DNA of 64,000 bases, from contig NZ_LXYI01000017.1 of the NCBI RefSeq assembly GCF_001650875.1, positions 62,001 through 126,000 on the forward strand, given 5' to 3'. The DNA comes from Sulfitobacter sp. EhC04 (lineage in GTDB: Bacteria > Pseudomonadota > Alphaproteobacteria > Rhodobacterales > Rhodobacteraceae). The translations under genes were made by a program, and so were the position numbers. Shown here piece by piece: positions 1 through 64,000 of the stretch. The number at the start of each line of letters is the position of its first letter. The stretch's first letter is position 1. A model generated the notes under the pieces. It searched no databases and was not told the DNA's origin. It saw only the letters and a list, made by a program, of their open reading frames with translations.

Positions 1-1
1 G

Positions 2-1639
2 CCTGCGTTGTGCGCAACGCTGCTCAAACCCAACGGTCACAGCACAAAGCGTGGCCCCTTCAAATGGTTCAACATCGGCTTTGACCGGCTGCGCGGCGGA
101 TATACCGGGCTGGTCGGGGGCATTGTCCGGCATCCGTTCCTCAGCGGAATGGTCTATCTGGCGATCATCGCGGCGATGGGCGCATTGTTCCTGCGGACGC
201 CACAGGGCTTTTTGCCGGATGAGGATCAGGGCATTCTCTTTACGCTTGTGCAGGCACCGACCGGGGCAACGGCAGACCGTACTCTTGATGTGATCAAGCA
301 GGTTGAGGACTATTATCTCACCCAGGAAAGCGAGATGGTTGAATCGGTCTTTGGCGTTGTCGGGTTCAGCTTTGGCGGGCAGGGGCAGAACATGGGCCTT
401 GTCTTTGTCCGGCTCAAGGACTGGGAAGAACGCACAACGCCAAACCTCAGCGCGCAAGCGCTGGCAGGGCGGGCATTCGGCGCGTTCAGCCAGATCAGGG
501 ATGCTATGGTCTTTCCCGTCGTGCCACCTTCGGTGATCGAACTGGGGAACGTGTCGGGGTTTGACTTCTACCTTCAGGCGCGCGGCGGACAGACCCATGA
601 ACAGCTTCTGGACGCGCGAAACCAATTGCTGGGCATGGCCGCGCAAAGCCCGCTGATCGCCTCGCTGCGCCCAAGCGGGTTGGAAGACGCGGCACAATTC
701 AACCTGGACATCGACTGGCGGCGCGCCGGGGCGATGGGTGTGACGGCAACCGACGTCGGAAACCTGCTGACGATTGCCTGGGCGGGACGTTATGTGAATG
801 ATTTCATCGACGAAGGCCGGATCAAGCGGGTCTATGTGCAGGGCGAGGCCGAAGCGCGGGCGCAGCCGTCGGATTTGAAAAAATGGCGGGTCCGCAACTC
901 CAGCGGCGGTCTGGTTCCCTTTTCGAATTTTACCGATGCCAGCTGGAGCTACGGGCCGCAGGGTGTAAGCCGTTACAACGGTGTCCCTTCCATGCAGATG
1001 CAGGGATCGCCCGCACCCGGCACCAGCACCGGCGACGGGCTGGCGGAACTGGAGCGGCTGGCAAGCCAGCTTCCCCCCGGCTTTGCCATCTCGCCCACGG
1101 GTCTGTCGCTGGAAGAACAGGAATCCGGAAACCAGGCACCGCTTTTGTATGCGCTCTCTCTTGCCGCGATTTTCCTCGCGCTGGCAGCACTCTACGAAAG
1201 CTGGTCAATCCCGTTTGCGGTGATGCTGGCGATGCCAATCGGGGTTCTTGGGGCGCTGACCGGGGCCTGGTTGGGCGGGTTTGAAAACGGTGTGTTCTTT
1301 CAGGTCGGCCTGCTGACGGTGATCGGCCTGACCGGCAAGAACGCCATCCTGATCGTGGAATTCGCCCGCGATCTGCGCGAGGCGGGCGAGAGCATCATCG
1401 AAGCCGCCCTTGACGCCGCAAGGCAGCGGTTCAGACCGATTATCATGACGTCGATGGCGTTCTCGCTGGGCGTGCTGCCACTGGTGCTGAGCAGCGGCGC
1501 GGGGTCGGGCGGGCGCACAGCCATCGGCAGCGGCGTTTTGGCCGGGACCATTGCGGCAACGATTTTCGGGGTGCTCTTCGTGCCGTTTTTCTTTGTGATC
1601 ATCGCACGTTTCACCCGCGGCAAGAAGGCCGCGTCGTGA
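2..1639 (+). CDS. RND efflux pump inner-membrane subunit, C-terminal part (5' truncated)
   Basis: The open frame runs in from before the window (first codons read PALCATLLKP, the end of the N-terminal membrane half of HAE1-type RND pumps) and gives 545 residues. Visible family hallmarks are the GFLPDEDQG segment at the start of the second periplasmic loop, a Gly-rich GGQGQNMG stretch, the LEEQESGNQAP segment before the second membrane bundle, and the ALYESWSIPFAVML and GLTGKNAILIVEFA helices. The family (AcrB/MexB) exports drugs and other hydrophobic compounds by proton antiport in complex with a periplasmic adaptor and an outer-membrane channel. The protein ends in a Lys-rich cytoplasmic tail. 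The adaptor gene is probably upstream and outside the window; nothing downstream belongs to the pump. Confidence 0.95.
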   Translation, partial: PALCATLLKPNGHSTKRGPFKWFNIGFDRLRGGYTGLVGGIVRHPFLSGMVYLAIIAAMGALFLRTPQGFLPDEDQGILFTLVQAPTGATADRTLDVIKQVEDYYLTQESEMVESVFGVVGFSFGGQGQNMGLVFVRLKDWEERTTPNLSAQALAGRAFGAFSQIRDAMVFPVVPPSVIELGNVSGFDFYLQARGGQTHEQLLDARNQLLGMAAQSPLIASLRPSGLEDAAQFNLDIDWRRAGAMGVTATDVGNLLTIAWAGRYVNDFIDEGRIKRVYVQGEAEARAQPSDLKKWRVRNSSGGLVPFSNFTDASWSYGPQGVSRYNGVPSMQMQGSPAPGTSTGDGLAELERLASQLPPGFAISPTGLSLEEQESGNQAPLLYALSLAAIFLALAALYESWSIPFAVMLAMPIGVLGALTGAWLGGFENGVFFQVGLLTVIGLTGKNAILIVEFARDLREAGESIIEAALDAARQRFRPIIMTSMAFSLGVLPLVLSSGAGSGGRTAIGSGVLAGTIAATIFGVLFVPFFFVIIARFTRGKKAAS

Positions 1640-1808
1640 TCCAGGTGTTGGGAAACGGGGGAACGCTGTTAGGTTAGATGTTGCAACCCAGTTTAGAATG
1701 AGACCCCACGGTAGCCGTGTAAACACCATTCAGAAATGTCACCATTTGCGCAAAGCAGAAATGTCATCAAGGGCACCAATGGTAGCAAAGCCTGACAGGG
1801 CGTAGACC
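1640..1808. other. Intergenic stretch with direct repeats CAGAAATGTCA
   Basis: No gene is visible here. The 11-mer CAGAAATGTCA occurs at 1731-1741 and 1756-1766, spaced 25 bp start to start. Short tandem copies of this kind occur at the ends of some insertion sequences, so this may be the scar of a lost element, but no transposase fragment is recognisable beside it. Confidence 0.3.
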
Positions 1809-2162
1809 TCAGATATCGGAGCCCTGGCTGGCCTTGCGGTGGTTGTGAACACGTTCAATCCAGACTGTCGCTTGGCTCTGAGATATCCCAAGGTTTTTGC
1901 TGAGTTTCAGAGCGAGCGCATAGTCCGTCCGGGCAGGGCGCATTTTATGAAGCACCTCTACATGTCGCATTCTTGCCTCTGGATAACCCTCAAAGAAGAC
2001 ACCAAATTCGCTGAGTTCCATGTCCCAGTGAACCCGCAGTGCTTTGCGAATGAACATTTCGTCATGGCCGTCGTCTTCCAACCGGCTACAGCCAATTTTC
2101 CTATAATCCGATTTATGTAATAAATATCCATATTGGCTTTGGCATCTTTGATAGTTTTCCAT
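1809..2162 (-). CDS. Hypothetical protein
   Basis: An open frame of 117 residues beginning MENYQRC, 13 bp after the stop of the LacI-type regulator gene and on the same strand. The frame can be extended 17 codons upstream, but those codons mostly translate the end of the lacI gene in another frame, so the internal ATG is preferred. No clear ribosome binding site precedes it. The protein is charged, with a helical C-terminal part (ALALKLSKNLGISQSQATVW) that could be a helix-turn-helix-like segment. Base composition is lower in GC than its neighbours. I do not recognise a family. It could be a recently acquired small gene, a degraded fragment, or no gene at all. Confidence 0.35.
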   Translation of the reverse strand: MENYQRCQSQYGYLLHKSDYRKIGCSRLEDDGHDEMFIRKALRVHWDMELSEFGVFFEGYPEARMRHVEVLHKMRPARTDYALALKLSKNLGISQSQATVWIERVHNHRKASQGSDI

Positions 2163-2175
2163 CAAGTTGATGCCA

Positions 2176-3213
2176 TTAGCCGGATTCACGCTGTTGTACT
2201 TCAAAGCCGACATCTGTCACGGCCTCGACGTTGTCACTGTCATCCAGACGTGCCAGCAATTGATCTGCTGCGCGCGTGCCAAGTGCATCGCGATCGACCC
2301 GGACAGTGGTGAGCGATGGATAAACGTCAGAAGCGAATTCCTGATCGCCAAAACCGATCACGGCAATTTCGCCAGGAACGTCAAGTCCGCGAACCTGTGC
2401 CTCGACCAGCACGCCATGGGCCAACACGTCCGAACTGCAAAAGATCACGCCGCGCGTAAACCCATGGTCTTCCAACAGCTGTCCGAGCGCGGAACGTCCG
2501 GCGCCAAAGCGCGCAGCCCCTCCAATATCGGCGCGCGCGACCGGCTGACCGCCAAGTGCCTCGAACCGGGTGGCAAAGGCAGCGCGGCGACGGTCGGCGC
2601 GTTCGTCCGCCGCCGTCACGGTCGCCGCCCGTGCATAGCCCTTGTTGCGGGCGAACTCGGCAACGCTGCGGCCTGCGTCGGCGTGACTGAACCCGACGCA
2701 CAGGTCGATTGGAGAGCTCGTCAGGTCCCAAACTTCCACCACCGGGATATTGGCCCCCAAAAGCAGGCGGCGGGCCTGTGCGTTGTGGTGGATCCCGGTC
2801 AGAAGCATGGCATCCGGCCGACGAGACAGATGCGCCGCGATCAGCGTTTCTTCCTCTGCCGGGTCGAAACCGGTTTCGGACAGGAGAATTTGATACCCCG
2901 CATTTCGGATGCGTTCGCTGAAACTGCGAACGAAAGAGGAATAGACAATATTCGTGATCGACGGAATCAGGGCTGTGACCAGCCGTGACTTATTGGACGC
3001 AAGCGCCCCCGCTATGGCGTTGGGCACAAACCCGGTCACCTCGATGGCCTCGCGAATGCGGCGTAGCGCATCCGGAGACACCTTGGAGGGATCGGACAAT
3101 GCCCGCGATACGGTGACCTGGCTCACGCCGGCCATCCGGCCCACGGCTGCCATGGTCACGCGCTTGGAAGACGCTCCGTTCTGTCTGATCTTTTCCTGTG
3201 TCATCTGTGGCAT
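2176..3213 (-). CDS. LacI-family transcriptional regulator of the sugar-acid module
   Basis: A 345-residue protein with an N-terminal LacI helix-turn-helix (VTMAAVGRMAGVSQVTVSRAL, about residues 19-39) followed by a periplasmic-binding-protein-like effector domain, the usual length for the family. The frame opens earlier at a GTG (3237), but a GGGAGGG ribosome site sits about 9 bases before the ATG at 3213, so that start is chosen. It is the last gene of the tctC-tctB-tctA-lacI operon, about 30 bp after tctA. Inferred role: it binds the palindromes in the tctC/dehydratase divergent promoter (6383-6491) and is released by a sugar acid or its breakdown product. LacI regulators often autoregulate, and its place in the operon fits that. 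Confidence 0.92.
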   Translation of the reverse strand: MPQMTQEKIRQNGASSKRVTMAAVGRMAGVSQVTVSRALSDPSKVSPDALRRIREAIEVTGFVPNAIAGALASNKSRLVTALIPSITNIVYSSFVRSFSERIRNAGYQILLSETGFDPAEEETLIAAHLSRRPDAMLLTGIHHNAQARRLLLGANIPVVEVWDLTSSPIDLCVGFSHADAGRSVAEFARNKGYARAATVTAADERADRRRAAFATRFEALGGQPVARADIGGAARFGAGRSALGQLLEDHGFTRGVIFCSSDVLAHGVLVEAQVRGLDVPGEIAVIGFGDQEFASDVYPSLTTVRVDRDALGTRAADQLLARLDDSDNVEAVTDVGFEVQQRESG

Positions 3214-3244
3214 ATTTTGACGCCCTCCCGGCGACACGCAAGCG

Positions 3245-4747
3245 CTATAACAAGCGAGCTTCCAGTTTTCGCTGCCGCTTTGACATATAGACCGATGCGA
3301 TTAGGGATCCGATGATCAGCACCCACAAAATCACGGCAATCCAGCTCTTTGTGAAGAAAATCGTCAGGTCACCAAAACTTTCAATGCTCTTCACAAAATA
3401 GATCTCTGCCGAGGGGCCCAGGATGAAACCGATGATGAACGGCGCGACCTCGAGCCGGAGCTTGACCGCGACCCAGCCGAACAGGCCGAAGATCAGCAAC
3501 GTCCAGACATCGAACATGATGCCATAGTTGATCGTATAGGCACCGATCACGCACATCATCAGGATGATCGGGAACAGCACATGTTTCGGGATTGTCACGA
3601 CCAGCGCGAAATAGCGGATCGCCACATACATCATGGTGAACATGGCGACATTCGCGATCAGCATGGCAAAGATCATGGCGTTCCAGGTGTCGGGGTTGTT
3701 GCCGATGAAGAGCGGGCCCATCTGGATGCCCTGAAGGGTAAAGGCACCGATCAGGAGCGCCGTCGTGCTGTCACCGGGAATGCCGAGCGACAAAAGCGGC
3801 ACCAGTGCGCCACCGGTCAGGCCGTTATTGCCGGACTCGGAGGCGATGAGCCCGGCAGGTTCACCCTTACCAAAGTTTTCCGGCGTCTTGGAGAATGTCT
3901 TGGCGTTGGAATATGCGAGGATGGACGCTGCCGAGCCACCGACACCGGGAAGAATACCAACGAATGTGCCGATTCCTGATGAGCGGATCAGATTGACGGC
4001 TTGGCCCTTGAAGACGGAAAAGGAAAAAGTCGATCCGGAGCCGATCTTCACATCTTCTTTGCTTTGGCCCTTTGGCACGCCAAGCTCGGCCTCGTCGAGG
4101 ATCGCGGCCAGGCCGAACATACCGATCAGGACCGGCAAAAGGGAAAAGCCGCTGTCCAGCCAGTATTCTGTGCCCGGCGGAATGAGACGCAGTTTGCCGT
4201 TGCCGCCGTCGGAAATGTCATAGGTCCCGATAAGCGCGATGAATATCCCCAGGAACCCCGAGAAGATGCCCATCAGCATGTCTTTTGACAGCGCCGCCAT
4301 GACTGTCAGGGCGAAGAGAATGATCAGGAATTTCTCGACATAAGAAAACTCGATGGCGAAATCCGCAAGCGTCGGCGCAAAGAAGTATAGCGCAAACAGG
4401 CTGATGATCCCGCCGATGAAGGACGAGGTGATCCCGATGCGCAGGGCCTTTTCGCCCTCGCCGCGTTGGGCCATCGGATAGCCGTCGAACGTGGTCGTGA
4501 TCGAAGACGGGGTGCCTGGAATGCCCAGCAGGACCGCCGGAACGAGACCCCCCGAGATGCCGCCGACGTATAGCCCGAGCAGCAGCGCCAGACCGTTTTC
4601 CAAGCCAAGCGAATACGTCAACGGAAGGCAGACGGCCACGGCCATTGTCGCGGTCATTCCCGGTATGGCACCGAAGATGATCCCGACGAAGGTTCCCCCG
4701 ACAACGAGGGCTAGGAACAGAGGGGTGATGAGCGACAGGAATTCCAT
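3245..4747 (-). CDS. tctA: Tripartite tricarboxylate transporter, large permease subunit TctA
   Basis: A 500-residue, very hydrophobic protein of the TctA family, with about 12 membrane helices and the conserved glycine-rich motifs of the family (GAIPGMTATMAVAV near residue 28, VPAVLLGIPGTPSS near 75, LPGVGGSAAS near 265 and LSLGIPGDSTTALLIG near 315). With TctB and the periplasmic binding protein TctC it forms a secondary importer that usually carries carboxylates or sugar acids. The frame extends 17 codons upstream into tctB, but GAAGGATACGCCC before the ATG at 4747 marks the likely start. It lies between tctB and the lacI-type gene in one operon. Its substrate is inferred from the divergent enzymes to be an aldonate. 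Confidence 0.95.
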   Translation of the reverse strand: MEFLSLITPLFLALVVGGTFVGIIFGAIPGMTATMAVAVCLPLTYSLGLENGLALLLGLYVGGISGGLVPAVLLGIPGTPSSITTTFDGYPMAQRGEGEKALRIGITSSFIGGIISLFALYFFAPTLADFAIEFSYVEKFLIILFALTVMAALSKDMLMGIFSGFLGIFIALIGTYDISDGGNGKLRLIPPGTEYWLDSGFSLLPVLIGMFGLAAILDEAELGVPKGQSKEDVKIGSGSTFSFSVFKGQAVNLIRSSGIGTFVGILPGVGGSAASILAYSNAKTFSKTPENFGKGEPAGLIASESGNNGLTGGALVPLLSLGIPGDSTTALLIGAFTLQGIQMGPLFIGNNPDTWNAMIFAMLIANVAMFTMMYVAIRYFALVVTIPKHVLFPIILMMCVIGAYTINYGIMFDVWTLLIFGLFGWVAVKLRLEVAPFIIGFILGPSAEIYFVKSIESFGDLTIFFTKSWIAVILWVLIIGSLIASVYMSKRQRKLEARLL

Positions 4748-4758
4748 GGGCGTATCCT

Positions 4759-5178
4759 TCAGGGAAGGGTCAGGAAAAAGATCTCGGTGAAGAGCCACCA
4801 GACCAGCGCGGGCGCAACGACAGAAATGACAAGCATCAAAAGCATCTGTTTCAATGTCCGTTCATGCATGAAAAGCACGCCTGTCGCGAAGACATAGGGA
4901 ATCGAGCAGATCAGGAATCCCAGTCCGGTATTCGGCCAGATATCCCCGACGGGAACCATCAAAGAGAAATAGAGCACCGTCAGAACCAGCGTTCCGAGGA
5001 AGCGCGGCTTGTCCATGTGGCTAGCAATCTGCCCCCAATAGGCACCTGCCTCGGCAAGCTTATGGCGCCGCTTGGCGATGATGGCGAGGCCCAGCAGCAC
5101 AAGGATGCCTCCGATCAGCGTCGGAAAGATCAGATGCGAGCGATCGAAGTCAATGGTGACCTGTGTCAGGCTGTCCAT
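4759..5178 (-). CDS. tctB: Tripartite tricarboxylate transporter, small permease subunit TctB
   Basis: A 139-residue protein with four predicted membrane segments, the typical size and layout of TctB, the small membrane partner of TctA. GGGAGGAAAGA precedes the ATG, a strong ribosome site. It lies 11 bp before the tctA start and about 60 bp after tctC, so the three subunits are probably made from one message. TctB sequences are poorly conserved, and the call rests on size, topology and position between tctC and tctA. Confidence 0.9.
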   Translation of the reverse strand: MDSLTQVTIDFDRSHLIFPTLIGGILVLLGLAIIAKRRHKLAEAGAYWGQIASHMDKPRFLGTLVLTVLYFSLMVPVGDIWPNTGLGFLICSIPYVFATGVLFMHERTLKQMLLMLVISVVAPALVWWLFTEIFFLTLP

Positions 5179-5239
5179 TCTTTCCTCCCATGGAAGAACA
5201 GCAAAGGCCCGGACGCGAGTCGTCCGGGCCGGATGGCAC

Positions 5240-6289
5240 TCAGCTGTCGCCGGAAATCTGCTCGATCACCTTGGAATAGGTGTCGCGCTTGTCCATCAGG
5301 TGCTGACGGGCATCTTCGGCCGGCAGGAAGTTTGGAATGAAGAAGGACGCCTTCTGACGTTCCTGGATCTCACCTGCTTCGAAGATCGCTGTCAGGGCCG
5401 TGTCGATCTGGTCGATGATTGCCGGGTCCATGTTCGGATTGTAGAGGAAGAAGAATTCCTTGTCGAAGGTGAAGTCTTCTTCGCCGTCCAGCGTCACGCT
5501 TGTTTCGGGCGATGCGTATTGCAGCAGCTCGTCGCGTGTGGTGTTGCCCATGCCTTCGGCCGGGGCCTGAGCAAGCGTTTCGGCGCGCGCGGTGATCCAG
5601 ACGAAGCGCATGCACTTCTGATCGTCCTGCGGCAGTTGGGTGAACTGCTCGTTGGCCTGAATGGACCCATTGATCACATCGGCCAGATCGTCCCACATTG
5701 CCTGGTTCTTGTCGGATTGCGATCCGGTGTTGACGGCGACGATGTTCTCCTCGGAGCCGGGCGCACGAACCGAAGCGGCGTTCTTCATGGCCGAGAAGCC
5801 GACTTCTGATACCCCACCCGGCTGGATGGCGACGCGCACGCGCTCGCCGCCTTCAGCAGCGCTCAGGATGTCTTCCATCGACTGGTAAGGGCTGTTGCAG
5901 GTCACCAGATAGGCATTGCCAGGATTGATCGCGACGGTCTGGCCGACGGTGTAACTTTCGAACGGGTTGTCGTATCCGGTCACGCCATAGAGGTTCCCGA
6001 GATAGGATTGGTCGTGGAAGATCATCAGCGTGGTGCCGCGGCTGTCACGGCCAAGCGCCTTGAACGCCTCGGTCGCGCCAACAGCATCAACTTTGATGTT
6101 GATGCCCAGATGCTCCGCCAGAGCGTCTGCGACAATCGCCGAGTTCTGATAGGTGTCACCGCCGGTCGATGTTGAACCGATAACCATGCGGACATTGCGT
6201 GGCAGATCCTGAGCAGCTGCGCTGATCGGTTGGACCAACAGCGCAGCGGTGCTGGCTGCGGCAAGAAGTGTTCTCCGGGTAAAGGGCAT
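5240..6289 (-). CDS. tctC: Tripartite tricarboxylate transporter substrate-binding protein TctC
   Basis: A 349-residue periplasmic solute-binding protein of the Bug/TctC family. It starts MPFTRRTLLAAASTAALLVQ and has a clear export signal that should be cleaved near residue 27 (AAAQ/D). The core shows the family pattern near the mature start (VRMVIGSTSTGGDTYQNS). The ORF can be extended upstream, but GGGAGGAAAAC immediately before the ATG at 6289 fixes the start. It is the first gene of the tctCBA-lacI operon, reads away from the pentonate dehydratase gene, and shares the operator-containing promoter region with it. It probably determines which sugar acid is captured. Confidence 0.93.
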   Translation of the reverse strand: MPFTRRTLLAAASTAALLVQPISAAAQDLPRNVRMVIGSTSTGGDTYQNSAIVADALAEHLGINIKVDAVGATEAFKALGRDSRGTTLMIFHDQSYLGNLYGVTGYDNPFESYTVGQTVAINPGNAYLVTCNSPYQSMEDILSAAEGGERVRVAIQPGGVSEVGFSAMKNAASVRAPGSEENIVAVNTGSQSDKNQAMWDDLADVINGSIQANEQFTQLPQDDQKCMRFVWITARAETLAQAPAEGMGNTTRDELLQYASPETSVTLDGEEDFTFDKEFFFLYNPNMDPAIIDQIDTALTAIFEAGEIQERQKASFFIPNFLPAEDARQHLMDKRDTYSKVIEQISGDS

Positions 6290-6382
6290 TGTTTTCCTCC
6301 CATGAACCGCCGGGTGGCGGCGTTTGGCTCCATTTGGTTCACACGCTTCGAATGGTGCGTCAGACGACTCACGCAATGATGA

Positions 6383-6400
6383 ATGCGCATACATTGTATG
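6383..6400. promoter_or_regulatory. Putative LacI-family operator, tctC side
   Basis: The sequence ATGCGCATACATTGTATG contains two overlapping palindromes, ATGCGCAT and CATACA-T-TGTATG. Its first 11 bases (ATGCGCATACA) recur at 6481-6491. It lies about 95 bp upstream of the tctC start, where an operator controlling that operon would be expected. Assignment to the LacI regulator encoded at the end of the operon is inference. Confidence 0.6.
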
Positions 6401-6477
6401 ACCACAACGCTGCACAACGTGTCAACCCAGCAAATTAATTCTCTCATTATTTACCATCTGCGTTGACGATCCGATAA

Positions 6478-6491
6478 TGTATGCGCATACA
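6478..6491. promoter_or_regulatory. Putative LacI-family operator, dehydratase side
   Basis: TGTATGCGCATACA is a perfect 14-bp palindrome with a central CG step, which is characteristic of LacI-family operators. It ends 27 bp before the dehydratase start codon, a position suited to repression of that promoter. It shares 11 bases with the site at 6383-6393, and the two are about 98 bp apart, which would allow looping between the divergent promoters. Confidence 0.65.
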
Positions 6492-6518
6492 GTCTAGGAA
6501 ATCTGTCGGGAGGAAAGC

Positions 6519-8261
6519 ATGAAGGATTCGCAGATCAAGACCCCTGATGACCTGCGCAGCGCGCGCTGGTTTGCGCCCGATGACCTGCGTAGTTTCGGGC
6601 ACCGGTCCAGGATGATGCAACTGGGCTATGCCGAGGAGGAATTCTGCGGCAAACCGATCATCGGAGTTCTAAACACCTGGTCCGAGATCAACTCTTGCCA
6701 CGGCCATTTTCCGGAACGGGCCAAGGAAGTGAAGCGCGGCGTTCTTCAGGCGGGTGGCTTTCCTATCGAAATGCCGGTGCTGTCGGTGGACGAGCAATTC
6801 ACCAAGCCCAGTTCCATGCTCTATCGCAACATGCTGGCGATGGAGACCGAAGAGGTCATCCGGTCTCATCCGTTCGACGGCATCGTCCTCATGGGCGGCT
6901 GTGACAAGACGACGCCCGCGCTGATCATGGGTGCGTTAAGCGCTGGCGTTCCCTTCATCTTCCTGCCTGCCGGTCCGATGCTACGCGGCAATTATGCCGG
7001 CAAGGTTCTTGGCTCCGGGGCCGATGCGTGGAAATACTGGGACGAGCGCCGTGCGGGCAATATTTCGGCAGAGGAATGGCGCGGCGTACAGGGCGGCATC
7101 GCGCGCAGCCACGGGGTCTGCATGACGATGGGCACTGCCTCAACGATGACCGCGATTGCGGATTCTCTCGGGCTCACCCTGCCCGGTGCGTCGTCGATCC
7201 CGGCCGTCGATGCAAACCACAGCCGGATGGCCAGCGAATGCGGTCGGCGCGTGGTGGACATGGTGTGGGAAGACCTGACACCCGACAAGATCGTGACCGA
7301 CAGTGCGGTGAAGAATGCGGCGATTGTGGCGATGGCGACCGGATGCTCGACGAACGCCGTGGTGCACCTGATCGCGATGGCCAGACGCGCCGGTGTGTCG
7401 TTGACGCTTGACGACCTCGACGCGCTGGGTCGCGACACCCCGCTGCTCGCCAATATCCGTCCGTCCGGCAAGGATTACCTGATGGAGGATTTCTACTACG
7501 CCGGTGGCCTGCTCGCGATGGCGAAACAGCTTGAGGATCGGCTCGATACATCGTGCATCACCGTCAACGGCAAGACCGTGGGCGATAACATCGCCACTGC
7601 GCAGGTCTACAACGACGACGTGATCCGACCGCTGTCGAACCCGGTCTATCACCAGGGATCACTCGCGGTATTGCGGGGCAATCTCGCGCCCCTGGGGGCC
7701 GTGATCAAACCGGCCGCCTGCGATCCGAAATACCACGTGCATGAAGGCCCCGCGATTGTCTTCGACAGCTATCCAGAGATGAAGAAGGCGGTGGATGACG
7801 AGACGCTCGATATCACGCCGGATCACGTGATGGTGCTGCGCAACGCAGGCCCGCAGGGCGGACCCGGATTCCCCGAATGGGGCATGTTGCCGATGCCAAA
7901 GGCGCTCTTGAAACAAGGACACCGTGACATGCTGCGGATCTCGGATGCGCGGATGTCGGGCACCTCCTACGGCGCCTGTGTCCTGCACGTCGCCCCCGAG
8001 AGCTTTGTCGGCGGGCCGCTTGCCCTGCTCAGGACCGGGGACATCATACGGCTGGATCTGCCGAACCGTTCGCTGGACATGCTGGTGTCCGACGAGGAAC
8101 TGGAGGCTCGCCGCACCGCATGGGTCGCCCCGGAACCGCGGTTCCAGCGAGGCTGGGGCTGGATGTTCTCCAAGCACGTCGGCCAGGCCGATACCGGCTG
8201 CGATTTTGACTACCTGACCCGCGAGCATGGCCCCGCGGCAGGTGAACCGGATATTTTCTGA
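6519..8261 (+). CDS. IlvD/Edd-family sugar-acid (pentonate) dehydratase
   Basis: A 580-residue dehydratase with the three iron-sulfur ligand cysteines of the family at residues 60 (INSCHGHF), 128 (MGGCDKTTPA) and 201 (GVCMTMGTAS), the same spacing as in characterised pentonate dehydratases such as L-arabinonate and D-xylonate dehydratase. The reaction is removal of water from an aldonate to give the 2-keto-3-deoxy acid. GGGAGGAAAGC precedes the ATG. The stop overlaps the start of the next gene by one base (TGATG). The downstream enzymes fit a pentonate (C5) substrate, because the product would go on to 2-oxoglutarate semialdehyde. Which stereoisomer is used cannot be read from the sequence; dihydroxy-acid dehydratase (IlvD) itself is unlikely given the context. 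Confidence 0.92.
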   Translation: MKDSQIKTPDDLRSARWFAPDDLRSFGHRSRMMQLGYAEEEFCGKPIIGVLNTWSEINSCHGHFPERAKEVKRGVLQAGGFPIEMPVLSVDEQFTKPSSMLYRNMLAMETEEVIRSHPFDGIVLMGGCDKTTPALIMGALSAGVPFIFLPAGPMLRGNYAGKVLGSGADAWKYWDERRAGNISAEEWRGVQGGIARSHGVCMTMGTASTMTAIADSLGLTLPGASSIPAVDANHSRMASECGRRVVDMVWEDLTPDKIVTDSAVKNAAIVAMATGCSTNAVVHLIAMARRAGVSLTLDDLDALGRDTPLLANIRPSGKDYLMEDFYYAGGLLAMAKQLEDRLDTSCITVNGKTVGDNIATAQVYNDDVIRPLSNPVYHQGSLAVLRGNLAPLGAVIKPAACDPKYHVHEGPAIVFDSYPEMKKAVDDETLDITPDHVMVLRNAGPQGGPGFPEWGMLPMPKALLKQGHRDMLRISDARMSGTSYGACVLHVAPESFVGGPLALLRTGDIIRLDLPNRSLDMLVSDEELEARRTAWVAPEPRFQRGWGWMFSKHVGQADTGCDFDYLTREHGPAAGEPDIF

Positions 8262-9160
8262 TGACACATGATCTTGATACAGCCCTGGCTGGTATTTCCG
8301 GAATTCTGGTCACACCATACGATGACAAAGGCGACATCGCGCCGGACAAGCTGTCGCCGATCCTCGACCGGGCGCTGAATGCCGGGGTGCACATGCCGGT
8401 GGTCAACGGCAATACGGGCGAGTTCTACGCGCTGACCACGGACGAAGCCTGCACGATGGTGCGCGAGGTGACCGCGCTGGTCGACGGGCGTGCGCCGGTG
8501 TTGGCCGGGGTCGGTCGCGGACTGCGGGACGCTTGCCATCTGGCCAAAGCCTCCGCCGAGGCAGGTGCCGCGGCACTTATGGTGCACCAGCCCCCCGACC
8601 CCTTCGTCAGCCCGCGCGGCACGCTGGACTACGTTCGGGCCATCATCGACGCAAGCGGCGGAATGCCGGTGATGCTCTATCTGCGCAACGACGCCATCGG
8701 CACTCAGGCAATTGCAGACCTGTGCGCCCTTCCGGGCGTGAAGGGTGTGAAATGGGCCACGCCGAACCCGCTGAAACTGGCCGCCGCTATAGGCGCCTGC
8801 GATCCCGGCATCACCTGGGTCGGCGGGCTGGCCGAGGTCTGGGCGCCGCCGCTCTACGCGGTCGGCGCGCGTGGCTTCACAAGTGGCCTGATCAATGTCT
8901 GGCCGGAACGTTCCATGGCAATTCACACCGCCCTGGACGCCGGGGACTATCCCGAGGCAAACCGACTGATTGCCGGGATGCGCGCGTTCGAAGACATCCG
9001 CGCCGAAGAACTGAACGGCACCAACGTGACCGGTGTCAAGGCAGCGCTTCTGGCGCTAGGGCTGGACTGCGGCCCGGCGCGCCCGCCCTCTGCCTGGCCT
9101 CTGACGCCGGCGCAGCAGCATCAACTCAACACTTTCATGGCCGCGAACGGCCTTATCTGA
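8261..9160 (+). CDS. DapA-family 2-keto-3-deoxy-sugar-acid dehydratase
   Basis: A 299-residue class I aldolase-fold protein of the dihydrodipicolinate synthase/N-acetylneuraminate lyase family. Visible active-site elements are GNTGEF (residues 50-55), the tyrosine in MLYLRND (140) and the Schiff-base lysine in KGVKWAT (164). Family members beside an aldonate dehydratase and a semialdehyde dehydrogenase commonly are L-2-keto-3-deoxyarabonate or 5-keto-4-deoxyglucarate dehydratases, which form 2-oxoglutarate semialdehyde. That role is assigned here by context. It is translationally coupled to the upstream dehydratase. An aldolase activity giving pyruvate and glycolaldehyde is the main alternative. 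Confidence 0.88.
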   Translation: MTHDLDTALAGISGILVTPYDDKGDIAPDKLSPILDRALNAGVHMPVVNGNTGEFYALTTDEACTMVREVTALVDGRAPVLAGVGRGLRDACHLAKASAEAGAAALMVHQPPDPFVSPRGTLDYVRAIIDASGGMPVMLYLRNDAIGTQAIADLCALPGVKGVKWATPNPLKLAAAIGACDPGITWVGGLAEVWAPPLYAVGARGFTSGLINVWPERSMAIHTALDAGDYPEANRLIAGMRAFEDIRAEELNGTNVTGVKAALLALGLDCGPARPPSAWPLTPAQQHQLNTFMAANGLI

Positions 9161-9170
9161 GGACCCAAAG

Positions 9171-9896
9171 ATGACGGATCATCCGCTGAAACCCGAAACC
9201 AAGCAAAAGCTGGAGCATGTGTCGGTGGCGACCTTGGCAACGGCCCTCTACAAGCGCGGCTTGCGGCACCAGGTCATTCAGGACGTGCGTCCGATTTCGC
9301 AAAAGGGCAAGAACATGGTCGGCCCGGCGTTTACCTTGCGCTACATGCCCGCCCGAGAAGATCGCAACCAGTTGGTAGAATTCCGCAACCCCGAGCATCC
9401 GCAGCGAAAGGCGATCGAAGACTGCCCACCGGGACATGTCATGGTCATGGACAGCCGCAAATCCGCCTATGCGGCAAGCGCGGGCGACATCCTGATCACC
9501 CGGCTGATGATGCGCGGCGGTGCCGGCGTGGTGACCGATGGCGGGTTCCGCGACGCCATGAATATCGCCAAGCTTGACATGCCAGCCTATCACAACCGCC
9601 CGTCGAGCCCGACCAACCTGACCACCAACGAAGCCATCGCCATCAATGAACCCATCGGATGCGGTGACGCTCCGGTGTTTCCGGGCGATATCGTCGTCGG
9701 AGACGATGACAGCATCATCATCATTCCCGCGCATCTCGCGGATGAGGTCGCGGACGAGGCGATCGAGATGACGGCCTATGAGGATTTCGCGCTCGAACAG
9801 GTACAGAACGGTGCGACGATCATCGGGCTCTATCCGGCGACGAAAGAGGAAAACCTGGAGAAATTCGCCGCATGGCGGAAACAGAACAACCGATGA
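9171..9896 (+). CDS. RraA-like protein (class II 4-hydroxy-4-methyl-2-oxoglutarate aldolase family)
   Basis: A 241-residue protein of the RraA/HMG-aldolase family. The metal and substrate motif is intact (GVVTDGGFRD, Arg127 and Asp128), as in the aldolase members and unlike pure RNase E regulators. Known aldolases of the family cleave 4-hydroxy-2-oxo acids with a divalent metal. The gene lies 10 bp after the DapA-family gene and just ahead of the semialdehyde dehydrogenase gene, so it is part of the sugar-acid operon. Likely roles are an aldol cleavage branch or decarboxylation of a pathway oxo acid. A role in RNA decay is unlikely. The N-terminal extension (about 20 residues) is typical of the longer, metabolic subgroup. 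Confidence 0.85.
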   Translation: MTDHPLKPETKQKLEHVSVATLATALYKRGLRHQVIQDVRPISQKGKNMVGPAFTLRYMPAREDRNQLVEFRNPEHPQRKAIEDCPPGHVMVMDSRKSAYAASAGDILITRLMMRGGAGVVTDGGFRDAMNIAKLDMPAYHNRPSSPTNLTTNEAIAINEPIGCGDAPVFPGDIVVGDDDSIIIIPAHLADEVADEAIEMTAYEDFALEQVQNGATIIGLYPATKEENLEKFAAWRKQNNR

Positions 9897-9910
9897 AACA
9901 GGAGGATCCC

Positions 9911-11437
9911 ATGCTCGACGAAACCACATTCACGCCACACGGCAAGCATCTGATTGCCGGCGCATGGGTCGCCGGAGAGACCACTTTTCAGAACGAACCG
10001 GCGAGCGGCCCGGCGCATGAGTTTGCCGTTGGTACACCGGCGCTTGTCGATCGGGCCTGCCGCGCTGCGGAAGAGGCGTTCTGGACTTACGGCTATTCGA
10101 CCTGCGAAGAGCGGGCGGTTTTCCTGAACACCATCGCGGATGAAATCGACGCGCGCGCCGAAGAGATCTCCGAGGTCGGCAGCCGCGAGTCCGGTCTTCC
10201 CGAAGCCCGGCTTGAGGGCGAACGCGGACGCACCATCGGGCAACTGCGGCTTTTCGCGGATCATATCCTCAAGGGTGACTACCTTGACCGCCGCCACGAC
10301 GAGGCACTGCCCGATCGGGCCCTCCTGCCCCGGCCGGACCTGAAGATGGTGCAGCGCCCGATCGGCCCGGTGGCTGTTTTTGGTGCCTCCAACTTCCCGC
10401 TGGCGTTTTCCACCGCCGGTGGCGATACCGCAAGCGCACTGGCCGCAGGGTGCCCTGTTGTCGTCAAAGGCCACTCGGCCCATCCCGGAACAAGCGAAAT
10501 CGTGGCAGAGGCCATCAAGGCCGCCATCGCGACATGCGGCGTGCATCCTGGTGTGTTTTCACTGATCCAGGGAGGCAAGCGTGACGTGGGACAGGCGCTT
10601 GTCCGGCATCCGCTGATCAACGCTGTCGGCTTTACCGGCTCCCTTGGCGGTGGTCGCGCCCTGTTCGATCTGTGCGCGCAGCGCCCGTCGCCGATCCCGT
10701 TCTTCGGCGAGTTGGGCTCGGTCAATCCGATGTTTCTCCTGCCCCAAGCAATGAAGGCACGCGGGCAAGCCCTTGCCGAAGGTTGGGCCGGATCGCTGAC
10801 CATGGGTGCCGGGCAGTTCTGCACCAATCCGGGCATCGCCGTCGTGATCGACGGCCCGGACGCAGATGCCTTCATCGAAGCCGCGGCCAAGGCGCTTGAG
10901 CCCGTCGGGGCGCAGACCATGCTGACGGACGGCATCGCGACAGCCTACCGTCAAGGCCGCGACCGCATCGCAGGCACCACGGGCGTGCAGGAAGTGGTCT
11001 CCTCCATGTGCGACCTGCGCAACGCGACGCCTTACCTCTACGCAACCACTGGAGACGCGTGGCTGGCCGACGAGGCGCTGGGTGAAGAGGTGTTCGGGCC
11101 GCTTGGTCTGGTCGTTCGGGTAAAGGACTTCGACCAGATGCTGACAACGGCCAAATCCCTGGAGGGCCAGTTGACGTGCACATTGCATATGGACACAGGC
11201 GACACCGAAATCGGGCAACAGCTGATGCCGGTTCTGGAACGCAAGGCGGGCCGCGTGCTTGCCAACGGGTTCCCGACCGGTGTGGAAGTCTGCGACAGCA
11301 TGGTGCATGGAGGCCCCTACCCGGCGTCGACCAACTTCGGTGCCACTTCCGTGGGCACGCTTGCAATCCGACGCTTTCTGCGACCGGTCTGCTATCAGAA
11401 CATGCCAGTCGATCTGCTGCCAGGGGATCTGAAATAA
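9911..11437 (+). CDS. 2-oxoglutarate semialdehyde dehydrogenase (aldehyde dehydrogenase superfamily)
   Basis: A 508-residue aldehyde dehydrogenase with the catalytic asparagine in FGASNFPLAF (161), glutamate in FGELGSVNP (267) and nucleophile cysteine in MGAGQFCTNPG (304). The variant motifs (GELGSVNPMF, QFCTNPG) are those of the 2-oxoglutarate semialdehyde dehydrogenase subgroup, which oxidises the product of the preceding dehydratase to 2-oxoglutarate with NAD(P)+. AGGAGGATCCC precedes the ATG at 9911, preferred to in-frame ATGs at 9872 and 9893 that overlap the previous gene. It is the last gene of the operon and feeds the TCA cycle. Confidence 0.92.
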   Translation: MLDETTFTPHGKHLIAGAWVAGETTFQNEPASGPAHEFAVGTPALVDRACRAAEEAFWTYGYSTCEERAVFLNTIADEIDARAEEISEVGSRESGLPEARLEGERGRTIGQLRLFADHILKGDYLDRRHDEALPDRALLPRPDLKMVQRPIGPVAVFGASNFPLAFSTAGGDTASALAAGCPVVVKGHSAHPGTSEIVAEAIKAAIATCGVHPGVFSLIQGGKRDVGQALVRHPLINAVGFTGSLGGGRALFDLCAQRPSPIPFFGELGSVNPMFLLPQAMKARGQALAEGWAGSLTMGAGQFCTNPGIAVVIDGPDADAFIEAAAKALEPVGAQTMLTDGIATAYRQGRDRIAGTTGVQEVVSSMCDLRNATPYLYATTGDAWLADEALGEEVFGPLGLVVRVKDFDQMLTTAKSLEGQLTCTLHMDTGDTEIGQQLMPVLERKAGRVLANGFPTGVEVCDSMVHGGPYPASTNFGATSVGTLAIRRFLRPVCYQNMPVDLLPGDLK

Positions 11438-11680
11438 ACGCGCAAATTTGATCCGCCCGAGTGGCAGGTTCTTGCGCCGAAGTTGATAACAGGCTTTGGC
11501 GGAAACAGCGTTCAGCGTTAGACCTGAAACCCCTAACGCTGCCTGAAGTCATAGATTTCAACGCTGTCGGCGATAAGGGGTGCCTCAAGGCAAGCGCAAT
11601 AGCTGTGCAAGAACCGCGACACCACAGTTGCCTGTCAGGGCGTCTTTGCCATTCGAATGGCTTGTCCGATTTTCGATAGA
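11438..11680. other. Gene-poor spacer with a short inverted repeat
   Basis: No coding sequence is recognisable. An 8-bp perfect inverted repeat (CAGCGTTA at 11513-11520 and TAACGCTG at 11534-11541, 13-base loop) could form a hairpin downstream of the dehydrogenase gene, but no T-run follows, so it is not a convincing intrinsic terminator. Confidence 0.3.
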
Positions 11681-11773
11681 TCAATCAGCCCAATAGGGCA
11701 TGCGCAGATCTTTTTTCAGAACCTTTCCGATCTCGCTTCTTGGCAGATCATCGCGCAGCACGACATTCTGCAT
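11681..11773 (-). pseudogene. C-terminal remnant of an acyl-CoA ligase
   Basis: The minus strand encodes MQNVVLRDDLPRSEIGKVLK followed by KDLRMPYWAD and a stop. This closely matches the conserved end of AMP-forming acyl-CoA synthetases, where DLPR(S/T)xxGKVLK carries the catalytic lysine (about the 17th residue here). The frame is closed by a TAG immediately upstream, and no further part of the ligase is recognisable before the flavoprotein gene, so only about 30 codons remain. It is most likely the tail of a ligase gene lost by deletion. Confidence 0.6.
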
Positions 11774-11831
11774 CTACCTTGGGCCAACTCCTGTCACCAC
11801 CTCTGGCAGGATGGCAAAGCCTGTGCTCGCC

Positions 11832-12434
11832 CTAAGCGGCATCTTCCATTTCAGCGAATTCATTCGAAAGATGCTTTTCAAAACGGGCGAAATCAGCATC
11901 GATGTCGGGGTTCTTGAGCACGTCATAGATGACGTATGTGGCCAATGGCTCCAGCCCGGTCCATTTGAAGTTGAGATGCATCGGGCGCATCAGCTCATCC
12001 TCGCTCAGGCCCTCAAAGAATTTCTGCTCGGGGTCATTGAATGCCTCGCGTGGCGCGTTTGCCGTGAACGACATCATGTATTTCCCGGAAAGCTTCGGCC
12101 CCAGGCCGTAGCCCGACTTCGGGTTCTTTGAACTGCGACCATCGCCAACCGACAAATCGCCTGCCATGCCCGCCGTCCATACGTCGTCGATATACTTCTT
12201 CATGACCCAGCTCACACCCATCCAGTTGATCGGTGATTGGAAAAACACGATGTCGGCCCATTTCAGTTTCTCGATCTCCGCGGGCACATCATATCCCTCG
12301 GAAACCGCAGTCTTGCGGACGTCATCACCCCTCTTGTGAAAAAAGGCTTCGGCTCGCTCCACGAACGCCTCGTTGAGGTTGCCCGGTGAAACAGGGTGCG
12401 GTTGATGACCGTTGATGATGAAAATCTTTGCCAT
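11832..12434 (-). CDS. NAD(P)H-dependent flavodoxin-fold oxidoreductase (MdaB-like)
   Basis: A 200-residue protein of the flavodoxin-like/NQO family, starting MAKIFIINGHQPHPVSPGNL, the MdaB-type N-terminal strand and FMN/FAD phosphate loop. It has the FFQSPINWMGVSWVMKKYID segment typical of quinone reductases and a C-terminal glycine-rich KLSGKYMMSFTANAP segment. Such proteins carry out two-electron reduction of quinones, limiting redox cycling. The start at 12434 is chosen over an 11-codon extension because the conserved strand begins there. It is the last intact gene of the minus-strand redox cluster, 56 bp after the SDR gene. Confidence 0.85.
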   Translation of the reverse strand: MAKIFIINGHQPHPVSPGNLNEAFVERAEAFFHKRGDDVRKTAVSEGYDVPAEIEKLKWADIVFFQSPINWMGVSWVMKKYIDDVWTAGMAGDLSVGDGRSSKNPKSGYGLGPKLSGKYMMSFTANAPREAFNDPEQKFFEGLSEDELMRPMHLNFKWTGLEPLATYVIYDVLKNPDIDADFARFEKHLSNEFAEMEDAA

Positions 12435-12490
12435 GGTAGGTTTCCTTAAGCTGGCTGAAATGAACAACGTGTGGATGGCGGCTGCATGCG

Positions 12491-13267
12491 TTAGACGGTA
12501 TCAATCACGCCGCCATCCACACGCAGCGCCGCCCCCGTCGTGGCAGATGCCTGCGGCGAGGCGAGATAAACCACCATGTTTGCGACTTCCTCGACGGTAG
12601 CAACGCGCTGGATGAGCGAGGCGGGATACTCCGATCTCACCATCTCGTTCGCCAGCTCCTCGATGGATTTGTCGCTGTCGCCATGCAGCTCATTGAGCAG
12701 GTTCGTGACGCTCTCGGTCAAGGTCAGTCCGGGCAGCACGGAGTTCACTGTCACGCCGGTTCCTGCCATGCGCTTGGCCAGACCACGCGCCAGCGCGATA
12801 TCGGCAGCCTTGCTCACGCCGTAATGGATCATGTTGACCGGAATGGTGAAACCCGATTCCGATCCCAGCAGCACGAAACGTCCCCACCCCTTCTTCTCCA
12901 TCTTCGGCAGATAGGAACGGGCGAGCCGCACGCCGGTCATGACGTTGGTGTTCCAGTGCCGGTTCCAGATGTCGTCGTCGGTTTCGAAAAATTCGGCCAT
13001 CTGGATAATGCCGAGATTGCTGACTACGATATCCGCTTCCGGCACGGCGTCGAGCAGAGCCTCATGGCCTTCTTGCGTCCCGAGTTCGGCGACAACGCCG
13101 CGCACGGAACCGCTGAGCTTGGCGAGCGCTTCATCGACTTCTTCGGCGGTCCGGCCATTCAGGAAGACCGTCGCGCCCGCAGCCGCCAGCCCCTGAACGA
13201 TGCCAAAGCCGATGCCTGCCGTCGATCCCGTGACGAGTGCGGTCTTTCCTGTAAGGTCGATGTTCAT
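12491..13267 (-). CDS. Short-chain dehydrogenase/reductase (SDR)
   Basis: A 258-residue classical SDR with the dinucleotide motif TGSTAGIGFGI near the N-terminus, a catalytic serine in LLGSESG, YGVSK (Tyr-x-x-x-Lys) and a C-terminal VDGGVIDTV. In the usual NNAG position it has SNLG. The start at 13267 is preceded by GGAGACACAC; an in-frame ATG four codons earlier is less well placed. It lies 64 bp after the GMC oxidoreductase gene. The substrate is unknown; the context suggests an alcohol or carbonyl product of the neighbouring oxidoreductases. Confidence 0.88.
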   Translation of the reverse strand: MNIDLTGKTALVTGSTAGIGFGIVQGLAAAGATVFLNGRTAEEVDEALAKLSGSVRGVVAELGTQEGHEALLDAVPEADIVVSNLGIIQMAEFFETDDDIWNRHWNTNVMTGVRLARSYLPKMEKKGWGRFVLLGSESGFTIPVNMIHYGVSKAADIALARGLAKRMAGTGVTVNSVLPGLTLTESVTNLLNELHGDSDKSIEELANEMVRSEYPASLIQRVATVEEVANMVVYLASPQASATTGAALRVDGGVIDTV

Positions 13268-13331
13268 GTGTGTCTCCATTTTGAATTAGTTTTTCCGCCG
13301 TGGCACGGCCTTGTGTGCTTGTAGGTTCGGA

Positions 13332-14936
13332 TCAAGTGGACCGGATCAGATCGGCCCCCTTTTCACCGATCATCAACACAGCCGGATTGATGTTGCCTGA
13401 CGTGATCGTGGGCATTGCCGATGCATCAATCACCCGCAGGCGATCGATTCCACGCACACGCAAACTGGGGTCGAGCACTGCCAAGTCGTCGTCGCCCATC
13501 CGGGCCGTACCGGCGTAGTGGAAGCTGGTATTCGCGTTTCCTCGGATAAAGGAGAGCAGACCTTCTTCGCTCTCGCCTTGCTGTCCGGGATCGAGCTCCT
13601 TGATGACATGCTGCGAAAGCGGGGCCGTTTCGCTCATTTGCTTCGCAAATCGCATACCATACAGCAGGGTATCGACGTCACTTTGCGTCGAAAGATGGTT
13701 GAACACGATCGACGGTGCCGCTTTTGGATCAGGCGACGAGAGCCTCACGAAGCCACGGCTTTCGGGGCGAGATTTGAACATCGCGATCCGGAACCCCGAC
13801 TGCTTGTTCAAGCCCCACCCGGTATCGTCGGGCAGAAACGGGAGGAAGTGCATCAAGACGTCGGCTTCCTCCAAACCATCACTCGAGCGGAGATATGCAA
13901 TGACGGAGGACGGCCCGTTGGTGAGCGCACCGTTGCGCGGACCCATGTAGTAATTGATGCCCGCTTTCAGCTGCGAGACCGGATTACCGACAGCGCGATT
14001 GAAGGTATGGGGACTGTTCGTGATGTAGGTCCGTCCGGTCTGGACGTGATCCATCAGGTTTTCACCCACTCCTTTCAGGTCCCGGATCACCGGCACGCCA
14101 TTCGCCTGTAGAAGTGCGCCCGGCCCGATGCCGGAGATTTGCAGCAGATGGGGCGTATGGAGGGCACCGGCGCTCAGGATGACTTCCGCGTTGGCGCGCG
14201 CCTCATGTTCCTGATTGCCGCGTTCGTAGGCCACGCCGACGGCGCGTCGACCCTCCAACAGGATGCGCGTGACCAGGGCCTCCGTGATGATGTGAAGATT
14301 TGTCCGGTTGCGATTGGGCTTGATATACGCTTCAGACGTGGAGGATCGACGCCCCCGACGCGTGTCCAACGGCGCGTAGCCTACGCCATCGCGCTTTGCC
14401 CCGTTGAAGTCATCATTGCGCGGCAACCCGGTGTTCATCGCCGCGGCGATGAAGGCATCTGCCAGCGGGGTCTGCCAGCGTGCATTCTCGACGCCGGTCG
14501 GGCCATCGCCACCATGAAACGCGTCGGACCCGCCCGCCCAACTTTCCAGCTTCCTGAAGTACGGCAAGGTGTCATCGGCACCCCAGCCCTTGGCGCCCAT
14601 CTTGACCCAGCTATCGTAATCGTAGGGCAGCCCGCGAGTGAAAACCAATCCGTTGACTGCGCTCGATCCTCCGACGACCTTGCCATGCGGTAGCGGAAAG
14701 CTGCGGCCTTTCAATTCCGGCTCGGGCTGGGTCTCATAGTTCCACATGTAACGATCGTCGATCAGGATCTTGGCGAAACCGATTGGCACCTTAGACCAAT
14801 AGCTACTGTCTTCTGGTCCCGCTTCGATCAGCAAAACCCTTGTCGAAGGATCTTCGGTCAGCCGCGTGGCGACGATTGCGCCTGCCGATCCGGCTCCCAC
14901 GACGATATAGTCGTAATTTGAGGTCTCTTTTGTCAT
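13332..14936 (-). CDS. GMC-family FAD-dependent oxidoreductase (alcohol/choline dehydrogenase-like)
   Basis: A 534-residue GMC oxidoreductase. It has the N-terminal FAD-binding motif YIVVGAGSAGAIVATRL, the signature HGKVVGGSSAVNGLVFTRG near residue 85, and the C-terminal region with the active-site His (SFHYAGTARMG) and GNINPAVLMIGEKGAD. Members oxidise alcohols and pass electrons to quinones or oxygen (choline dehydrogenase, alkan-1-ol or polyethylene glycol dehydrogenases). Substrate cannot be set from the sequence. It sits mid-operon between the pirin and SDR genes. BetA is less likely because no betaine aldehyde dehydrogenase or BetI is nearby. Confidence 0.9.
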   Translation of the reverse strand: MTKETSNYDYIVVGAGSAGAIVATRLTEDPSTRVLLIEAGPEDSSYWSKVPIGFAKILIDDRYMWNYETQPEPELKGRSFPLPHGKVVGGSSAVNGLVFTRGLPYDYDSWVKMGAKGWGADDTLPYFRKLESWAGGSDAFHGGDGPTGVENARWQTPLADAFIAAAMNTGLPRNDDFNGAKRDGVGYAPLDTRRGRRSSTSEAYIKPNRNRTNLHIITEALVTRILLEGRRAVGVAYERGNQEHEARANAEVILSAGALHTPHLLQISGIGPGALLQANGVPVIRDLKGVGENLMDHVQTGRTYITNSPHTFNRAVGNPVSQLKAGINYYMGPRNGALTNGPSSVIAYLRSSDGLEEADVLMHFLPFLPDDTGWGLNKQSGFRIAMFKSRPESRGFVRLSSPDPKAAPSIVFNHLSTQSDVDTLLYGMRFAKQMSETAPLSQHVIKELDPGQQGESEEGLLSFIRGNANTSFHYAGTARMGDDDLAVLDPSLRVRGIDRLRVIDASAMPTITSGNINPAVLMIGEKGADLIRST

Positions 14937-15077
14937 GCTACTCTCCTTTCGACGCCACCGTCCCGTCGCAGGGAAGATCGCTTTTTCGCGGTCCTTCGAG
15001 CGATGCTTCAGGCCGACCCGAGCTCGTCTGCTCTGCGGATCGGCCGATCTTGCGGTATTCTGGACGATTTCCTTCCC

Positions 15078-15929
15078 TTACCCTTCGAGACCGAAGCGCT
15101 CGCCGCTGCGGCGATATTCCCGGAAACCCGCGTCGAGTTCGGCATCTGTATTCAGGACGAACGGGCCACGGGCCGCGATGGGTTCGCCAATCGGCCTGCC
15201 TGCAAACAGGATGGCCCGCAGACCTTCTGCACCGCCAGTCAGACGAACGGCGCTTTGGTCATCACCCTTCGTAAGCCAGGCGACTTCGCTCGCCGTCACC
15301 TTTGTCCGGGACATTCCGATCGAACCGGAGCCCTCCAGCACCACGACGAATGCGGTATAATCGGCAGGCAAGTCCTGTTCGATACTTGCGCCCGGCTCAA
15401 GACGGGCTTCAACCATCGTGACCGCGGCGTGATTTGTGGTCGGCGCAGTGACCGTCCCGGATGATCCGGAAAAGACCCGGATTTCCGCCCCCGGTTCGCG
15501 CCGGACAGGAAGATCGGCGGCCCGAAGTTCCTGAAAGTTCGCCGGTACGCGCTTGCTTGCGGCGGGCAGGTTCACCCACAGTTGGAGAAGATGAACGGGC
15601 TCGCCCCTTGCGGGCTGTTCATTGTGAACGATGCCCCGCCCCGACGTCAGCCACAATGCGTCGCCCGCCTCGAAGAGCCCGGTATTGCCGTGGTTGTCGA
15701 AGTGTTCCACGGCCCCGTCGATCACATAAGTGACTGTTTCGATTCCCTGATGCGGGTGGCGATCAAAAACCCCGAGGGGGAACGTGTCCTCCATCAAGAG
15801 GAGGAAGGGATCGCTCGCCGCAAAGTCATCCGGCGGCACGAGCGGACGGACCAGGTGTTCGTCCGTCATACCCCGACCGACCTGGGGGCTGTCGACGCGG
15901 GCGACGTCCCGCTGATGTTCGGTGGTCAT
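15078..15929 (-). CDS. Pirin-family bicupin protein
   Basis: A 283-residue pirin. The N-terminal cupin contains the metal-ligand pattern (DRHPHQGIETVTYVI, then EHFDNHGN), followed by GDALWLTSGRGIVHNE, and a second C-terminal cupin domain. Pirins bind iron, and some are quercetin 2,3-dioxygenases or redox sensors. AGGAGG lies seven bases before the ATG at 15929, which selects that start over an upstream extension reaching into wrbA. It follows wrbA by 55 bp, and the pairing with quinone reductases suggests a role in handling quinones or flavonoid-like phenolics. Confidence 0.92.
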   Translation of the reverse strand: MTTEHQRDVARVDSPQVGRGMTDEHLVRPLVPPDDFAASDPFLLLMEDTFPLGVFDRHPHQGIETVTYVIDGAVEHFDNHGNTGLFEAGDALWLTSGRGIVHNEQPARGEPVHLLQLWVNLPAASKRVPANFQELRAADLPVRREPGAEIRVFSGSSGTVTAPTTNHAAVTMVEARLEPGASIEQDLPADYTAFVVVLEGSGSIGMSRTKVTASEVAWLTKGDDQSAVRLTGGAEGLRAILFAGRPIGEPIAARGPFVLNTDAELDAGFREYRRSGERFGLEG

Positions 15930-15984
15930 GAACGGTCCTCCTTTGATACGTATCGGGCCGCGTCGATTGCTACGCGTTCCGGAT

Positions 15985-16596
15985 TTAAAGGTCGTCGATG
16001 TTGCGGGCCAGAACGTCAGCAAAACGGGCGATGCGCTGACCTTGGTATTTGGCGGCAGCCAGCACGGTGTCGGGCAGCGGCTCTTGTCCGGTGTCGGTGT
16101 AGCTTACACCGTAAGGGTTGCCACCAGCCTCGCCGAGAAGCGGGTCCGTGTAGCCGACCGGTACGATCACGGATCCCCAGTGATAGAAGACGTTCTGAAG
16201 GGCCAGCAGGGTCGATTCCTGACCGCCGTGCGGATTGCCAGCCCCGGTGAAGGCACCGGCCGCCTTGTTCTGCAGCTTGCCCGTGAACCACATGCCACCG
16301 CACTGGTCTACGAATTGCTTCAATTGTGCGGCGGGCAGGCCGAAACGTGTGGGGCTGCCCAGCAGGAAACCATCCGCCCATTCGAGGTCTTCCGGAGTCG
16401 CCTCCGGCACATCGCGGGTTGCCTCGATGTGGGTGCGCCAGGCGGGATTGCTGTCTATGGCGGCATCGGGGGCAAGCTCTGCCGCCTTGCGCAGGCGTAC
16501 CTCGGCACCCGCGGCGCGGGCGCCTTCCGCGGCGGTTTCCGCGATCTTGTGAGTGTGACCGGTGCTCGAGTAATAAATGATGGCGATTTTGGCCAT
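15985..16596 (-). CDS. wrbA: NAD(P)H:quinone oxidoreductase WrbA
   Basis: A 203-residue WrbA-type tetrameric flavodoxin. It starts MAKIAIIYYSSTGHTHKIAE (FMN phosphate loop) and contains GSPTRFGLPAAQLKQFVDQC, the GAFTGAGNPHGGQESTLLAL segment and the WrbA-specific insertion after it. Length and motifs match the family. It reduces quinones by two electrons. It is the first gene of the minus-strand redox operon and diverges from the LysR gene 169 bp away, which makes it the likely target of that regulator. Confidence 0.93.
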   Translation of the reverse strand: MAKIAIIYYSSTGHTHKIAETAAEGARAAGAEVRLRKAAELAPDAAIDSNPAWRTHIEATRDVPEATPEDLEWADGFLLGSPTRFGLPAAQLKQFVDQCGGMWFTGKLQNKAAGAFTGAGNPHGGQESTLLALQNVFYHWGSVIVPVGYTDPLLGEAGGNPYGVSYTDTGQEPLPDTVLAAAKYQGQRIARFADVLARNIDDL

Positions 16597-16765
16597 GGGG
16601 CTCTCCTCCAGTATTTCCAGACGATGCGAGGTGTGATCCCCGTCGTTGCCCTTGATATCTAGGGGTGCGGCATCCGGGCATTAGGGGGCCCCTGAAAGAC
16701 GTTGCATCTCCCCAGTGAAACAATCATCCATGTCCCATGTGCAGCGAAGGGCCACGGGGTTTTGG

Positions 16766-17674
16766 ATGCAGGATCTGAACGATTTCTACTATTTCCATGC
16801 TGTTGCGACATATAAGGGCTTCTCGGCTGCCACACGGGCGACAGGGGTTCCCAAGGCCACCCTGAGCAAGCGCGTGGCGCAATTGGAGGATCGACTCGGC
16901 GTGCGATTGTTGGAACGCACGACCCGCAGTCTACGCCTGACAGACGTGGGAGAAACCTTCTACGAGGCCTGCGTCGCAATGCTGGCAGGCGCGGAAGCCG
17001 CAGAGGCCGTGGCGGCGAACGCGCAGCTGGATCCCAACGGGATGGTCCGCGTGAGCTGTCCACAGGGGATGCTTCAGGATCTCCTCATCGACATTCTGCC
17101 GGAGTTCCTGCGCCGATACCCGAAAGTCAGGGTGCAACTCAAGATTCTCAATCGGCCCGCCGACCTCGTGGAAGATCGGGTGGATGTGGCCCTGCGCATC
17201 CGGAGCACTTTCGATACCGATCCCAATCTGTTCATGCGGAAACTTGGCCGGTCTCGTCTGATCCTTGCCGCAAGTCCCGAGTTTTTGCGCGCCACGGGCG
17301 GCGCGATCACTCTCCAGCGACTGACCGAATTGCCGACGCTGTCGATGGACCATGAGACCGACGAGGTCACATGGACACTTGTTGGTCCCGATGGCGCGAC
17401 GCAGACTCTCTCGCATCAACCACGACTTCTTTGTGCTAGTTCCGATGTCCTTCGCCGGTCCGCGCTGGAAGGGCTGGGCGTGGCGCTGCTCCCCGAACAT
17501 GTCGGTCGGAGCGAGATAGACGCGGGGCACCTCGTGCATCTTTTGCCCGACTGGCATTCCCCCTTTGGAATAATCCATGCCGTGTTCTCTTCCCGCAAGG
17601 GCCTCGTGCCCGCTGTCAGGGCGTTGATCGACCACCTTGCGGTCGAAGTGCCCAATCGTTCGGCCCCTTCCTAA
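16766..17674 (+). CDS. LysR-family transcriptional regulator
   Basis: A 302-residue regulator with the N-terminal winged helix-turn-helix (MQDLNDFYYFHAVATYKGFS, then ATRATGVPKATLSKRVAQLE) and a LysR substrate-binding domain. The ORF extends 17 codons upstream, but the family normally begins with the DLNDFYYF helix, so the ATG at 16766 is chosen; the ribosome site is weak at either start. Divergent orientation from wrbA points to control of the wrbA-pirin-GMC-SDR-flavoprotein operon. Close relatives are commonly found beside wrbA or pirin genes and respond to quinone-like electrophiles, so that is the inferred signal. Confidence 0.92.
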   Translation: MQDLNDFYYFHAVATYKGFSAATRATGVPKATLSKRVAQLEDRLGVRLLERTTRSLRLTDVGETFYEACVAMLAGAEAAEAVAANAQLDPNGMVRVSCPQGMLQDLLIDILPEFLRRYPKVRVQLKILNRPADLVEDRVDVALRIRSTFDTDPNLFMRKLGRSRLILAASPEFLRATGGAITLQRLTELPTLSMDHETDEVTWTLVGPDGATQTLSHQPRLLCASSDVLRRSALEGLGVALLPEHVGRSEIDAGHLVHLLPDWHSPFGIIHAVFSSRKGLVPAVRALIDHLAVEVPNRSAPS

Positions 17675-17703
17675 TATACCCCTATTGGTCAAGCTCTGAC
17701 TTC

Positions 17704-17800
17704 TTACCATTTCCGGTCCTCTTTGACGGGCGAGTTTGCGAGGATGAGGAGCTTTCGCATGATGGCCGTCAGGACGACTTGCGGTGCCGCTAGTTTCCTA
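17704..17800 (-). pseudogene. IS110-family transposase, C-terminal remnant
   Basis: The minus strand reads KLAAPQVVLTAIMRKLLILA followed by NSPVKEDRKW and a stop at 17704. This is the typical end of IS110/IS116/IS902-type transposases (VAL-T-A-x-MRKLL-x-LAN). Only about 30 codons remain, and the upstream part is replaced by the IS3-type fragment, so this is a dead remnant. Confidence 0.6.
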
Positions 17801-18019
17801 GACACTGACCCGTGCCTCGTTCGGTTTCTGCTGTCTGATTTCGAATTCAACGGGCGACTGCATGCCGTAGTTCGTGTGCTTGCGTTTCGGGTTGAAGAAG
17901 AACTCGACGTATTCGAACACGTCCTTCCTTCCTTCCTTCCTTGCGGGTCGGGTCGCCTTGCCGCCTGACGCGTTCTCGGATCGATAGCTGAAAGAAGCTT
18001 TCGGCGGCGGCATTGTCAT
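17798..18019 (-). pseudogene. IS3-family transposase (OrfB) C-terminal remnant
   Basis: The minus strand encodes DVFEYVEFFFNPKRKHTNYG and then MQSPVEFEIRQQKPNEARVSV and a stop, the characteristic C-terminus of IS3-family OrfB integrases. The preceding residues (MTMPPPKASFSYRSENASG) are recognisable only as a frame-shifted version of the conserved NAAAESFF-type segment, so the integrase catalytic region is lost. A CTTC microsatellite (about 17920-17942) lies inside the fragment. It directly abuts the IS110 remnant, so two elements have decayed at this site, between the LysR gene and the end of the beta-oxidation operon. Confidence 0.75.
17920..17942. repeat. CTTC tandem microsatellite
   Basis: About five copies of the tetramer CCTT/CTTC in a row lie inside the IS3-type transposase remnant. 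The tract is at a place where the reading frame of the remnant deviates from the family, so slippage here may have helped inactivate it. Confidence 0.7.
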
Positions 18020-18047
18020 GCCAGTACCCGCGCCTGCTTACGCTGAT

Positions 18048-19694
18048 CTAGAGATTTTGGCGCGCGCACACCCCCTTGGCCCAGCGGTCCGAAGATTTTC
18101 CGAAACAGTCGTGCAAGGAATCGACCGCGATCACACTGCCCAGGGCAAGTCGGCCCAACAGGCACAAGCGCGGCACCACACGACCCTCTTCATCCAGAAC
18201 CTGCCCATCGGGTGCTGTACGTGCCGCCAGCCCTTGGGCAAATGGGGCCAACACGCCGTCTTCCACCAGCGGGGAAACGGGTGGCTTGTCGATGGCCGAC
18301 AGATCGGGCGAGGGCAGCACTGCGTCGATCATGACCGAAACGCGGGCGGTGTGGCCAGAGGCTTCCAGCGTCCAACCGCTGTCTGTCAGGATGACATCAG
18401 GATCGGCAGCAAGGTTCAGCACCACAATGCCCGCATCAATCAGCGCCATCAATTCGCGAGCAGCTGACAGCGGCGGGCCATAGCTGTACCGTTTGAGCCC
18501 TTCATCGAAACCAACCATCGCCTGAGCGGTAGCGGCGGGCGCGTCGGCAGGGTTATAACCCGCGCGCAGGGCGTCCTGCACCTTGCGCCAGACCTGCCCC
18601 ATCGCATATCCGATGGTCGGCACATAGCTGCCATCAGCCAGAGCGATGCCGATGCGCAGTGCCTCAGGCGGGGAGTAATTTTCCTGCGATCCGGGGTTGG
18701 TCCATTCGGTCTGCAGCCATTCGTCAACGGCACCCTCCGGCACCGCCGCGCCACAGGCAGACAGGATGCGGGCCACAACAGGGATCAGCGCTGCGTTGAT
18801 CACCGCCGCTGCACTGTCCGGATCGACCACAGCGGCCTGTGCCAGCGCTTGCGAAAACCGATCCACCTCCGACCTGTGCAGGTCAAACCGCGCATCCAGT
18901 GCCTTTGTCGCAGGTTTGGGAAAGGGCGGATGGCCGTTCAGCGAAAACGGATGGATGCACGCGGGTTCGCGCCCCGAAGGATGATAGCCCTGCGCATCAA
19001 ACCGCCCGCCCAACCCGCATGTCAGCACCCGTAACACGTCAAAGGTCGACAGTCCCAAACCGCGGATCGCGACAGACCGGCCTGTCCAACCCAGCGCACA
19101 GTCTGCCAGTTGCCTTGCCGGATAGGCCGGTGCCAGTTGCCCCTGACTGCTGTTGGCATGCGTATGCCATTCGGCCAGTTGTGCATCGGGCGTCACCCTG
19201 GGCTGGCCGGGGGTCAACAGCACCTCGTCGTAGGGCGCATGCAATGTGCCACCTGTTCGCACCCGCCAGCCCGCGCCACTGCGTTCAATCCGTGTGACCT
19301 GTTCGCGAATGACAGTGATCGCCCCCTGGGCCGCGTCCAGCAGATCATCCAGCCGTGCCTGCAGATACCGCCCCAGATCAGCCCGTGGGGGGAAACTGTC
19401 GGGGTCTGCCTGCTCGCCTGTTCGCTTGGCGAACCACTCGACAAAGTTGCCACAGCGCGAAAACACGGGCGGGCGAATGGCGATGTCGCGACACGGAATG
19501 TTCAACAAGCACAGAGGGCTTTCGTCGGGGTGAAAATTCGGCCCTGCACCCGGTGCGTCGGAAGGCTCGAACACATCGACCGACACACGGCACCCGCTGT
19601 CCGCCAGATGCGTCACCAAAGCTTCAAGAGCGCCCAAACTCCGCGGCCCGAGAGCGACAATTGCAATCCGTGCCAAACCCGCGCCTGCCCTCAT
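18048..19694 (-). CDS. FAD/NAD(P)-binding protein (NAD_binding_9 type)
   Basis: A 548-residue protein with an N-terminal nucleotide-binding fold (ARIAIVALGPRSLGALEALV), an FEPSDAPGAGPNFHPDE segment, LLNIPCRDIAIRPP and a second glycine-rich strand (SVAIRGLGLSTFDVLRVLT). This layout matches the NAD_binding_9 family of FAD-dependent proteins related to lysine/ornithine N-monooxygenases. The start at 19694 has GGAAAGG upstream; an earlier in-frame start is less likely. It is the last gene on the strand of the beta-oxidation operon, 107 bp after the acetyl-CoA hydrolase/transferase gene, so it may or may not share its transcript. Function unknown. Confidence 0.75.
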   Translation of the reverse strand: MRAGAGLARIAIVALGPRSLGALEALVTHLADSGCRVSVDVFEPSDAPGAGPNFHPDESPLCLLNIPCRDIAIRPPVFSRCGNFVEWFAKRTGEQADPDSFPPRADLGRYLQARLDDLLDAAQGAITVIREQVTRIERSGAGWRVRTGGTLHAPYDEVLLTPGQPRVTPDAQLAEWHTHANSSQGQLAPAYPARQLADCALGWTGRSVAIRGLGLSTFDVLRVLTCGLGGRFDAQGYHPSGREPACIHPFSLNGHPPFPKPATKALDARFDLHRSEVDRFSQALAQAAVVDPDSAAAVINAALIPVVARILSACGAAVPEGAVDEWLQTEWTNPGSQENYSPPEALRIGIALADGSYVPTIGYAMGQVWRKVQDALRAGYNPADAPAATAQAMVGFDEGLKRYSYGPPLSAARELMALIDAGIVVLNLAADPDVILTDSGWTLEASGHTARVSVMIDAVLPSPDLSAIDKPPVSPLVEDGVLAPFAQGLAARTAPDGQVLDEEGRVVPRLCLLGRLALGSVIAVDSLHDCFGKSSDRWAKGVCARQNL

Positions 19695-19801
19695 TGTGGA
19701 ACCTTTCCGTGACGGGCACCCGCGCACCGGCCTGTGTCATCAAACATATGTCATTCAACATACCGCATCGGGAAAAGGTTCCCCTGAGACCGGCAGCACC
19801 G

Positions 19802-21613
19802 CTATCGAACCTTCCGCAGCGCGCCTTTCAGCGCCAGTGCTTCCAGCCGGTTGCGAAACCCGCGCGGGGCCGTCAACGCCATGCGTTCCATACAGACGCG
19901 ATTGGCACCCCTTGCCCGCAGACCCTCCAGAACCAGCCGCGCCATGCCGATGCGGTGACCTTGGGTTTTCGACAATAGATCCAGCGCGGGCAACAGCCGC
20001 TGTTCGACGGCATCAAAGTCGGTGCCAAAGGGAAATTCCGGCAGTGCAAATGGGACTAGCCAGCCGTTCAGATACTGCGGTGTGTTGCGGCGGCAGCCGG
20101 CCGGGACCTCAAAATCTGCCGCGAGTTTGCCTGCCTTTTTGGCCTGAGCGACCAGATCATCCTGAAACCGGCTGTCGGCAATACGCACCATACGGGCAAC
20201 TGCTACCTCGTCGCGCACTCCACGCAGATCGGCAATGCCATATTCCGTCACCACGATATCACGATAGGCGCGCGGCACGCTTTCGTGCGGATGCGACCAG
20301 ACGATGTTCGACGTGGTCTGCCCGGCCTTGGTCCGTGTGGCGGGCAAGGTGATGACGGACCGCGCCCCGTCCAGCGCAAAGGCTTGTTCGATGAAATTGA
20401 ACTGGCCCCCGATACCGCTCACCTCTTGCCCGTCCCTTGTCACATCACTGGTCACACCACCAAGCAGCGTCACCTTCATCGCCGCATTCACAAAGCGCGC
20501 ATCGGTGCGGGCGGCGCGTTTGGCGTCCTCATCACCGTAAAGCTGGTTGGTAAACGACACCGGCATCATTCGGATGCGCGCTTGTTCCGCGTCAGAAAGC
20601 CCCCGCAAAGCCTCGTAAAAGGCGCGGCAATCCACAAAGAACCCCGCGTGAATCGCAACGCCATCAACCTCGCGGCGCACGATACCGGCCTTGAACAGTT
20701 GCAGCAGGCCATCCACCAGCATTTCCGTCACCACATACAGGCCTGCGTCAAAGGCCCCGCTTTCGTCAAATCCGTCCATGGCAAAGGGGCTGTTACGCTG
20801 GACGTCCAGCGCCCTGCCCGCGTGGCGCAACAGCAGCGCATGGGCCACCGCGTCGCCAATTGCGCCGATCCCGATTTGCAGCGTCCCGCCATCGCGGATC
20901 AGACGCGCCACATGCAGCCCGATGGCGTGTTCCACAGCGCCGACAGGTCGTTTGACCACGGAAAACAGCTCAAACTGCGGCCCCTCGTCCATCAGCAATT
21001 GCACCTCATCACGGGCCACCCTCGCCTGCGGGCCGGTCATTGCGGGCAATGTGTCGTTCACCTCGGCTGCGAGGATGAAATCCTGCCGTCCCGCCTGCCG
21101 GTCCCTCAGCAGATCGGACGAAATGTCGGTGTTGCACGACAGGCTGAAGCTGTCAGCATCAACGGGAGCCAGCAGTTGCATCATCACGTTGGGCCGCCAG
21201 TCCCGCAGCACGTCCAGCGCATGGGTATAGTTCGCCGCGATATAGCGCCGCTGCACCACGGGCTGCGACAACCAGCGCCCCGCCTGCATAAAGAATTCGG
21301 ACACTTCGATGTTCTCGGGCAGGGTGCCGTCGCGCATCATCTGCGCGTATTCGATCTGCGGATAGGCCCCGAACAGGCGGTCTGCGGCCGGTTCCAGCAG
21401 GCGGCGCGCCATGCCCTGCCCCATCTCGGGCCGTTCCAGCGTCAATGCGGTCAGGATCGACAGCTGCACATCGGGGCGTTTGGCCACCGCGCGGGTCAAC
21501 GCATTCAGTAGCGTTACCGGCTTTCCCAGCCCCATTGGCAAGGCCAGCCGTATCTCGCCGCCTGTGCGTTCAATGATCTCGGTTGCGATCCGGTCGGCGG
21601 TATTCTCAGCCAA
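19802..21613 (-). CDS. Acetyl-CoA hydrolase/transferase family protein
   Basis: About 603 residues with the C-terminal acetyl-CoA hydrolase/transferase domain (GGTLQIGIGAIGDAVAHALL; GGVTSDVTRDGQEVSGIGGQ with the following FNFIEQAF; VVTEYGIADLRG). The N-terminal half is a divergent version of the same fold. Enzymes of this family move CoA between short-chain acyl groups and carboxylates or hydrolyse acyl-CoA. The frame overlaps the end of the upstream bifunctional gene. No ATG is placed well; the TTG at 21613, just at that overlap, is the most economical start, with AAGGGA upstream. Its placement in a beta-oxidation operon suggests CoA recycling or activation of a fatty or dicarboxylic acid. 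Confidence 0.82.
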   Translation of the reverse strand: MAENTADRIATEIIERTGGEIRLALPMGLGKPVTLLNALTRAVAKRPDVQLSILTALTLERPEMGQGMARRLLEPAADRLFGAYPQIEYAQMMRDGTLPENIEVSEFFMQAGRWLSQPVVQRRYIAANYTHALDVLRDWRPNVMMQLLAPVDADSFSLSCNTDISSDLLRDRQAGRQDFILAAEVNDTLPAMTGPQARVARDEVQLLMDEGPQFELFSVVKRPVGAVEHAIGLHVARLIRDGGTLQIGIGAIGDAVAHALLLRHAGRALDVQRNSPFAMDGFDESGAFDAGLYVVTEMLVDGLLQLFKAGIVRREVDGVAIHAGFFVDCRAFYEALRGLSDAEQARIRMMPVSFTNQLYGDEDAKRAARTDARFVNAAMKVTLLGGVTSDVTRDGQEVSGIGGQFNFIEQAFALDGARSVITLPATRTKAGQTTSNIVWSHPHESVPRAYRDIVVTEYGIADLRGVRDEVAVARMVRIADSRFQDDLVAQAKKAGKLAADFEVPAGCRRNTPQYLNGWLVPFALPEFPFGTDFDAVEQRLLPALDLLSKTQGHRIGMARLVLEGLRARGANRVCMERMALTAPRGFRNRLEALALKGALRKVR

Positions 21614-23666
21614 AAGAGGCCCATCCCTTGTCAGGGTCAAACCGCGCCCCGTGGTCTGCGGCCAGCGCTTCCAGCCTGCGCGGCACTTCGCGGCGTACTT
21701 TGGCATAATGCATCGGTCCGCCACGGAACGGGGCCCATCCAGTGCCAAAGATCACGGCGGCGTCCACGGTATCGGCATCCTGCGCCACACCCTTGCGCAG
21801 GCATTCCACTCCGGCGTCGCACATCGGCAGGATCAGCCGGTCGATGATCTCGTCGGGCGGATCATCGGCGGGCGTGTCGGGGGGCGTTTCCCGGGTGTCA
21901 TAGTTGTACAATCCCCGCCCTGACTTGCGGCCCACGTGCCCCTGCGCGACCATTTCTGCCAGCCAGTCCGGCGTGTCCGCCATCGGTCGGTCAAGACTGT
22001 GACGCAGCGACTTTGCCACCTCCAGACAGATATCCAGCCCCACCTGATCGGCCAGTGTCACAGGCCCCATCGGCATGCCGAATGCCAGCGCTGCGCGGTC
22101 GATGTCTTCCTTGGTTTTGCCTTCCTCCAGCATCACCATCGCCTCCATCAGATAGGGGCCAAGGATGCGGTTCACCAGAAACCCAGGGTAATCGGTGACG
22201 CGCGCAGGCAGACGGTCAATACCTTCGGCAAAGGCTGCCAGACGGTCCAGCGTCTTGGCTTCGGCCGCATCATGCGAGACAACTTCGACCAGGGGCATTT
22301 GCGAAACGGGGTTAAAGAAATGCAGCCCCGCAAACCGGCCCGCATCGGGCGTGGCCGCCACCAGATCGGCCAATCGCAGGCTTGAGGTGTTGCTGGCCAG
22401 TATCGCATCCGGCTTCATCACGCCGTCAAGCGATGCATAGATCTTTTCCTTGATCTCCAGCTTTTCGGGTGCGGCCTCGATCACCAGATCGGCACGGGCG
22501 CGGCCCAGCCCCTCGGGGTCGGGCATCATCCGGTCCAGCGCATCGCGTGCGTCAATCCCGCTGAGGTGCTTCTTGTCATAAATGCCCACGGCCCTTTTCA
22601 CCGCCTCGCCCAGTGGCTCCAGCGCCACGTCTTCCAGCGTGACGCGCTTGCCCTGCATCGCGGACCATGCGGCAATCTCGGCACCCATGGCACCGGCACC
22701 GATCACGTGAACATGCTGGATGCCGTCGTTGCCTTTGCCCTCTGACTTCAGTTTGCGGCGCAGGAAAAACACGCGGATCAGATTTTGCGCCGTGGCGCTG
22801 TCTAGGAGTTTGGCAAAGGATGCGATTTCGGCCTTTTGCATCGCGGAAGGATCGCCGCCATGGTCTTCCCACAGGTTTATCAGCGCATAGGGCGCGGGGT
22901 AATGCTGGTTCGGGGCCTTCTTTTCGGCTTCGGACCGCATCCGCGTGGCGGCCAGCGACCGGCCCGCGCGGGTGCGCAGCGCCGTGGCGCGCAGCCCGCC
23001 GGTGTCGTGCTCCAGTTTGCCAGCTGCGGCGGCGCTGATCGCTGCATCGACATGGCGGATCGGCACCAACGCGTCCAGTATGCCCAGCTTGCGCGCCTTG
23101 CGGTCATGGGCGGAACTGCCCGTCAGCATCATCTGCATCGCGGCCACCGGATCAATCAGCCGTGTCAGCCGAAAGGTTCCGCCCAGGCCCGGATGCAAGC
23201 CCAACTGCACCTCGGGAAAGCCGACCTTGACGCCATCAACCCCGATGCGGTGATCGCAGGCCAGCGCCAGTTCCAGCCCGCCGCCCAGCGTGTTGCCATG
23301 CACCACGGCGATGGTCGTGAAAGGCAGGTCTGACAATTTGTCCAACACGGCATGGCCCTGTTCCAGCATCTTCACGGCGCTTTCACCGCGCAGATTGGCA
23401 AAGCCGTCAATGTCGGCGCCTGCCGCGAAGCCGCCTGCCTTGGCCGAGCGGATCGCCAATGCGCGGGGTTGATCGGTTTTGATCTGGTCCAGCAATCTGT
23501 CCAGTTCGCGCAACACCGCTTCCGATATCACATTGGTGCCGGTGTTAGCACAGTCCAGCCACAGTTGGGCAATCTCGCCCTTGGCATAACGCCAGTTGTC
23601 CACGCCTGCCGGTCTTGGCGTATCTTCAGGCCTGGGCGTGCGGGGAATGTGTTCCAGAACATCCAT
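21606..23666 (-). CDS. Bifunctional enoyl-CoA hydratase / 3-hydroxyacyl-CoA dehydrogenase
   Basis: A 686-residue FadB/FadJ-type protein. The N-terminal crotonase domain carries AAGADIDGF and the GNTLGGGLELALACDHRIG oxyanion-hole region. The NAD-binding domain begins HVIGAGAMGAEIAAWSAMQG and is followed by the dehydrogenase C-terminal domains (FNPVSQMPLVEVV, then YPGFLVNRIL). It carries out the second and third steps of beta-oxidation. The ATG at 23666 overlaps the stop of the thiolase gene (ATGA), so the two are coupled; an upstream extension of 16 codons would read into the thiolase gene. Confidence 0.94.
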   Translation of the reverse strand: MDVLEHIPRTPRPEDTPRPAGVDNWRYAKGEIAQLWLDCANTGTNVISEAVLRELDRLLDQIKTDQPRALAIRSAKAGGFAAGADIDGFANLRGESAVKMLEQGHAVLDKLSDLPFTTIAVVHGNTLGGGLELALACDHRIGVDGVKVGFPEVQLGLHPGLGGTFRLTRLIDPVAAMQMMLTGSSAHDRKARKLGILDALVPIRHVDAAISAAAAGKLEHDTGGLRATALRTRAGRSLAATRMRSEAEKKAPNQHYPAPYALINLWEDHGGDPSAMQKAEIASFAKLLDSATAQNLIRVFFLRRKLKSEGKGNDGIQHVHVIGAGAMGAEIAAWSAMQGKRVTLEDVALEPLGEAVKRAVGIYDKKHLSGIDARDALDRMMPDPEGLGRARADLVIEAAPEKLEIKEKIYASLDGVMKPDAILASNTSSLRLADLVAATPDAGRFAGLHFFNPVSQMPLVEVVSHDAAEAKTLDRLAAFAEGIDRLPARVTDYPGFLVNRILGPYLMEAMVMLEEGKTKEDIDRAALAFGMPMGPVTLADQVGLDICLEVAKSLRHSLDRPMADTPDWLAEMVAQGHVGRKSGRGLYNYDTRETPPDTPADDPPDEIIDRLILPMCDAGVECLRKGVAQDADTVDAAVIFGTGWAPFRGGPMHYAKVRREVPRRLEALAADHGARFDPDKGWASFG

Positions 23667-24949
23667 CACGCGGCCTCCAACAGCATGGCACCGCCCAGCC
23701 CGCCACCGATGCATTCGGTGGCGATGCCGCGACGGACACCTTTGGTTTTCATTGCATTGGCCAGATGCAGCACGATCTTGTTGCCGCTGGCCCCGACAGG
23801 GTGGCCAAGGCTGATCGCGCCGCCATCCACATTCAGACGGCCACGGTCGATCCGCCCAAAAGCGGCGTCATAGCCCAGCACTTCGCGGCAAAAATCATCA
23901 TCCTGCCATGCCGCCAGACAGGACAGCACCTGTGCGGCAAAGGCTTCGTTGATTTCCCACAGGTCGATGTCGTCAACATTCAGGCCATGCCGCTGCGCCA
24001 GCGGGGTCGACGCCAGCACCGGACCAAGCCCCATGATCGACGGATCCAACGCCGCCCATTCGCTGTCGACCAGCCGCGCGATCGGCTCCAGCCCATGTGC
24101 CTCGACCGCCGTTTCCGATGCAAGGATCACCCAGGATGCGCCATCTGTGATCTGGCTGGAATTACCTGCCGTGACCTTGCCGTAGGGCTTTTCGAATGCG
24201 GGGTTCAGCTTGGCCAGATGCGCCATTGAATTGTCGGGACGCACGCCGTCATCTGCCGCATGGGGTACCCCGTCACGGTCAAAGGCAGGCAGCACCTCGC
24301 GGTCCAGCCGTCCACCGGCCTGCGCTGCCGCCAGCCGTTTGTGGCTGTCCACCGCATAGGCATCTGCGGTTTCGCGGTCGATGCCGAAACGATGCGCCAG
24401 CACTTCGGCAGTCTGGCCCATGTTGAGGGACGTAATCGGATCGGTCAGCCCACGCTCCAGCCCAATCACCGGGCTGAAGAAATCGGGGCGCAGTTCGGTC
24501 AATTTGGCGGCCTTGTCCATCGCGCCCCTGGCCTGCGCCATGCCGCCGAACCACTCTGTCGCCTTGCGGTTATAGACCAGCGGCGCATGGCTCAGCGCCT
24601 CGGTGCCGCCGGCAAGGATCATTTCATGACTGCCATCGCGGATATAGCGAAAGGCGGTGTCGATGCTCTGCATGCCCGAACCACAGTTGATCTGCATGGT
24701 AAAGGCCACCTGTTCATCACCCATTCCCAGCCGCAGCGCCGCCACGCGGGCAGGGTTCATTTCGTCCTGAATGACGTTCACACAGCCCAGAATAACCAGA
24801 TCAAAAGCACTGCGCGGCATCGGCTGGCGCATCAACAGCGGCCTGCCGCATTGCACCGCCAGATCCACCGGCGTGAACGGTCCCGGACCACCACGCGCCT
24901 TTAGAAACGGGGTGCGGGCACCATCGACAAGATAAACGGGACGGGTCAT
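23666..24949 (-). CDS. Acetyl-CoA C-acyltransferase (thiolase)
   Basis: A 427-residue thiolase with nucleophile Cys89 in QINCGSGMQS, the GGTEALSHAPLVYN region, the active-site His in SLGHPVGASGNK, and the second cysteine in ATECIGGGLGGAML. It cleaves 3-ketoacyl-CoA to acetyl-CoA in the last step of beta-oxidation. The length and the long loop insertion resemble the FadI-like group. The start overlaps the end of the acyl-CoA dehydrogenase gene by four bases (ATGA). Confidence 0.94.
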   Translation of the reverse strand: MTRPVYLVDGARTPFLKARGGPGPFTPVDLAVQCGRPLLMRQPMPRSAFDLVILGCVNVIQDEMNPARVAALRLGMGDEQVAFTMQINCGSGMQSIDTAFRYIRDGSHEMILAGGTEALSHAPLVYNRKATEWFGGMAQARGAMDKAAKLTELRPDFFSPVIGLERGLTDPITSLNMGQTAEVLAHRFGIDRETADAYAVDSHKRLAAAQAGGRLDREVLPAFDRDGVPHAADDGVRPDNSMAHLAKLNPAFEKPYGKVTAGNSSQITDGASWVILASETAVEAHGLEPIARLVDSEWAALDPSIMGLGPVLASTPLAQRHGLNVDDIDLWEINEAFAAQVLSCLAAWQDDDFCREVLGYDAAFGRIDRGRLNVDGGAISLGHPVGASGNKIVLHLANAMKTKGVRRGIATECIGGGLGGAMLLEAA

Positions 24950-27195
24950 TCTGCGGCCTCTCTGGGGGTCAAGCTGTCAGAATTCTGAGGCGCATCGGGG
25001 AACATGGCTGCAATTTCCTCGGGGCTGTATTCGTCCACCGCCACAACCTTTTGCACGGCGGCGTCCAGGCGCTCCAACTGCGCGAATTCGGCATCGGTCA
25101 GCGCCCCGGCCTTCAGCGCGGCGGCAGGCGACTGTTTGAGTTTGCGCAGGCGTTTGGTCAGCGGCTCTGCCTCGATCACCATCCTGAAGGCGGTGTCGAG
25201 CAAGCCCGGCCCGCTGTCGGATTCCCCCGGATGCAGCTCACCAACCAGACGGTCACGGGTTTGCGACGGGTGGTACAGGATCATCGCGCACTGCTCGGCC
25301 AGCTTGTCCGACGGCCCGCGCGACCGTGATTGCGGCAACAGCGTCGGACGCAGCAGCCATCCAACCCACCGCGCGGGAAAATTTGCAATGGTTTCGTCCA
25401 GCGCACGTCCGATACGCTTGAAGGACACTTCGGCAGAGTATTGCACCAGCGGCAAATCCCCTTCGTGTCGCCCGTCGTCTTCCCAACGTTTCAGCGCAGC
25501 AGCCACAAGAAACATTTCCGACAGCGCATCGCCCAAACGCGCCGAGATCATCTCTTTGCGCTTCAACTCCCCGCCCAGCGTCAGAAACGCCATGTCAGCC
25601 GTCACGGCAAAGGCGGCAGACCAGCGCGAAAGCCGTGCATAAAGCGGCGCGATGTCGCCCGCATTGTCCGGCACCGCGCCGCGTCCGGTCCAGCCTGACC
25701 ACCAGGCGCGAAAGAAGTTGCGGGTCGAATGGCCCACATGCGCCCAGAAATGCCTGTCGAATTCCGTCAGTGATTTTTCGGGGTCCGGTTCCTGCAAGGC
25801 CTGCATTTCATCCAGCAGATGCGGATGCGCGCGGATCGCCCCCTGACCAAAAATGATCAGGTTGCGGGTGACGATGTTGGCCCCCTCGACGGTGATCCCG
25901 ATGGGGATGGCGCGGTAATGCGGTTGCAGATAATTCAGCGGACCGTCGATCACCGCCTTGCCTGAATGCACATCCATCGCGTCGTTGATGCTTTCGCGCA
26001 TTCGGGTGGTCGCATGGTATTTCATGATGGCCGAAATCACCGCCAGCTTGTGCCCCTCGTCCAGCGCCGCTGTGGTCAATCGACGGCCGGCGTCGATGGT
26101 ATAGGCATTGGCCGCGATCCGCGCCATCGGTTCCTGGACGCCGCCGAACAGGCCAATGGGCATGTTGAACTGCTTGCGCACGCGGGCATAGGCCCCTGTC
26201 GTATGTGCCGCCAGCGCGGTTCCTGCCGCCGACAGCGACGGCAGCGAAATCCCGCGTCCTGCGGCCAGTGCGCTCATCAGCATCATCCAACCCTTGCCCG
26301 CGTATTCCGGCCCGCCGATGATGTGGTCCAACGGAATGAACACATCCTTACCGGTGGTCGGCCCGTTCATGAACATCGTTCCCGACGGCAAGTGGCGACG
26401 GCCTGTTTCAACGCCGTCCAGATCGGTAGGCACAAGTGCGCAGGTGATGCCGATGTCGGGCGCATCGCCCAGCAATCCGTCCGGATCGCGCAGCTGGAAC
26501 GCCAGCCCCAGAACCGTGCAGACGGGTGCCAGTGTGATGTAACGCTTGGCCCAGTTCAGACGGATGCCCAGAACCTCCTCGCCTTGCCATTTCTGCTTGC
26601 AGATCACGCCTTCATCCACCATGGCCGACGCGTCCGATCCGGCGTCTTCGCTGGTCAGGCCAAAGGCGGGCAATTCCTTACCCGAGGCCAGACGCGGCAA
26701 CCAGTCGTCGCGCTGCGCCTGGGTGCCGAACTGCAAAATCAGCTCTCCGGGGCCAAGCGAGTTTGGCACCATCACGGTCACTGCCCCGGCGACAGACCGG
26801 CTTGAGATATAGCGCACCACTTCTGAATGGGCGTAGGCGGAGAAGCCCAGGCCGCCATACTCCTTTGGGATGATCATGCCAAAGAACCCGTTATCGCGCA
26901 GATAATCCCACGCGTCTTTCGGCAGATCACCGGCAACATGGTCAATCTGCCAGCTGTCCAGCATATCGCAGAACTCCCGGCACGGCCCGTCGACAAAGGC
27001 CTGTTCGTCCGCTGTCAGCGTCGGGGCCTTCATATTGCGCAACACCGACCAGTCGGGTTTGCCCGAAAACAATTCGCCTTCAAAATGGACATCCCCCGCC
27101 GAAATCGCCTCGGCTTCGGTGTCGGACAGGGCAGGCAACGCGGTCTTGGCCCATTTGAAAATGGGCTTGGTGATGTAGTCGCGACGAAATGACAT
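24946..27195 (-). CDS. Acyl-CoA dehydrogenase, FadE type
   Basis: A 749-residue protein, far longer than ordinary acyl-CoA dehydrogenases (about 380) and in the range of FadE-type long-chain enzymes, which carry an extra C-terminal domain. The core shows GMIIPKEYGGLGFSAYAHSE, GLTSEDAGSDASAM and the AARTTA-like IDAGRRLTTAALDEG region. It introduces the first double bond in fatty acyl-CoA. GGAGGATCACATC precedes the ATG at 27195. First gene of the beta-oxidation operon, divergent from the ABC exporter with 181 bp between them. Confidence 0.92.
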   Translation of the reverse strand: MSFRRDYITKPIFKWAKTALPALSDTEAEAISAGDVHFEGELFSGKPDWSVLRNMKAPTLTADEQAFVDGPCREFCDMLDSWQIDHVAGDLPKDAWDYLRDNGFFGMIIPKEYGGLGFSAYAHSEVVRYISSRSVAGAVTVMVPNSLGPGELILQFGTQAQRDDWLPRLASGKELPAFGLTSEDAGSDASAMVDEGVICKQKWQGEEVLGIRLNWAKRYITLAPVCTVLGLAFQLRDPDGLLGDAPDIGITCALVPTDLDGVETGRRHLPSGTMFMNGPTTGKDVFIPLDHIIGGPEYAGKGWMMLMSALAAGRGISLPSLSAAGTALAAHTTGAYARVRKQFNMPIGLFGGVQEPMARIAANAYTIDAGRRLTTAALDEGHKLAVISAIMKYHATTRMRESINDAMDVHSGKAVIDGPLNYLQPHYRAIPIGITVEGANIVTRNLIIFGQGAIRAHPHLLDEMQALQEPDPEKSLTEFDRHFWAHVGHSTRNFFRAWWSGWTGRGAVPDNAGDIAPLYARLSRWSAAFAVTADMAFLTLGGELKRKEMISARLGDALSEMFLVAAALKRWEDDGRHEGDLPLVQYSAEVSFKRIGRALDETIANFPARWVGWLLRPTLLPQSRSRGPSDKLAEQCAMILYHPSQTRDRLVGELHPGESDSGPGLLDTAFRMVIEAEPLTKRLRKLKQSPAAALKAGALTDAEFAQLERLDAAVQKVVAVDEYSPEEIAAMFPDAPQNSDSLTPREAAE

Positions 27196-27376
27196 GATGT
27201 GATCCTCCGAATAAAGAACGCACTGACCGCGCCCGCAGTTCCCTTTGGACGTGTTCCGTATCGTCACCCGCACAACCGGGGCCGCTTGCCGGTCCCCTGA
27301 CACCGCCGCGACACTTCGGTCTGGGAAAACACAGACCGTTCAGATACCCAACCCGCAGGCGTCCCACAGCAGAAAG

Positions 27377-29089
27377 ATGCGTTCCATGCTTCGGCAGTTC
27401 TTTGAATACTATCGGCCCTGGAAGGCTCTGTTCTGGCTTGATTTCGGATGTGCTGTGCTCTCGGGTCTGCTGGAACTTGCGTTTCCGCTGGCGATCAAGG
27501 GGTTCATTGATGTGCTCTTGCCCGCCGGTGATCTGGGGCTGACCCTTCTGGCCGCTTTTGGGTTGCTGGTCATCTATGTCTTGAACTCGGGCCTGATGAC
27601 CATTGTGATCTATTGGGGTCACATGCTGGGCATCAACATCGAAACCGAAATGCGACGCCGTGCCTTCGCTCATTTCCAGCGGCTGTCCTTTTCCTTTTTC
27701 GACAAGATGCGCACCGGCAAACTGGTCGCCCGCGTCACCCGCGACCTTGAAGAGATCGGCGAGGTCGCCCACCATGGGCCGGAGGATCTGTTCATTGCAA
27801 TCATGACCTTTGTCGGGGCCTTTGCCCTGATGATGACGATCAATGTCAAACTGGCGCTGATCACGGCGGTGATCGTTCCGGCCTGCGTCGCTATCGTGGT
27901 TGTGTTCGGCGGGCGTATGACCCGCACATGGCGGTCCATCTATGCACGCGTGGCCGATTTCAACGTGCGGCTTGAGGAGAACATCGGCGGCATCCGTGTG
28001 GTGCAGGCCTTTGCCAATGAAGACCACGAAGCGGCCCTGTTCGCCGCAGACAACAACCGCTACCGCGAGACCAAGTTGTCGGCCTACAAGCTGATGGCGG
28101 GGTCATCAGCGCTGAACTACATGGGGATGCGTTTGATCCAAGTGGTTGTGATGGTGGCCGGTGCGGGCTTTGTGCTGGACGGATCGCTGAGCACCGGCGG
28201 CTTTGTCGCGTTTCTGCTGCTGGTGACGGTGTTCTTCCGTCCCCTCGACAAGATTGCCGCCGTGATCGAAACCTATCCGCGCGGGATCGCAGGCTTTCGC
28301 CGCTATCTGGAACTGATGGAGACCGAGCCCGATGTGGCCGACGCCAAAGACGCGCAGGATGCCCCTGCGTTCAAGGGGGCCGTGCGGTTTGAAGACATCG
28401 CATTCGACTACGGAGCGGGGCGGCCAGTGCTCAAGGGCATCAACCTGGATGTGCGTGCGGGTGAAAAGATGGCCTTTGTCGGACAGTCCGGCGCGGGCAA
28501 GACCACCTTGCTGGCGCTGGTGCCACGGTTCTACGACCCGCAAGCGGGGCGGATCACAATCGACGGGTTGGATGTGGCGGGCATGAAGCTGAATTCCCTG
28601 CGCAGCCAGATCGGGATTGTCAGTCAGGATGTGTTCCTCTTCGGCGGCACCCTGCGCGAAAACATCGCCTATGGTCGTCTGAACGCGCGCGAAGATGAAA
28701 TTCTTGACGCCGCCGCCAAGGCGCAACTCGGCGATTTGATCGCGCAGATGCCCGACGGTCTGGACACTATCGTGGGCGAACGTGGCGTCAGCCTGTCGGG
28801 CGGGCAAAAGCAACGGGTCGCCATTGCGCGGATCTTCCTGAAAAACCCGCCGATCCTGATATTGGACGAGGCCACCTCGGCGCTCGACACCCAGACCGAA
28901 CGCCAGATTCAGGACGCTTTGGATGCCCTGTCAGAAAACCGCACGACACTTGTCATCGCGCACCGCCTGGACACCATCCGCAACGCAGACCGCATTGCCG
29001 TGATGCAGGACGGCCAGATCGTTGAGATGGGCTCGCATGCTGACCTCAGCCAATCCTTTGGCCATTATACGCGGCTTGCGAACTCCTAG
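27377..29089 (+). CDS. ABC exporter, fused permease-ATPase
   Basis: A 570-residue half-transporter with an N-terminal six-helix membrane domain (FWLDFGCAVLSGLLELAFPL onwards) and a C-terminal ATPase domain with Walker A GQSGAGKTT, signature LSGGQKQR, Walker [13 protein letters not shown] and switch histidine AHRLDT. Works as a dimer in the inner membrane to export lipids, drugs or similar compounds. ATGs at 27377 and 27386 are both possible starts; a long upstream extension is rejected. The stop codon TAG lies within the 4-bp target duplication of the MITE that follows. Confidence 0.9.
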   Translation: MRSMLRQFFEYYRPWKALFWLDFGCAVLSGLLELAFPLAIKGFIDVLLPAGDLGLTLLAAFGLLVIYVLNSGLMTIVIYWGHMLGINIETEMRRRAFAHFQRLSFSFFDKMRTGKLVARVTRDLEEIGEVAHHGPEDLFIAIMTFVGAFALMMTINVKLALITAVIVPACVAIVVVFGGRMTRTWRSIYARVADFNVRLEENIGGIRVVQAFANEDHEAALFAADNNRYRETKLSAYKLMAGSSALNYMGMRLIQVVVMVAGAGFVLDGSLSTGGFVAFLLLVTVFFRPLDKIAAVIETYPRGIAGFRRYLELMETEPDVADAKDAQDAPAFKGAVRFEDIAFDYGAGRPVLKGINLDVRAGEKMAFVGQSGAGKTTLLALVPRFYDPQAGRITIDGLDVAGMKLNSLRSQIGIVSQDVFLFGGTLRENIAYGRLNAREDEILDAAAKAQLGDLIAQMPDGLDTIVGERGVSLSGGQKQRVAIARIFLKNPPILILDEATSALDTQTERQIQDALDALSENRTTLVIAHRLDTIRNADRIAVMQDGQIVEMGSHADLSQSFGHYTRLANS

Positions 29090-29353
29090 GCTCCGGACCC
29101 ATTAATCTTACATGCTCAGTTTGACAGATTTTTTCGTAGATCAGGAGCATCTGCGCGTGAATAGTGGTTCTATTTCAAGCAGATGTGACGCAGGCTGCGG
29201 GAAAATCCGTCAAACCCGAAGGGCGGCGATTTCACTTCATTTCAACGTCTTGAGTCGTTTGCAAATAGAACCACTATTGGCGGAACGCCTCAAACCCTTG
29301 AAATTTCGTGAAATCGCCGCTGAGCATATTTGATTAATGGGTCCAGAGCCTAG
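29086..29353. repeat. 260-bp miniature inverted-repeat element with CTAG target duplication
   Basis: CTAG at 29086-29089 is repeated at 29350-29353 and encloses 29090-29349. The ends are inverted repeats: GCTCCGGACCCATTAATC at the left against GCTCTGGACCCATTAATC at the right (one mismatch), extended by ATGCTCAG (29112-29119 and 29320-29327). Inside are further perfect inverted repeats: GCGGCGATTTCAC (29223-29235) with its complement at 29308-29320, and AATAGTGGTTCTATTT (29160-29175) with its complement at 29263-29278. There is no transposase frame, so it would be mobilised in trans. A 4-bp YTAR target duplication is a property of IS5-group elements, so an IS5-type parent is a reasonable guess. 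Confidence 0.85.
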
Positions 29354-29365
29354 GCCTGTGGACAT

Positions 29366-30412
29366 TCATTTACCATCCCCTGCGGGTGCCAGCCCCGCGA
29401 ACCAGTCTGCCAGTGTGGTGATCTCGGCGTCGCTCAGGTTCTGGGCGGCCTTGGTCATCAGCTTGGCGCGCACCCCGCCGCCACGCTGGCCGTCGCGCCA
29501 CAGCTTCAGCTGGCTTTCCATATAGGCACGACTTTGCCCCGCCAGCACCGGCGCAATCGGCGCATCCGCTGCACGTCCGGGGCCGTGACATTGTGTGCAG
29601 GCGGGCACAGCGTCGGTGCCGCGCATCGCCAGCCGCGCACCTGCATGATCGGTTTCGGCTGCGTCTGCGGCCTGCGCGCTGGCCACCTGTGCCACGCCAT
29701 ACCGGCCCGCGATGCGGTCGATCTGCGCATCGCTCAACCCCGATGCGGCCTCTTGCATGATGCCGCTGCGGCGCGTGCCGTCGCGGTATTGGACCAGCGC
29801 CTGCGTGATCTGGTCGGGCGTCAGGATGTCCAGCCTTGGCACATAGGTATTGACGCTTTTGCCCTCCTCGCCGTGACAGGCAGAGCAACGGACCGCACCC
29901 GATCCGTCCCCCGCCAACGCGGTCTGGTCTTGCGCCGTCATGTCTGGCACCGCGTTCAAATAGGCCACAACCGACCAGATCTCATCGCCGCGTCCGTCTG
30001 CGGGCCAATGGGGCATTCCGCTCATCTTCACACCTTGTTCGACGATCCAGAACATGTGCTGCGGCTCCCACTGCAACACAGCCTCGGAGATATGGGGCGG
30101 CGGCGGGTTCATCGACAGTGCCGTTGCGCTGCGCGGCTGGCCCGGTGCCGCGTGGCAAAAGGCACAGGCGCTCTGAAAATGCAGCGCGCCCAGCTTGATG
30201 CGGTCTGGGGATGTGATGTCGTCCGGCACCTCTTTGGCCTCCGGCGCGCGCAAACGCACCGATTGTTTGAACGTGGTGTGCAATACCCAGCCCACACCGG
30301 GCAAATGCCCCTGCCGTGCCGACACGTTATACAGGCCAAAGCCCACAACCGCCGCGGTGGCGATCACGCCACAGACCGCCAGCGCCGCCAGTGTCAGAAG
30401 CACCAGTCTCAT
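29366..30412 (-). CDS. Membrane-anchored triheme cytochrome c
   Basis: A 348-residue protein with an N-terminal membrane anchor (LVLLTLAALAVCGVIATAAVV) and three CxxCH heme sites: CAFCH, CSACH and CTQCH. Candidate axial methionines are in MSGMPHW and further conserved positions. It overlaps the end of the CtaG-type gene by four bases and is the last gene of the caa3 oxidase operon. Likely role: electron carrier between the bc1 complex or another donor and the oxidase. The last two domains resemble class I cytochromes of the c4/c553 type (LAGQSRAYMESQLKLWRDGQ), which occur next to oxidases and alcohol dehydrogenases. Confidence 0.88.
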   Translation of the reverse strand: MRLVLLTLAALAVCGVIATAAVVGFGLYNVSARQGHLPGVGWVLHTTFKQSVRLRAPEAKEVPDDITSPDRIKLGALHFQSACAFCHAAPGQPRSATALSMNPPPPHISEAVLQWEPQHMFWIVEQGVKMSGMPHWPADGRGDEIWSVVAYLNAVPDMTAQDQTALAGDGSGAVRCSACHGEEGKSVNTYVPRLDILTPDQITQALVQYRDGTRRSGIMQEAASGLSDAQIDRIAGRYGVAQVASAQAADAAETDHAGARLAMRGTDAVPACTQCHGPGRAADAPIAPVLAGQSRAYMESQLKLWRDGQRGGGVRAKLMTKAAQNLSDAEITTLADWFAGLAPAGDGK

Positions 30413-30993
30413 GCCAGCCCCCTTTCGTCATCCAATGCCCGCGCCACCAACACCAGCCCCGCCACCAGATAGACCGGCGTACCGATCCCCAGCATCAGCA
30501 GCCCGCCCAGTTGCTGCGCATCCAGATCAGGCGCACGCCCGCAGATTTCCGCATAAAGATCGCGCGGCGCCAGAATGATCAGCGCGCCAAGCAACGTCAT
30601 GTGCATCGACGTCAGCAGCAAGCCACCCGCCCCCGCCAGCGGCTGGTCCGCACGCAGGGCACCGGCCCAGACCAGAAGGCCCGCGATGGCAAAGCTGCCC
30701 TGCTCCAGCACCAGACCCGCGCCGCCGCCGTCGGCCCAGCCGTGCAAGCCCGGCAGATGCCAGCCCCAGACCACCACAAATTCCACCGCCGCCCCGGCCA
30801 GCGGCGACAGGGCAAAGAGTCGTGTGGCCTGGGGAAAGCCCACCACCAGCAGCGGCGTGACGATGGCCACCAGCCCCATATGCCGCAGCATGTGATGCGG
30901 AAAATCCGCTCCCGCCCAGGCACCCAGCGGCAACAGCCACAGCACAGCCAGAACCAGCAGGCCCACGTATCCCAACACGGCCCTCAACGACAT
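30409..30993 (-). CDS. CtaG-type (caa3) cytochrome c oxidase assembly protein
   Basis: A 194-residue membrane protein with about six helices and the pattern of the CtaG_caa3 family (FPHHMLRHMGLVAIVTPLLV near residue 31, then the VVWGWHLPGLH and TSMHMTLLGALI segments with conserved histidines). In other bacteria this family helps metallate or assemble caa3 oxidases. It is distinct from the copper chaperone CtaG/Cox11. Overlaps both neighbours by a few bases, so translation is coupled within the oxidase operon. Confidence 0.85.
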   Translation of the reverse strand: MSLRAVLGYVGLLVLAVLWLLPLGAWAGADFPHHMLRHMGLVAIVTPLLVVGFPQATRLFALSPLAGAAVEFVVVWGWHLPGLHGWADGGGAGLVLEQGSFAIAGLLVWAGALRADQPLAGAGGLLLTSMHMTLLGALIILAPRDLYAEICGRAPDLDAQQLGGLLMLGIGTPVYLVAGLVLVARALDDERGLA

Positions 30994-31385
30994 GTCCCGA
31001 TCAGCAGAACCGGCAGGGCGACATAGGACACCCCGATGAACGAAATCACCGCCAGCAGAAACGCCGCATGTCCCAGAAACTGGTGGCGGTCCTCGCCGGT
31101 GCCCTGATCGTTTTCCCAGTCGCGGTCACGCAACAGATCCCACTGGCGCCACGACTGCCAGCCCAGCCACGCAATCGCGACAAGCGCCACCCCCGTCCCG
31201 ATCCCGATGCCCAGCCGCAAGCCCTCCACAAACCCGGTGCCGCCCTTGGCGCAGATCAACGCCGTCGCACCGTAGGAGGCGGCGAAATGGACCGCCCAGA
31301 TCAACGGGCCAAAGGTGATCCGCCACAGGCTGCCCGCCTCGGAGCGGAATTCGCGGGCGTCTTCGTTCTCGGTGATCCTGGTCAT
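30984..31385 (-). CDS. Small membrane protein of the oxidase operon
   Basis: A 133-residue protein with three predicted membrane segments (SLWRITFGPLIWAVHFAASY, a GIGIGTGVALVAIAWLGW helix and a C-terminal FLLAVISFIGVSYVALPVLL helix). It overlaps the fused subunit I/III gene by four bases (ATGA) and the CtaG gene by ten. I do not recognise a named family; its place suggests an extra subunit (a counterpart of subunit IV) or an assembly factor. Confidence 0.75.
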   Translation of the reverse strand: MTRITENEDAREFRSEAGSLWRITFGPLIWAVHFAASYGATALICAKGGTGFVEGLRLGIGIGTGVALVAIAWLGWQSWRQWDLLRDRDWENDQGTGEDRHQFLGHAAFLLAVISFIGVSYVALPVLLIGTCR

Positions 31386-33946
31386 GGCAACCACCCCGGC
31401 ACCAGCCCCAGCAGGGCCGTGGTCACCACAACCTTCAGCGCAACAAAGTGCCAGTACAGCGTGACATTGCGCAGATCCGCATCATGGCGCGGCGTGACCT
31501 TGCCAAAGATGCAGCCTGCCAAGCAATAGCACTGCATGATGATGCCCGCGCACAGATGCACCGTCAGCCAGACCATCAGCGCCCACAGGATCGCCGGATA
31601 GACATGCGATACCGGATCCAGATCACGCACCGCCAGCCAGGCGGCCCCGCCCGCCGCTGCCGCGCTCAATGGCGCAATCACCAGCGCCAGCCGCGCCAGC
31701 ATCACTTTGCCACGCCGGTTGACCTCGCGGGCCAGCAAGGTTGCAGCCCAGGCCAGAACCCCCAGCACTGCCGCCGCCGCCACCCATGTTCCCACCGCAT
31801 GACCCGCATCGACAGGCGGGAAATCGGGGCGCGCGGTCCAGTAGAAAAAGAACCCGAACACAATACTGGCAAAGGCCGTTGCATCGCCCAGCATGGTAAT
31901 CCACATGCCCCACCAGCCCACCGCATCCGGTCCCGACACATAATTCGGCAGACGCAGGCCCAATCCGGCCGCGCGCATCTCGTCCTTCGGCGGGCGCGCG
32001 GTGCTGGTCCACAGCCAGTACATCACGCAGACAACGGCAAAGGCACCGCAGACAATCGCGGGTTTGTAGATATGGAACGTCGGAAAGATGAACGCGCCGC
32101 CGGTAAAGATCGCGGCCCAAATGGTGATCCACGCCGGGCCGGTGACCCGCTGCACATAGATCGGTTTGGCATCAATCACCGATGTTATGATCGTTTCGCG
32201 CTGGTGGTCCGGCGCATCGGCCAGGTAATAGCGGCCCGCGTCCATGCGCGCGACCAGATCGGTCTGGTCCCACAACGGGTAGCGTGACGTGATATAGGGC
32301 ACCGACCGCACACCCCAGGCCTCTTCGGGGATGTCATGGGCAAATTCCAGCGTCCCTGCGCCCCACGGATTGCGCGGGATTTGCCCCTGCCGCGACTTGG
32401 GCCGCAGCATGTCATAGACGAACACCGCAAAACCCGCGGCAATGACAAAGGCACCAAGCGTCGAAATCAGATTCAGCGTCCCCCATCCCGCGCTTTCGGG
32501 ATAGGTGAATACCCGCCGCGGCATGCCCATCAGTCCGGTCAGATGCATCGGCAGGAAGGTCACGTTGAAGCCAGTAAAGATCAGCCAGAAGGCCCAGCGG
32601 CCCAAACGTTCTGACAACAGCTTTTTGGCAAAGAACGGGTAAAAGTAATAGACCCCCGCTATCACCGGAAAGACCATGCCTCCGAACAATGTGTAATGCA
32701 GATGCGCCACGATGAAATAAGTGTCATGCGCCTGCCAGTTGAACGGTACGATGGCCAGCATCACGCCCGTCAGCCCTCCCGCCACAAAGATGGCCAACGC
32801 ACCCGCGATCCACAGCATTGGCAGGGTCATCTTGACCCGCCCGACCATCAACGTGGCGATAAAGGCGAACAACTGGATGCCGGTGGGGATCACCACCGCC
32901 TCGGAAGCGGCGGAAAAGAACCCCAGTGACATCTGCGGCAAGCCAGTGGTGAACATATGGTGGACCCACAGCCCGAAGCTGAGGAACCCGGTGCCCACCG
33001 CCGACAGCACGATCCACGAATACCCCACAATCGGCCGCCGGGCGACGGTTGGCACGATCATCGCCGCAATGGCGATGGACGGCAGGAAAACGATGTAGAC
33101 CTCGGGGTGGCCGAAAATCCAGAACAGGTGTTGCCACAGGATCGGATCGCCACCGCGTTCGGGGTCAAAGAATGGCCAGTCGAACGACCGCTGCAATTCG
33201 AACAGGAAATCGCCCGCAATCAGCGGCGGAAAGGCAAACAGGATCATGCCGCCCACCACTGTCACATACCACGCATAAAGCGGCATGATGTTCACCCGCA
33301 TTCCGGGCGGACGGCATTTCAGCGCGCCCACGATCAGCTCGACCGCAGCAGCGATGCTGGCGACCTCGATGAACGACAGGCCCAACAGCCAGATGTCGGG
33401 GCCGACGCCTTCCTCTTTGGTGGCGAGTGGTGGGTACATGAACCACCCCGCCTTTGGCCCTGCGTCGAACAGAAGCGAGCCCATGACGAAACAGCCGCCG
33501 ATCAGGAAACACCAGTAACCGTAGGCAGACAGGCGTGGAAACGGCATGTCGCGCGCGCCGAGGAAGGCAGGCAGCAACAGGATACTGATCGCCTCGAACA
33601 TCGGGACGGCGAACAGGAACATCATCGCCGATCCGTGCATGGTAAAGAACTGGTTGAACCGGTCCGCATCCAGAAACGTGTTGCCCGGAAAGGCCAGTTG
33701 CACCCGCATCGCCAGCGCCAAAAGCCCGGCAAGCAGCATAAACCCAAAAGCGGTCAGGGCGTACCAGACGCCCACCTCGGTGTTGTTCACCGCCGAGATG
33801 TAACGCCACCCCTGCGGTGTTTTCCATGCCGCGCGCAGCTCGGCCTTGCCGCGGTCCTGCTCTTCGGACGTCACCGGTTCGTTCAGCATGTCCTCGGTCG
33901 GAGGATAGGTCCCCTCGGCCACGGGAAGCGGTGCAGGTCGTGTCAT
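31382..33946 (-). CDS. Cytochrome c oxidase subunit I+III fusion (caa3 type)
   Basis: An 854-residue fusion. The N-terminal about 570 residues are the heme-copper oxidase catalytic subunit: a low-spin heme ligand in FFTMHGSAMM (His104), FGHPEVYIVFLP with the His-Tyr copper site and proton-channel Glu, HHMFTTG and HDTYFIVAHLHY. The C-terminal about 280 residues (from about WGMWITMLGDATAFASIVF) resemble subunit III. It reduces oxygen to water and pumps protons in the inner membrane. Motifs fit the A-type family. Overlaps the end of the subunit II gene by four bases. Confidence 0.95.
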   Translation of the reverse strand: MTRPAPLPVAEGTYPPTEDMLNEPVTSEEQDRGKAELRAAWKTPQGWRYISAVNNTEVGVWYALTAFGFMLLAGLLALAMRVQLAFPGNTFLDADRFNQFFTMHGSAMMFLFAVPMFEAISILLLPAFLGARDMPFPRLSAYGYWCFLIGGCFVMGSLLFDAGPKAGWFMYPPLATKEEGVGPDIWLLGLSFIEVASIAAAVELIVGALKCRPPGMRVNIMPLYAWYVTVVGGMILFAFPPLIAGDFLFELQRSFDWPFFDPERGGDPILWQHLFWIFGHPEVYIVFLPSIAIAAMIVPTVARRPIVGYSWIVLSAVGTGFLSFGLWVHHMFTTGLPQMSLGFFSAASEAVVIPTGIQLFAFIATLMVGRVKMTLPMLWIAGALAIFVAGGLTGVMLAIVPFNWQAHDTYFIVAHLHYTLFGGMVFPVIAGVYYFYPFFAKKLLSERLGRWAFWLIFTGFNVTFLPMHLTGLMGMPRRVFTYPESAGWGTLNLISTLGAFVIAAGFAVFVYDMLRPKSRQGQIPRNPWGAGTLEFAHDIPEEAWGVRSVPYITSRYPLWDQTDLVARMDAGRYYLADAPDHQRETIITSVIDAKPIYVQRVTGPAWITIWAAIFTGGAFIFPTFHIYKPAIVCGAFAVVCVMYWLWTSTARPPKDEMRAAGLGLRLPNYVSGPDAVGWWGMWITMLGDATAFASIVFGFFFYWTARPDFPPVDAGHAVGTWVAAAAVLGVLAWAATLLAREVNRRGKVMLARLALVIAPLSAAAAGGAAWLAVRDLDPVSHVYPAILWALMVWLTVHLCAGIIMQCYCLAGCIFGKVTPRHDADLRNVTLYWHFVALKVVVTTALLGLVPGWLP

Positions 33947-34950
33947 TCCAACCCTCCCAGATAGGCGGCAAGCGCAGTCAGATCGTCGGGCGGCAGGTGG
34001 TCATAGCTGGGCATGGCAACCTCTGGTTTCAGGGTCTCGGTATGGGCAATCCAACTGGCAAAATCGGGGGCCTCCACGCCAAGGATACCGGCCCCCAGCG
34101 ACAGGCGGCTGCCCACATGGGTCAGATCCGGCCCCACCTGCCCCACGGCCTGCGTGCCGCGCACGGTGTGGCAACCGCCGCAACCTTCGCGTGCAAACAC
34201 CTGGGCACCGCGTGTGGCGTCCTCGCCCTGGGGCGCGGCGGCATCCTGCGCCTCGGCGGCCAGCCAGGCCTCGAAATCCGCAGGGGCCATCGCCACGGTC
34301 TCAAATGCCATCAGCGCATGGGACGCACCGCAAAATTCTGCGCATTGCCCGCGATAGGTGCCCGCCGCCTCGGGCAACAGCGACAGATAAGTCTCGCGGC
34401 CCGGAATCATGTCCGCCTTGCCGCCAAGTGCGGGCACCCAGAAGGCGTGGATCACCCTGTGCGCATTCAGCACCAGCCCGGTGCGCGCGCCCACCGGTAA
34501 ACGCAATTCGTTGGCTGACGTGACACGGCCGCCATCGGGCAGCTCGTACTCGACCCGCCACCACCATTGCTCGGCGGTGATGTGCACCCGCAAGCCTTCA
34601 TCCGCCTCGCGCGGGGCCTGCATCAGCGGCAGGCTGTACACCAGCAACCCGCCCAGCAACACGACAGGAAACAACACGCCGCCGCCAACAATCAGCCCCT
34701 CGGCCAACCGCCGCGACATCTCGCGCGGGTTGATCCGCGTCACATAGACGAACAGCCCGCCCACCAGTAGCCACAGCACCAGCGCGCCGACAAACATCAC
34801 CCGCGCCAGATCATAGAGCAGCAGCGCATCGCGCCCCGACGGGTTCAGCACCGATTGCCGCCCCTCGCCACAGGCAGACAACAGCAGAACGCCGGCCAAA
34901 GCGACCAGCGTCCATGCCCGCAAGGGCCAGGTACGACGGGTCAAGAACAC
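33943..34950 (-). CDS. Cytochrome c oxidase subunit II with fused cytochrome c (caa3 type)
   Basis: A 335-residue protein. It has a lipoprotein-type signal (LLLSACGEG), two membrane helices, then the cupredoxin domain with the CuA ligands (RVIHAFW histidine, and GQCAEFCGASHALM with the cysteine pair, His and Met), and a C-terminal cytochrome c domain with EGCGGCHTVRG. The cytochrome extension is what defines caa3 oxidases, and it receives electrons directly from a membrane cytochrome such as the triheme protein of this operon. It lies only 7 bp after the upstream permease gene. Confidence 0.95.
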   Translation of the reverse strand: MFLTRRTWPLRAWTLVALAGVLLLSACGEGRQSVLNPSGRDALLLYDLARVMFVGALVLWLLVGGLFVYVTRINPREMSRRLAEGLIVGGGVLFPVVLLGGLLVYSLPLMQAPREADEGLRVHITAEQWWWRVEYELPDGGRVTSANELRLPVGARTGLVLNAHRVIHAFWVPALGGKADMIPGRETYLSLLPEAAGTYRGQCAEFCGASHALMAFETVAMAPADFEAWLAAEAQDAAAPQGEDATRGAQVFAREGCGGCHTVRGTQAVGQVGPDLTHVGSRLSLGAGILGVEAPDFASWIAHTETLKPEVAMPSYDHLPPDDLTALAAYLGGLE

Positions 34951-34957
34951 CCCCGCA

Positions 34958-36364
34958 TCACTGTGCCAACTCGCTCATATCATCTCCTCCGGGTGTCTGT
35001 CCTTTTGATCGCATGTAAAAAACGGTCGCCCCCCAAAGCACCACACCGATTCCCAGCAGAATGCCCGCAATCAAATACTGCACCGGATCGCGCCCCGTCC
35101 AAGGCCCGACAAAAAACGCACAGCTTGCCGCGCCAAGATAGGGCAGCCCCAGCGGCGCGGTGAAATGGTCATGATCGACCTTGTCACTGCGCAGCACCAA
35201 CACCGCCACGTTGACCACCGCAAACACGGCCAGCAACAAAAGCGCTGTGGTCCCGCCCAGATCGGGCACCGCCCCCACAAAGGTGATCAACCCCGCTGCC
35301 AATGCCGTGGTGAACAGGATGGCCACCCACGGCGTCTGACGGTTTGGCAACACCCGCCCCAACACATTGGGCAGCACTTTTTCCTCGGCCATACCGTACA
35401 ACAACCGCGACGCCATCAGCATGTTGATCAGCGCGGAATTGGCCACCGCGCACATGGTGATCACCCCGAATACGCCCAGCGGGAACCACGGCGCGCCGGC
35501 CTCGACGACCTTCAGCAAAGGCGTGGCACCTTCGCTCAGCTCATCGGCATCCACCAGCGCGATCGCGGTCACCGACACCAGCAGGTAAATCACCCCCGTA
35601 ATCAGCAGGCCCGACAGCAGCACCTTGGGAAATATCCGCGACGGATTCTTGGATTCCTCTGCCATGTTGACCGAATCCTCAAACCCCACCATCGCGAAAA
35701 ACGCCAGCGTGGTGGCGGCGATCACCGGCCAGAACAAACCCTTGTCACCTTCACCGCTGCTGAAATCAAAGGCACGGCCAAAATCCCCCTGCCCGCCTGC
35801 CAGGGCCCACGCGCCGATCAGGATGATGATGACCAGACCGGTCAGTTCAATGCAGGTAAACACCACGTTCATCTTCACGCTTTCGCCCACCCCGCGCACA
35901 TTCACCGCCGCGATCAGCGCCATAAAGGCCAGCGAAACCACGGTCACGCCAAATGCGCCGCTGCCCATTCCCGCCGTCTGGGTAAAGTTCTCGGAAAAGG
36001 CGCGCGACGCCGTCGACGCCGAGGTGATGCCCGATGACATCACGGCAAAAGCCACCAGAAAGGTGAGGAAATGTACGCCAAAGGCCTTGTGCGTATACAG
36101 CGCCGCCCCCGCTGCGCGGGGGTATTTCGTAACCACTTCAAGATAGCTGCACGCCGTTACCGTCGCCAGAACAAAGGCCACAAGGAAGGGTAACCAGACC
36201 ACGCCGCCCACCTCTCCGGCCACCTTGCCCGTCAGCGCGTAAATGCCCGTGCCCAGCACGTCGCCCACGATGAACAACAGCAACAGTCCGGGCCCCATCA
36301 CGCGCTTCAGCTTGGTGTCGCCATCCCTTGTTGATGACCCTGACTCTGTGTCCGACATATCCAC
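34958..36364 (-). CDS. APC-superfamily amino acid permease
   Basis: A 468-residue permease with about 12 helices and the family's first-helix pattern (GPGLLLLFIVGDVLGTGIYA). The N-terminus is a short charged tail; the ATG at 36364 or two codons later at 36358 would serve as start. The gene lies 7 bp upstream of oxidase subunit II with no room for a separate promoter, so it is probably co-transcribed with the caa3 oxidase. Substrate unknown; cationic or neutral amino acids are common for this group. Confidence 0.88.
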   Translation of the reverse strand: MDMSDTESGSSTRDGDTKLKRVMGPGLLLLFIVGDVLGTGIYALTGKVAGEVGGVVWLPFLVAFVLATVTACSYLEVVTKYPRAAGAALYTHKAFGVHFLTFLVAFAVMSSGITSASTASRAFSENFTQTAGMGSGAFGVTVVSLAFMALIAAVNVRGVGESVKMNVVFTCIELTGLVIIILIGAWALAGGQGDFGRAFDFSSGEGDKGLFWPVIAATTLAFFAMVGFEDSVNMAEESKNPSRIFPKVLLSGLLITGVIYLLVSVTAIALVDADELSEGATPLLKVVEAGAPWFPLGVFGVITMCAVANSALINMLMASRLLYGMAEEKVLPNVLGRVLPNRQTPWVAILFTTALAAGLITFVGAVPDLGGTTALLLLAVFAVVNVAVLVLRSDKVDHDHFTAPLGLPYLGAASCAFFVGPWTGRDPVQYLIAGILLGIGVVLWGATVFYMRSKGQTPGGDDMSELAQ

Positions 36365-36387
36365 CCCTCCTCCGACGATACAGGACC

Positions 36388-36419
36388 AAAAAGGCCCCCC
36401 CGCCGGATAGCAGGGGGGT
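36388..36419 (-). terminator. Rho-independent terminator of the PQQ dehydrogenase gene
   Basis: Just past the stop at 36426, the minus strand reads CCCCCCTGC-TATCC-GGCGGGGGGG, a strong GC hairpin, then CCTTTTTGG. The T-run corresponds to 36388-36392. It would end transcription before the permease-oxidase operon. Confidence 0.75.
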
Positions 36420-36425
36420 CAGATT

Positions 36426-38885
36426 TTATTCTTCGGGAAGCGCATAGGCGATGATCTGGTCGCCCACCTCGGTTTCCATAAAGTGATGCCCGCCGGGATA
36501 GATCACGACATATTGGCGTCCGTCGACCTCATAGGTCATCGGGGTGGTTTGACCGCCCGCGGGCAGATCGACCTGCCACAGCTCTTTACCGGTTTCGGTC
36601 GCAAAGGCGCGCAGCTTGTCGTCTGTGGTGGCGGCCACAAAGGTCACCCCGCCCGCCGTGGTGATCGGACCGCCATTGTTCGGTGTCCCGATGGTCAGCG
36701 GCAGCATCGACGGAATGCCGAACGGCCCGTTGTTTTCGGCTGAGCCGAACGGCTGGTCCCACAGGGTTTCGCCTGTGGCCAGATCAATGCCCCTGATCCA
36801 GCCATAAGGCGGTTCGGAACACAGCATGCCGGTGAAGGGCACCCGCCAGCCCGCATTCACTTCGATGGCATAGGGCACGCCTTGCATCGGCCCCGCCTCG
36901 CCACCTGCATCACTGAACGGTTTGACACCGCGCCGGTCAGCCTCTTCGCGCGGGATCAGTCGGTTGTAGTTCGGCATGTCGTTGTAGTTGGCAATCAGAA
37001 TGCCGCGCTCGGGGTCGACAGACACACTGCCCCAGTCAGATCCGCCGTTATAGCCGGGGTACTGGATGAAGGGTTTGTCTGCCGATGGCGGTGTGTATTG
37101 CCCAGCATAGTTGGCACGATGGAACTGGATGCGGCACCATAGCTGGTCAATCGGGCTCATGCCCCACATATCCTTTTCAGTCAGTGGCGGCTTGTTCAGG
37201 TTCGCATAGCCGGAATAGGGCTGGGTGTCAGAGATATACGCTGGCTCGACACTGCCCAGCTTGGGCACGGGGCGTTCTTCCACCGGAAACAGGCTTTCTC
37301 CGGTTTTTCGGTTCAGCACATAGATCTGACCCTGTTTCGAGGGCAGGATCAACGCTGGAACCGTGCCGCCGTCAGTCGGGAAATCGACCAGCGTCACCTG
37401 ACTGCCCAGATCGTAGTCCCACACGTCGTTATGTACGGTCTGGAAATGCCAAATCTCCTCGCCGGTGCTCGCATCCAACGCCACCAGCGAGGTTGCATAT
37501 TCATTCTCTGCGGCGCTGCGGTCGCTGCCGTAATAGTCGCTGGAGGAATTGCCCAACGGCAAATAGACATGGCCCAACTCCTGATCACCTGAGGCCATCG
37601 TCCACATATTCGGCGTGCCACGGGTATAGGTCTCGCCTTCGGCAGGGGCGTCGATGGCACCCCCCTGCCCCAGATCCCACGCCCACAGCATGTCGCCCGT
37701 GACCACGTCATAGCCGCGGATCACGCCCGAGGGCGCATCGTTGGCTTCATTGTCACTGACCTGCGCGCCAATCACCGCCACGCCGCGCACAATTGTCGGC
37801 GGGGCGGTCACCGCATACCAACCGGGAACCGTGTCACCGATGCCATTGTTTAGATCGACCATGCCGGCGTTGCCAAATTCGGGACAAAGCTGGCCGGTGT
37901 CTGCATCAACCGCAATCAATCGCGCATCCAGCGTGCCGACAAGAACGCGGGCCGCACACAGCGTGTCAGGGTCCACATCGTCCCGCGCATGATAGGCCAG
38001 ACCACGGCAGGTGGCCCCGTAGGGAATCGCATCTTCCGAGACCTGCGAGTCATAGCGCCATTCCTCAAGCCCGGTGGCGGCGTCCAGCGCCAAGACTTGG
38101 TTCATTGGCGTGCAGACAAAAAGCGTATCGCCAACTTTCAGGGGTGTGTTTTCCGGTGAATATTCTCCGTCTGCCGCTTCGGTCGGCATATCGCCTGTGT
38201 GAACCGACCAAGCCACCTGCAACTGTCCTACGTTCTCGGTGCTGATCTGTGTCAGCGGGGAATGCCGTTCGCCATGAATGTTGCCACCGTAGACCGGCCA
38301 ATCCTCACCCGCTTCCAGCGACCTGCCCTGCGCGCGCAATGCCTCGGTTACGGTTGCGTCGTCAGGTACCTGTGACCCGTCCGCCCCACCCGATGTGTCC
38401 TGGGAGATTTGAGGTGTATCTTCCTGCGCATGCAGCGGCACTGCGCTACCCGTCACAAGTGAGAGCCCCAGCCAAGCCGTTGCCACCGCCGCCGTTAGCC
38501 CGTTCAACCTGCGAGAATGCAGCACGGGCAGCGTGATCAATACGAAAAACAGCAACACCGTGGGCGCAACCAATCTTGGCTCCAGCGCCCACCAATCCGA
38601 AGCAGGTTGCCACCCGTCCAGGGTCACTTCCCAAATTCCCCAGATCAACGTACCAACCCAGACCGCAACAAACAGCAGCACCCCGCTGCGGCGTTTCTTA
38701 GTCAGCGAGGCACCGGAAACAACCAACAACACGCCCGTGATCGCATAATACCAAGAACCTCCGAGAGAAATTAGCCAGACACCGCCCGCGGCCAAAACCA
38801 GTCCGATTGCCAGCACGACAATGCCTATAAACACAACGTACCATTCGAATCCGGATCGGGTGCGCGGTGTGCGGTCGCCAGACAT
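36426..38885 (-). CDS. Membrane-bound PQQ-dependent dehydrogenase (glucose dehydrogenase type)
   Basis: An 819-residue quinoprotein. The N-terminal about 140 residues form five membrane helices, as in membrane glucose dehydrogenase, and the rest is an eight-bladed propeller (WPVYGGNIHGERHSPLTQIS, DVWDYDLGSQ, LDASTGEEIWHFQTVHND and other Trp-docking repeats). The family oxidises aldoses or alcohols in the periplasm and reduces ubiquinone. GGGAGAGATGAC precedes the ATG at 38885; a 46-codon extension is rejected. The usual Gcd length is about 800. No PQQ synthesis genes are in the window. Substrate could be glucose, quinate-like polyols or another sugar. It diverges from the mgtC-like gene. Confidence 0.9.
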   Translation of the reverse strand: MSGDRTPRTRSGFEWYVVFIGIVVLAIGLVLAAGGVWLISLGGSWYYAITGVLLVVSGASLTKKRRSGVLLFVAVWVGTLIWGIWEVTLDGWQPASDWWALEPRLVAPTVLLFFVLITLPVLHSRRLNGLTAAVATAWLGLSLVTGSAVPLHAQEDTPQISQDTSGGADGSQVPDDATVTEALRAQGRSLEAGEDWPVYGGNIHGERHSPLTQISTENVGQLQVAWSVHTGDMPTEAADGEYSPENTPLKVGDTLFVCTPMNQVLALDAATGLEEWRYDSQVSEDAIPYGATCRGLAYHARDDVDPDTLCAARVLVGTLDARLIAVDADTGQLCPEFGNAGMVDLNNGIGDTVPGWYAVTAPPTIVRGVAVIGAQVSDNEANDAPSGVIRGYDVVTGDMLWAWDLGQGGAIDAPAEGETYTRGTPNMWTMASGDQELGHVYLPLGNSSSDYYGSDRSAAENEYATSLVALDASTGEEIWHFQTVHNDVWDYDLGSQVTLVDFPTDGGTVPALILPSKQGQIYVLNRKTGESLFPVEERPVPKLGSVEPAYISDTQPYSGYANLNKPPLTEKDMWGMSPIDQLWCRIQFHRANYAGQYTPPSADKPFIQYPGYNGGSDWGSVSVDPERGILIANYNDMPNYNRLIPREEADRRGVKPFSDAGGEAGPMQGVPYAIEVNAGWRVPFTGMLCSEPPYGWIRGIDLATGETLWDQPFGSAENNGPFGIPSMLPLTIGTPNNGGPITTAGGVTFVAATTDDKLRAFATETGKELWQVDLPAGGQTTPMTYEVDGRQYVVIYPGGHHFMETEVGDQIIAYALPEE

Positions 38886-39021
38886 GTCATCTCTCCCTAA
38901 ACTAAAAAAATCAGGGCGCAGGGGCCCATCCTCTCTCTTTTCCGGAACGCACGGCTTTGCGTTTGGTTCCCCTGTGGCGTGTGGTGGGGAACTGAAAGCG
39001 GTGCTGGAGTGTTGCTTCGCC

Positions 39022-39498
39022 ATGGCGGAAATCTTGAATGAACTTTCAACCGAAATCGCGGGTCACAGCTTGCTGGCATGGCCTGTCGTGGTTTTTCGGA
39101 TCATCGGCGCTGTGATATTGTCATCCCTCATCGGGTTTGAACGCGAAAGCAAGGATCATGCGGCCGGCCTTAGGACGCACATGTTGGTCGGCCTTGCGGC
39201 GTCATGTTACTGCCTGCTGGCACTTGATCTTGTCGGCAGAGATTTCGGGGACAACGTGCGCCTCGACCCGATCCGCATGATCGAAGCCGTGACAGGTGGC
39301 GTGGCGTTTCTGGCAGCGGGTTTGATCGTATTTACACGCGGCGAGGTCAAAGGTCTCACAACCGGTGCCAGCCTCTGGCTGGTTGCGGCCATCGGTACGG
39401 CAGCAGGCCTGGGGGTATGGTTGATCGCCTTGCTGGCCACCGGTCTCGCTCTTTTCATTGTGGGTGTGCTCAAGTCTCTGGAAAAACGGACAGAGTGA
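39022..39498 (+). CDS. MgtC/SapB-family membrane protein
   Basis: A 158-residue membrane protein with the MgtC signature near residues 24-55 (AVILSSLIGFERESKDHAAG followed by LRTHMLVGLAAS) and four to five helices. It lacks the longer C-terminal ACT-like domain of MgtC, as in the short SapB group. Family members influence Mg2+ homeostasis and membrane potential. The start at 39022 is the first ATG at the conserved N-terminus; longer extensions overlap the divergent PQQ gene. Confidence 0.85.
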   Translation: MAEILNELSTEIAGHSLLAWPVVVFRIIGAVILSSLIGFERESKDHAAGLRTHMLVGLAASCYCLLALDLVGRDFGDNVRLDPIRMIEAVTGGVAFLAAGLIVFTRGEVKGLTTGASLWLVAAIGTAAGLGVWLIALLATGLALFIVGVLKSLEKRTE

Positions 39499-39558
39499 GC
39501 CCGCCCGGGCCGGAGAGAGCGCCCTAATTTCACGGCACAGAACCAAGGACTTATCCGA

Positions 39559-40587
39559 ATGCCTGATCTGTCATCCCTCTCCTTATGGCCCACAACGCTA
39601 ATTTTTCTGGCCTCGACTCTTGCTATCGGGATCGCAGGCTGGCGGCTGTCCGGCGTGGCGGATGAACTGGCCGATCGTACCGCCATGGGTGAGGTGGTGG
39701 CAGGTGCGCTGTTTGTGGGTGCCGCTACCTCTCTTCCCGGTGCGGTCACATCCGTCTCGACCGCGGCGCAGGGGGCCGCGGACCTGGCTGTCGGCAACGC
39801 GTTTGGAGGGCTGACCGCGCAGACCGCTTTCATCGCGGTGGCCGATCTATTTTACCGCCGCGCCAATCTGGAACATGCCGCAGCCAGCCCCACGGGTCTG
39901 GCTCAGGGGGCGTTGCTCATCACCTTGCTGACGGTCCCGCTGATCGCCGCCTCTGCTCCGGATTGGACGTTCTGGGGTATCCACCCCGCCACGCTGGTAA
40001 TTCCTGTAACCTACGGTTTCGGGTTGCGCCTGTTGGGGCAAATTCAGGATACTCCAATGTGGAACCCGGTACAGACAGACGAAACCCGCGAAGAAATCTC
40101 CGACATCGAAGACAAGCCAACCGGGCACATGCGCGGGCTCTGGCTGCGGTTTGTCGGTTTTGCGTCCATCACGGCGGTGGCGGGATACACGATTGGCGAA
40201 AGTGCGATCGGCCTGGTTGAACTGACCCCGCTTGACGGCACGGGCGTTGGTACGATTTTCGCGGGCGTGGCCAATTCGTTGCCCGAGCTTGTGACCGCCA
40301 TCGCAGCCGTTCGCATCGGAGCCGTCAGCCTAGCAATGGGCAACATCATTGGTGGCAATGCGTTCGAGGTCATGTTTCTGGCGGCCGCCGATCTGGTCTA
40401 TGACGGAGCAATCTACCATGAGATCGATGCCACCCAGCGCGGCACCGCGCTGATCGCTATGACCATGACCGGCGTTCTGCTTTTGGGAATGCTGCGCCGT
40501 CAGAAGCACGGGCCGGGCAACATCGGTTTTGAAAGCGTCATCGTCCTTGGACTTTATTGTTTATCGGTCGCGCTGGTTATCCTGTGA
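39559..40587 (+). CDS. Sodium/calcium exchanger-family membrane protein (CaCA)
   Basis: A 342-residue protein with about ten helices and the two inverted alpha-repeats of the CaCA superfamily: GAATSLPGAVTSVSTAAQGA with AVGNAFGG in the first half, and GVANSLPELVTAIAAVRIGA with AMGNIIGGNAFEV in the second. These form the cation site. Expected activity is exchange of Ca2+ or another cation for Na+ or H+. The glutamate usual in the first repeat (ATSLPE) is replaced by glycine here (ATSLPG), so the ion specificity may differ. It lies 60 bp after the mgtC-like gene. Confidence 0.87.
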   Translation: MPDLSSLSLWPTTLIFLASTLAIGIAGWRLSGVADELADRTAMGEVVAGALFVGAATSLPGAVTSVSTAAQGAADLAVGNAFGGLTAQTAFIAVADLFYRRANLEHAAASPTGLAQGALLITLLTVPLIAASAPDWTFWGIHPATLVIPVTYGFGLRLLGQIQDTPMWNPVQTDETREEISDIEDKPTGHMRGLWLRFVGFASITAVAGYTIGESAIGLVELTPLDGTGVGTIFAGVANSLPELVTAIAAVRIGAVSLAMGNIIGGNAFEVMFLAAADLVYDGAIYHEIDATQRGTALIAMTMTGVLLLGMLRRQKHGPGNIGFESVIVLGLYCLSVALVIL

Positions 40588-40624
40588 TCCGCGGCCGAGA
40601 TGCAACAACGCGCAATCTTTGGGG

Positions 40625-41224
40625 TCAGCCCAACGGTCCGCCAAACGATATGCTCACCGCAACACCCAGTCCGACAACCGCCGTCGTTAGGGCCGCCAGC
40701 ATCAATGCGCCATCCCGGACCGAAATTGCCAGCCCCACGAGGGCGATGGCAGCCATGGGTGCCGTGCTGGCAAACGGAACAAGCTCCAGAAAGGGAACCG
40801 TCAGGCACAGGGCCATGACGAAAAAAGCGGCCATGCGTGTGGCAACGGGTCCGGCAAAGCGCGTCAGCCTGCCGTGGAACCATTTGTCCAGCCAGTTTGC
40901 CACAGGGCGCATCTTTGACAGTGCAGTGTGCAAAGTCTTGGACCGAATGGCCTGATTTTTGAGTATCTGCGGCGACCACATGTGGCGACGGCCCATTGCG
41001 ATCTGCGCCGCGAAAAGCGCAATGATACAGGCCAACAGGGTCGGAACCCCCGGTATCCCGCCGATCGGCGACATTTCGATAAGCGCAGGGATGATCAGGA
41101 ACGGGCCGAACCCCCTATGCCTCATTGCCTCCATAAGTTGTCCCAGGGTCACGCTGTCGCCGGTTTCGCCAGCCTCGCACAATTCGTCGAAAATCGCATT
41201 CACCGTTGCATCGTGTTTTGCCAT
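40625..41224 (-). CDS. ExoD-family membrane protein
   Basis: A 199-residue protein of the ExoD family, recognised by GDSVTLGQLMEAMRHRGFGP followed by FLIIPALIEMSPIGGIPGVPT, and three to four helices in the C-terminal half. ExoD of rhizobia affects exopolysaccharide synthesis and alkali tolerance; its biochemical role is not settled. The ATG at 41224 is used; an 81-codon extension covers the divergent promoter region and is rejected. Converges with the CaCA gene (37 bp between stops). Confidence 0.87.
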   Translation of the reverse strand: MAKHDATVNAIFDELCEAGETGDSVTLGQLMEAMRHRGFGPFLIIPALIEMSPIGGIPGVPTLLACIIALFAAQIAMGRRHMWSPQILKNQAIRSKTLHTALSKMRPVANWLDKWFHGRLTRFAGPVATRMAAFFVMALCLTVPFLELVPFASTAPMAAIALVGLAISVRDGALMLAALTTAVVGLGVAVSISFGGPLG

Positions 41225-41483
41225 GTGTGGGGGTCCTTGTTGTTCCTCCGTGTGCACATGAAACTGGAACAGCGCCGGTGCAAAATTGTTCCATAAGACG
41301 CGGCGATGTGAAGGCGCCGCGCAATGGCAACCCCGGCGGCTTGCCGAAGACAAAGTCGGTCTTCCAGGCCTGCGCGCCGGAACAATCGGGGGGCTTCCCC
41401 GTTCCCACCCCAGATTTGCGCGAAATGCGACCAGCAGTTCTGATGGACTGTTGTTCCAATATCGCATGACAAAGGAGAAAGTG

Positions 41484-42311
41484 ATGACCTATGCCCGTTT
41501 TACGTTAATGATCCTTACCTCTACCGTGGTCATGTTCGTGTTGATGTATCTGAACACTTACGCAGCCGAACATATCTTCTTCAGCGAAACCAGAGTTTTC
41601 ATGGCTCTTCTGATGGGGGCCACAATGGCTTTTGTCATGCTTGCTTTTATGGCACCGAAGTATCCAAGCCGCAGGGTCAATATCGGGATTTTCGCAGGCA
41701 GCATCGTGATCTTCTGTATTTCGTTGTGGTTGGTGCGCAGCCAGATCACAGTGGGCGGGGAGAGCTATATGCGGGCGATGATTCCGCACCATTCCATCGC
41801 CATCATGACCTCGGAGCGTGCGCATATAGAGGATGCGCGCGTTGCCAAGCTGGCACGCAGCATCAGTGGCGCGCAGAAAAAGGAAATTTCCGAGATGCGG
41901 GCGCTGATCGCGGAGCTGGACGCCGGTCGCACTGTCGCCCAGGTTTACGAAGACCCTGCGCCGCAAGTCGGCACGCTGGAGGATGCGCTAAACAATACTC
42001 TTCTGTCCAAACTTGACCTTGCGCCGCTGACGGCGGATCAGGCAGGCAGCTTGGCTCCCGAGGGGGACATCTGTGTTTTTCGCCGGACTCGCACCGAAAT
42101 TCCGATCCTGATCGCCGCAGCCGATGGCAGCTCTGCTGTTACCAGCCTGAATGGGGTGATCTTGCCGCTGGAAGCCGAAGATGGGGGCTATGGCACGGAC
42201 GGGCTGAGCGTAACGGTTGCTCCGGTCGACGATTGGCGCGCAGACAGTGTTTTGACCTTCACGCTTGAGCCGGGTCCAGTGGGTATTTATCGGGGCTTCT
42301 GGTCTTGCTGA
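41484..42311 (+). CDS. DUF305-containing inner-membrane protein with C-terminal extension
   Basis: A 275-residue protein. Three membrane segments fill residues 5-85, then the DUF305 motif appears (SYMRAMIPHHSIAIMTSERA, about 95-113; the MIPHH histidine pair is the family hallmark), followed by a charged helix and about 100 residues of an extra domain that I do not recognise. AAAGGAG lies six bases before the ATG at 41484. The stop is followed after one base by the terminal repeat of a decayed IS6 element, so the present C-terminus (GIYRGFWSC) may have been changed by the insertion. Confidence 0.8.
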   Translation: MTYARFTLMILTSTVVMFVLMYLNTYAAEHIFFSETRVFMALLMGATMAFVMLAFMAPKYPSRRVNIGIFAGSIVIFCISLWLVRSQITVGGESYMRAMIPHHSIAIMTSERAHIEDARVAKLARSISGAQKKEISEMRALIAELDAGRTVAQVYEDPAPQVGTLEDALNNTLLSKLDLAPLTADQAGSLAPEGDICVFRRTRTEIPILIAAADGSSAVTSLNGVILPLEAEDGGYGTDGLSVTVAPVDDWRADSVLTFTLEPGPVGIYRGFWSC

Positions 42312-42312
42312 C

Positions 42313-42968
42313 GGTTCTGTCGCAAACTATTTGACGGTCGAATACGACCTTTCTCTGGACACGTTTATCCTGCGAGTGCCGCAAACTGCTGGAATGCGGA
42401 GAATTCGTTGCCGTCGCGTTGGCCCACTTGGATCATGTGGGCGGTCTCGATCCCAGCCAGCGCCTGCGTCGGCTGAATGAAAGGCCTTGAAGCCAAGCAA
42501 AGGCCGCGTGAGCCGCGGTATGAAGCGGTGTTCCTGTTCCATAAGATGATTGATGTATTTGAGCTGAAAGATCTTGATTTTGCTACCAGAATTCGTGAAC
42601 TGCAGGAAGATGTTGACACATTTCAGTGCTGCCAGATTAGCGCCGCTCTTGTCGATGACAACTCAATTTGGCACGCCATTGGTCCCGATCGCGCCCTTGA
42701 AAAACCGCAGCGCCGCAGCGCCGCAGCCTTGCCGCGACGATCAGTGGCGTATACTTTACTACCCCACGGTTCAGGGTAGCATCGTCCACCTTGGCTCCCC
42801 GTGCGGCCATGATCTCCTCCAGATAACGGTAGGAAACGGCATATCGAAAATAGAAAATACCGCGTAAAGGATGATGGATTTGCGATAGTGGCTGCCTTTG
42901 AAGCTAATCGTCACGATCTGGGACGCAGCCGGCAGTTCGAAGAAGCGGCATCGAACCGCGACAGATCC
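42313..42968. mobile_element. Decayed IS6-family insertion sequence
   Basis: The left end GGTTCTGTCGCAAAC (42313-42327) is a typical IS6-family terminal repeat. At the right, GCGACAGATCC (42958-42968) is the inverted counterpart with one mismatch in 11. The length of about 656 bp is shorter than intact IS6 elements (about 800 bp), in line with the internal deletion of the transposase. Flanking 8-mers do not match, so no target duplication is left. Confidence 0.7.
42365..42908 (-). pseudogene. IS6-family transposase pseudogene
   Basis: The minus strand reads in broken frames as an IS6 transposase: SFKGSHYRKSIILYAVF, then after a frameshift at a T-run YFRYAVSYRYLEEIMAARGA and VVKYTPLI, then FFKGAIGTNGVPN-stop-VVIDKSGANLAALKCVN, and finally YINHLMEQEHRFIPRLTRPL to FQQFAALAG and the true stop at 42365. 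The middle with the first catalytic acidic residues is deleted. At least one frameshift, one deletion and one stop make it non-functional. Confidence 0.88.
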
Positions 42969-42970
42969 AA

Positions 42971-43042
42971 AAGCCTCACGAGGTCGTCGTTACCGCCGTC
43001 GCCAGAAAACTCGTGAGTATCGTGAATGCTCTCTGCAGATCG
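42971..43042 (+). pseudogene. IS110-like transposase C-terminal fragment
   Basis: The plus strand beginning at 42971 reads KPHEVVVTAVARKLVSIVNA then LCRSR. The pattern K-P-x-x-V-x-x-T-A-V-A-R-K-L matches the last part of IS110-family transposases. The fragment begins right at the putative right end of the IS6 remnant, so the IS6 element may have inserted into an older IS110 copy. Short, hence moderate confidence. Nothing recognisable follows until the LysR gene stop at 43240. Confidence 0.45.
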
Positions 43043-43239
43043 CGTACGCTTTCCACCTTGATCGAAAAAAAGAGGTGGTCCGGGAAGTCTGAACAGTTGA
43101 GTTTGGTGGATTTTCTGCTCCTGATCCGGCGGTTTGGCATCGGGCATGGCCGTCCCCATCAGACTCCCAAAGCCAGATCAGATGCGGGCACCAACTTGGC
43201 AGTACCCAGTTTACGAAAGGATCAAATAAATGCCGTCGG

Positions 43240-44211
43240 TCAAACGCTATATGTGCGGTCTGCAATCGACACATTGTCCATCTCAGCATTGAGCATATCC
43301 AATAGCGTCAGTTCCGCCCGGTTCATGCTGCGCTTGGGGTTGGTCAACATGTGAATATCCACCGCAGGCAGTGATTTATAGGGCGGCAGTTGCCACAATC
43401 GGCCCAGATGCACATCCTTTAGTGCCACATGCACCGGCAAGGCCCCGATCCCGATGTTGGACATGATCATGCGACGGACTTCGGGCAGGTTCGGCGATAT
43501 CCCCTTTGAAACAACCCGCATCCGCAAACGTCGGCGCAACCGCGCGACATCCGACAATGGTCCGCCAAGCTCATCGGTCTGGAAAGAGACGGTGTTTTCA
43601 TCTTTCAGTTCCGAAAGGTCGATGTCATCGCAGCCAAATAGACGGTGCGAAGGGCCGCAGAAGAAGCCAAAATATTCCCGGTAGATCACCCGCGTGTCCA
43701 ACCCATCTGGGATGCCATTCAGCAAACAAATTCCAAATGTCGCGCGGTTCTGCTGCAAATGCGCGATGATATCCGGGCTGTCCATGGTTGAAATGACATA
43801 TGTCACCTCTGGATACAGCCCATTGAACCGCTCCAGCACCGCGTCGAAATGAGGCGACACAACATGGCTTGCCGCCGCGATGCTGATTTGGCCCGTGACC
43901 TGGTCTTCCAGCCCGCTCACAAGGTCGGGCAATTGCGCCACCGCGCCGAAAATTGAACTGGCCTCGGCATAGAGCACCTTACCTGCCGGAGTGACGCTGA
44001 AATGCTTGGGCGACCGATTGACCAGTTTGTGCCCAGTCGCATCTTCTAACCGCATCAGCGCCGCGCTGATGGTGGGCTGTTTCAGACCCAGAAAATGTGC
44101 GGCCGCTGTGATCCCGCCCTCGTCCACTATCACCATGAAGGTGCGCAGAAGGTTCCAATCCAGATTCCAGGGAAAGCGCAGTTGATAAGATTTAAGCATA
44201 GATATGATCAA
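43240..44211 (-). CDS. LysR-family regulator of the BKACE/aminotransferase operon
   Basis: A LysR regulator of up to 323 residues, with the winged helix at residues 17-75 (LDWNLLRTFMVIVDEGGITA, then GLKQPTISAALMRLED) and an effector-binding domain. The ATG four codons in (44199) may be the true start. It diverges from the substrate-binding protein gene of the adjacent ABC importer; 132-145 bp separate the starts. In this family the regulator usually activates the divergent operon in response to a pathway intermediate, which is the inference here. Confidence 0.9.
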   Translation of the reverse strand: MIISMLKSYQLRFPWNLDWNLLRTFMVIVDEGGITAAAHFLGLKQPTISAALMRLEDATGHKLVNRSPKHFSVTPAGKVLYAEASSIFGAVAQLPDLVSGLEDQVTGQISIAAASHVVSPHFDAVLERFNGLYPEVTYVISTMDSPDIIAHLQQNRATFGICLLNGIPDGLDTRVIYREYFGFFCGPSHRLFGCDDIDLSELKDENTVSFQTDELGGPLSDVARLRRRLRMRVVSKGISPNLPEVRRMIMSNIGIGALPVHVALKDVHLGRLWQLPPYKSLPAVDIHMLTNPKRSMNRAELTLLDMLNAEMDNVSIADRTYSV

Positions 44212-44343
44212 TCACAGCTATTCGGAATATCTATTTGCCCTATGACCGAGCAAGTTGCAACCTGCCCCTGAGCAGGCACATGCCCCGCTGCGCCTTTGGC
44301 GGGGTAGAACGCACGCCTGACGACAAAAACGGGAGTATATTAA
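44212..44343. promoter_or_regulatory. Divergent promoter region with a possible LysR box
   Basis: This AT-richer spacer between the LysR gene and the ABC importer operon contains ATTCGGAAT (44220-44228), a near-palindrome of the T-N-A type often bound by LysR proteins, in a context of further AT-rich half sites. Assigned by position; no footprint can be seen from sequence alone. Confidence 0.4.
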
Positions 44344-45132
44344 ATGATGAAATCGATGAACGTGCTGCGACGCGGCTTTCTGGCGGGCTCGATCGCCCTC
44401 ATGGGGGTTGGTTTGTCCCCTGTGGCCGCCAGCGCGGATGAACTGGCGGAAATCAAGGAACGTGGTGTACTTAAGATCGCGATGAGCGGCCAATACCCGC
44501 CTTTCAACTTTGTGAACGAAGAAAACAAGGTCGTCGGCTTTGACCCGGCCATCGGCACAGAAATTGCCAAACGCATGGGCCTTGAGGTCGAAATCGTGAC
44601 AACCGCCTGGGACGGGATCATCGGCGGGTTGCTGGCCAATAAATATGACGCCGTTGTCGGCTCCATGACCATCACCGAGGAACGCGACAAGGTGATTGAT
44701 TTTGTTGGCCCCTACTACCGCACCAAACGCGCCATTTTTACCAAATCGGGGTCTGACCTCACCGATGTCTCACAACTCGACGATGTGAAAGTCGGCGTGA
44801 CATTGGGTGAAACCCACGAAGAATGGGCGCGCGCGCAGGGTTATAACGTCAGCACCTACAAAGGTCTGCCCGAACTACTGCTTGAGCTGAACAATGGCCG
44901 GGTCGATGCCATTGTGAACGATTCCATCCCCGTCATGCTTGCCATGAAGGCCGGCCAATATGAGCTTGCCGTGATTGATGATCCGTCGGCAGAACCCTTT
45001 GGCGCAGGCATTGCGATCCGCGAAGGCAACCCTGATCTGTCCGCCGCCATGCAAGAGGCGCTGGACGCAATGATGGAAGATGGCACCTATCTCTCCATTG
45101 CTGAGGAATGGGTAGGCGGCGACATCCGCTAA
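44344..45132 (+). CDS. Polar amino-acid ABC importer, periplasmic binding protein
   Basis: A 262-residue family 3 solute-binding protein. The N-terminal export signal ends near residue 31 (ASADELAEIK), then comes the family start GVLKIAMSGQYPPFNFVNEE followed by VGFDPAIGTEIAKRMG, and the MTITEERDKVIDFVGPYY signature. It captures the substrate and delivers it to the two permeases and ATPase encoded downstream. An amino acid, opine or diamine is expected from the family. A hairpin (45145-45167) follows the gene, which could let this protein be made in excess of the other components. Confidence 0.93.
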   Translation: MMKSMNVLRRGFLAGSIALMGVGLSPVAASADELAEIKERGVLKIAMSGQYPPFNFVNEENKVVGFDPAIGTEIAKRMGLEVEIVTTAWDGIIGGLLANKYDAVVGSMTITEERDKVIDFVGPYYRTKRAIFTKSGSDLTDVSQLDDVKVGVTLGETHEEWARAQGYNVSTYKGLPELLLELNNGRVDAIVNDSIPVMLAMKAGQYELAVIDDPSAEPFGAGIAIREGNPDLSAAMQEALDAMMEDGTYLSIAEEWVGGDIR

Positions 45133-45144
45133 CCCCTCTGTTGT

Positions 45145-45167
45145 CAGCCGGGCCCCGTGCCTGGCTG
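45145..45167 (+). terminator. Intergenic hairpin after the binding-protein gene (attenuator/stabiliser)
   Basis: CAGCCGGG and CCTGGCTG form an eight-pair stem with one mismatch around a seven-base loop. There is no T-run, so it is more likely a message-stabilising or partially terminating hairpin, as often found after binding-protein genes of ABC importers. Confidence 0.4.
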
Positions 45168-45193
45168 GTCACCACTTGCCAAGGATTGCGCCA

Positions 45194-45985
45194 GTGACAA
45201 CGACCTATGGTCATCTGACATGGGAGGATGTGCGCGACGCCGACAAGGATCGCGTGGTCATCCTCAATGTCTCTGCCACCGAAGACCACGGGCCCCATAT
45301 GCCGCTGGACACCGATACGGTTCTGGGCATGGCCGTGGCCAACGGTGTGGCCGCCGCAGCCCCAGAAGAGGTCTTTGTCATGCCCCCGGTCCCCTATGGG
45401 TTCAATGAACACCACAAGGACTTTCCCGGTGTCATCTGGATACAGCCCGAAACGCTGATCGCCTTCGTCACCGACATCACCAAATCACTGGCGCACCACG
45501 GCTTTCGCCGCATCCTGCTGCTGAACAGCCACGGGTCAAACCACCCGGTTCTGGATCTGGCAGCGCGCAAGACCGTGATTGAAACCGGTATCATCTGTGT
45601 TTCGGCATCTTACTGGAACCTGTGTTCTGCGCGGATCAACGAGATCCGTAAATCGGACATCGGCGGCATTGCACATGCGGGTGAGTTTGAGGCGGCGATG
45701 TACATGTACCTGCACCCCAATCGGGTAAGTCTGGAAAGATCATCTACCCAGAATATCCACGACCCGAAAAGCAAATTCTTCAACCTCGATCTGGCAGGTG
45801 GCGGTGGCGGGGCCATGCTGATGCGCTGGTGGTCCGAAGTGTCGCCGGATGGCACCATGGGTGACCCGACCCTGGCCACCCCCGAAACCGGCAAGCGGTT
45901 CCTTGAGGCCGCAATCGAAGAGACCACCGCCCTCGTCCACGAAATCCGCGCGCTGCCGATCGGCAAGCGACAAGATCATCACTGA
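45194..45985 (+). CDS. Creatininase-family amidohydrolase
   Basis: A 263-residue protein of the creatininase family. Metal-ligand motifs are visible: ATEDHGPHMPLDTDT (Glu30, His32, Asp39/41), LLLNSHGSNHPVL in place of the usual NGHGGN, and HAGEFEAAMYMYL with the conserved Glu. Members hydrolyse cyclic amides or formamides (creatinine, FAPy and F420 precursors). A TTG at 45176 opens the frame, but AAGGA before the GTG at 45194 supports that start. Located between the binding protein and permease genes of the importer, so it probably acts on the imported compound, opening an amide or lactam. Confidence 0.88.
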   Translation: MTTTYGHLTWEDVRDADKDRVVILNVSATEDHGPHMPLDTDTVLGMAVANGVAAAAPEEVFVMPPVPYGFNEHHKDFPGVIWIQPETLIAFVTDITKSLAHHGFRRILLLNSHGSNHPVLDLAARKTVIETGIICVSASYWNLCSARINEIRKSDIGGIAHAGEFEAAMYMYLHPNRVSLERSSTQNIHDPKSKFFNLDLAGGGGGAMLMRWWSEVSPDGTMGDPTLATPETGKRFLEAAIEETTALVHEIRALPIGKRQDHH

Positions 45986-45997
45986 AAGGCAGCCGAT

Positions 45998-46645
45998 TTG
46001 GACACTGATCTAATCCTGCGCGTCTATCCGTTCTTCCTCGAAGCGGCATGGGTGACAATCCAACTTTCCGTTCTTACGGCGCTGCTGGGACTGTGTTGTG
46101 GTGCCCTGGGGGCCGCCGCGCGCATGTCTCGCCTGGCGGTATTCCGTTGGATCGGTGCGGTCTACGTCAGCCTTTGGCGCGGCACCCCGGCGCTGATCCA
46201 GATTTTCATTCTCTACTTTGGCGGGCCCCAGATCGGTATCCAGCTTGATAGTTTCGAGGCGGGGACAATCGCCCTTGGCGTCAACATCGGGGCCTATATG
46301 ACCGAAACCATCCGCGGCGCGATCCTGTCGGTGGACAAGGGCCAGACCGAGGCCGCCCGCACCCTGGGCATGAGCCGCTGGGAAACCATGCGAAAGGTCA
46401 TCCTGCCTCAGGCTGCACGCCTGATGATCCGCCCGCTTGGCGTCAACATAAACGCGCTGATCAAAGGCACGGCACTGGTTGCGCCGATCTCGGTCGTTGA
46501 ACTGACCTATACCGCGCAGCGCTTTATCGGATCGACCTACAAACCGTTTGAAATGTTCCTCATCGCGGGGCTGCTTTACATGGTGATCATCTATGTGGTG
46601 GGCCATGGCATCAACTGGCTGGACCGCCGGGCGCGGATCACATGA
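45998..46645 (+). CDS. Amino-acid ABC importer permease 1
   Basis: A 215-residue HisM/HisQ-type permease with about five helices and the cytoplasmic EAA loop (EAARTLGMSRWETMRKVILP). It starts with TTG, preceded by GAAAGG. Works with the second permease to form the membrane channel. Confidence 0.92.
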   Translation: MDTDLILRVYPFFLEAAWVTIQLSVLTALLGLCCGALGAAARMSRLAVFRWIGAVYVSLWRGTPALIQIFILYFGGPQIGIQLDSFEAGTIALGVNIGAYMTETIRGAILSVDKGQTEAARTLGMSRWETMRKVILPQAARLMIRPLGVNINALIKGTALVAPISVVELTYTAQRFIGSTYKPFEMFLIAGLLYMVIIYVVGHGINWLDRRARIT

Positions 46646-46675
46646 GCGGCGCGCGCATCATAACAGGAGGTCCAC

Positions 46676-47332
46676 ATGGGTCTTGATTTCACCGTGGTCC
46701 CCGGCTACTTCGGCATCCTTTTGATGGGGATGGGCTGGACCATTTCCATCACCGTCTGCGCCGGTTTGCTCAGCTTTTTCGGTGGCATCATTTTTGCGGT
46801 GATCGCCCTTTATGGCCATTGGACATTGCGCCTGCCGGTGCGTGGATTTGCCTTTCTGTTCATGGGCACGCCGCTGCTGTTGCAACTGTTCCTGATCTAC
46901 TTTGGCCTGATCCAGATCGGCATCGACCTGCCCGCCTTTGTAGCGGGGGTGATCGGGCTGGGTTTGCACTTTGCGGTCTATAATTCCGAACTGATCCAGG
47001 CGTCGATCCTTGCTGTGGACAAGGGGCAGTACGAGGGCGCGCGCACCCTTGGCCTGTCGCGCGGCCAGACCCTGCGCCGCATCGTGATCCCGCAGGCGGT
47101 GCGCGCCGTGATCCCGCCGATGGGCAACAACATGATTGCGCTGCTCAAGGATTCCGCGCTGGTCTCCGTGATTGGGGTGATGGAACTGACGCTCGCCGCG
47201 CAGCAGGCCATCAGCCGCACCTACCGGCCGTTCGAATTCTACCTCGCGGCCGCCTTTTGCTATTACATCATCAACCTCGCGCTCGAGGCGGGATTGCGCC
47301 GTCTGGAACGCCGCATCGCCGCATCGCGCTGA
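46676..47332 (+). CDS. Amino-acid ABC importer permease 2
   Basis: A 218-residue HisM/HisQ-type permease with the EAA loop ([20 protein letters not shown]) and an additional conserved motif [25 protein letters not shown] lies just upstream of the ATG. Partner of permease 1; heterodimeric permeases are usual for polar amino-acid importers. Confidence 0.92.
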
Positions 47333-47346
47333 GCCGGGAGAATACC

Positions 47347-48108
47347 ATGACTGACCAAGCCTTTGTCACCATCAAGAACGCCGCCAAAAGCTTTGGCAAA
47401 CTGGAGGTCTTGCGTGACATCAACCTGACCGTCGAACGCGGCCAGATCGTTGCCATCATCGGCCCGTCGGGGTCTGGCAAATCAACGCTGCTGCGCGCGA
47501 TCAACGAACTTGACCCGCTGACCTCGGGCGAGGTCTGGCTCGAAGGGGTGCAGATTAACAAGAAGCTGCCCCACCGCCAGTACGAGGCCCATGTGAACCA
47601 AGTGCGCCAGGACATCGGCATGGTGTTCCAACACTTCAACCTGTTCCCGCATCTTACCGTGCGCGGCAACATCACGCTGGCCCCCACGATGCTCAAAGGG
47701 CTGTCCGACGCCGATGCCAATGCGCTGGCCGAGGAACAACTCGCCAAGGTGGGGCTGTCGGAAAAGATTGACGAATACCCATCGCGCCTGTCCGGTGGCC
47801 AGAAACAGCGCGTCGCCATCGCCCGTGCGCTGGCGATGAAACCCAAGGTCATGCTGTTCGACGAGGCCACATCGGCCCTCGACCCGGAACTGGTCGACGA
47901 AGTGAACCTCGTGATGAAACAACTGGCCGAAGAACACATGACCATGATCATCGTCACCCATGAGATGGATTTTGCCGCCTCTGTCTGCGACCGAGTGTTG
48001 TTCATGGATCAGGGCGTGGTGGTTGAAGAAGGCCCGCCTTCAGTGATCTTTGAAAAACCCGAACACGAACGCACCCGCAACTTTCTGCGCAAACACCTGA
48101 GCCGCTGA
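47347..48108 (+). CDS. Amino-acid ABC importer ATPase
   Basis: A 253-residue ATPase with Walker [11 protein letters not shown]-loop [10 protein letters not shown], signature LSGGQKQR, Walker [13 protein letters not shown] and switch THEMDFA. The sequence fits the GlnQ/HisP group. The ATG at 47347 follows GGGAG; a longer frame overlaps permease 2 and is rejected. The next gene starts on the base after its stop. Confidence 0.94.
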
Positions 48109-49446
48109 ATGTCGAACCTGTTCTATCAGACCAAATCCCCGCGCCCCGTGTTGGAGCGGGCAGACGGGATTTACATGTGGGACACCTCCGGCAAACGCTA
48201 CATCGACGGATCATCCGGCGCGATGGTCAGCAATATCGGCCATTCCAATCCCGCCGTTCTGGACGCGATGCGGGCCCAGATGGACAAATCCACCTTCGGG
48301 TATCGCCTGCATTTCCAAACCCAACCCTCCGAAGAGCTAGCGGCACGCACGGCGGCCCTGGCCCCTGCTGGCCTGAACAAGGTCTTCTTTGTCTCCGGCG
48401 GATCAGAGGCGGTTGAAAGCGCCATCAAGATGGCCCGCCAATACGCCCTGACCCAGGGTCAGGCGCAGCGCAGCAAGGTGATCTCGCGCTTTCCCAGCTA
48501 TCATGGCTGCACCCTGGGCGCGCTGGCCCTGACCGGCACCGCAACGATGACCGCACCCTTCGACCCGATGATGCGCGCCATGCCCAAAATCCCGGCACCG
48601 CGTGCCTATCTGGATGGGCTGGATGCCGATGACCCGGCCACGGGCCACCACTATGCAGATATGCTTGAGGCCAAGATACTGGAGGAAGGCCCCGATACCG
48701 TGCTGGCCTTTATCGTCGAACCTGTCGGCGGGGCATCGACTGGCGCGCTGGTGCCGCCTGCGGGCTATATGCAACGCATCCGCGAGATTTGCACCCGATA
48801 CGAGGTGCTGCTGATCCACGACGAGGTGATGACAGGTGGCGGACGCACCGGGCGCTTTTTCGGGGCGGAGCACTGGGATGTCACCCCCGATCTAATCGCC
48901 TTGTCCAAGGGTTTCGGCGGCGGTTACGTGCCGCTGGGGGCGATGATCGCACGGGATGACATTGTCGAGGCGGTGATGAACGCAGGGGGGTTCATTCACG
49001 GCTTTACCTATGCCGGCAACCCGCTGGCCTGTGCCGCTGGTTGTGCGGTGCTGGACCAGATCGAACAACACGACCTCACGGGCAACGCCGCACGTTTGGG
49101 TGATGCGCTGGCGGACCGCCTCCGTGGCCTGATGCAACGCTATCCCATGATAGGCGATGTGCGCGGCAAAGGGCTGCTTATGGCGTTTGAACTGATGGCC
49201 GACCGCACCAGCAAAAATCCCCTGCCCGCCACTTTGAACGCCCATGCACGGCTGGTCGACATCGCCTATGACAACGGCTTGATCATATATTCCCGGCGCA
49301 CGCGCGGCGGTACATCGGGGGATCATTTCATGATCTGCCCTCCGATGCTTGTGACCACCGATCAACTGGACGAAATGGCAGACATCCTCGACCGCTCGCT
49401 CGCCACCTACATGGCCGAAATCCCCGACCTGTCACGCGCAAGCTGA
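48109..49446 (+). CDS. Class III (omega/beta-amino acid type) aminotransferase
   Basis: A 445-residue PLP enzyme. Visible motifs are DGSSGAMVSNIGHSNP, VSGGSEAVESAIKMARQY (phosphate cup), YHGCTLGALALTG, LIHDEVMTGGGRTG (cofactor aspartate) and LIALSKGFGGGYVPLG with the PLP lysine. Class III enzymes act on omega-amino, beta-amino or diamine nitrogens rather than alpha-amino groups. In this operon it would create a keto acid for the following BKACE enzyme, which needs a beta-keto acid, so a beta-amino acid is the most economical substrate. It is directly adjacent to the ATPase gene with no spacer. Confidence 0.9.
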   Translation: MSNLFYQTKSPRPVLERADGIYMWDTSGKRYIDGSSGAMVSNIGHSNPAVLDAMRAQMDKSTFGYRLHFQTQPSEELAARTAALAPAGLNKVFFVSGGSEAVESAIKMARQYALTQGQAQRSKVISRFPSYHGCTLGALALTGTATMTAPFDPMMRAMPKIPAPRAYLDGLDADDPATGHHYADMLEAKILEEGPDTVLAFIVEPVGGASTGALVPPAGYMQRIREICTRYEVLLIHDEVMTGGGRTGRFFGAEHWDVTPDLIALSKGFGGGYVPLGAMIARDDIVEAVMNAGGFIHGFTYAGNPLACAAGCAVLDQIEQHDLTGNAARLGDALADRLRGLMQRYPMIGDVRGKGLLMAFELMADRTSKNPLPATLNAHARLVDIAYDNGLIIYSRRTRGGTSGDHFMICPPMLVTTDQLDEMADILDRSLATYMAEIPDLSRAS

Positions 49447-49455
49447 GGAGGCTTC

Positions 49456-50382
49456 ATGTCCAAAATCATCATCACCTGCGCCATCACCGGGTCAATCCAC
49501 ACGCCGTCGATGTCGCCCCATCTGCCCGTGACAGCCACGCAAATCACCGACAACGCCATAGACGCCGCCGCAGCCGGGGCCGCCATCCTGCACTTGCACG
49601 CGCGTGATCCCGACGATGGGCGGCCCTCGGCGCAGCCCGATCACTTCATGGCCTTCCTGCCACAGATCAAACAACGCAGCGATGCGGTGCTGAACCTGAC
49701 CACAGGCGGCAGCGCCACAATGACGCTTGAAGCCCGCCTGGCCGCGCCGAAACTGGCCGAACCGGAGATGTGTTCGCTGAACATGGGCACAATGAACTTT
49801 GCGCTTTACCCGGCGGCGGAGCGGATCGGCGACTGGAAATACGACTGGGAAAAACCTTTTCTCGAAGGGTCCGATGATCTGGTGTTCAAAAACACGCCGC
49901 GCGACATGGCGCATGTGTTGCACGAAATGGGCGACAAACGCGGCGCACGTTTTGAATTTGAATGCTACGATGTCAGCCACCTCTACATGCTGCGCCATTT
50001 CATGGATCGCGGTCTGGTGCAGGCACCGCTGTTCATCCAGTTTGTCTTTGGTGTGCTTGGAGGTATCGGGCCGGACCCGGAAAACCTGACCCATATGAAA
50101 CGGATCGCAGATAAGCTCTTTGGCGATGGTTACACCTTTTCCGTGCTGGCCGCAGGACGCCACCAGATGCCCTTGATTACCATGTCTGCGATCATGGGCG
50201 GTCATGTGCGCGTCGGACTTGAGGACAGTCTGATGATCTCGCGCGGGACACTGGCCCGCGACAACGCCGAACAGGTCGCCAAGATTCGCCGCATCGTCGA
50301 GGATCTGGGACGCACCGTCGCCACCCCTGCCGAGGCGCGAGAGATGCTGCACCTCAAGGGCGCGGACTGCACCTCGATATGA
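49456..50382 (+). CDS. BKACE-family beta-keto acid cleavage enzyme
   Basis: A 308-residue protein of the beta-keto acid cleavage enzyme family (DUF849, founding member 3-keto-5-aminohexanoate cleavage enzyme). Seen are ITCAITGSIHTPSMSPHLPV, the zinc-binding HLHARDPDDGRP, EMCSLNMGTMNF, FVFGVLGGIGPDPENL and GGHVRVGLED. The enzyme condenses a beta-keto acid with acetyl-CoA and splits the adduct into acetoacetate and a new acyl-CoA. GAGGAGGCTTC precedes the ATG. The preceding aminotransferase can supply the beta-keto acid. The side chain that decides substrate in the family cannot be judged with certainty from sequence alone. Confidence 0.93.
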   Translation: MSKIIITCAITGSIHTPSMSPHLPVTATQITDNAIDAAAAGAAILHLHARDPDDGRPSAQPDHFMAFLPQIKQRSDAVLNLTTGGSATMTLEARLAAPKLAEPEMCSLNMGTMNFALYPAAERIGDWKYDWEKPFLEGSDDLVFKNTPRDMAHVLHEMGDKRGARFEFECYDVSHLYMLRHFMDRGLVQAPLFIQFVFGVLGGIGPDPENLTHMKRIADKLFGDGYTFSVLAAGRHQMPLITMSAIMGGHVRVGLEDSLMISRGTLARDNAEQVAKIRRIVEDLGRTVATPAEAREMLHLKGADCTSI

Positions 50383-50861
50383 GCAATATCACCATCGCCC
50401 CCGTCACCCCCGATACCTTGCCGATGTTCGAACATGGCCTGCGTGCTTTGGCCGAACATTTGGGCGACCCCTACCGCGCCGATCCCGAAGGGCTGAAATT
50501 GGCGATCACAACCGCGGACAGTTGGTGTCTTGCCCTGCTTGCACAGGACGACGGCCAACCGCTTGGCGCACTGCTGGCCGCCCCGTATTTTTCGACATCA
50601 CGCGGTGGGCCGGGGCTTTTCGTCTCTGATCTCTGGGTTGCCGAACCCGCGGGCGGCCAAGGGTTGGGGCGTCGCCTGCTGGCCGAAGCCCTGCACGCCA
50701 AACCGGCGTGGGGGCACGTGCAGTTCATCCGCCTGGCGGTCTATAAATACAACGCGGCAGCCCACGCCGCCTATCTGCGCATGGGCTTTGCCGCGCAGGA
50801 CAGCGAAACAGCCATGTTGATCACGGGACCGCCCCTGGATCAGCTGAAAGGACAGTCTTGA
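50379..50861 (+). CDS. GNAT-family N-acetyltransferase
   Basis: A 160-residue GNAT protein with the acetyl-CoA loop (AGGQGLGRRLLAEA, the Q/R-x-x-G-x-G/A pattern) and a C-terminal KYNAAAHAAYLRMGF segment, the usual fold end. Closely resembles diamine/amino-acid side-chain acetyltransferases in layout. Overlaps the BKACE gene and the deacetylase gene by four bases each (ATGA), so all three are co-translated. Would acetylate an amino group of a pathway compound or substrate. Confidence 0.88.
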   Translation: MSNITIAPVTPDTLPMFEHGLRALAEHLGDPYRADPEGLKLAITTADSWCLALLAQDDGQPLGALLAAPYFSTSRGGPGLFVSDLWVAEPAGGQGLGRRLLAEALHAKPAWGHVQFIRLAVYKYNAAAHAAYLRMGFAAQDSETAMLITGPPLDQLKGQS

Positions 50862-51886
50862 AAGCGTTTTTTGACGACCGCCAATGGAAACACCAGCCGC
50901 GTCACTTCATGGCCAATGGCACCGTAATGCCAAACCCCGAACAGGCCGAACGCATCGACCGCCTGTTGGCAGGAGCACGCTCCGCTGGTTGTGATGTGGC
51001 CGCCCCCATAGACGCAGGTACAGGCCCCATCGCGGCGATCCATTCCCCCGAATACCTGACCTTTCTGGAAAACATCCACCCCCGCTGGATGCGGATAGAG
51101 GGCGGCGGCGAAGAGGTGATCCCCAATATCCACCCGGCCAATCGCACCGACAGCTATCCAAAATCCGCCGTTGGCCAGGCAGGGTTTCACCAGGCCGACA
51201 CCGCCTGCCCCATCGCCGCCGGTACATGGGAGGCCGCCTATTGGTCCGCCCAATCCGCCATCACCGCCGCCGATGCCGTGGCTGCGGGTGCCGGGGCCGC
51301 CTATGCACTTTGCCGCCCGCCGGGGCACCATGCCTTTGGTGATATGGCCGGGGGATTTTGCTTTCTGAACAACTCCGGCATCGGTGCCGAACGCCTGCGC
51401 GCCCAAGGGCTGCGGTCTGCGATTCTGGATGTGGACGTACACCATGGCAATGGCACCCAAGGTATCTTTTACCACCGCGATGACGTGCTGACTCTTTCCC
51501 TGCACGCCGATCCTGAACGGTTCTACCCCTTCTTCTGGGGGCAGGCGCATGAACGTGGCGCAGGTGCCGGGCTGGGCTATAACCTCAACCTGCCCCTGCC
51601 CCGCGGCACCACTGACGCAGAGTTTCTGTCCACCCTCGACATCGCCCTGCAACGGATCAAATCCTTTGGGGCCGATGTGGTGGTTGTGGCGCTTGGCCTT
51701 GATGCCTTCAAAGGTGACCCGTTCAAGGGGTTTGCCGTGACAACCCAAGGGTTTGCCCAAATCGGCGGGGCCATCGCCCGGTTGGGCCTGCCCACCCTCT
51801 TTGTGCAGGAAGGCGGTTATCTGTGTGATGAATTGGGTGACAACCTGACCGCTACTCTTGGCGGTTTCAGCGAAAAATCCCACTGA
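50858..51886 (+). CDS. HDAC-like acetylpolyamine amidohydrolase
   Basis: A 342-residue zinc deacetylase of the histone-deacetylase family. Visible motifs are RPPGHHAFGDMAGGFCFLNN (catalytic His pair), ILDVDVHHGNGTQGIFY (zinc Asp and His), LGLDAFKGDP (zinc Asp) and VQEGGY (transition-state Tyr). The long loop before the first motif (WMRIEGGGEEVI region) is as in bacterial acetylpolyamine amidohydrolases, which remove acetyl groups from acetylated diamines and polyamines. Overlaps the acetyltransferase gene; last gene of the operon. Confidence 0.91.
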   Translation: MKAFFDDRQWKHQPRHFMANGTVMPNPEQAERIDRLLAGARSAGCDVAAPIDAGTGPIAAIHSPEYLTFLENIHPRWMRIEGGGEEVIPNIHPANRTDSYPKSAVGQAGFHQADTACPIAAGTWEAAYWSAQSAITAADAVAAGAGAAYALCRPPGHHAFGDMAGGFCFLNNSGIGAERLRAQGLRSAILDVDVHHGNGTQGIFYHRDDVLTLSLHADPERFYPFFWGQAHERGAGAGLGYNLNLPLPRGTTDAEFLSTLDIALQRIKSFGADVVVVALGLDAFKGDPFKGFAVTTQGFAQIGGAIARLGLPTLFVQEGGYLCDELGDNLTATLGGFSEKSH

Positions 51887-51957
51887 CCGGGTCAGCCCCC
51901 GACGGGAGTGGAGATAACCAAGGGAACCTGGACTTTCACGACGTCGGAGCCTGGCGG

Positions 51958-52440
51958 TTATTCGATCAGATAATCTTGCTCGAACCAGTATTCTTCCAGG
52001 TTCGTGCCCTCACCGATACGGTCAATGACAGCAAAAAGACCGGTTTCCGATAGCGGGGCCAGAACGCCATGCCAAATCCCCCTGTGAAAATTGATGGCTT
52101 GGCCTGGCTCGGTCAAAAACGCCTTTGGGTCCACCGGAATGCCATTGTCATCCTGGCAGACCACGACCAGAAAGGAATTGGCTGACATCGGTACGAAGGC
52201 CTGGCTGCCCTTCGGGTGGCGTTCGACCATCTTCAGTTTCAGGGGCAAGGATTCCATTTCGCCCTTGAAGATGCTTATGCCCGCGCGCCCGTCGGAAAAA
52301 TCGAGGTGCGCCCTGTCATGGTAGCGTCCACACTTGCCTCGGTTGATGATCTTGTCAGGCGCGCCGGAAGCATCCAAGAGGTCACCATAGGGTTCAAAGG
52401 AAACTGCTGACAGCTTCTCGAGTTTGAGGTGAATGGTCAT
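51958..52440 (-). CDS. allA: Ureidoglycolate lyase
   Basis: A 160-residue protein of the ureidoglycolate lyase (AllA) family, with the FEPYGDLLDASG start, INRGKCGRYHDRAHLDF, VERHPKGSQAFVPM and the INFHRGIWHGVL cupin motif. It splits ureidoglycolate into glyoxylate and urea. The ATG at 52440 overlaps the stop of puuE-uraD (ATGA). The glyoxylate produced is the starting compound of the beta-hydroxyaspartate cycle encoded 5 kb away. Confidence 0.93.
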   Translation of the reverse strand: MTIHLKLEKLSAVSFEPYGDLLDASGAPDKIINRGKCGRYHDRAHLDFSDGRAGISIFKGEMESLPLKLKMVERHPKGSQAFVPMSANSFLVVVCQDDNGIPVDPKAFLTEPGQAINFHRGIWHGVLAPLSETGLFAVIDRIGEGTNLEEYWFEQDYLIE

Positions 52441-53849
52441 GATCCGAACCACTCAAGAAGCCGCAATTCCGCAATGCGTTCAACCTGGCTGCAGGCTTCT
52501 CCAAATTCCGTCTCCCAGTCGTTGCCGATGCGCCGTTTGAAGGCATCCTCGATGCTGGCCTTGGTATTGTCCCTGACCGCAATGATGAATGGAAATTCGA
52601 ACCTGGCGGTGTATGTTTCGTTCAGTTCCGTAAAATTGGCGCGTTCCTGATCCGTGAGCTTGTCAAGACCTGCGCCCGCTTGTTCGGCAGTGCTTTCGGG
52701 CGTCAACCGTCCCGCTGCTGCAAGTTTCCCGGCAAGATCAGGGTGCGCCGTGAGCACGCTCAGGCGCTGCTGCTCGGATGCACCACGAAACACACTGGAA
52801 AGGGCCTGATGCACACCTTGCGCTGTGTCATGGGTCGGACCAAGCTCACCGTCAAAGGCAGCTTCGGCGATCCATGCGGAATGTTCGTAAATGCCCCCGA
52901 ACTCAGAGATAAAGGTGGCGCGGTCCATCTCTGACGGTCTGTTGAATATCACAGGAGGGTTCTCCTTGATCCAGTGTTGTGCAATTTGATGGCGTGTCGC
53001 GAACCAGACGCCGTCGTGCGATTTCATGTATTCAATGACACGGCGCAAAGCAGCGGCACGCCCAGGCCGTCCGATCAACCGGCAGTGCAGGCCGATGGAC
53101 AGCATTTTCGGCGCACCGCTTTCACCCTCTTCGTAGAGGATGTCAAAGCTGTCCTTCAGATAGGATTCAAATTGATCTCCGTTGGTGAAACCGGCCTGTA
53201 TGGCAAACCGCATGTCGTTGCAGTCCATCGTATAGGGGACGATCAGCTGGTGTCGGCCTGCGAAGGTCATCCAGTATGGAAGATCGTCTGCATAGCTGTC
53301 GGCAACGTAATCGAACTGCCCCGTTTCAGCGGCCAGTCGCACCGTATTGTTTGAACATCGCCCTGTGTACCAACCCCGCGGGGCTTCGCCCACGGCCAGC
53401 CTATGCACCCGGATCGCTTCGGCAATCTGTGCGCGCTCTTCTTCTTCCGTCATGTCCTTGTGCTCGACCCACTTTAATCCGTGACTGGCAATCTCCCAAT
53501 CGGCGTCTTTCATGGCGGCAACCTGTTCCGGGGCCCGTCCAAGTGCGGTTGCGACGCCGTAAACCGTGACCGGAATGTCCTTGAGCATCCGATGAATACG
53601 CCAGAATCCGGCGCGCGATCCATATTCGTAGATCGATTCCATGTTCCAATGACGCTGTCCGGGCCATGGTTGCGCGCCTGTGATCTCCGAAAGAAAGGCC
53701 TCGGACGCAGGGTCCCCATGCAGGATATTGTTCTCGCCGCCTTCTTCGTAGTTTAGTACGATCTGCACAGCGATTTTTGCACCATTTGGCCAATTTGCGG
53801 TTGGCGGTGTGGCACCATATCCGGTCATGTCGCGCGGGTATCGATTCAT
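52437..53849 (-). CDS. puuE: Allantoinase (PuuE) fused to OHCU decarboxylase (UraD)
   Basis: A 470-residue fusion. Residues 1-about 305 are the polysaccharide-deacetylase-like allantoinase PuuE (YPRDMTGYGATPPTANWPNG, IVLNYEEGGENNILHGD, WEIASHGLKWVEHKDM). Residues from about 306 form the 2-oxo-4-hydroxy-4-carboxy-5-ureidoimidazoline (OHCU) decarboxylase domain (FGGIYEHSAWIAEAAF, LTAHPDLAGKLA, FEFPFIIAVRDN). The two activities turn OHCU into allantoin and then allantoate. The fused order is known in purine clusters of proteobacteria. Divergent from uraH. Confidence 0.94.
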   Translation of the reverse strand: MNRYPRDMTGYGATPPTANWPNGAKIAVQIVLNYEEGGENNILHGDPASEAFLSEITGAQPWPGQRHWNMESIYEYGSRAGFWRIHRMLKDIPVTVYGVATALGRAPEQVAAMKDADWEIASHGLKWVEHKDMTEEEERAQIAEAIRVHRLAVGEAPRGWYTGRCSNNTVRLAAETGQFDYVADSYADDLPYWMTFAGRHQLIVPYTMDCNDMRFAIQAGFTNGDQFESYLKDSFDILYEEGESGAPKMLSIGLHCRLIGRPGRAAALRRVIEYMKSHDGVWFATRHQIAQHWIKENPPVIFNRPSEMDRATFISEFGGIYEHSAWIAEAAFDGELGPTHDTAQGVHQALSSVFRGASEQQRLSVLTAHPDLAGKLAAAGRLTPESTAEQAGAGLDKLTDQERANFTELNETYTARFEFPFIIAVRDNTKASIEDAFKRRIGNDWETEFGEACSQVERIAELRLLEWFGS

Positions 53850-53990
53850 TTCAGTCCTCCTGGTTGGACTGCTTGTAATTCAAAACAATAACTAGGATTT
53901 TCAAAAAAATCATGAAGGAGCCTCAATCAGCTCCGGGTTTGTGAATCATGACGCCAATTGACAGACTGTGCGAAACCTAAGGAGCATGCC

Positions 53991-54344
53991 ATGTCCGGTT
54001 ATTTGACCACCCACGTTCTCGATACAGCCAGAGGCTGCCCGGCCGAAGGGTTGAAAATCGAGCTTTTCCGAATTGATGGGGAGGAGCGCATGCGGCTGAA
54101 ATCGGTCGTCACCAACGATGACGGGCGCACGGATTCTCAGATCCTGCCAGCCGAGGCGTTTGAAGTGGGAGTTTATGAGCTGGTTTTTCATGCCGGTTCC
54201 TATCTCGACCGCACGGGAACACCGGCGGAGCAGCCCAGATTTCTCGACGTCATCCCCCTTCGGTTCGGCATGTCGCATGCGCAACATTACCATGTGCCGC
54301 TGCTGCTTTCCCCCTTCGGCTATTCGACTTATCGCGGAAGCTGA
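53991..54344 (+). CDS. uraH: 5-hydroxyisourate hydrolase
   Basis: A 117-residue transthyretin-like protein. It starts [20 protein letters not shown] (family start motif with the active-site His) and ends [19 protein letters not shown], the C-terminal YRGS signature. It hydrolyses 5-hydroxyisourate to OHCU. AAGGAG lies six bases before the ATG at 53991, preferred to a start 11 codons upstream. No signal peptide, so cytoplasmic. Its 3' end overlaps the convergent LysR gene by 16 bp. Confidence 0.95.
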
Positions 54345-55261
54345 TCAGGCAGCCTTGTGTCCTTTATGACGCCTGCGATCCGTTCCGAGACGAAATCCAT
54401 GAAGAGCCGGGACTTCGGATCCTGATGCCTGCGGTGCGTAAACAGGCAGGCCATCTGGATGGGTTCAGGAGGCGTCTCCTCCCCGACGACGGCCAACTCA
54501 CCGGTTTTGAGATGTTGGGCCACTTCGAAAACGGGTTTCAGTGCAATGCCGTGACCTGCCAGCGCCCAATCCACCAGAACGTCACCGTCGTCACATTCAT
54601 AACGTCCGGCGACGCGGAAACGCTTTGGTCCTGAAGCCGTGATCAGCGGCCACTGGAACTCTGTCGCACCAGGAAAGCGAAGGTTCAGGCACTCGTGCTT
54701 GTCCCTGACAATTTCATGGCCAGAATGCGGATGCCCACGCTGCGCGATGTAGGCTGGGGATGCGCAGAGCACTCTTTGTACATCTGCAATTTTCTTGATC
54801 TTCAAATTGCTGTCCTCGGGCTGGCCAAGGAAATAGGCAAGATCCAACCCTTCTGTGGTGAGATCGACCTTTCGGTCGGTCAACCGCAACCGCACGCTGA
54901 CATCCGGATATTCCGCCAGAAATGCCGGCACCTGCGGCGCAATCAGCCGCCTGCCAACACCTAAGGGTGCAGCCACATAGAGTGATCCCCTTGGGCTGTC
55001 TGTGATCGCCGTGACCTGCGCCTCTGCCGCTTCGATGGATTCCAGTATCTCGCAGGCGCCCCGATAAAAGGCCTGGCCCTGCTCGGTCACGCTCAGGTTC
55101 CGCGTGGTCCGCTGAAACAGCCTGACGCCCAGATGATCTTCCAATTGGGAAATCCGCGACGAAGTTACCGCTGGCGAGACCCGCAGATCGCGACCGGCAG
55201 CCGACATGCTGCCAAGCTCGTAGACCCGGACAAAAGTTCGGATGTTCTCAAAGTAAGACAT
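54329..55261 (-). CDS. LysR-family regulator (purine island, copy 1)
   Basis: A 310-residue LysR protein with the N-terminal helix-turn-helix ([20 protein letters not shown], then [18 protein letters not shown]). The reading frame stays open far upstream into puuD, but the family start is the ATG at 55261; the extension is antisense to puuD and is rejected. It diverges from puuD, so control of urate oxidation is the likely role, with urate or an intermediate as signal. It is clearly paralogous to the regulator at 63175. Confidence 0.92.
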
Positions 55262-55360
55262 TGTTCTGCTTTTTTTGATACAGCTTGGGAACTCACAGCA
55301 ATACCAGAACAATCCTTTCTCGCCTAGTCTGTTGTCAGCTTCGATTCCAGGGAGGTGGAA

Positions 55361-56599
55361 ATGTACGACTTCGCAATCATGTGGGACTGGTTCGCTTTTT
55401 CGATCCGATGGCTGCACGTCATCACGGCAATGGCCTGGATCGGCGCTTCGTTCTACTTCATCGCCCTCGACCTGATGCTGAAACCCGCAGAGGACATGCC
55501 CGAGGGCGCATATGGCGAAGAGTGGGAAGTTCATGGCGGTGGCTTTTACCACACCACGAAATACCTGGTGGCCCCCGCCCGCATGCCAGAGCACCTGACC
55601 TGGCATAAATGGCAAAGCTACGCGACCTGGCTCTCTGGTGCGGGGCTTTTGATGATCATCTACTGGGTGGGCGGCGAGCTGTTCCTGCTGGACCCCACCA
55701 AGGCCGACCTCTTCCTCTGGCAAGGTGTCCTGATCTCCGGTGGTTCGCTGACCCTCGGCTGGCTGGCCTATGATTTCATGTGCAAATCGAAGCTGAGTGA
55801 AAAGCCGACAATGCTCATGCTGCTTTTGTTTGTGATCCTCGTGGTGATGTCCTGGGGATATAACCAGATCTTCACGGGCCGCGCCGCCCTGCTGCATCTG
55901 GGCGCTTTCACCGCGACCATCATGACAGCCAACGTTTTCTTCCAGATCATGCCAAATCAGCGTGTCGTGGTCGAGGACCTCAAGGCAGGGCGCACCCCGG
56001 ATGCCAAATACGGCAAGATTGCCAAGGTGCGGTCGACCCACAACAACTACCTCACGCTGCCGGTCGTTTTTCTGATGCTCAGCAACCATTATCCGCTGGC
56101 TTTCGGCACCCAATATGCTTGGATCATCGCCAGCCTGATCTTTCTGACCGGCGTGACGATCCGGCATTACTTCAACACGATGCACAAGACCGGAACGGGC
56201 CCCCATTGGACATGGGCTGTCACGGTCATTTTGATGATCACAATCGCCTGGCTGTCCTCCGTTCGGCCCACCGAAACGATAGAGAACGCCGAAGCCCGCG
56301 ATCTGACACTCTATGAGCAGAGGTTTGTGGCCGCAGAAGGGTTCGACGACGCTTACGATATCGTTCTGGGAAATTGTTCGATGTGCCACGCACGCGAGCC
56401 GTTCTGGGATGGAATCAGATGGGCACCAAAAGGCGTGTTCCTCGAAACCCAGGGCGATGTGGCGCGGCATGCAGATCAGATCTATCTTCAGGCCGGTGTC
56501 AGCCACGCCATGCCACCGCCAAATGCCATCGCGACAATGACCCCCGAAAGCCGGGAAAAGATCATCGCATGGGTGCGCAACGCGCGCGCTGAGAAATGA
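55361..56599 (+). CDS. puuD: Urate hydroxylase PuuD (membrane-anchored, cytochrome c domain)
   Basis: A 412-residue protein. The N-terminal about 310 residues have eight membrane helices of the PuuD type (WDWFAFSIRWLHVITAMAWI, GGGFYHTTKYLVAPARMP, then histidines along the helices). The C-terminal about 100 residues are a cytochrome c domain with one CxxCH (CSMCH). It oxidises urate to 5-hydroxyisourate and passes electrons to the respiratory chain. GGAGGTGGAA precedes the ATG at 55361. Divergent from the LysR gene; convergent with bhcD. Confidence 0.94.
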   Translation: MYDFAIMWDWFAFSIRWLHVITAMAWIGASFYFIALDLMLKPAEDMPEGAYGEEWEVHGGGFYHTTKYLVAPARMPEHLTWHKWQSYATWLSGAGLLMIIYWVGGELFLLDPTKADLFLWQGVLISGGSLTLGWLAYDFMCKSKLSEKPTMLMLLLFVILVVMSWGYNQIFTGRAALLHLGAFTATIMTANVFFQIMPNQRVVVEDLKAGRTPDAKYGKIAKVRSTHNNYLTLPVVFLMLSNHYPLAFGTQYAWIIASLIFLTGVTIRHYFNTMHKTGTGPHWTWAVTVILMITIAWLSSVRPTETIENAEARDLTLYEQRFVAAEGFDDAYDIVLGNCSMCHAREPFWDGIRWAPKGVFLETQGDVARHADQIYLQAGVSHAMPPPNAIATMTPESREKIIAWVRNARAEK

Positions 56600-56683
56600 T
56601 CCGATACTGCAATGCTGCCAAGTCAGCCCGCGTGTCGGGGTATGGCAGATTGCCCATCGTTTCGATGACGGCAATTCCAGTGT

Positions 56684-56712
56684 AGACGGCCAGCGCAATG
56701 GGCTGACCGTCT
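56684..56712. terminator. Hairpin between convergent puuD and bhcD
   Basis: AGACGGCCAGC and GCTGACCGTCT form an 11-pair stem with one mismatch and a seven-base loop, midway between two convergent genes. There is no T-run on either side, so a bidirectional terminator is only likely, not certain. Confidence 0.45.
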
Positions 56713-56763
56713 GACTCCGTTAGCCGTTACCGGGCAAGGTGCGGCGGGCGAAACAATCTGCCC

Positions 56764-57729
56764 TTAAAAATCGACCTCGATGGCGACACCCTTCTTCACG
56801 GCAAGCTCCACAACGCTTGCCGCCACAGCAAGATCCTGCAAGCCGACGCCGGTGCCATCGAACAGCGTGATCTCGCTCTCTGAGGTCCGCCCCCTGTGAG
56901 TGCCGTTTATGACAGCACCGATCTGGTGAACGTCGCTTTCCCGGATCAGGCCCTGGGCAATCGCGTGTTGCGCTTCGCCGATGCTGATAGATTGCGCGAC
57001 CTCATCCGTGAACACGGTGGATCTGGCAAGCAACGACGCCTCGACCTCCTGTTTGCCCTTGGTGTCCGTCCCCATGCAGGCGATATGCGTGCCCTCGGAT
57101 ATGTGGTTGGCCATGATGCTGGGCGCAAATGTGGAAGTGATCGAGATCACCACATCCGCCTCTGCCATGCCTTCAAGCGGAACCGCCTCGAAAGGCAGAC
57201 CTGCCTCATGCGCGATCTTTTCGATGTTGGGCAGCATTTCAGGGTGAAAGTTCCAGCCGATCACCTTCTCGAACTGTCGCTGTTCAAGGGCGGCGCGCAG
57301 CTGGAACGTGGCCTGATGGCCGGCACCAACCATGCCCATCACCTTGGCGTCCTTGCGTGCCAGATGTTTGATCGAAACGGAGGACGCCGCCGCCGTGCGC
57401 AGGGCTGTCAACAGGTTGCCGCCGACCATCGCGATGACCTTGCCAGTGTCCGGGTCAAATAGGAAAACCGTCGATTGGTGGTTGATCAGGTCGTGCTTTT
57501 CAAGGTTGTGGGGCCAGTAGCCGCCCGCCTTCAGACCCAGGGCCATGCCCGCTTTGTCGAAGCCGCCCTTGAAGCCGTAAAGCGCATCCTCATGGCCGAT
57601 GGCCTCGCGGATCACCGGGAAATTATAGGCGTCTTTCGCGGCCATGGCGGCAAACACACCCTCAACCGCATCGAATGCAGCATCACGGGTCATGAGGTCG
57701 GCAATTTCGCGTTCAGGAACGATAAGCAT
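56764..57729 (-). CDS. bhcD: Iminosuccinate reductase BhcD (ornithine cyclodeaminase family)
   Basis: A 321-residue protein of the ornithine cyclodeaminase/mu-crystallin family, with YGFKGGFDKAGMALGLKAGG, the NAD(P)-binding MGMVGAGHQATFQLRA and SITSTFAPSIM. In the beta-hydroxyaspartate cycle it reduces iminosuccinate to L-aspartate. The ATG at 57729 is chosen because GGAGAACCCG precedes it; a start four codons earlier is possible. It follows bhcC by 102 bp on the same strand, and the neighbouring BhcA-C genes make the assignment firm. Confidence 0.93.
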   Translation of the reverse strand: MLIVPEREIADLMTRDAAFDAVEGVFAAMAAKDAYNFPVIREAIGHEDALYGFKGGFDKAGMALGLKAGGYWPHNLEKHDLINHQSTVFLFDPDTGKVIAMVGGNLLTALRTAAASSVSIKHLARKDAKVMGMVGAGHQATFQLRAALEQRQFEKVIGWNFHPEMLPNIEKIAHEAGLPFEAVPLEGMAEADVVISITSTFAPSIMANHISEGTHIACMGTDTKGKQEVEASLLARSTVFTDEVAQSISIGEAQHAIAQGLIRESDVHQIGAVINGTHRGRTSESEITLFDGTGVGLQDLAVAASVVELAVKKGVAIEVDF

Positions 57730-57831
57730 CGGGTTCTCCATTGGAATTCATGTATCCGCGCGCGCCGCGACAGAGATCGGGCGCGCGCAGGTTTTGGTCT
57801 TCGGCAGAGCAATGCGGCCGGAAGAGAGGGA

Positions 57832-58995
57832 TCAATAGGCTTTGCCGCGCGCCGATACCGGCCAGACGGTTTCAACCTTGCCGCCACGCACGCCGACATA
57901 CCAGTCGTGCACATTGCAGGTCGGGTCGCAGTGCCCCGGCACCAGCTTCAGCTTGTCATTGACCTTGAGCGCGCCGTTGGGATCCCCGACCACGCCATGT
58001 TCGTCGGAACATTTCAGGTATTCCACATCGTCGCGGCCATAGACGAACGGCAGGCCGCTGTCGACGGATTGCGCCTTAAGCCCGGCGTCAACGATGGCCT
58101 TGTCGGCCTTTGCGTGGCTCATCACGGTGGTCAGGATGAACAATGCGTTTTCCCATTCGCCGTTGTCGATGCGGTTGCCATCCTTGTCGAGGATCCGCCC
58201 GTAATCGGCATCCATGAAGGCGTAGGAGCCACATTGCAGCTCGTTGTAAACATTCGATGCGCTTTCAAAGTAATAGGATCCGGTGCCGCCGCCGCCAACG
58301 ATATCACATTCAAGACCGTTGCTCTTGAGGCCATTCACCGCATCCGCCACCTGTGCGATTGCCGCGTCCAGTTTTTCTTTGCGGTCAGCGTAAAGATCGA
58401 GGTGCTGCATCGCGCCCTGGTAGGCCTGGATGCCGGCAAATTTCAAACCAGCCGCCGCGTCGATCAACTTGGCGATGTGCACCACGTCCTGCGTGGTGCT
58501 GACACCGCAACGGCCCGCACCGCAATCAATTTCAACCAGGGCCTCGATCTGGGTGCCATGTCTGACGGCCGCGTCGGACAATGCCTCCACGTTGTCGGGA
58601 TCGTCCACACAGACCAGAATGCGCGCGCCCGATTTCGGCAATTGCGCCAGGCGGTCGATCTTGACCGGATCGGTGACCTGGTTGGACACCATCACATCCT
58701 TGATGCCGCCGCGCACAAACACTTCGGCCTCCGACACTTTCTGGCAGCACACACCGACCGCATGGCCAAGGTCCTGCTGCAGTTTCAGCACGTCGACGGA
58801 TTTGTGCATTTTGCCATGGGCGCGGTGGCGCATGCCGTGGTCGCGCGCGTAATCGCCCATTTTCCTGATGTTACGCTCAAGCGCGTCAAGATCCAGGATC
58901 AGACAGGGTGTCTGAATCTCCGCCTCGTCCATGCCGGGCAGCGCCGGAATGTCATAGCCGACTTCGTATTTGTCCAGATTTACATGCGTGTTCAT
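57832..58995 (-). CDS. bhcC: beta-hydroxyaspartate aldolase BhcC (D-threonine aldolase family)
   Basis: A 387-residue fold-type III PLP enzyme of the D-threonine aldolase family. The PLP lysine sits in RHRAHGKMHKSVDV. Others are TPCLILDLDALERNI, DCGAGRCGV and GGGGTGSYYFE. It condenses glyoxylate and glycine to beta-hydroxyaspartate in the BHAC. The start at 58995 fits the known N-terminus (MNTHVNLDKYEVGYDIPALPG). Spaced 13 bp after bhcB. D-threonine aldolase is the family alternative but the gene context decides. Confidence 0.94.
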   Translation of the reverse strand: MNTHVNLDKYEVGYDIPALPGMDEAEIQTPCLILDLDALERNIRKMGDYARDHGMRHRAHGKMHKSVDVLKLQQDLGHAVGVCCQKVSEAEVFVRGGIKDVMVSNQVTDPVKIDRLAQLPKSGARILVCVDDPDNVEALSDAAVRHGTQIEALVEIDCGAGRCGVSTTQDVVHIAKLIDAAAGLKFAGIQAYQGAMQHLDLYADRKEKLDAAIAQVADAVNGLKSNGLECDIVGGGGTGSYYFESASNVYNELQCGSYAFMDADYGRILDKDGNRIDNGEWENALFILTTVMSHAKADKAIVDAGLKAQSVDSGLPFVYGRDDVEYLKCSDEHGVVGDPNGALKVNDKLKLVPGHCDPTCNVHDWYVGVRGGKVETVWPVSARGKAY

Positions 58996-59008
58996 AGCTT
59001 GGGGTCCT

Positions 59009-59974
59009 TCACTTGAGCCAGGGCAGCAGGTCGAGGTCGACATTGCCGCCGGTGATGATGATGCCGACGCGTTTGCCGGCAAACCTTTCCTTGTTCTTCA
59101 AGACCGTCGCCAGTGGCACGGAAGAGCTGGCCTCCATCACAATGCGCAGGTGCTTCCAGGTCAGCTTCATCGCAGCGATGATTTCCTCTTCGGAGGCGGT
59201 CAGAATATCGGTGACGTGGTTGGAAACGAAATGCCATGTCAGGTCCTTCAACGGCACCAGCAACCCGTCCGCGATGGTCCGGGGGGCGTCGTCGGCGATG
59301 ATATGACCCGCCTTGAAACTGCGGTAAGCGTCGTCGGCCTGTTCCGGCTCTGCCGCGATGATCTGCATTTCGGGGGCGAGGTTGGACAGGGTCAGGCAGG
59401 TGCCCGAAATCATGCCGCCGCCACCGATGGGTGCCACCATCATGTCAAGCCCGTTGGTCTGTTCAAGGAACTCCTTCGCGCAGGTGCCCTGCCCCGCGAT
59501 CACGCGCGGATCGTTATAGGGATGCACGAAATCACCACCGGTTTCAGCCTGCACCCTGGCAAATGTTTCTTCGCGCGAGGAGGTGGAGGGCTCGCATTCA
59601 GTGATCTTGCCACCATAGCGCGCGACCGTGTCCTTTTTGGCTTGCGGTGCCGTGCGCGGCATGACGACGTTGCATGGAATTCCCCGCCGCATAGCCGCAT
59701 AGCTGAGGCATGAGGCATGGTTCCCCGACGAATGGGTCGCCACGCCCAGGCGGGCCTGTTCATCGCTCAGCCCGAACACGGCGTTGGCTGCGCCGCGCAC
59801 CTTGAACGCGCCGGGTTCCTGAAAGTTCTCGCATTTGAAGAACAGTTCCGCACCCGTCAGCTCGTTCAGATAGGCCGAGCTGCGCACCGGAGTGCGCCGG
59901 ATGTGCGGCTTGATCCGCACATGCGCATCCTCCATGTCCTTGAGCGTCGGGATATACATCGTGTTGTCCATCAT
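59009..59974 (-). CDS. bhcB: beta-hydroxyaspartate dehydratase BhcB
   Basis: A 321-residue fold-type II PLP enzyme of the serine/threonine dehydratase family. PLP lysine in PGAFKVRGAANA, SSGNHASCLSYAA and the phosphate-binding PIGGGGMISG are visible. It removes water from beta-hydroxyaspartate to give iminosuccinate. Two adjacent ATGs (59974, 59971) are both possible starts; the first overlaps the stop of bhcA (ATGA). A long upstream extension lies in bhcA and is rejected. Confidence 0.94.
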   Translation of the reverse strand: MMDNTMYIPTLKDMEDAHVRIKPHIRRTPVRSSAYLNELTGAELFFKCENFQEPGAFKVRGAANAVFGLSDEQARLGVATHSSGNHASCLSYAAMRRGIPCNVVMPRTAPQAKKDTVARYGGKITECEPSTSSREETFARVQAETGGDFVHPYNDPRVIAGQGTCAKEFLEQTNGLDMMVAPIGGGGMISGTCLTLSNLAPEMQIIAAEPEQADDAYRSFKAGHIIADDAPRTIADGLLVPLKDLTWHFVSNHVTDILTASEEEIIAAMKLTWKHLRIVMEASSSVPLATVLKNKERFAGKRVGIIITGGNVDLDLLPWLK

Positions 59975-61161
59975 GCTGCCGCTTTCCTGGCAGATGCCTG
60001 GCCGTGGCGATAGAATGCCTGCGCCGCGGCGACGCCGGAACCCAGTTTGATGTCCAGCCCCAGGTCCACCATCACCATTTCGGCGGTGGCCAGACCCGAC
60101 AACATCATCGCATCTGTCAGGCTGCCCAGATGGCCAATGCGGAATACCTTGCCCGCGACCTCGCCCAATCCCACGCCGAATGCCATGCCATAGGTCTTGG
60201 CGGCGACAGTCACGATATCGGTGGCATTGAACCCTTCCGGGGTGCGGATGGCGGAAACCGTGTCGGAATAGAATTCCGGCGATGCGGCACACAGCTCCAG
60301 CCCCCAGGCATCAACCGCCTTGCGCACGCCTTCGGCAATCCGGTGGTGGCGGGCAAAGACGTTTTCCAGCCCTTCATCCAGCAGCATGTCCAGCGACAGT
60401 TTCAGGCCATTCATCAGGCCAACCGGCGGGGTGTAGGGGAAGGCGTTGTTGTCGTATCCCTTCTGCATGTCCTTGATGTCAAAGAAGGTGCGCGGCAGCG
60501 TGGCCACGTCGCTCGCCCTGATCGCCTTGTCCGAGAATCCCAGGATCGCAAGACCCGCAGGCAACATGAAGCCTTTCTGACTGCCGGTCACGGCAACATC
60601 GACGCCCCATTCGTCAAAGCGGAAATCCATCGACGCGATGGAGCTGACCCCGTCCACGAACAACAATGCCGGGTGCCCTGCCGCGTCCATCGCCTTGCGA
60701 ATGGCACCAATATCGGACTTCACACCGGTTGCGGTTTCGTTATGCGTTGCCAGCACGACCTTGATGTCGTGGTTTTTGTCGGCTTTCAGGATATCCTCGT
60801 ATGTGTCGGCAGGAATGCCCTGCCCCCAAGGGGTTTCAACCACCTGAACATCCAGCCCGTGTCGCTGGCACATGTCAATCCAGCGATGGCTGAACATCCC
60901 GTTGCGCGCGGCAAGTACCTTGTCACCCGCGTTCAAGCAGTTGCTCAGCGCGGTTTCCCAACCGCCGGTCCCGGTGGAAGGGAAGATGAAGATCTTCGCG
61001 CTGTCCGACTTCAGAACCTTGCGCACGCCTTCAAGGCAAGGATGCAAGATCTTGCCAAATACCGGCGAACGGTGGTCGATTGTCGGCATGTAGCATGCCT
61101 GACGGACGGCTTCGGGCATATTGGTCGGGCCAGGAATGAAAACGGGGTTCTGGAAGCTCAT
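59971..61161 (-). CDS. bhcA: Aspartate-glyoxylate aminotransferase BhcA (class V)
   Basis: A 396-residue class V aminotransferase. It starts MSFQNPVFIPGPTNMPEAVR and has FPSTGTGGWETALSN, FVDGVSSIASMDFRFDEWGV and the PLP lysine in VTGSQKGFMLPAGLA. It moves the amino group of aspartate to glyoxylate, giving glycine and oxaloacetate, and so closes the cycle. First gene of the bhcABCD operon, divergent from bhcR. Serine-glyoxylate aminotransferases are close relatives, but the operon context favours BhcA. Confidence 0.95.
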   Translation of the reverse strand: MSFQNPVFIPGPTNMPEAVRQACYMPTIDHRSPVFGKILHPCLEGVRKVLKSDSAKIFIFPSTGTGGWETALSNCLNAGDKVLAARNGMFSHRWIDMCQRHGLDVQVVETPWGQGIPADTYEDILKADKNHDIKVVLATHNETATGVKSDIGAIRKAMDAAGHPALLFVDGVSSIASMDFRFDEWGVDVAVTGSQKGFMLPAGLAILGFSDKAIRASDVATLPRTFFDIKDMQKGYDNNAFPYTPPVGLMNGLKLSLDMLLDEGLENVFARHHRIAEGVRKAVDAWGLELCAASPEFYSDTVSAIRTPEGFNATDIVTVAAKTYGMAFGVGLGEVAGKVFRIGHLGSLTDAMMLSGLATAEMVMVDLGLDIKLGSGVAAAQAFYRHGQASARKAAA

Positions 61162-61331
61162 GACGGTCTCCTTGTTTTGAAGTTAACTCCAAACTAGCAA
61201 ACGCCAACCGATTGCGATATTTTTTTGAAATCGTTTTTCATTTTCCATAGTTATAGAAAAACTATTCATTGTCAGAGGCTTGCGTTTTTCATAATATGAA
61301 GGTGTTTTTCATAAAATTGGGGATTCACTTT
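61162..61331. promoter_or_regulatory. bhcA/bhcR divergent promoter with putative BhcR sites
   Basis: This strongly AT-rich spacer holds three direct copies of GTTTTTCAT (61233-61241, 61284-61292, 61304-61312), the palindrome TTCATA-A-TATGAA (61288-61300) and an inverted repeat ATAGTT/AACTAT (61247-61265). Such features fit the binding of an IclR-type tetramer between the divergent genes. In Paracoccus, BhcR is reported to bind the region between bhcR and bhcA, with glyoxylate as effector. Confidence 0.6.
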
Positions 61332-62180
61332 ATGGCTTTGCAAGAGAATGGGAAGCAAACTGCACGGAAAACCAGGGGCCGCCCGCGGGACTGGGATGAC
61401 AAGACGGAGCAGAACACCATCAAATCGCTGGATCGCGCGATGGAGGTTTTTGAATTCCTGAGCGAGGCGCAGGGCAAGACACTGTCGGGGCTGGCCACCG
61501 ATCTCGGGCAGTCGCCCGCAACGGTTTACCGCATTCTTGTCACTCTGGAAGGTCGCGGCCTGGTCGAATTCGATCAGGCCGATCAGGTCTGGCACATCGG
61601 CCCCCGCGCCTTTGTAATCGGCGCGCGGTTCCTCAAACGCACCAGCCTGGTCGAACGCGCCCGCCCTTTCCTGCGGCACCTGATGGATGAAACGGGGGAA
61701 ACCGCGAACCTCGGGATCGAACAGAATGGCCATGTCCTGTTTGTCAGCCAGGTCGAAACCAACGCCAGCATCCGCGCGTTCTTTCCGCCCGGCACCCTGT
61801 CGCGGCTGCACGCATCGGGCATCGGCAAGGCGCTGATGTCGCAGATGGACGCGGTGCGCCTCGACAATATGCTGTCGCGCGGACCGCTGGAACGGTTCAC
61901 GCAAAACACATTGACAGACCGCGACAGCCTGTTGGCGGATCTGGCCGAAACCAGGGCGCGGGGCTATGCGCTTGATGGTGAAGAACGCAATCTTGGCATG
62001 CGCTGCATCGCCGCGCCGGTGTTCGACATGAACAGCGAGGCGATTGCCGGCATTTCGGTGTCCGGCCCGACCTCGCGGATAGGGTTGGATGCCATCGAAA
62101 ACCTCAGTGTTGCGGTTGTCGCAGCGGCCCGTGAGCTGACGTCGGCCATTGGCGGAGAGCCGAACCAGCACCCGCGTTGA
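61332..62180 (+). CDS. bhcR: IclR-family regulator BhcR
   Basis: A 282-residue IclR regulator. The N-terminal part has a basic tail (ARKTRGRPRDWDDK), a winged helix (TIKSLDRAMEVFEFLSEAQG, LGQSPATVYRILVTLEGRGL) and the IclR effector domain (GETANLGIEQNGHVLFVSQV, FPPGTLSRLHASGIGKALMS, ERNLGMRCIAAPVFD). The ATG at 61332 follows a GGGA at the right distance; the ORF extension upstream lies in the operator region. Divergent from bhcA, which it should control. Confidence 0.93.
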   Translation: MALQENGKQTARKTRGRPRDWDDKTEQNTIKSLDRAMEVFEFLSEAQGKTLSGLATDLGQSPATVYRILVTLEGRGLVEFDQADQVWHIGPRAFVIGARFLKRTSLVERARPFLRHLMDETGETANLGIEQNGHVLFVSQVETNASIRAFFPPGTLSRLHASGIGKALMSQMDAVRLDNMLSRGPLERFTQNTLTDRDSLLADLAETRARGYALDGEERNLGMRCIAAPVFDMNSEAIAGISVSGPTSRIGLDAIENLSVAVVAAARELTSAIGGEPNQHPR

Positions 62181-63029
62181 TCAGGCGCGCGCCTGCGATG
62201 CCCCTGTCGCCGGGCGCAGCGCCATCTGGCGGTTCACATCCTTGTAAAGCAAGTAGCGGAACCGCCCCGGCCCGCCCGCGTAACAGGCCTGCGGACAAAA
62301 TGCGCGCAACCACATGTAATCGCCGGCCTCCACTTCGACCCAGTCATTGTTCAGTCGATAGGCGGCCTTGCCTTCCAGCACGTATAGCCCGTGTTCCATC
62401 ACATGGGTCTCCAGAAACGGGATCACGCCACCAGGTTCAAATGTCACGATGGTGACATGCATGTCGTGGCGCATATCGGCGGGATCGACAAACCGTGTCG
62501 TTGCCCATCTGCCATCGGTATCGGGCATGACACTCGGTGCGATGTCCTGTTCATTGGCAATGACGACATCGGGCATATCCAGCCCTTCAACCGCTTCATA
62601 GGCCTTTCTGATCCAGTGAAACCGCAGCATGTCGTCACCCCGGTTGCGCAGGGTCCAGCCACACTCAGGCGGCAGATAGGCATAGCCGCCGGGTGCAAGG
62701 CTGTGTGACTTTCCATCAATGGTAAGTGTTGCGATGCCCTCGACCACGAACAAAACGCCCTCGGCGCAGGGGTCGCTTTCCGCTTTGTCCGATCCACCGC
62801 CGGGTGAAACTTCCATGATATATTGCGAAAAGGTTTCGGCGAAGCCGCTGAGCGGGCGCGACAGTACCCAAAGCCGGGTTTTGCCCCAGAACGGCAGGAA
62901 GCTGGTCACGATATCGCGCATCGTGCCCTTGGGAATGACCGCATAGGCGTCGGTAAAGATTGCACGATCCGTGAGGAGTTGATCCTGACCGGGATGGCCG
63001 CCCTTTGGGGCATAATAGCTGGCCGTCAT
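62181..63029 (-). CDS. allE: (S)-ureidoglycine aminohydrolase
   Basis: A 282-residue bicupin protein of the ureidoglycine aminohydrolase family (YlbA/AllE). It starts MTASYYAPKGGHPGQDQLLT. The N-terminal cupin includes FSQYIMEVSPGGGSD. The C-terminal catalytic cupin has HDMHVTIVTFEPGGVIPFLE with the following THVMEHGLYVLEGKAAY, the manganese ligands. It releases ammonia from ureidoglycine to give ureidoglycolate, the substrate of AllA. It converges with bhcR with no spacer (stop codons adjacent) and links the purine and glyoxylate parts of the island. Confidence 0.94.
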   Translation of the reverse strand: MTASYYAPKGGHPGQDQLLTDRAIFTDAYAVIPKGTMRDIVTSFLPFWGKTRLWVLSRPLSGFAETFSQYIMEVSPGGGSDKAESDPCAEGVLFVVEGIATLTIDGKSHSLAPGGYAYLPPECGWTLRNRGDDMLRFHWIRKAYEAVEGLDMPDVVIANEQDIAPSVMPDTDGRWATTRFVDPADMRHDMHVTIVTFEPGGVIPFLETHVMEHGLYVLEGKAAYRLNNDWVEVEAGDYMWLRAFCPQACYAGGPGRFRYLLYKDVNRQMALRPATGASQARA

Positions 63030-63174
63030 GATGACTCCTTGTCTGATCTATACGCAGATGGAGTCTAAATGACGCGGGGCGGAAAGCCATTGCACTGGCA
63101 CCGACAGATGTATTCTGTTTTTTTTGATAATGCGCAAGAATGCCTTGGAAAACCGTCATCCTGGGACTGCCTGG

Positions 63175-64000
63175 TTAAACCTCGGACAGATGTTCCCGGC
63201 ACCTCTTGAGCAAAAAATCTATGAAGAGTCGTACCTTGCTGTCCTGCAACCGCCTGTGCGGATAGAGGCACCCGAACATGGCAGGTTCCGGCGGCGTATC
63301 GGGGAGGATTTCGACAAGATCGCCGCGGTTCAGATGCTCGCTGACTTCGAACAAGGGCTTGTTGACGATCCCGCGCCCGGCAAGCGCCCAATCGGTCAGA
63401 ACGTCGCCGTCATCTGAATCGTAACTGCCGGACACATCCATTCTCAAAGGCCCTTCCGCTGTCGCCAGGGTCCAGAACCATTCAGGCGACCTGGGGTAGC
63501 GCAGCAGCAGGCAATTATGGTTTCGAAGTTCCTGGGGGGTTTGCGGCAAACCACGCCGTTCAAGGTAGGCCGGGGCGGCACACAAAATGCGCGGCGTGTC
63601 CAGGATCTTGCGCAACTTCAAATTTGAATCCGGCGGGCGGCCAATAAAGAAGGCGACATCCAGCCCATCTTCCAACAGGTCCACCTTCCGGTCTGACAAC
63701 CGCAGCCGGACCGATACCTCCGGATATTCATCCACAAAATCGGGGATCAGGGGTGCGATCAGGCGCTTGCCTACACCAAGCGGTGCCGTCACCTGTATGG
63801 TGCCGTGCGGGTTCTGCGAAAAATCGGAGACCGCAGCCTCGGCATCTTCCAACGATTGCACGACCAGCCGGGCGCGATCGTAAAACGCCTGGCCCACTTC
63901 AGTGGGGGACAGTTTGCGGGTTGTGCGGTTGAACAGGCGCACATCCAGACGGCGTTCCAACTCCTTGATCCTGTTGCTGGCCACGGCAGGCGTCAGCCGC
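63175..64000 (-). CDS. LysR-family regulator (purine island, copy 2; N-terminus beyond window)
   Basis: 275 codons of a LysR regulator lie within the window; the frame stays open to the edge (RLTPAVASNRIKELERRLD), so the first about 35 residues are missing. The effector domain is closely related to the regulator at 54329 (both share APLGVG[KR]RLIAP and VSVRLRL[ST]DRKVDL, and both have WALAG[HR]GI). It is on the same strand as the ureidoglycine aminohydrolase gene, upstream of it by about 145 bp. Confidence 0.9.
   Translation of the reverse strand, partial: RLTPAVASNRIKELERRLDVRLFNRTTRKLSPTEVGQAFYDRARLVVQSLEDAEAAVSDFSQNPHGTIQVTAPLGVGKRLIAPLIPDFVDEYPEVSVRLRLSDRKVDLLEDGLDVAFFIGRPPDSNLKLRKILDTPRILCAAPAYLERRGLPQTPQELRNHNCLLLRYPRSPEWFWTLATAEGPLRMDVSGSYDSDDGDVLTDWALAGRGIVNKPLFEVSEHLNRGDLVEILPDTPPEPAMFGCLYPHRRLQDSKVRLFIDFLLKRCREHLSEV

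Follow-up and report, generated by a model that had tools for sequence, protein, structure and literature searches.

A Sulfitobacter operon as a candidate gene set for beta-lysine scavenging through an acyl-masked beta-keto acid

The window, a 64,000-nt stretch of DNA from Sulfitobacter sp. EhC04 (NZ_LXYI01000017.1, positions 62,001 to 126,000), carries a plus-strand operon at 44344-51886. Reading from a divergent LysR gene, the order is periplasmic binding protein (SBP), creatininase, two permeases, ATPase, class III aminotransferase (AT3), BKACE, GNAT and HDAC. Each gene named here is an open frame at the coordinates listed below, with family matches above the Pfam cut-offs throughout.

43240 to 44211, minus strand: LysR-type regulator, divergent (Pfam PF00126, HTH_1, and PF03466, LysR_substrate)
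44196 to 44241, no strand assigned: candidate LysR operator, an ATAGAT-N3-ATCTAT-like inverted repeat plus a TATCTATTTGC element, conserved in alignment
44344 to 45132, plus strand: SBP of the polar amino acid family (SBP_bac_3; Pfam, 136 bits)
45176 to 45985, plus strand: creatininase-family amidohydrolase, accessory (Pfam PF02633, 228 bits)
45998 to 46645, plus strand: amino acid ABC permease 1 (Pfam BPD_transp_1 and TIGR01726, above cut-off)
46676 to 47332, plus strand: amino acid ABC permease 2 (Pfam BPD_transp_1 and TIGR01726, above cut-off)
47347 to 48108, plus strand: amino acid ABC ATPase (Pfam ABC_tran; mechanical open frame from TTG 47257)
48109 to 49446, plus strand: AT3, proposed N6-acetyl-beta-lysine transaminase (Pfam Aminotran_3 PF00202, 352 bits)
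49456 to 50382, plus strand: BKACE, proposed 3-keto-6-acetamidohexanoate cleavage enzyme (Pfam PF05853, 369 bits)
50379 to 50861, plus strand: GNAT acetyltransferase, proposed beta-lysine N6-acetyltransferase (Pfam Acetyltransf_1)
50858 to 51886, plus strand: HDAC-fold deacetylase, proposed to act on 4-acetamidobutyryl-CoA or 4-acetamidobutyrate (Pfam Hist_deacetyl PF00850, 239 bits)

The importer, creatininase-like, class III aminotransferase, BKACE, GNAT and HDAC-like genes named in the first-pass annotation are all present. That annotation had also treated 43240-51886 as one operon, which holds for the plus-strand genes and not for the divergent LysR gene. The spacing of the plus-strand genes ranged from 4-base overlaps (BKACE/GNAT and GNAT/HDAC) to a 43-base gap. 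The LysR gene probably begins at the ATG at 44199, and ATG 47347 is a more likely ATPase start than TTG 47257. The genes that follow the operon (51958-56599) encode Ureidogly_lyase, Polysacc_deac_1 plus OHCU_decarbox, Transthyretin (HIUase) and Urate_ox_N domains. A link with uric acid was considered and set aside as a chance neighbourhood, only L010 and L055 among 80 BKACE-chosen loci having matched any of these four genes (urate oxidase).

We surveyed 82 AT3-bearing loci, to which most counts given here refer, and a separate AT3-chosen sample of 23 loci that includes the window. The recurring core was AT3-BKACE-GNAT-deacetylase. AT3, BKACE, GNAT and HDAC occurred together in 57 of the 82 loci, and the four-gene association therefore exceeds chance. 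A BKACE gene was found in 74 loci, CoA-transferase genes instead in 7 and neither in 1; a thiolase was also present in 6 of the 7 CoA-transferase loci, the remaining one, L124, stopping at a contig end. In the 23-locus sample, a beta-keto acid cleaving partner lay beside AT3 in 20 loci (BKACE in 17, CoA-transferase in 3), while L103 and L104 carried AT3-GNAT-HDAC without BKACE in cis and L106 carried AT3 alone. The creatininase, earlier counted as part of the core set, proved to be an extra: besides the window, just 5/82 loci had the gene. Its product shares PF02633 with the creatininase and MftE family but scored below both equivalog cut-offs (TIGR04448, 106.5 against 235; MftE TIGR03964, 128.3 against 172). 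For the SBP, no NCBIfam equivalog was above cut-off, and the best NCBIfam match of AT3, PRK07483, was also under its cut-off (464 against 485). Further genes in the 82 loci encoded DAO (31), RidA (21) and a DMFA-type amidase (6), which the beta-lysine reading proposed below does not account for.

The most informative comparison came from relatives in which homologous LysR, operator, importer and AT3 are retained while a 3-oxoacid CoA-transferase and a thiolase stand in the place of BKACE, and an ArgE/DapE-type deacylase in that of HDAC. The L113 proteins scored above the TIGR02429, TIGR02428 and TIGR01930 cut-offs. In the window's own family, L136 reads LysR (51%)-SBP (69%)-creatininase (85%)-permeases-ATPase (75%)-AT3 (70%), then GNAT-CoTA-CoTB-ArgE-thiolase. 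A LysR homologue lay within 8 kb of AT3 in 59/82 loci. We aligned the divergent spacers of the window, L005, L037, L007, L010, L012 and L013 with those of the CoA-transferase variants L136 and L116, and an operator-like element was common to both types. The inverted repeat at 44196-44241 together with TATCTATTTGC is a possible LysR operator, the window's copy of the repeat being imperfect. In the AT3 tree, L136 and L116 were nested in a BKACE and HDAC clade (support 91-95), and the cleavage type changed at least three times. Because BKACE is interchangeable with CoA-transferase plus thiolase, the product of AT3 would be a beta-keto acid, and we regard it as strongly indicated that this acid is then split, as had been suggested earlier for a transaminated beta-amino acid. 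By the same logic, the interchange of HDAC with ArgE/DapE-type enzymes indicates that one step would be a deacylation. This two-way interchange provides a strong internal check on the chemistry, and a beta-keto acid intermediate with an acyl mask is, by this comparative reasoning, well supported. An alpha-amino acid route via N6-acetyl-lysine was rejected, an alpha-keto acid being unsuited both to BKACE and to CoA-transferase plus thiolase.

We propose, with a probability of roughly one half, that the operon serves the scavenging of beta-lysine (3,6-diaminohexanoate), its N6-acetyl derivative or both; the C6 substrate, the specificity of each enzyme and the role of the creatininase are predictions that we infer from sequence. 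The ABC importer would take up beta-lysine or N6-acetyl-beta-lysine, and GNAT would acetylate the 6-amino group, a step that could be dispensed with if the acetylated solute is imported. AT3 would then transaminate the 3-amino group to give 3-keto-6-acetamidohexanoate, which BKACE would convert with acetyl-CoA into acetoacetate and 4-acetamidobutyryl-CoA. The HDAC-fold enzyme would remove the acetyl group, with CoA freed by a thioesterase or by the same enzyme, and the resulting 4-aminobutyrate would enter the ordinary GABA route. A 4HBT_2-family thioesterase-like gene adjoins the LysR gene in L079, L110 and L111, with a 43% match in L118. The acetyl group would act as a mask, because ring closure of free 3-keto-6-aminohexanoate to a cyclic imine is to be expected.

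Such a mask suits the loci that have GNAT and a gene of HDAC or ArgE type together in cis, 61/82 by count from the survey table. GNAT was present in 65 loci and an HDAC or ArgE/DapE-type gene in 76, one of which, L130, has the order AT3-BKACE-GNAT-ArgE and lacks HDAC. Among the 17 of the 82 loci in which GNAT was not found, 11 had HDAC within 100 bases after BKACE, 4 were of the CoA-transferase type (one ending at a contig end), L037 was cut, and L009 was without HDAC as well. The first-pass annotation had N-acetyl-beta-lysine deacetylated first, so that free 3-keto-6-aminohexanoate would yield 4-aminobutyryl-CoA. This order uses the same gene set and fits the greater frequency of the deacylase gene over GNAT, but we consider it highly improbable: GNAT would be futile in it, yet is kept in those 65 loci and in the CoA-transferase variants L126, L127 and L136 (Pfam GNAT for L126, L127 and L089, the L089 gene being the L136 gene), and an unmasked keto-amine should cyclise. 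N-acetyl-beta-lysine, the compound first guessed, remains the best candidate that we found, with its acetyl group probably kept through cleavage.

The BKACE sequence speaks against a free amine as well. The protein exceeds the PF05853 gathering cut-off by far (369 bits against 24.8) and has the HxH metal motif at His46 and His48, presumably numbered as in Kce. Its score for the Kce family NF052387 was 243.5 bits, under the cut-off of 382, and the residue that our visual alignment places opposite Kce Glu14, which we take to be a functional site, is Ile in the window and Ile or Val in 74/74 rows. The window BKACE instead scored 514.6 for NF053538 (cut-off 430), a family named for 3,5-dioxohexanoate, which counts against the beta-lysine reading. 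Its structural kin are 3e02, 3e49, 8rio and 8rip, and it lies on the branch of BKACE15 from Paracoccus denitrificans (8rio, 8rip, 9hnf). In the accessible text of PMC11961710, the confirmed substrates named for BKACE15 are neutral, which also weighs against cleavage of the free amine, and the same text describes the physiological role of BKACE15 as unknown. As to 3-keto-6-acetamidohexanoate as a BKACE substrate, the accessible parts of PMC10915406, PMC12712682, PMC4922564 and PMC12133276 gave no answer.

The same gene set might instead degrade acetylpolyamines, with HDAC as an acetylpolyamine amidohydrolase, AT3 as a polyamine transaminase and BKACE taking malonate semialdehyde or a similarly small product. 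The closest solved kin of the HDAC protein bear the name of acetylpolyamine amidohydrolases. Importer type varies among the AT3 loci, and 47/82 have a Pot-like importer, its best NCBIfam matches, PotB and PotC, both being under cut-off. The six catalytic positions of HDAC (the catalytic His-His, Zn ligands and Tyr) were kept in 68/68 aligned rows. However, at the positions aligned to Glu17, Glu106 and Glu117 of the M. ramosa enzyme, the first and last of which we take to be polyamine-binding residues, the window protein has Phe17, Val105 and Ala116. These positions were non-acidic in 66/68 rows and also in L113 and L125. Acidic residues appeared in just two rows, those of L126 and L127, whose genes lie away from the cluster on the opposite strand. 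Glu106 binds polyamine according to the accessible text of PMC11532494, which also describes a Pseudomonas polyamine deacetylase with His for Glu106 that is still active on acetylputrescine. Because of that enzyme, and because 3men, the nearest solved chain and an acetylpolyamine aminohydrolase by name, is non-acidic at all three positions too, the pocket is not exclusive evidence; it would nevertheless weaken the case for a polyamine substrate. Use of malonate semialdehyde by a Paracoccus BKACE is described in the accessible text of PMC11961710, but CoA-transferase plus thiolase would be an odd substitute for that cleavage, and AT3 adjoins a beta-keto acid cleaving partner in most of the 23 sampled loci. 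Taken together, we judge polyamine degradation quite improbable.

It is possible, if on the doubtful side, that the same machinery handles a different beta-amino acid that bears a further amine open to acetylation, such as beta-ornithine, 3,4-diaminobutyrate, a C7 homologue, or a lactam or amide opened by the creatininase or DMFA-type amidase. From the module interchange one can read a beta-keto acid and an acyl mask, but no chain length, and two unrelated amide-hydrolase accessories (creatininase, 5/82; DMFA-type, 6/82) suggest that the extracellular form is an amide or lactam. The alternative acids are not known to be common in nature, and a C4 product is indicated by a 4-aminobutyrate transaminase beside the L127 cluster (TIGR00700, 533.9 against a cut-off of 506.65), with an 88% match in L126. 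This adjacency is confined to one genus (two species), the gene being convergent and outside the operon, and the AT3s of L126 and L127 are separated from the others by a long branch (1.97). The window's own genome has one GABA transaminase above cut-off, on a different contig. AblA was not found above cut-off in any of 34 hosts, nor in the window's genome, and this absence suits the uptake of beta-lysine from outside. KamA-like matches under the AblA cut-off, up to 365 bits, were found in 10/34 hosts, which may make their own beta-lysine.

N-acetyl-beta-lysine serves methanogens and some bacteria as a compatible solute, and if our reading is right it gains a predicted aerobic consumer. Among the open papers examined by title and abstract, beta-lysine figures mainly as a solute, and this search yielded no gene assignment for its degradation. 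Genes that now carry the label 'histone deacetylase family', 'aspartate aminotransferase family' or '3-keto-5-aminohexanoate cleavage protein' would gain a function, and enzyme activities reportedly known for more than 40 years without genes would gain expressible candidates. Only tentatively do we extend this to the genetic basis on which marine and rhizosphere Pseudomonadota would scavenge beta-lysine and N6-acetyl-beta-lysine. In that picture an HDAC-fold enzyme would have shifted from polyamines to a small acid or its CoA ester (possibly combining deacetylation and thioester hydrolysis), and creatininase- or DMFase-type hydrolases would release the substrate from a lactam or an amide.

Among known systems, Kce of lysine fermentation (2y7d, NF052387) is alike in superfamily and reaction type but differs at the Glu14-aligned Ile. 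BKACE15 and NF053538 share the branch of the window BKACE, whereas the gene context of BKACE15 is said, in the accessible text of PMC11961710, to suggest aromatic degradation. The acetylpolyamine amidohydrolases 3q9b, 6phr and 9gkz belong to the same fold family as the window HDAC and agree with it at the six catalytic positions; the window protein is non-acidic at the three pocket positions, while 9gkz retains one acidic residue of the three. The closest parallel is the degradation of beta-lysine in Pseudomonas, reportedly described from enzyme work by Barker, Ohsugi, Bozler and colleagues in about 1979-81. Their route is said to comprise a beta-lysine acetyltransferase, N6-acetyl-beta-lysine transaminase (EC 2.6.1.65), cleavage of 3-keto-6-acetamidohexanoate, and 4-acetamidobutyryl-CoA deacetylase (EC 3.5.1.51), followed by GABA transaminase; to our knowledge, no genes were named. 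The first-pass annotation's statement that no described pathway matches is thus overtaken by this route, which reportedly has the same reactions. Four of them have one predicted counterpart each here, in GNAT, AT3, BKACE and HDAC. The operon probably holds the genes of Barker's route, so that the chemistry itself would not be new, and relative to that route the importer, the LysR regulator and the creatininase are its additions.

The operon of the window is preceded by a divergent LysR gene and followed on its 3' side by purine-breakdown genes:

43240-44211, minus strand, LysR gene, divergent from the operon
44344-51886, plus strand, nine-gene operon with intergenic gaps of at most 43 bases and two 4-base overlaps
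51958-56599, downstream purine-breakdown domains: Ureidogly_lyase; Polysacc_deac_1 + OHCU_decarbox fusion (an allantoinase-like part plus OHCU decarboxylase); Transthyretin/HIUase; Urate_ox_N

The plus-strand genes encode, in order, an amino-acid binding protein, a creatininase-family hydrolase, two permeases, an ATPase, a class III aminotransferase (AT3), a BKACE enzyme, a GNAT and an HDAC-fold enzyme. The BKACE exceeded the NCBIfam NF053538 cut-off (514.6 vs 430), AT3 fell slightly below that of PRK07483 (464 vs 485, NCBIfam), and none of the importer components passed any substrate-specific NCBIfam cut-off. Contig C17, which contains the window, belongs to a 4.85-Mb genome (G000). On C9, C22, C89 and other contigs, this genome carries three BKACE genes besides the operon copy and 12 more matches to the class III aminotransferase model TIGR00700, of which one exceeds the cut-off. 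Among the best 80 BKACE-chosen loci, a match to one of the four purine-breakdown genes was found only in L010 and L055.

Homologous loci were collected by a BKACE scan of genome_contigs (84,980 species; at least 572 relatives among 597 pattern matches, best 80 kept), by AT3 searches of the window's phylum (23/398 genomes at E <= 1e-120, counting that of the window) and in another order (5/244 genomes, search centre counted in), and from four plasmid regions among the 152 plasmid records that matched BKACE. The resulting 102 loci comprised 82 with an AT3 above 300 bits and 20 with BKACE but without AT3. Gene presence was scored by tblastn matches at most 7.5 or 8 kb away, which distant homologues can escape, and the sequences of L029 and L037 stop ahead of or within the deacetylase region. 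In the 82 AT3 loci, a count that leaves the window out, the cleavage gene was BKACE in 74, CoA-transferase in 7 and neither in 1, a BKACE tally that is not independent evidence because the first 80 loci were BKACE-chosen. An HDAC or ArgE-type deacylase was present in 76, GNAT in 65, LysR in 59, a DAO oxidoreductase in 31, RidA in 21, a DMFA-type amidase in 6 and creatininase in 5; the importer was of the polar-amino-acid type in 20 and Pot-like in 47, and neither type was found in 15. When loci were chosen by AT3 (n = 23, window included), BKACE adjoined AT3 in 17, CoA-transferase in 3 and neither in 3 (L103, L104 and L106).

The gene order in L103 and L104 is DMFA-AT3-GNAT-HDAC, with no BKACE at the usual place. 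In L070, L082, L084, L110, L115 and L118 the core genes are joined by a DMFA2_C (N,N-dimethylformamidase beta-like) protein, which also occurs in L050, L066 and L079; these loci are rhizobial plus some others, and creatininase is in none. Pot-like loci including L006, L014 and L046 have a DAO-type FAD oxidoreductase and/or RidA downstream of HDAC, lengthening the operon. On plasmid pW43C of Parasedimentitalea marina (L108, 11017-13303), AT3-BKACE-HDAC is followed by an amidohydrolase and an alanine racemase, and GNAT is absent from the annotation.

CoA-transferase plus thiolase is the textbook alternative for beta-keto acid cleavage, and ArgE/DapE enzymes are amide deacylases. L113, which does not belong to the window's class, has 3-oxoacid CoA-transferase A and B and a thiolase after AT3, each exceeding a subfamily cut-off, and further on a polar-amino-acid importer (ATPase 62% to the window's), HDAC and RidA; no BKACE was found at this locus. 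L125, L126 and L127 combine AT3, CoA-transferase A and B, thiolase and a polar-amino-acid importer with an ArgE/DapE-type deacylase (over two subfamily cut-offs in L125), and GNAT is present in L126 and L127 (Pfam). Within the window's own family, L136 retains LysR, creatininase (85%), all the importer genes (binding protein, permeases, ATPase) and AT3 (70%), followed by GNAT, CoA-transferase A and B, an ArgE-type deacylase (40% to that of L125) and thiolase (36% to that of L113). L116 resembles L136 without creatininase and GNAT, and L130 has ArgE instead of HDAC with BKACE retained. In an AT3 tree of 82 rows including the window (short search, SH-aLRT support), L136 and L116 were nested among the BKACE- and HDAC-bearing loci L013, L026, L033 and L035 (support 91-95); the minimum changes were at least 3 for cleavage type, 5 for deacylase type, 5 for importer and 15 for GNAT. 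Alignment of nine spacers revealed an operator-like element common to both variants. The partner-for-partner swaps and this common element therefore indicate the nature of the two steps: judged by gene content, the two separate kinds of swap probably correspond to beta-keto acid cleavage and amide deacylation.

In Kce, the lysine-fermentation relative, Glu14 contacts the substrate amine. The position aligned by eye with this residue is Ile in 63 and Val in 11 of 74 BKACE rows. The window BKACE shares a branch with BKACE15 of Paracoccus denitrificans, whose confirmed substrates include beta-ketohexanoate and 3,5-dioxohexanoate (PMC11961710). Because of this branch and the Ile/Val position, the BKACE fits a neutral side chain.

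In one operon, an acetyltransferase and a deacetylase that accompany a transaminase and a cleavage step look like protection of a second amine. GNAT would mask that amine, AT3 and BKACE would then act, and the HDAC-fold enzyme would remove the acetyl group after cleavage. Beta-lysine would require the mask, since the amine of its free keto acid is positioned for closure to a five-membered imine. Loci without GNAT may take up an already acetylated solute directly. Beside the L127 cluster lies a GABA transaminase that exceeds the TIGR00700 cut-off, with an 88% match in L126; this fits a C4 product and is moderate evidence, because the gene is convergent and confined to one genus. A 4HBT_2-family gene adjoins LysR in L079 (where AT3 was not found), L110 and L111, with a 43% match in L118. 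On the beta-lysine synthesis side, AblA over its cut-off occurred in 0/34 hosts and was absent from the window's genome, so a source outside the cell is more likely, although weaker KamA-like matches, below the AblA cut-off, occurred in 10/34 hosts (up to 365 bits vs 525).

His157, His158, Asp193, His195, Asp282 and Tyr321 were intact in all 68 HDAC rows (window plus 67 loci; L043, L052 and L072 dropped). In the window enzyme, Phe17, Val105 and Ala116 align with Glu17, Glu106 and Glu117 of the acetylpolyamine amidohydrolase from M. ramosa. All three positions were non-acidic in 66/68 rows, the acidic two (L126 and L127) being separate, opposite-strand genes resembling the solved structure 6phr; the separately aligned HDAC-fold proteins of L113 and L125 were also non-acidic. 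The non-acidic positions make a polyamine substrate less likely; against this stand the structure 3men, named an acetylpolyamine aminohydrolase, which has the same pattern, and a Pseudomonas enzyme that carries His at position 106 and still deacetylates acetylputrescine (PMC11532494).

Among the matches listed, searches of open-access full texts for the pathway intermediates gave three unrelated metabolomics papers, phrases for beta-lysine degradation or catabolism had no match in the open-access literature, and the intermediates were absent from papers on beta-lysine terms among the matches listed. The genes and operon were thus not found in the open-access literature searched. The chemistry, with beta-lysine as candidate substrate, is already known: Barker and colleagues reportedly described this reaction chain in a Pseudomonas around 1979-81, genes not given.
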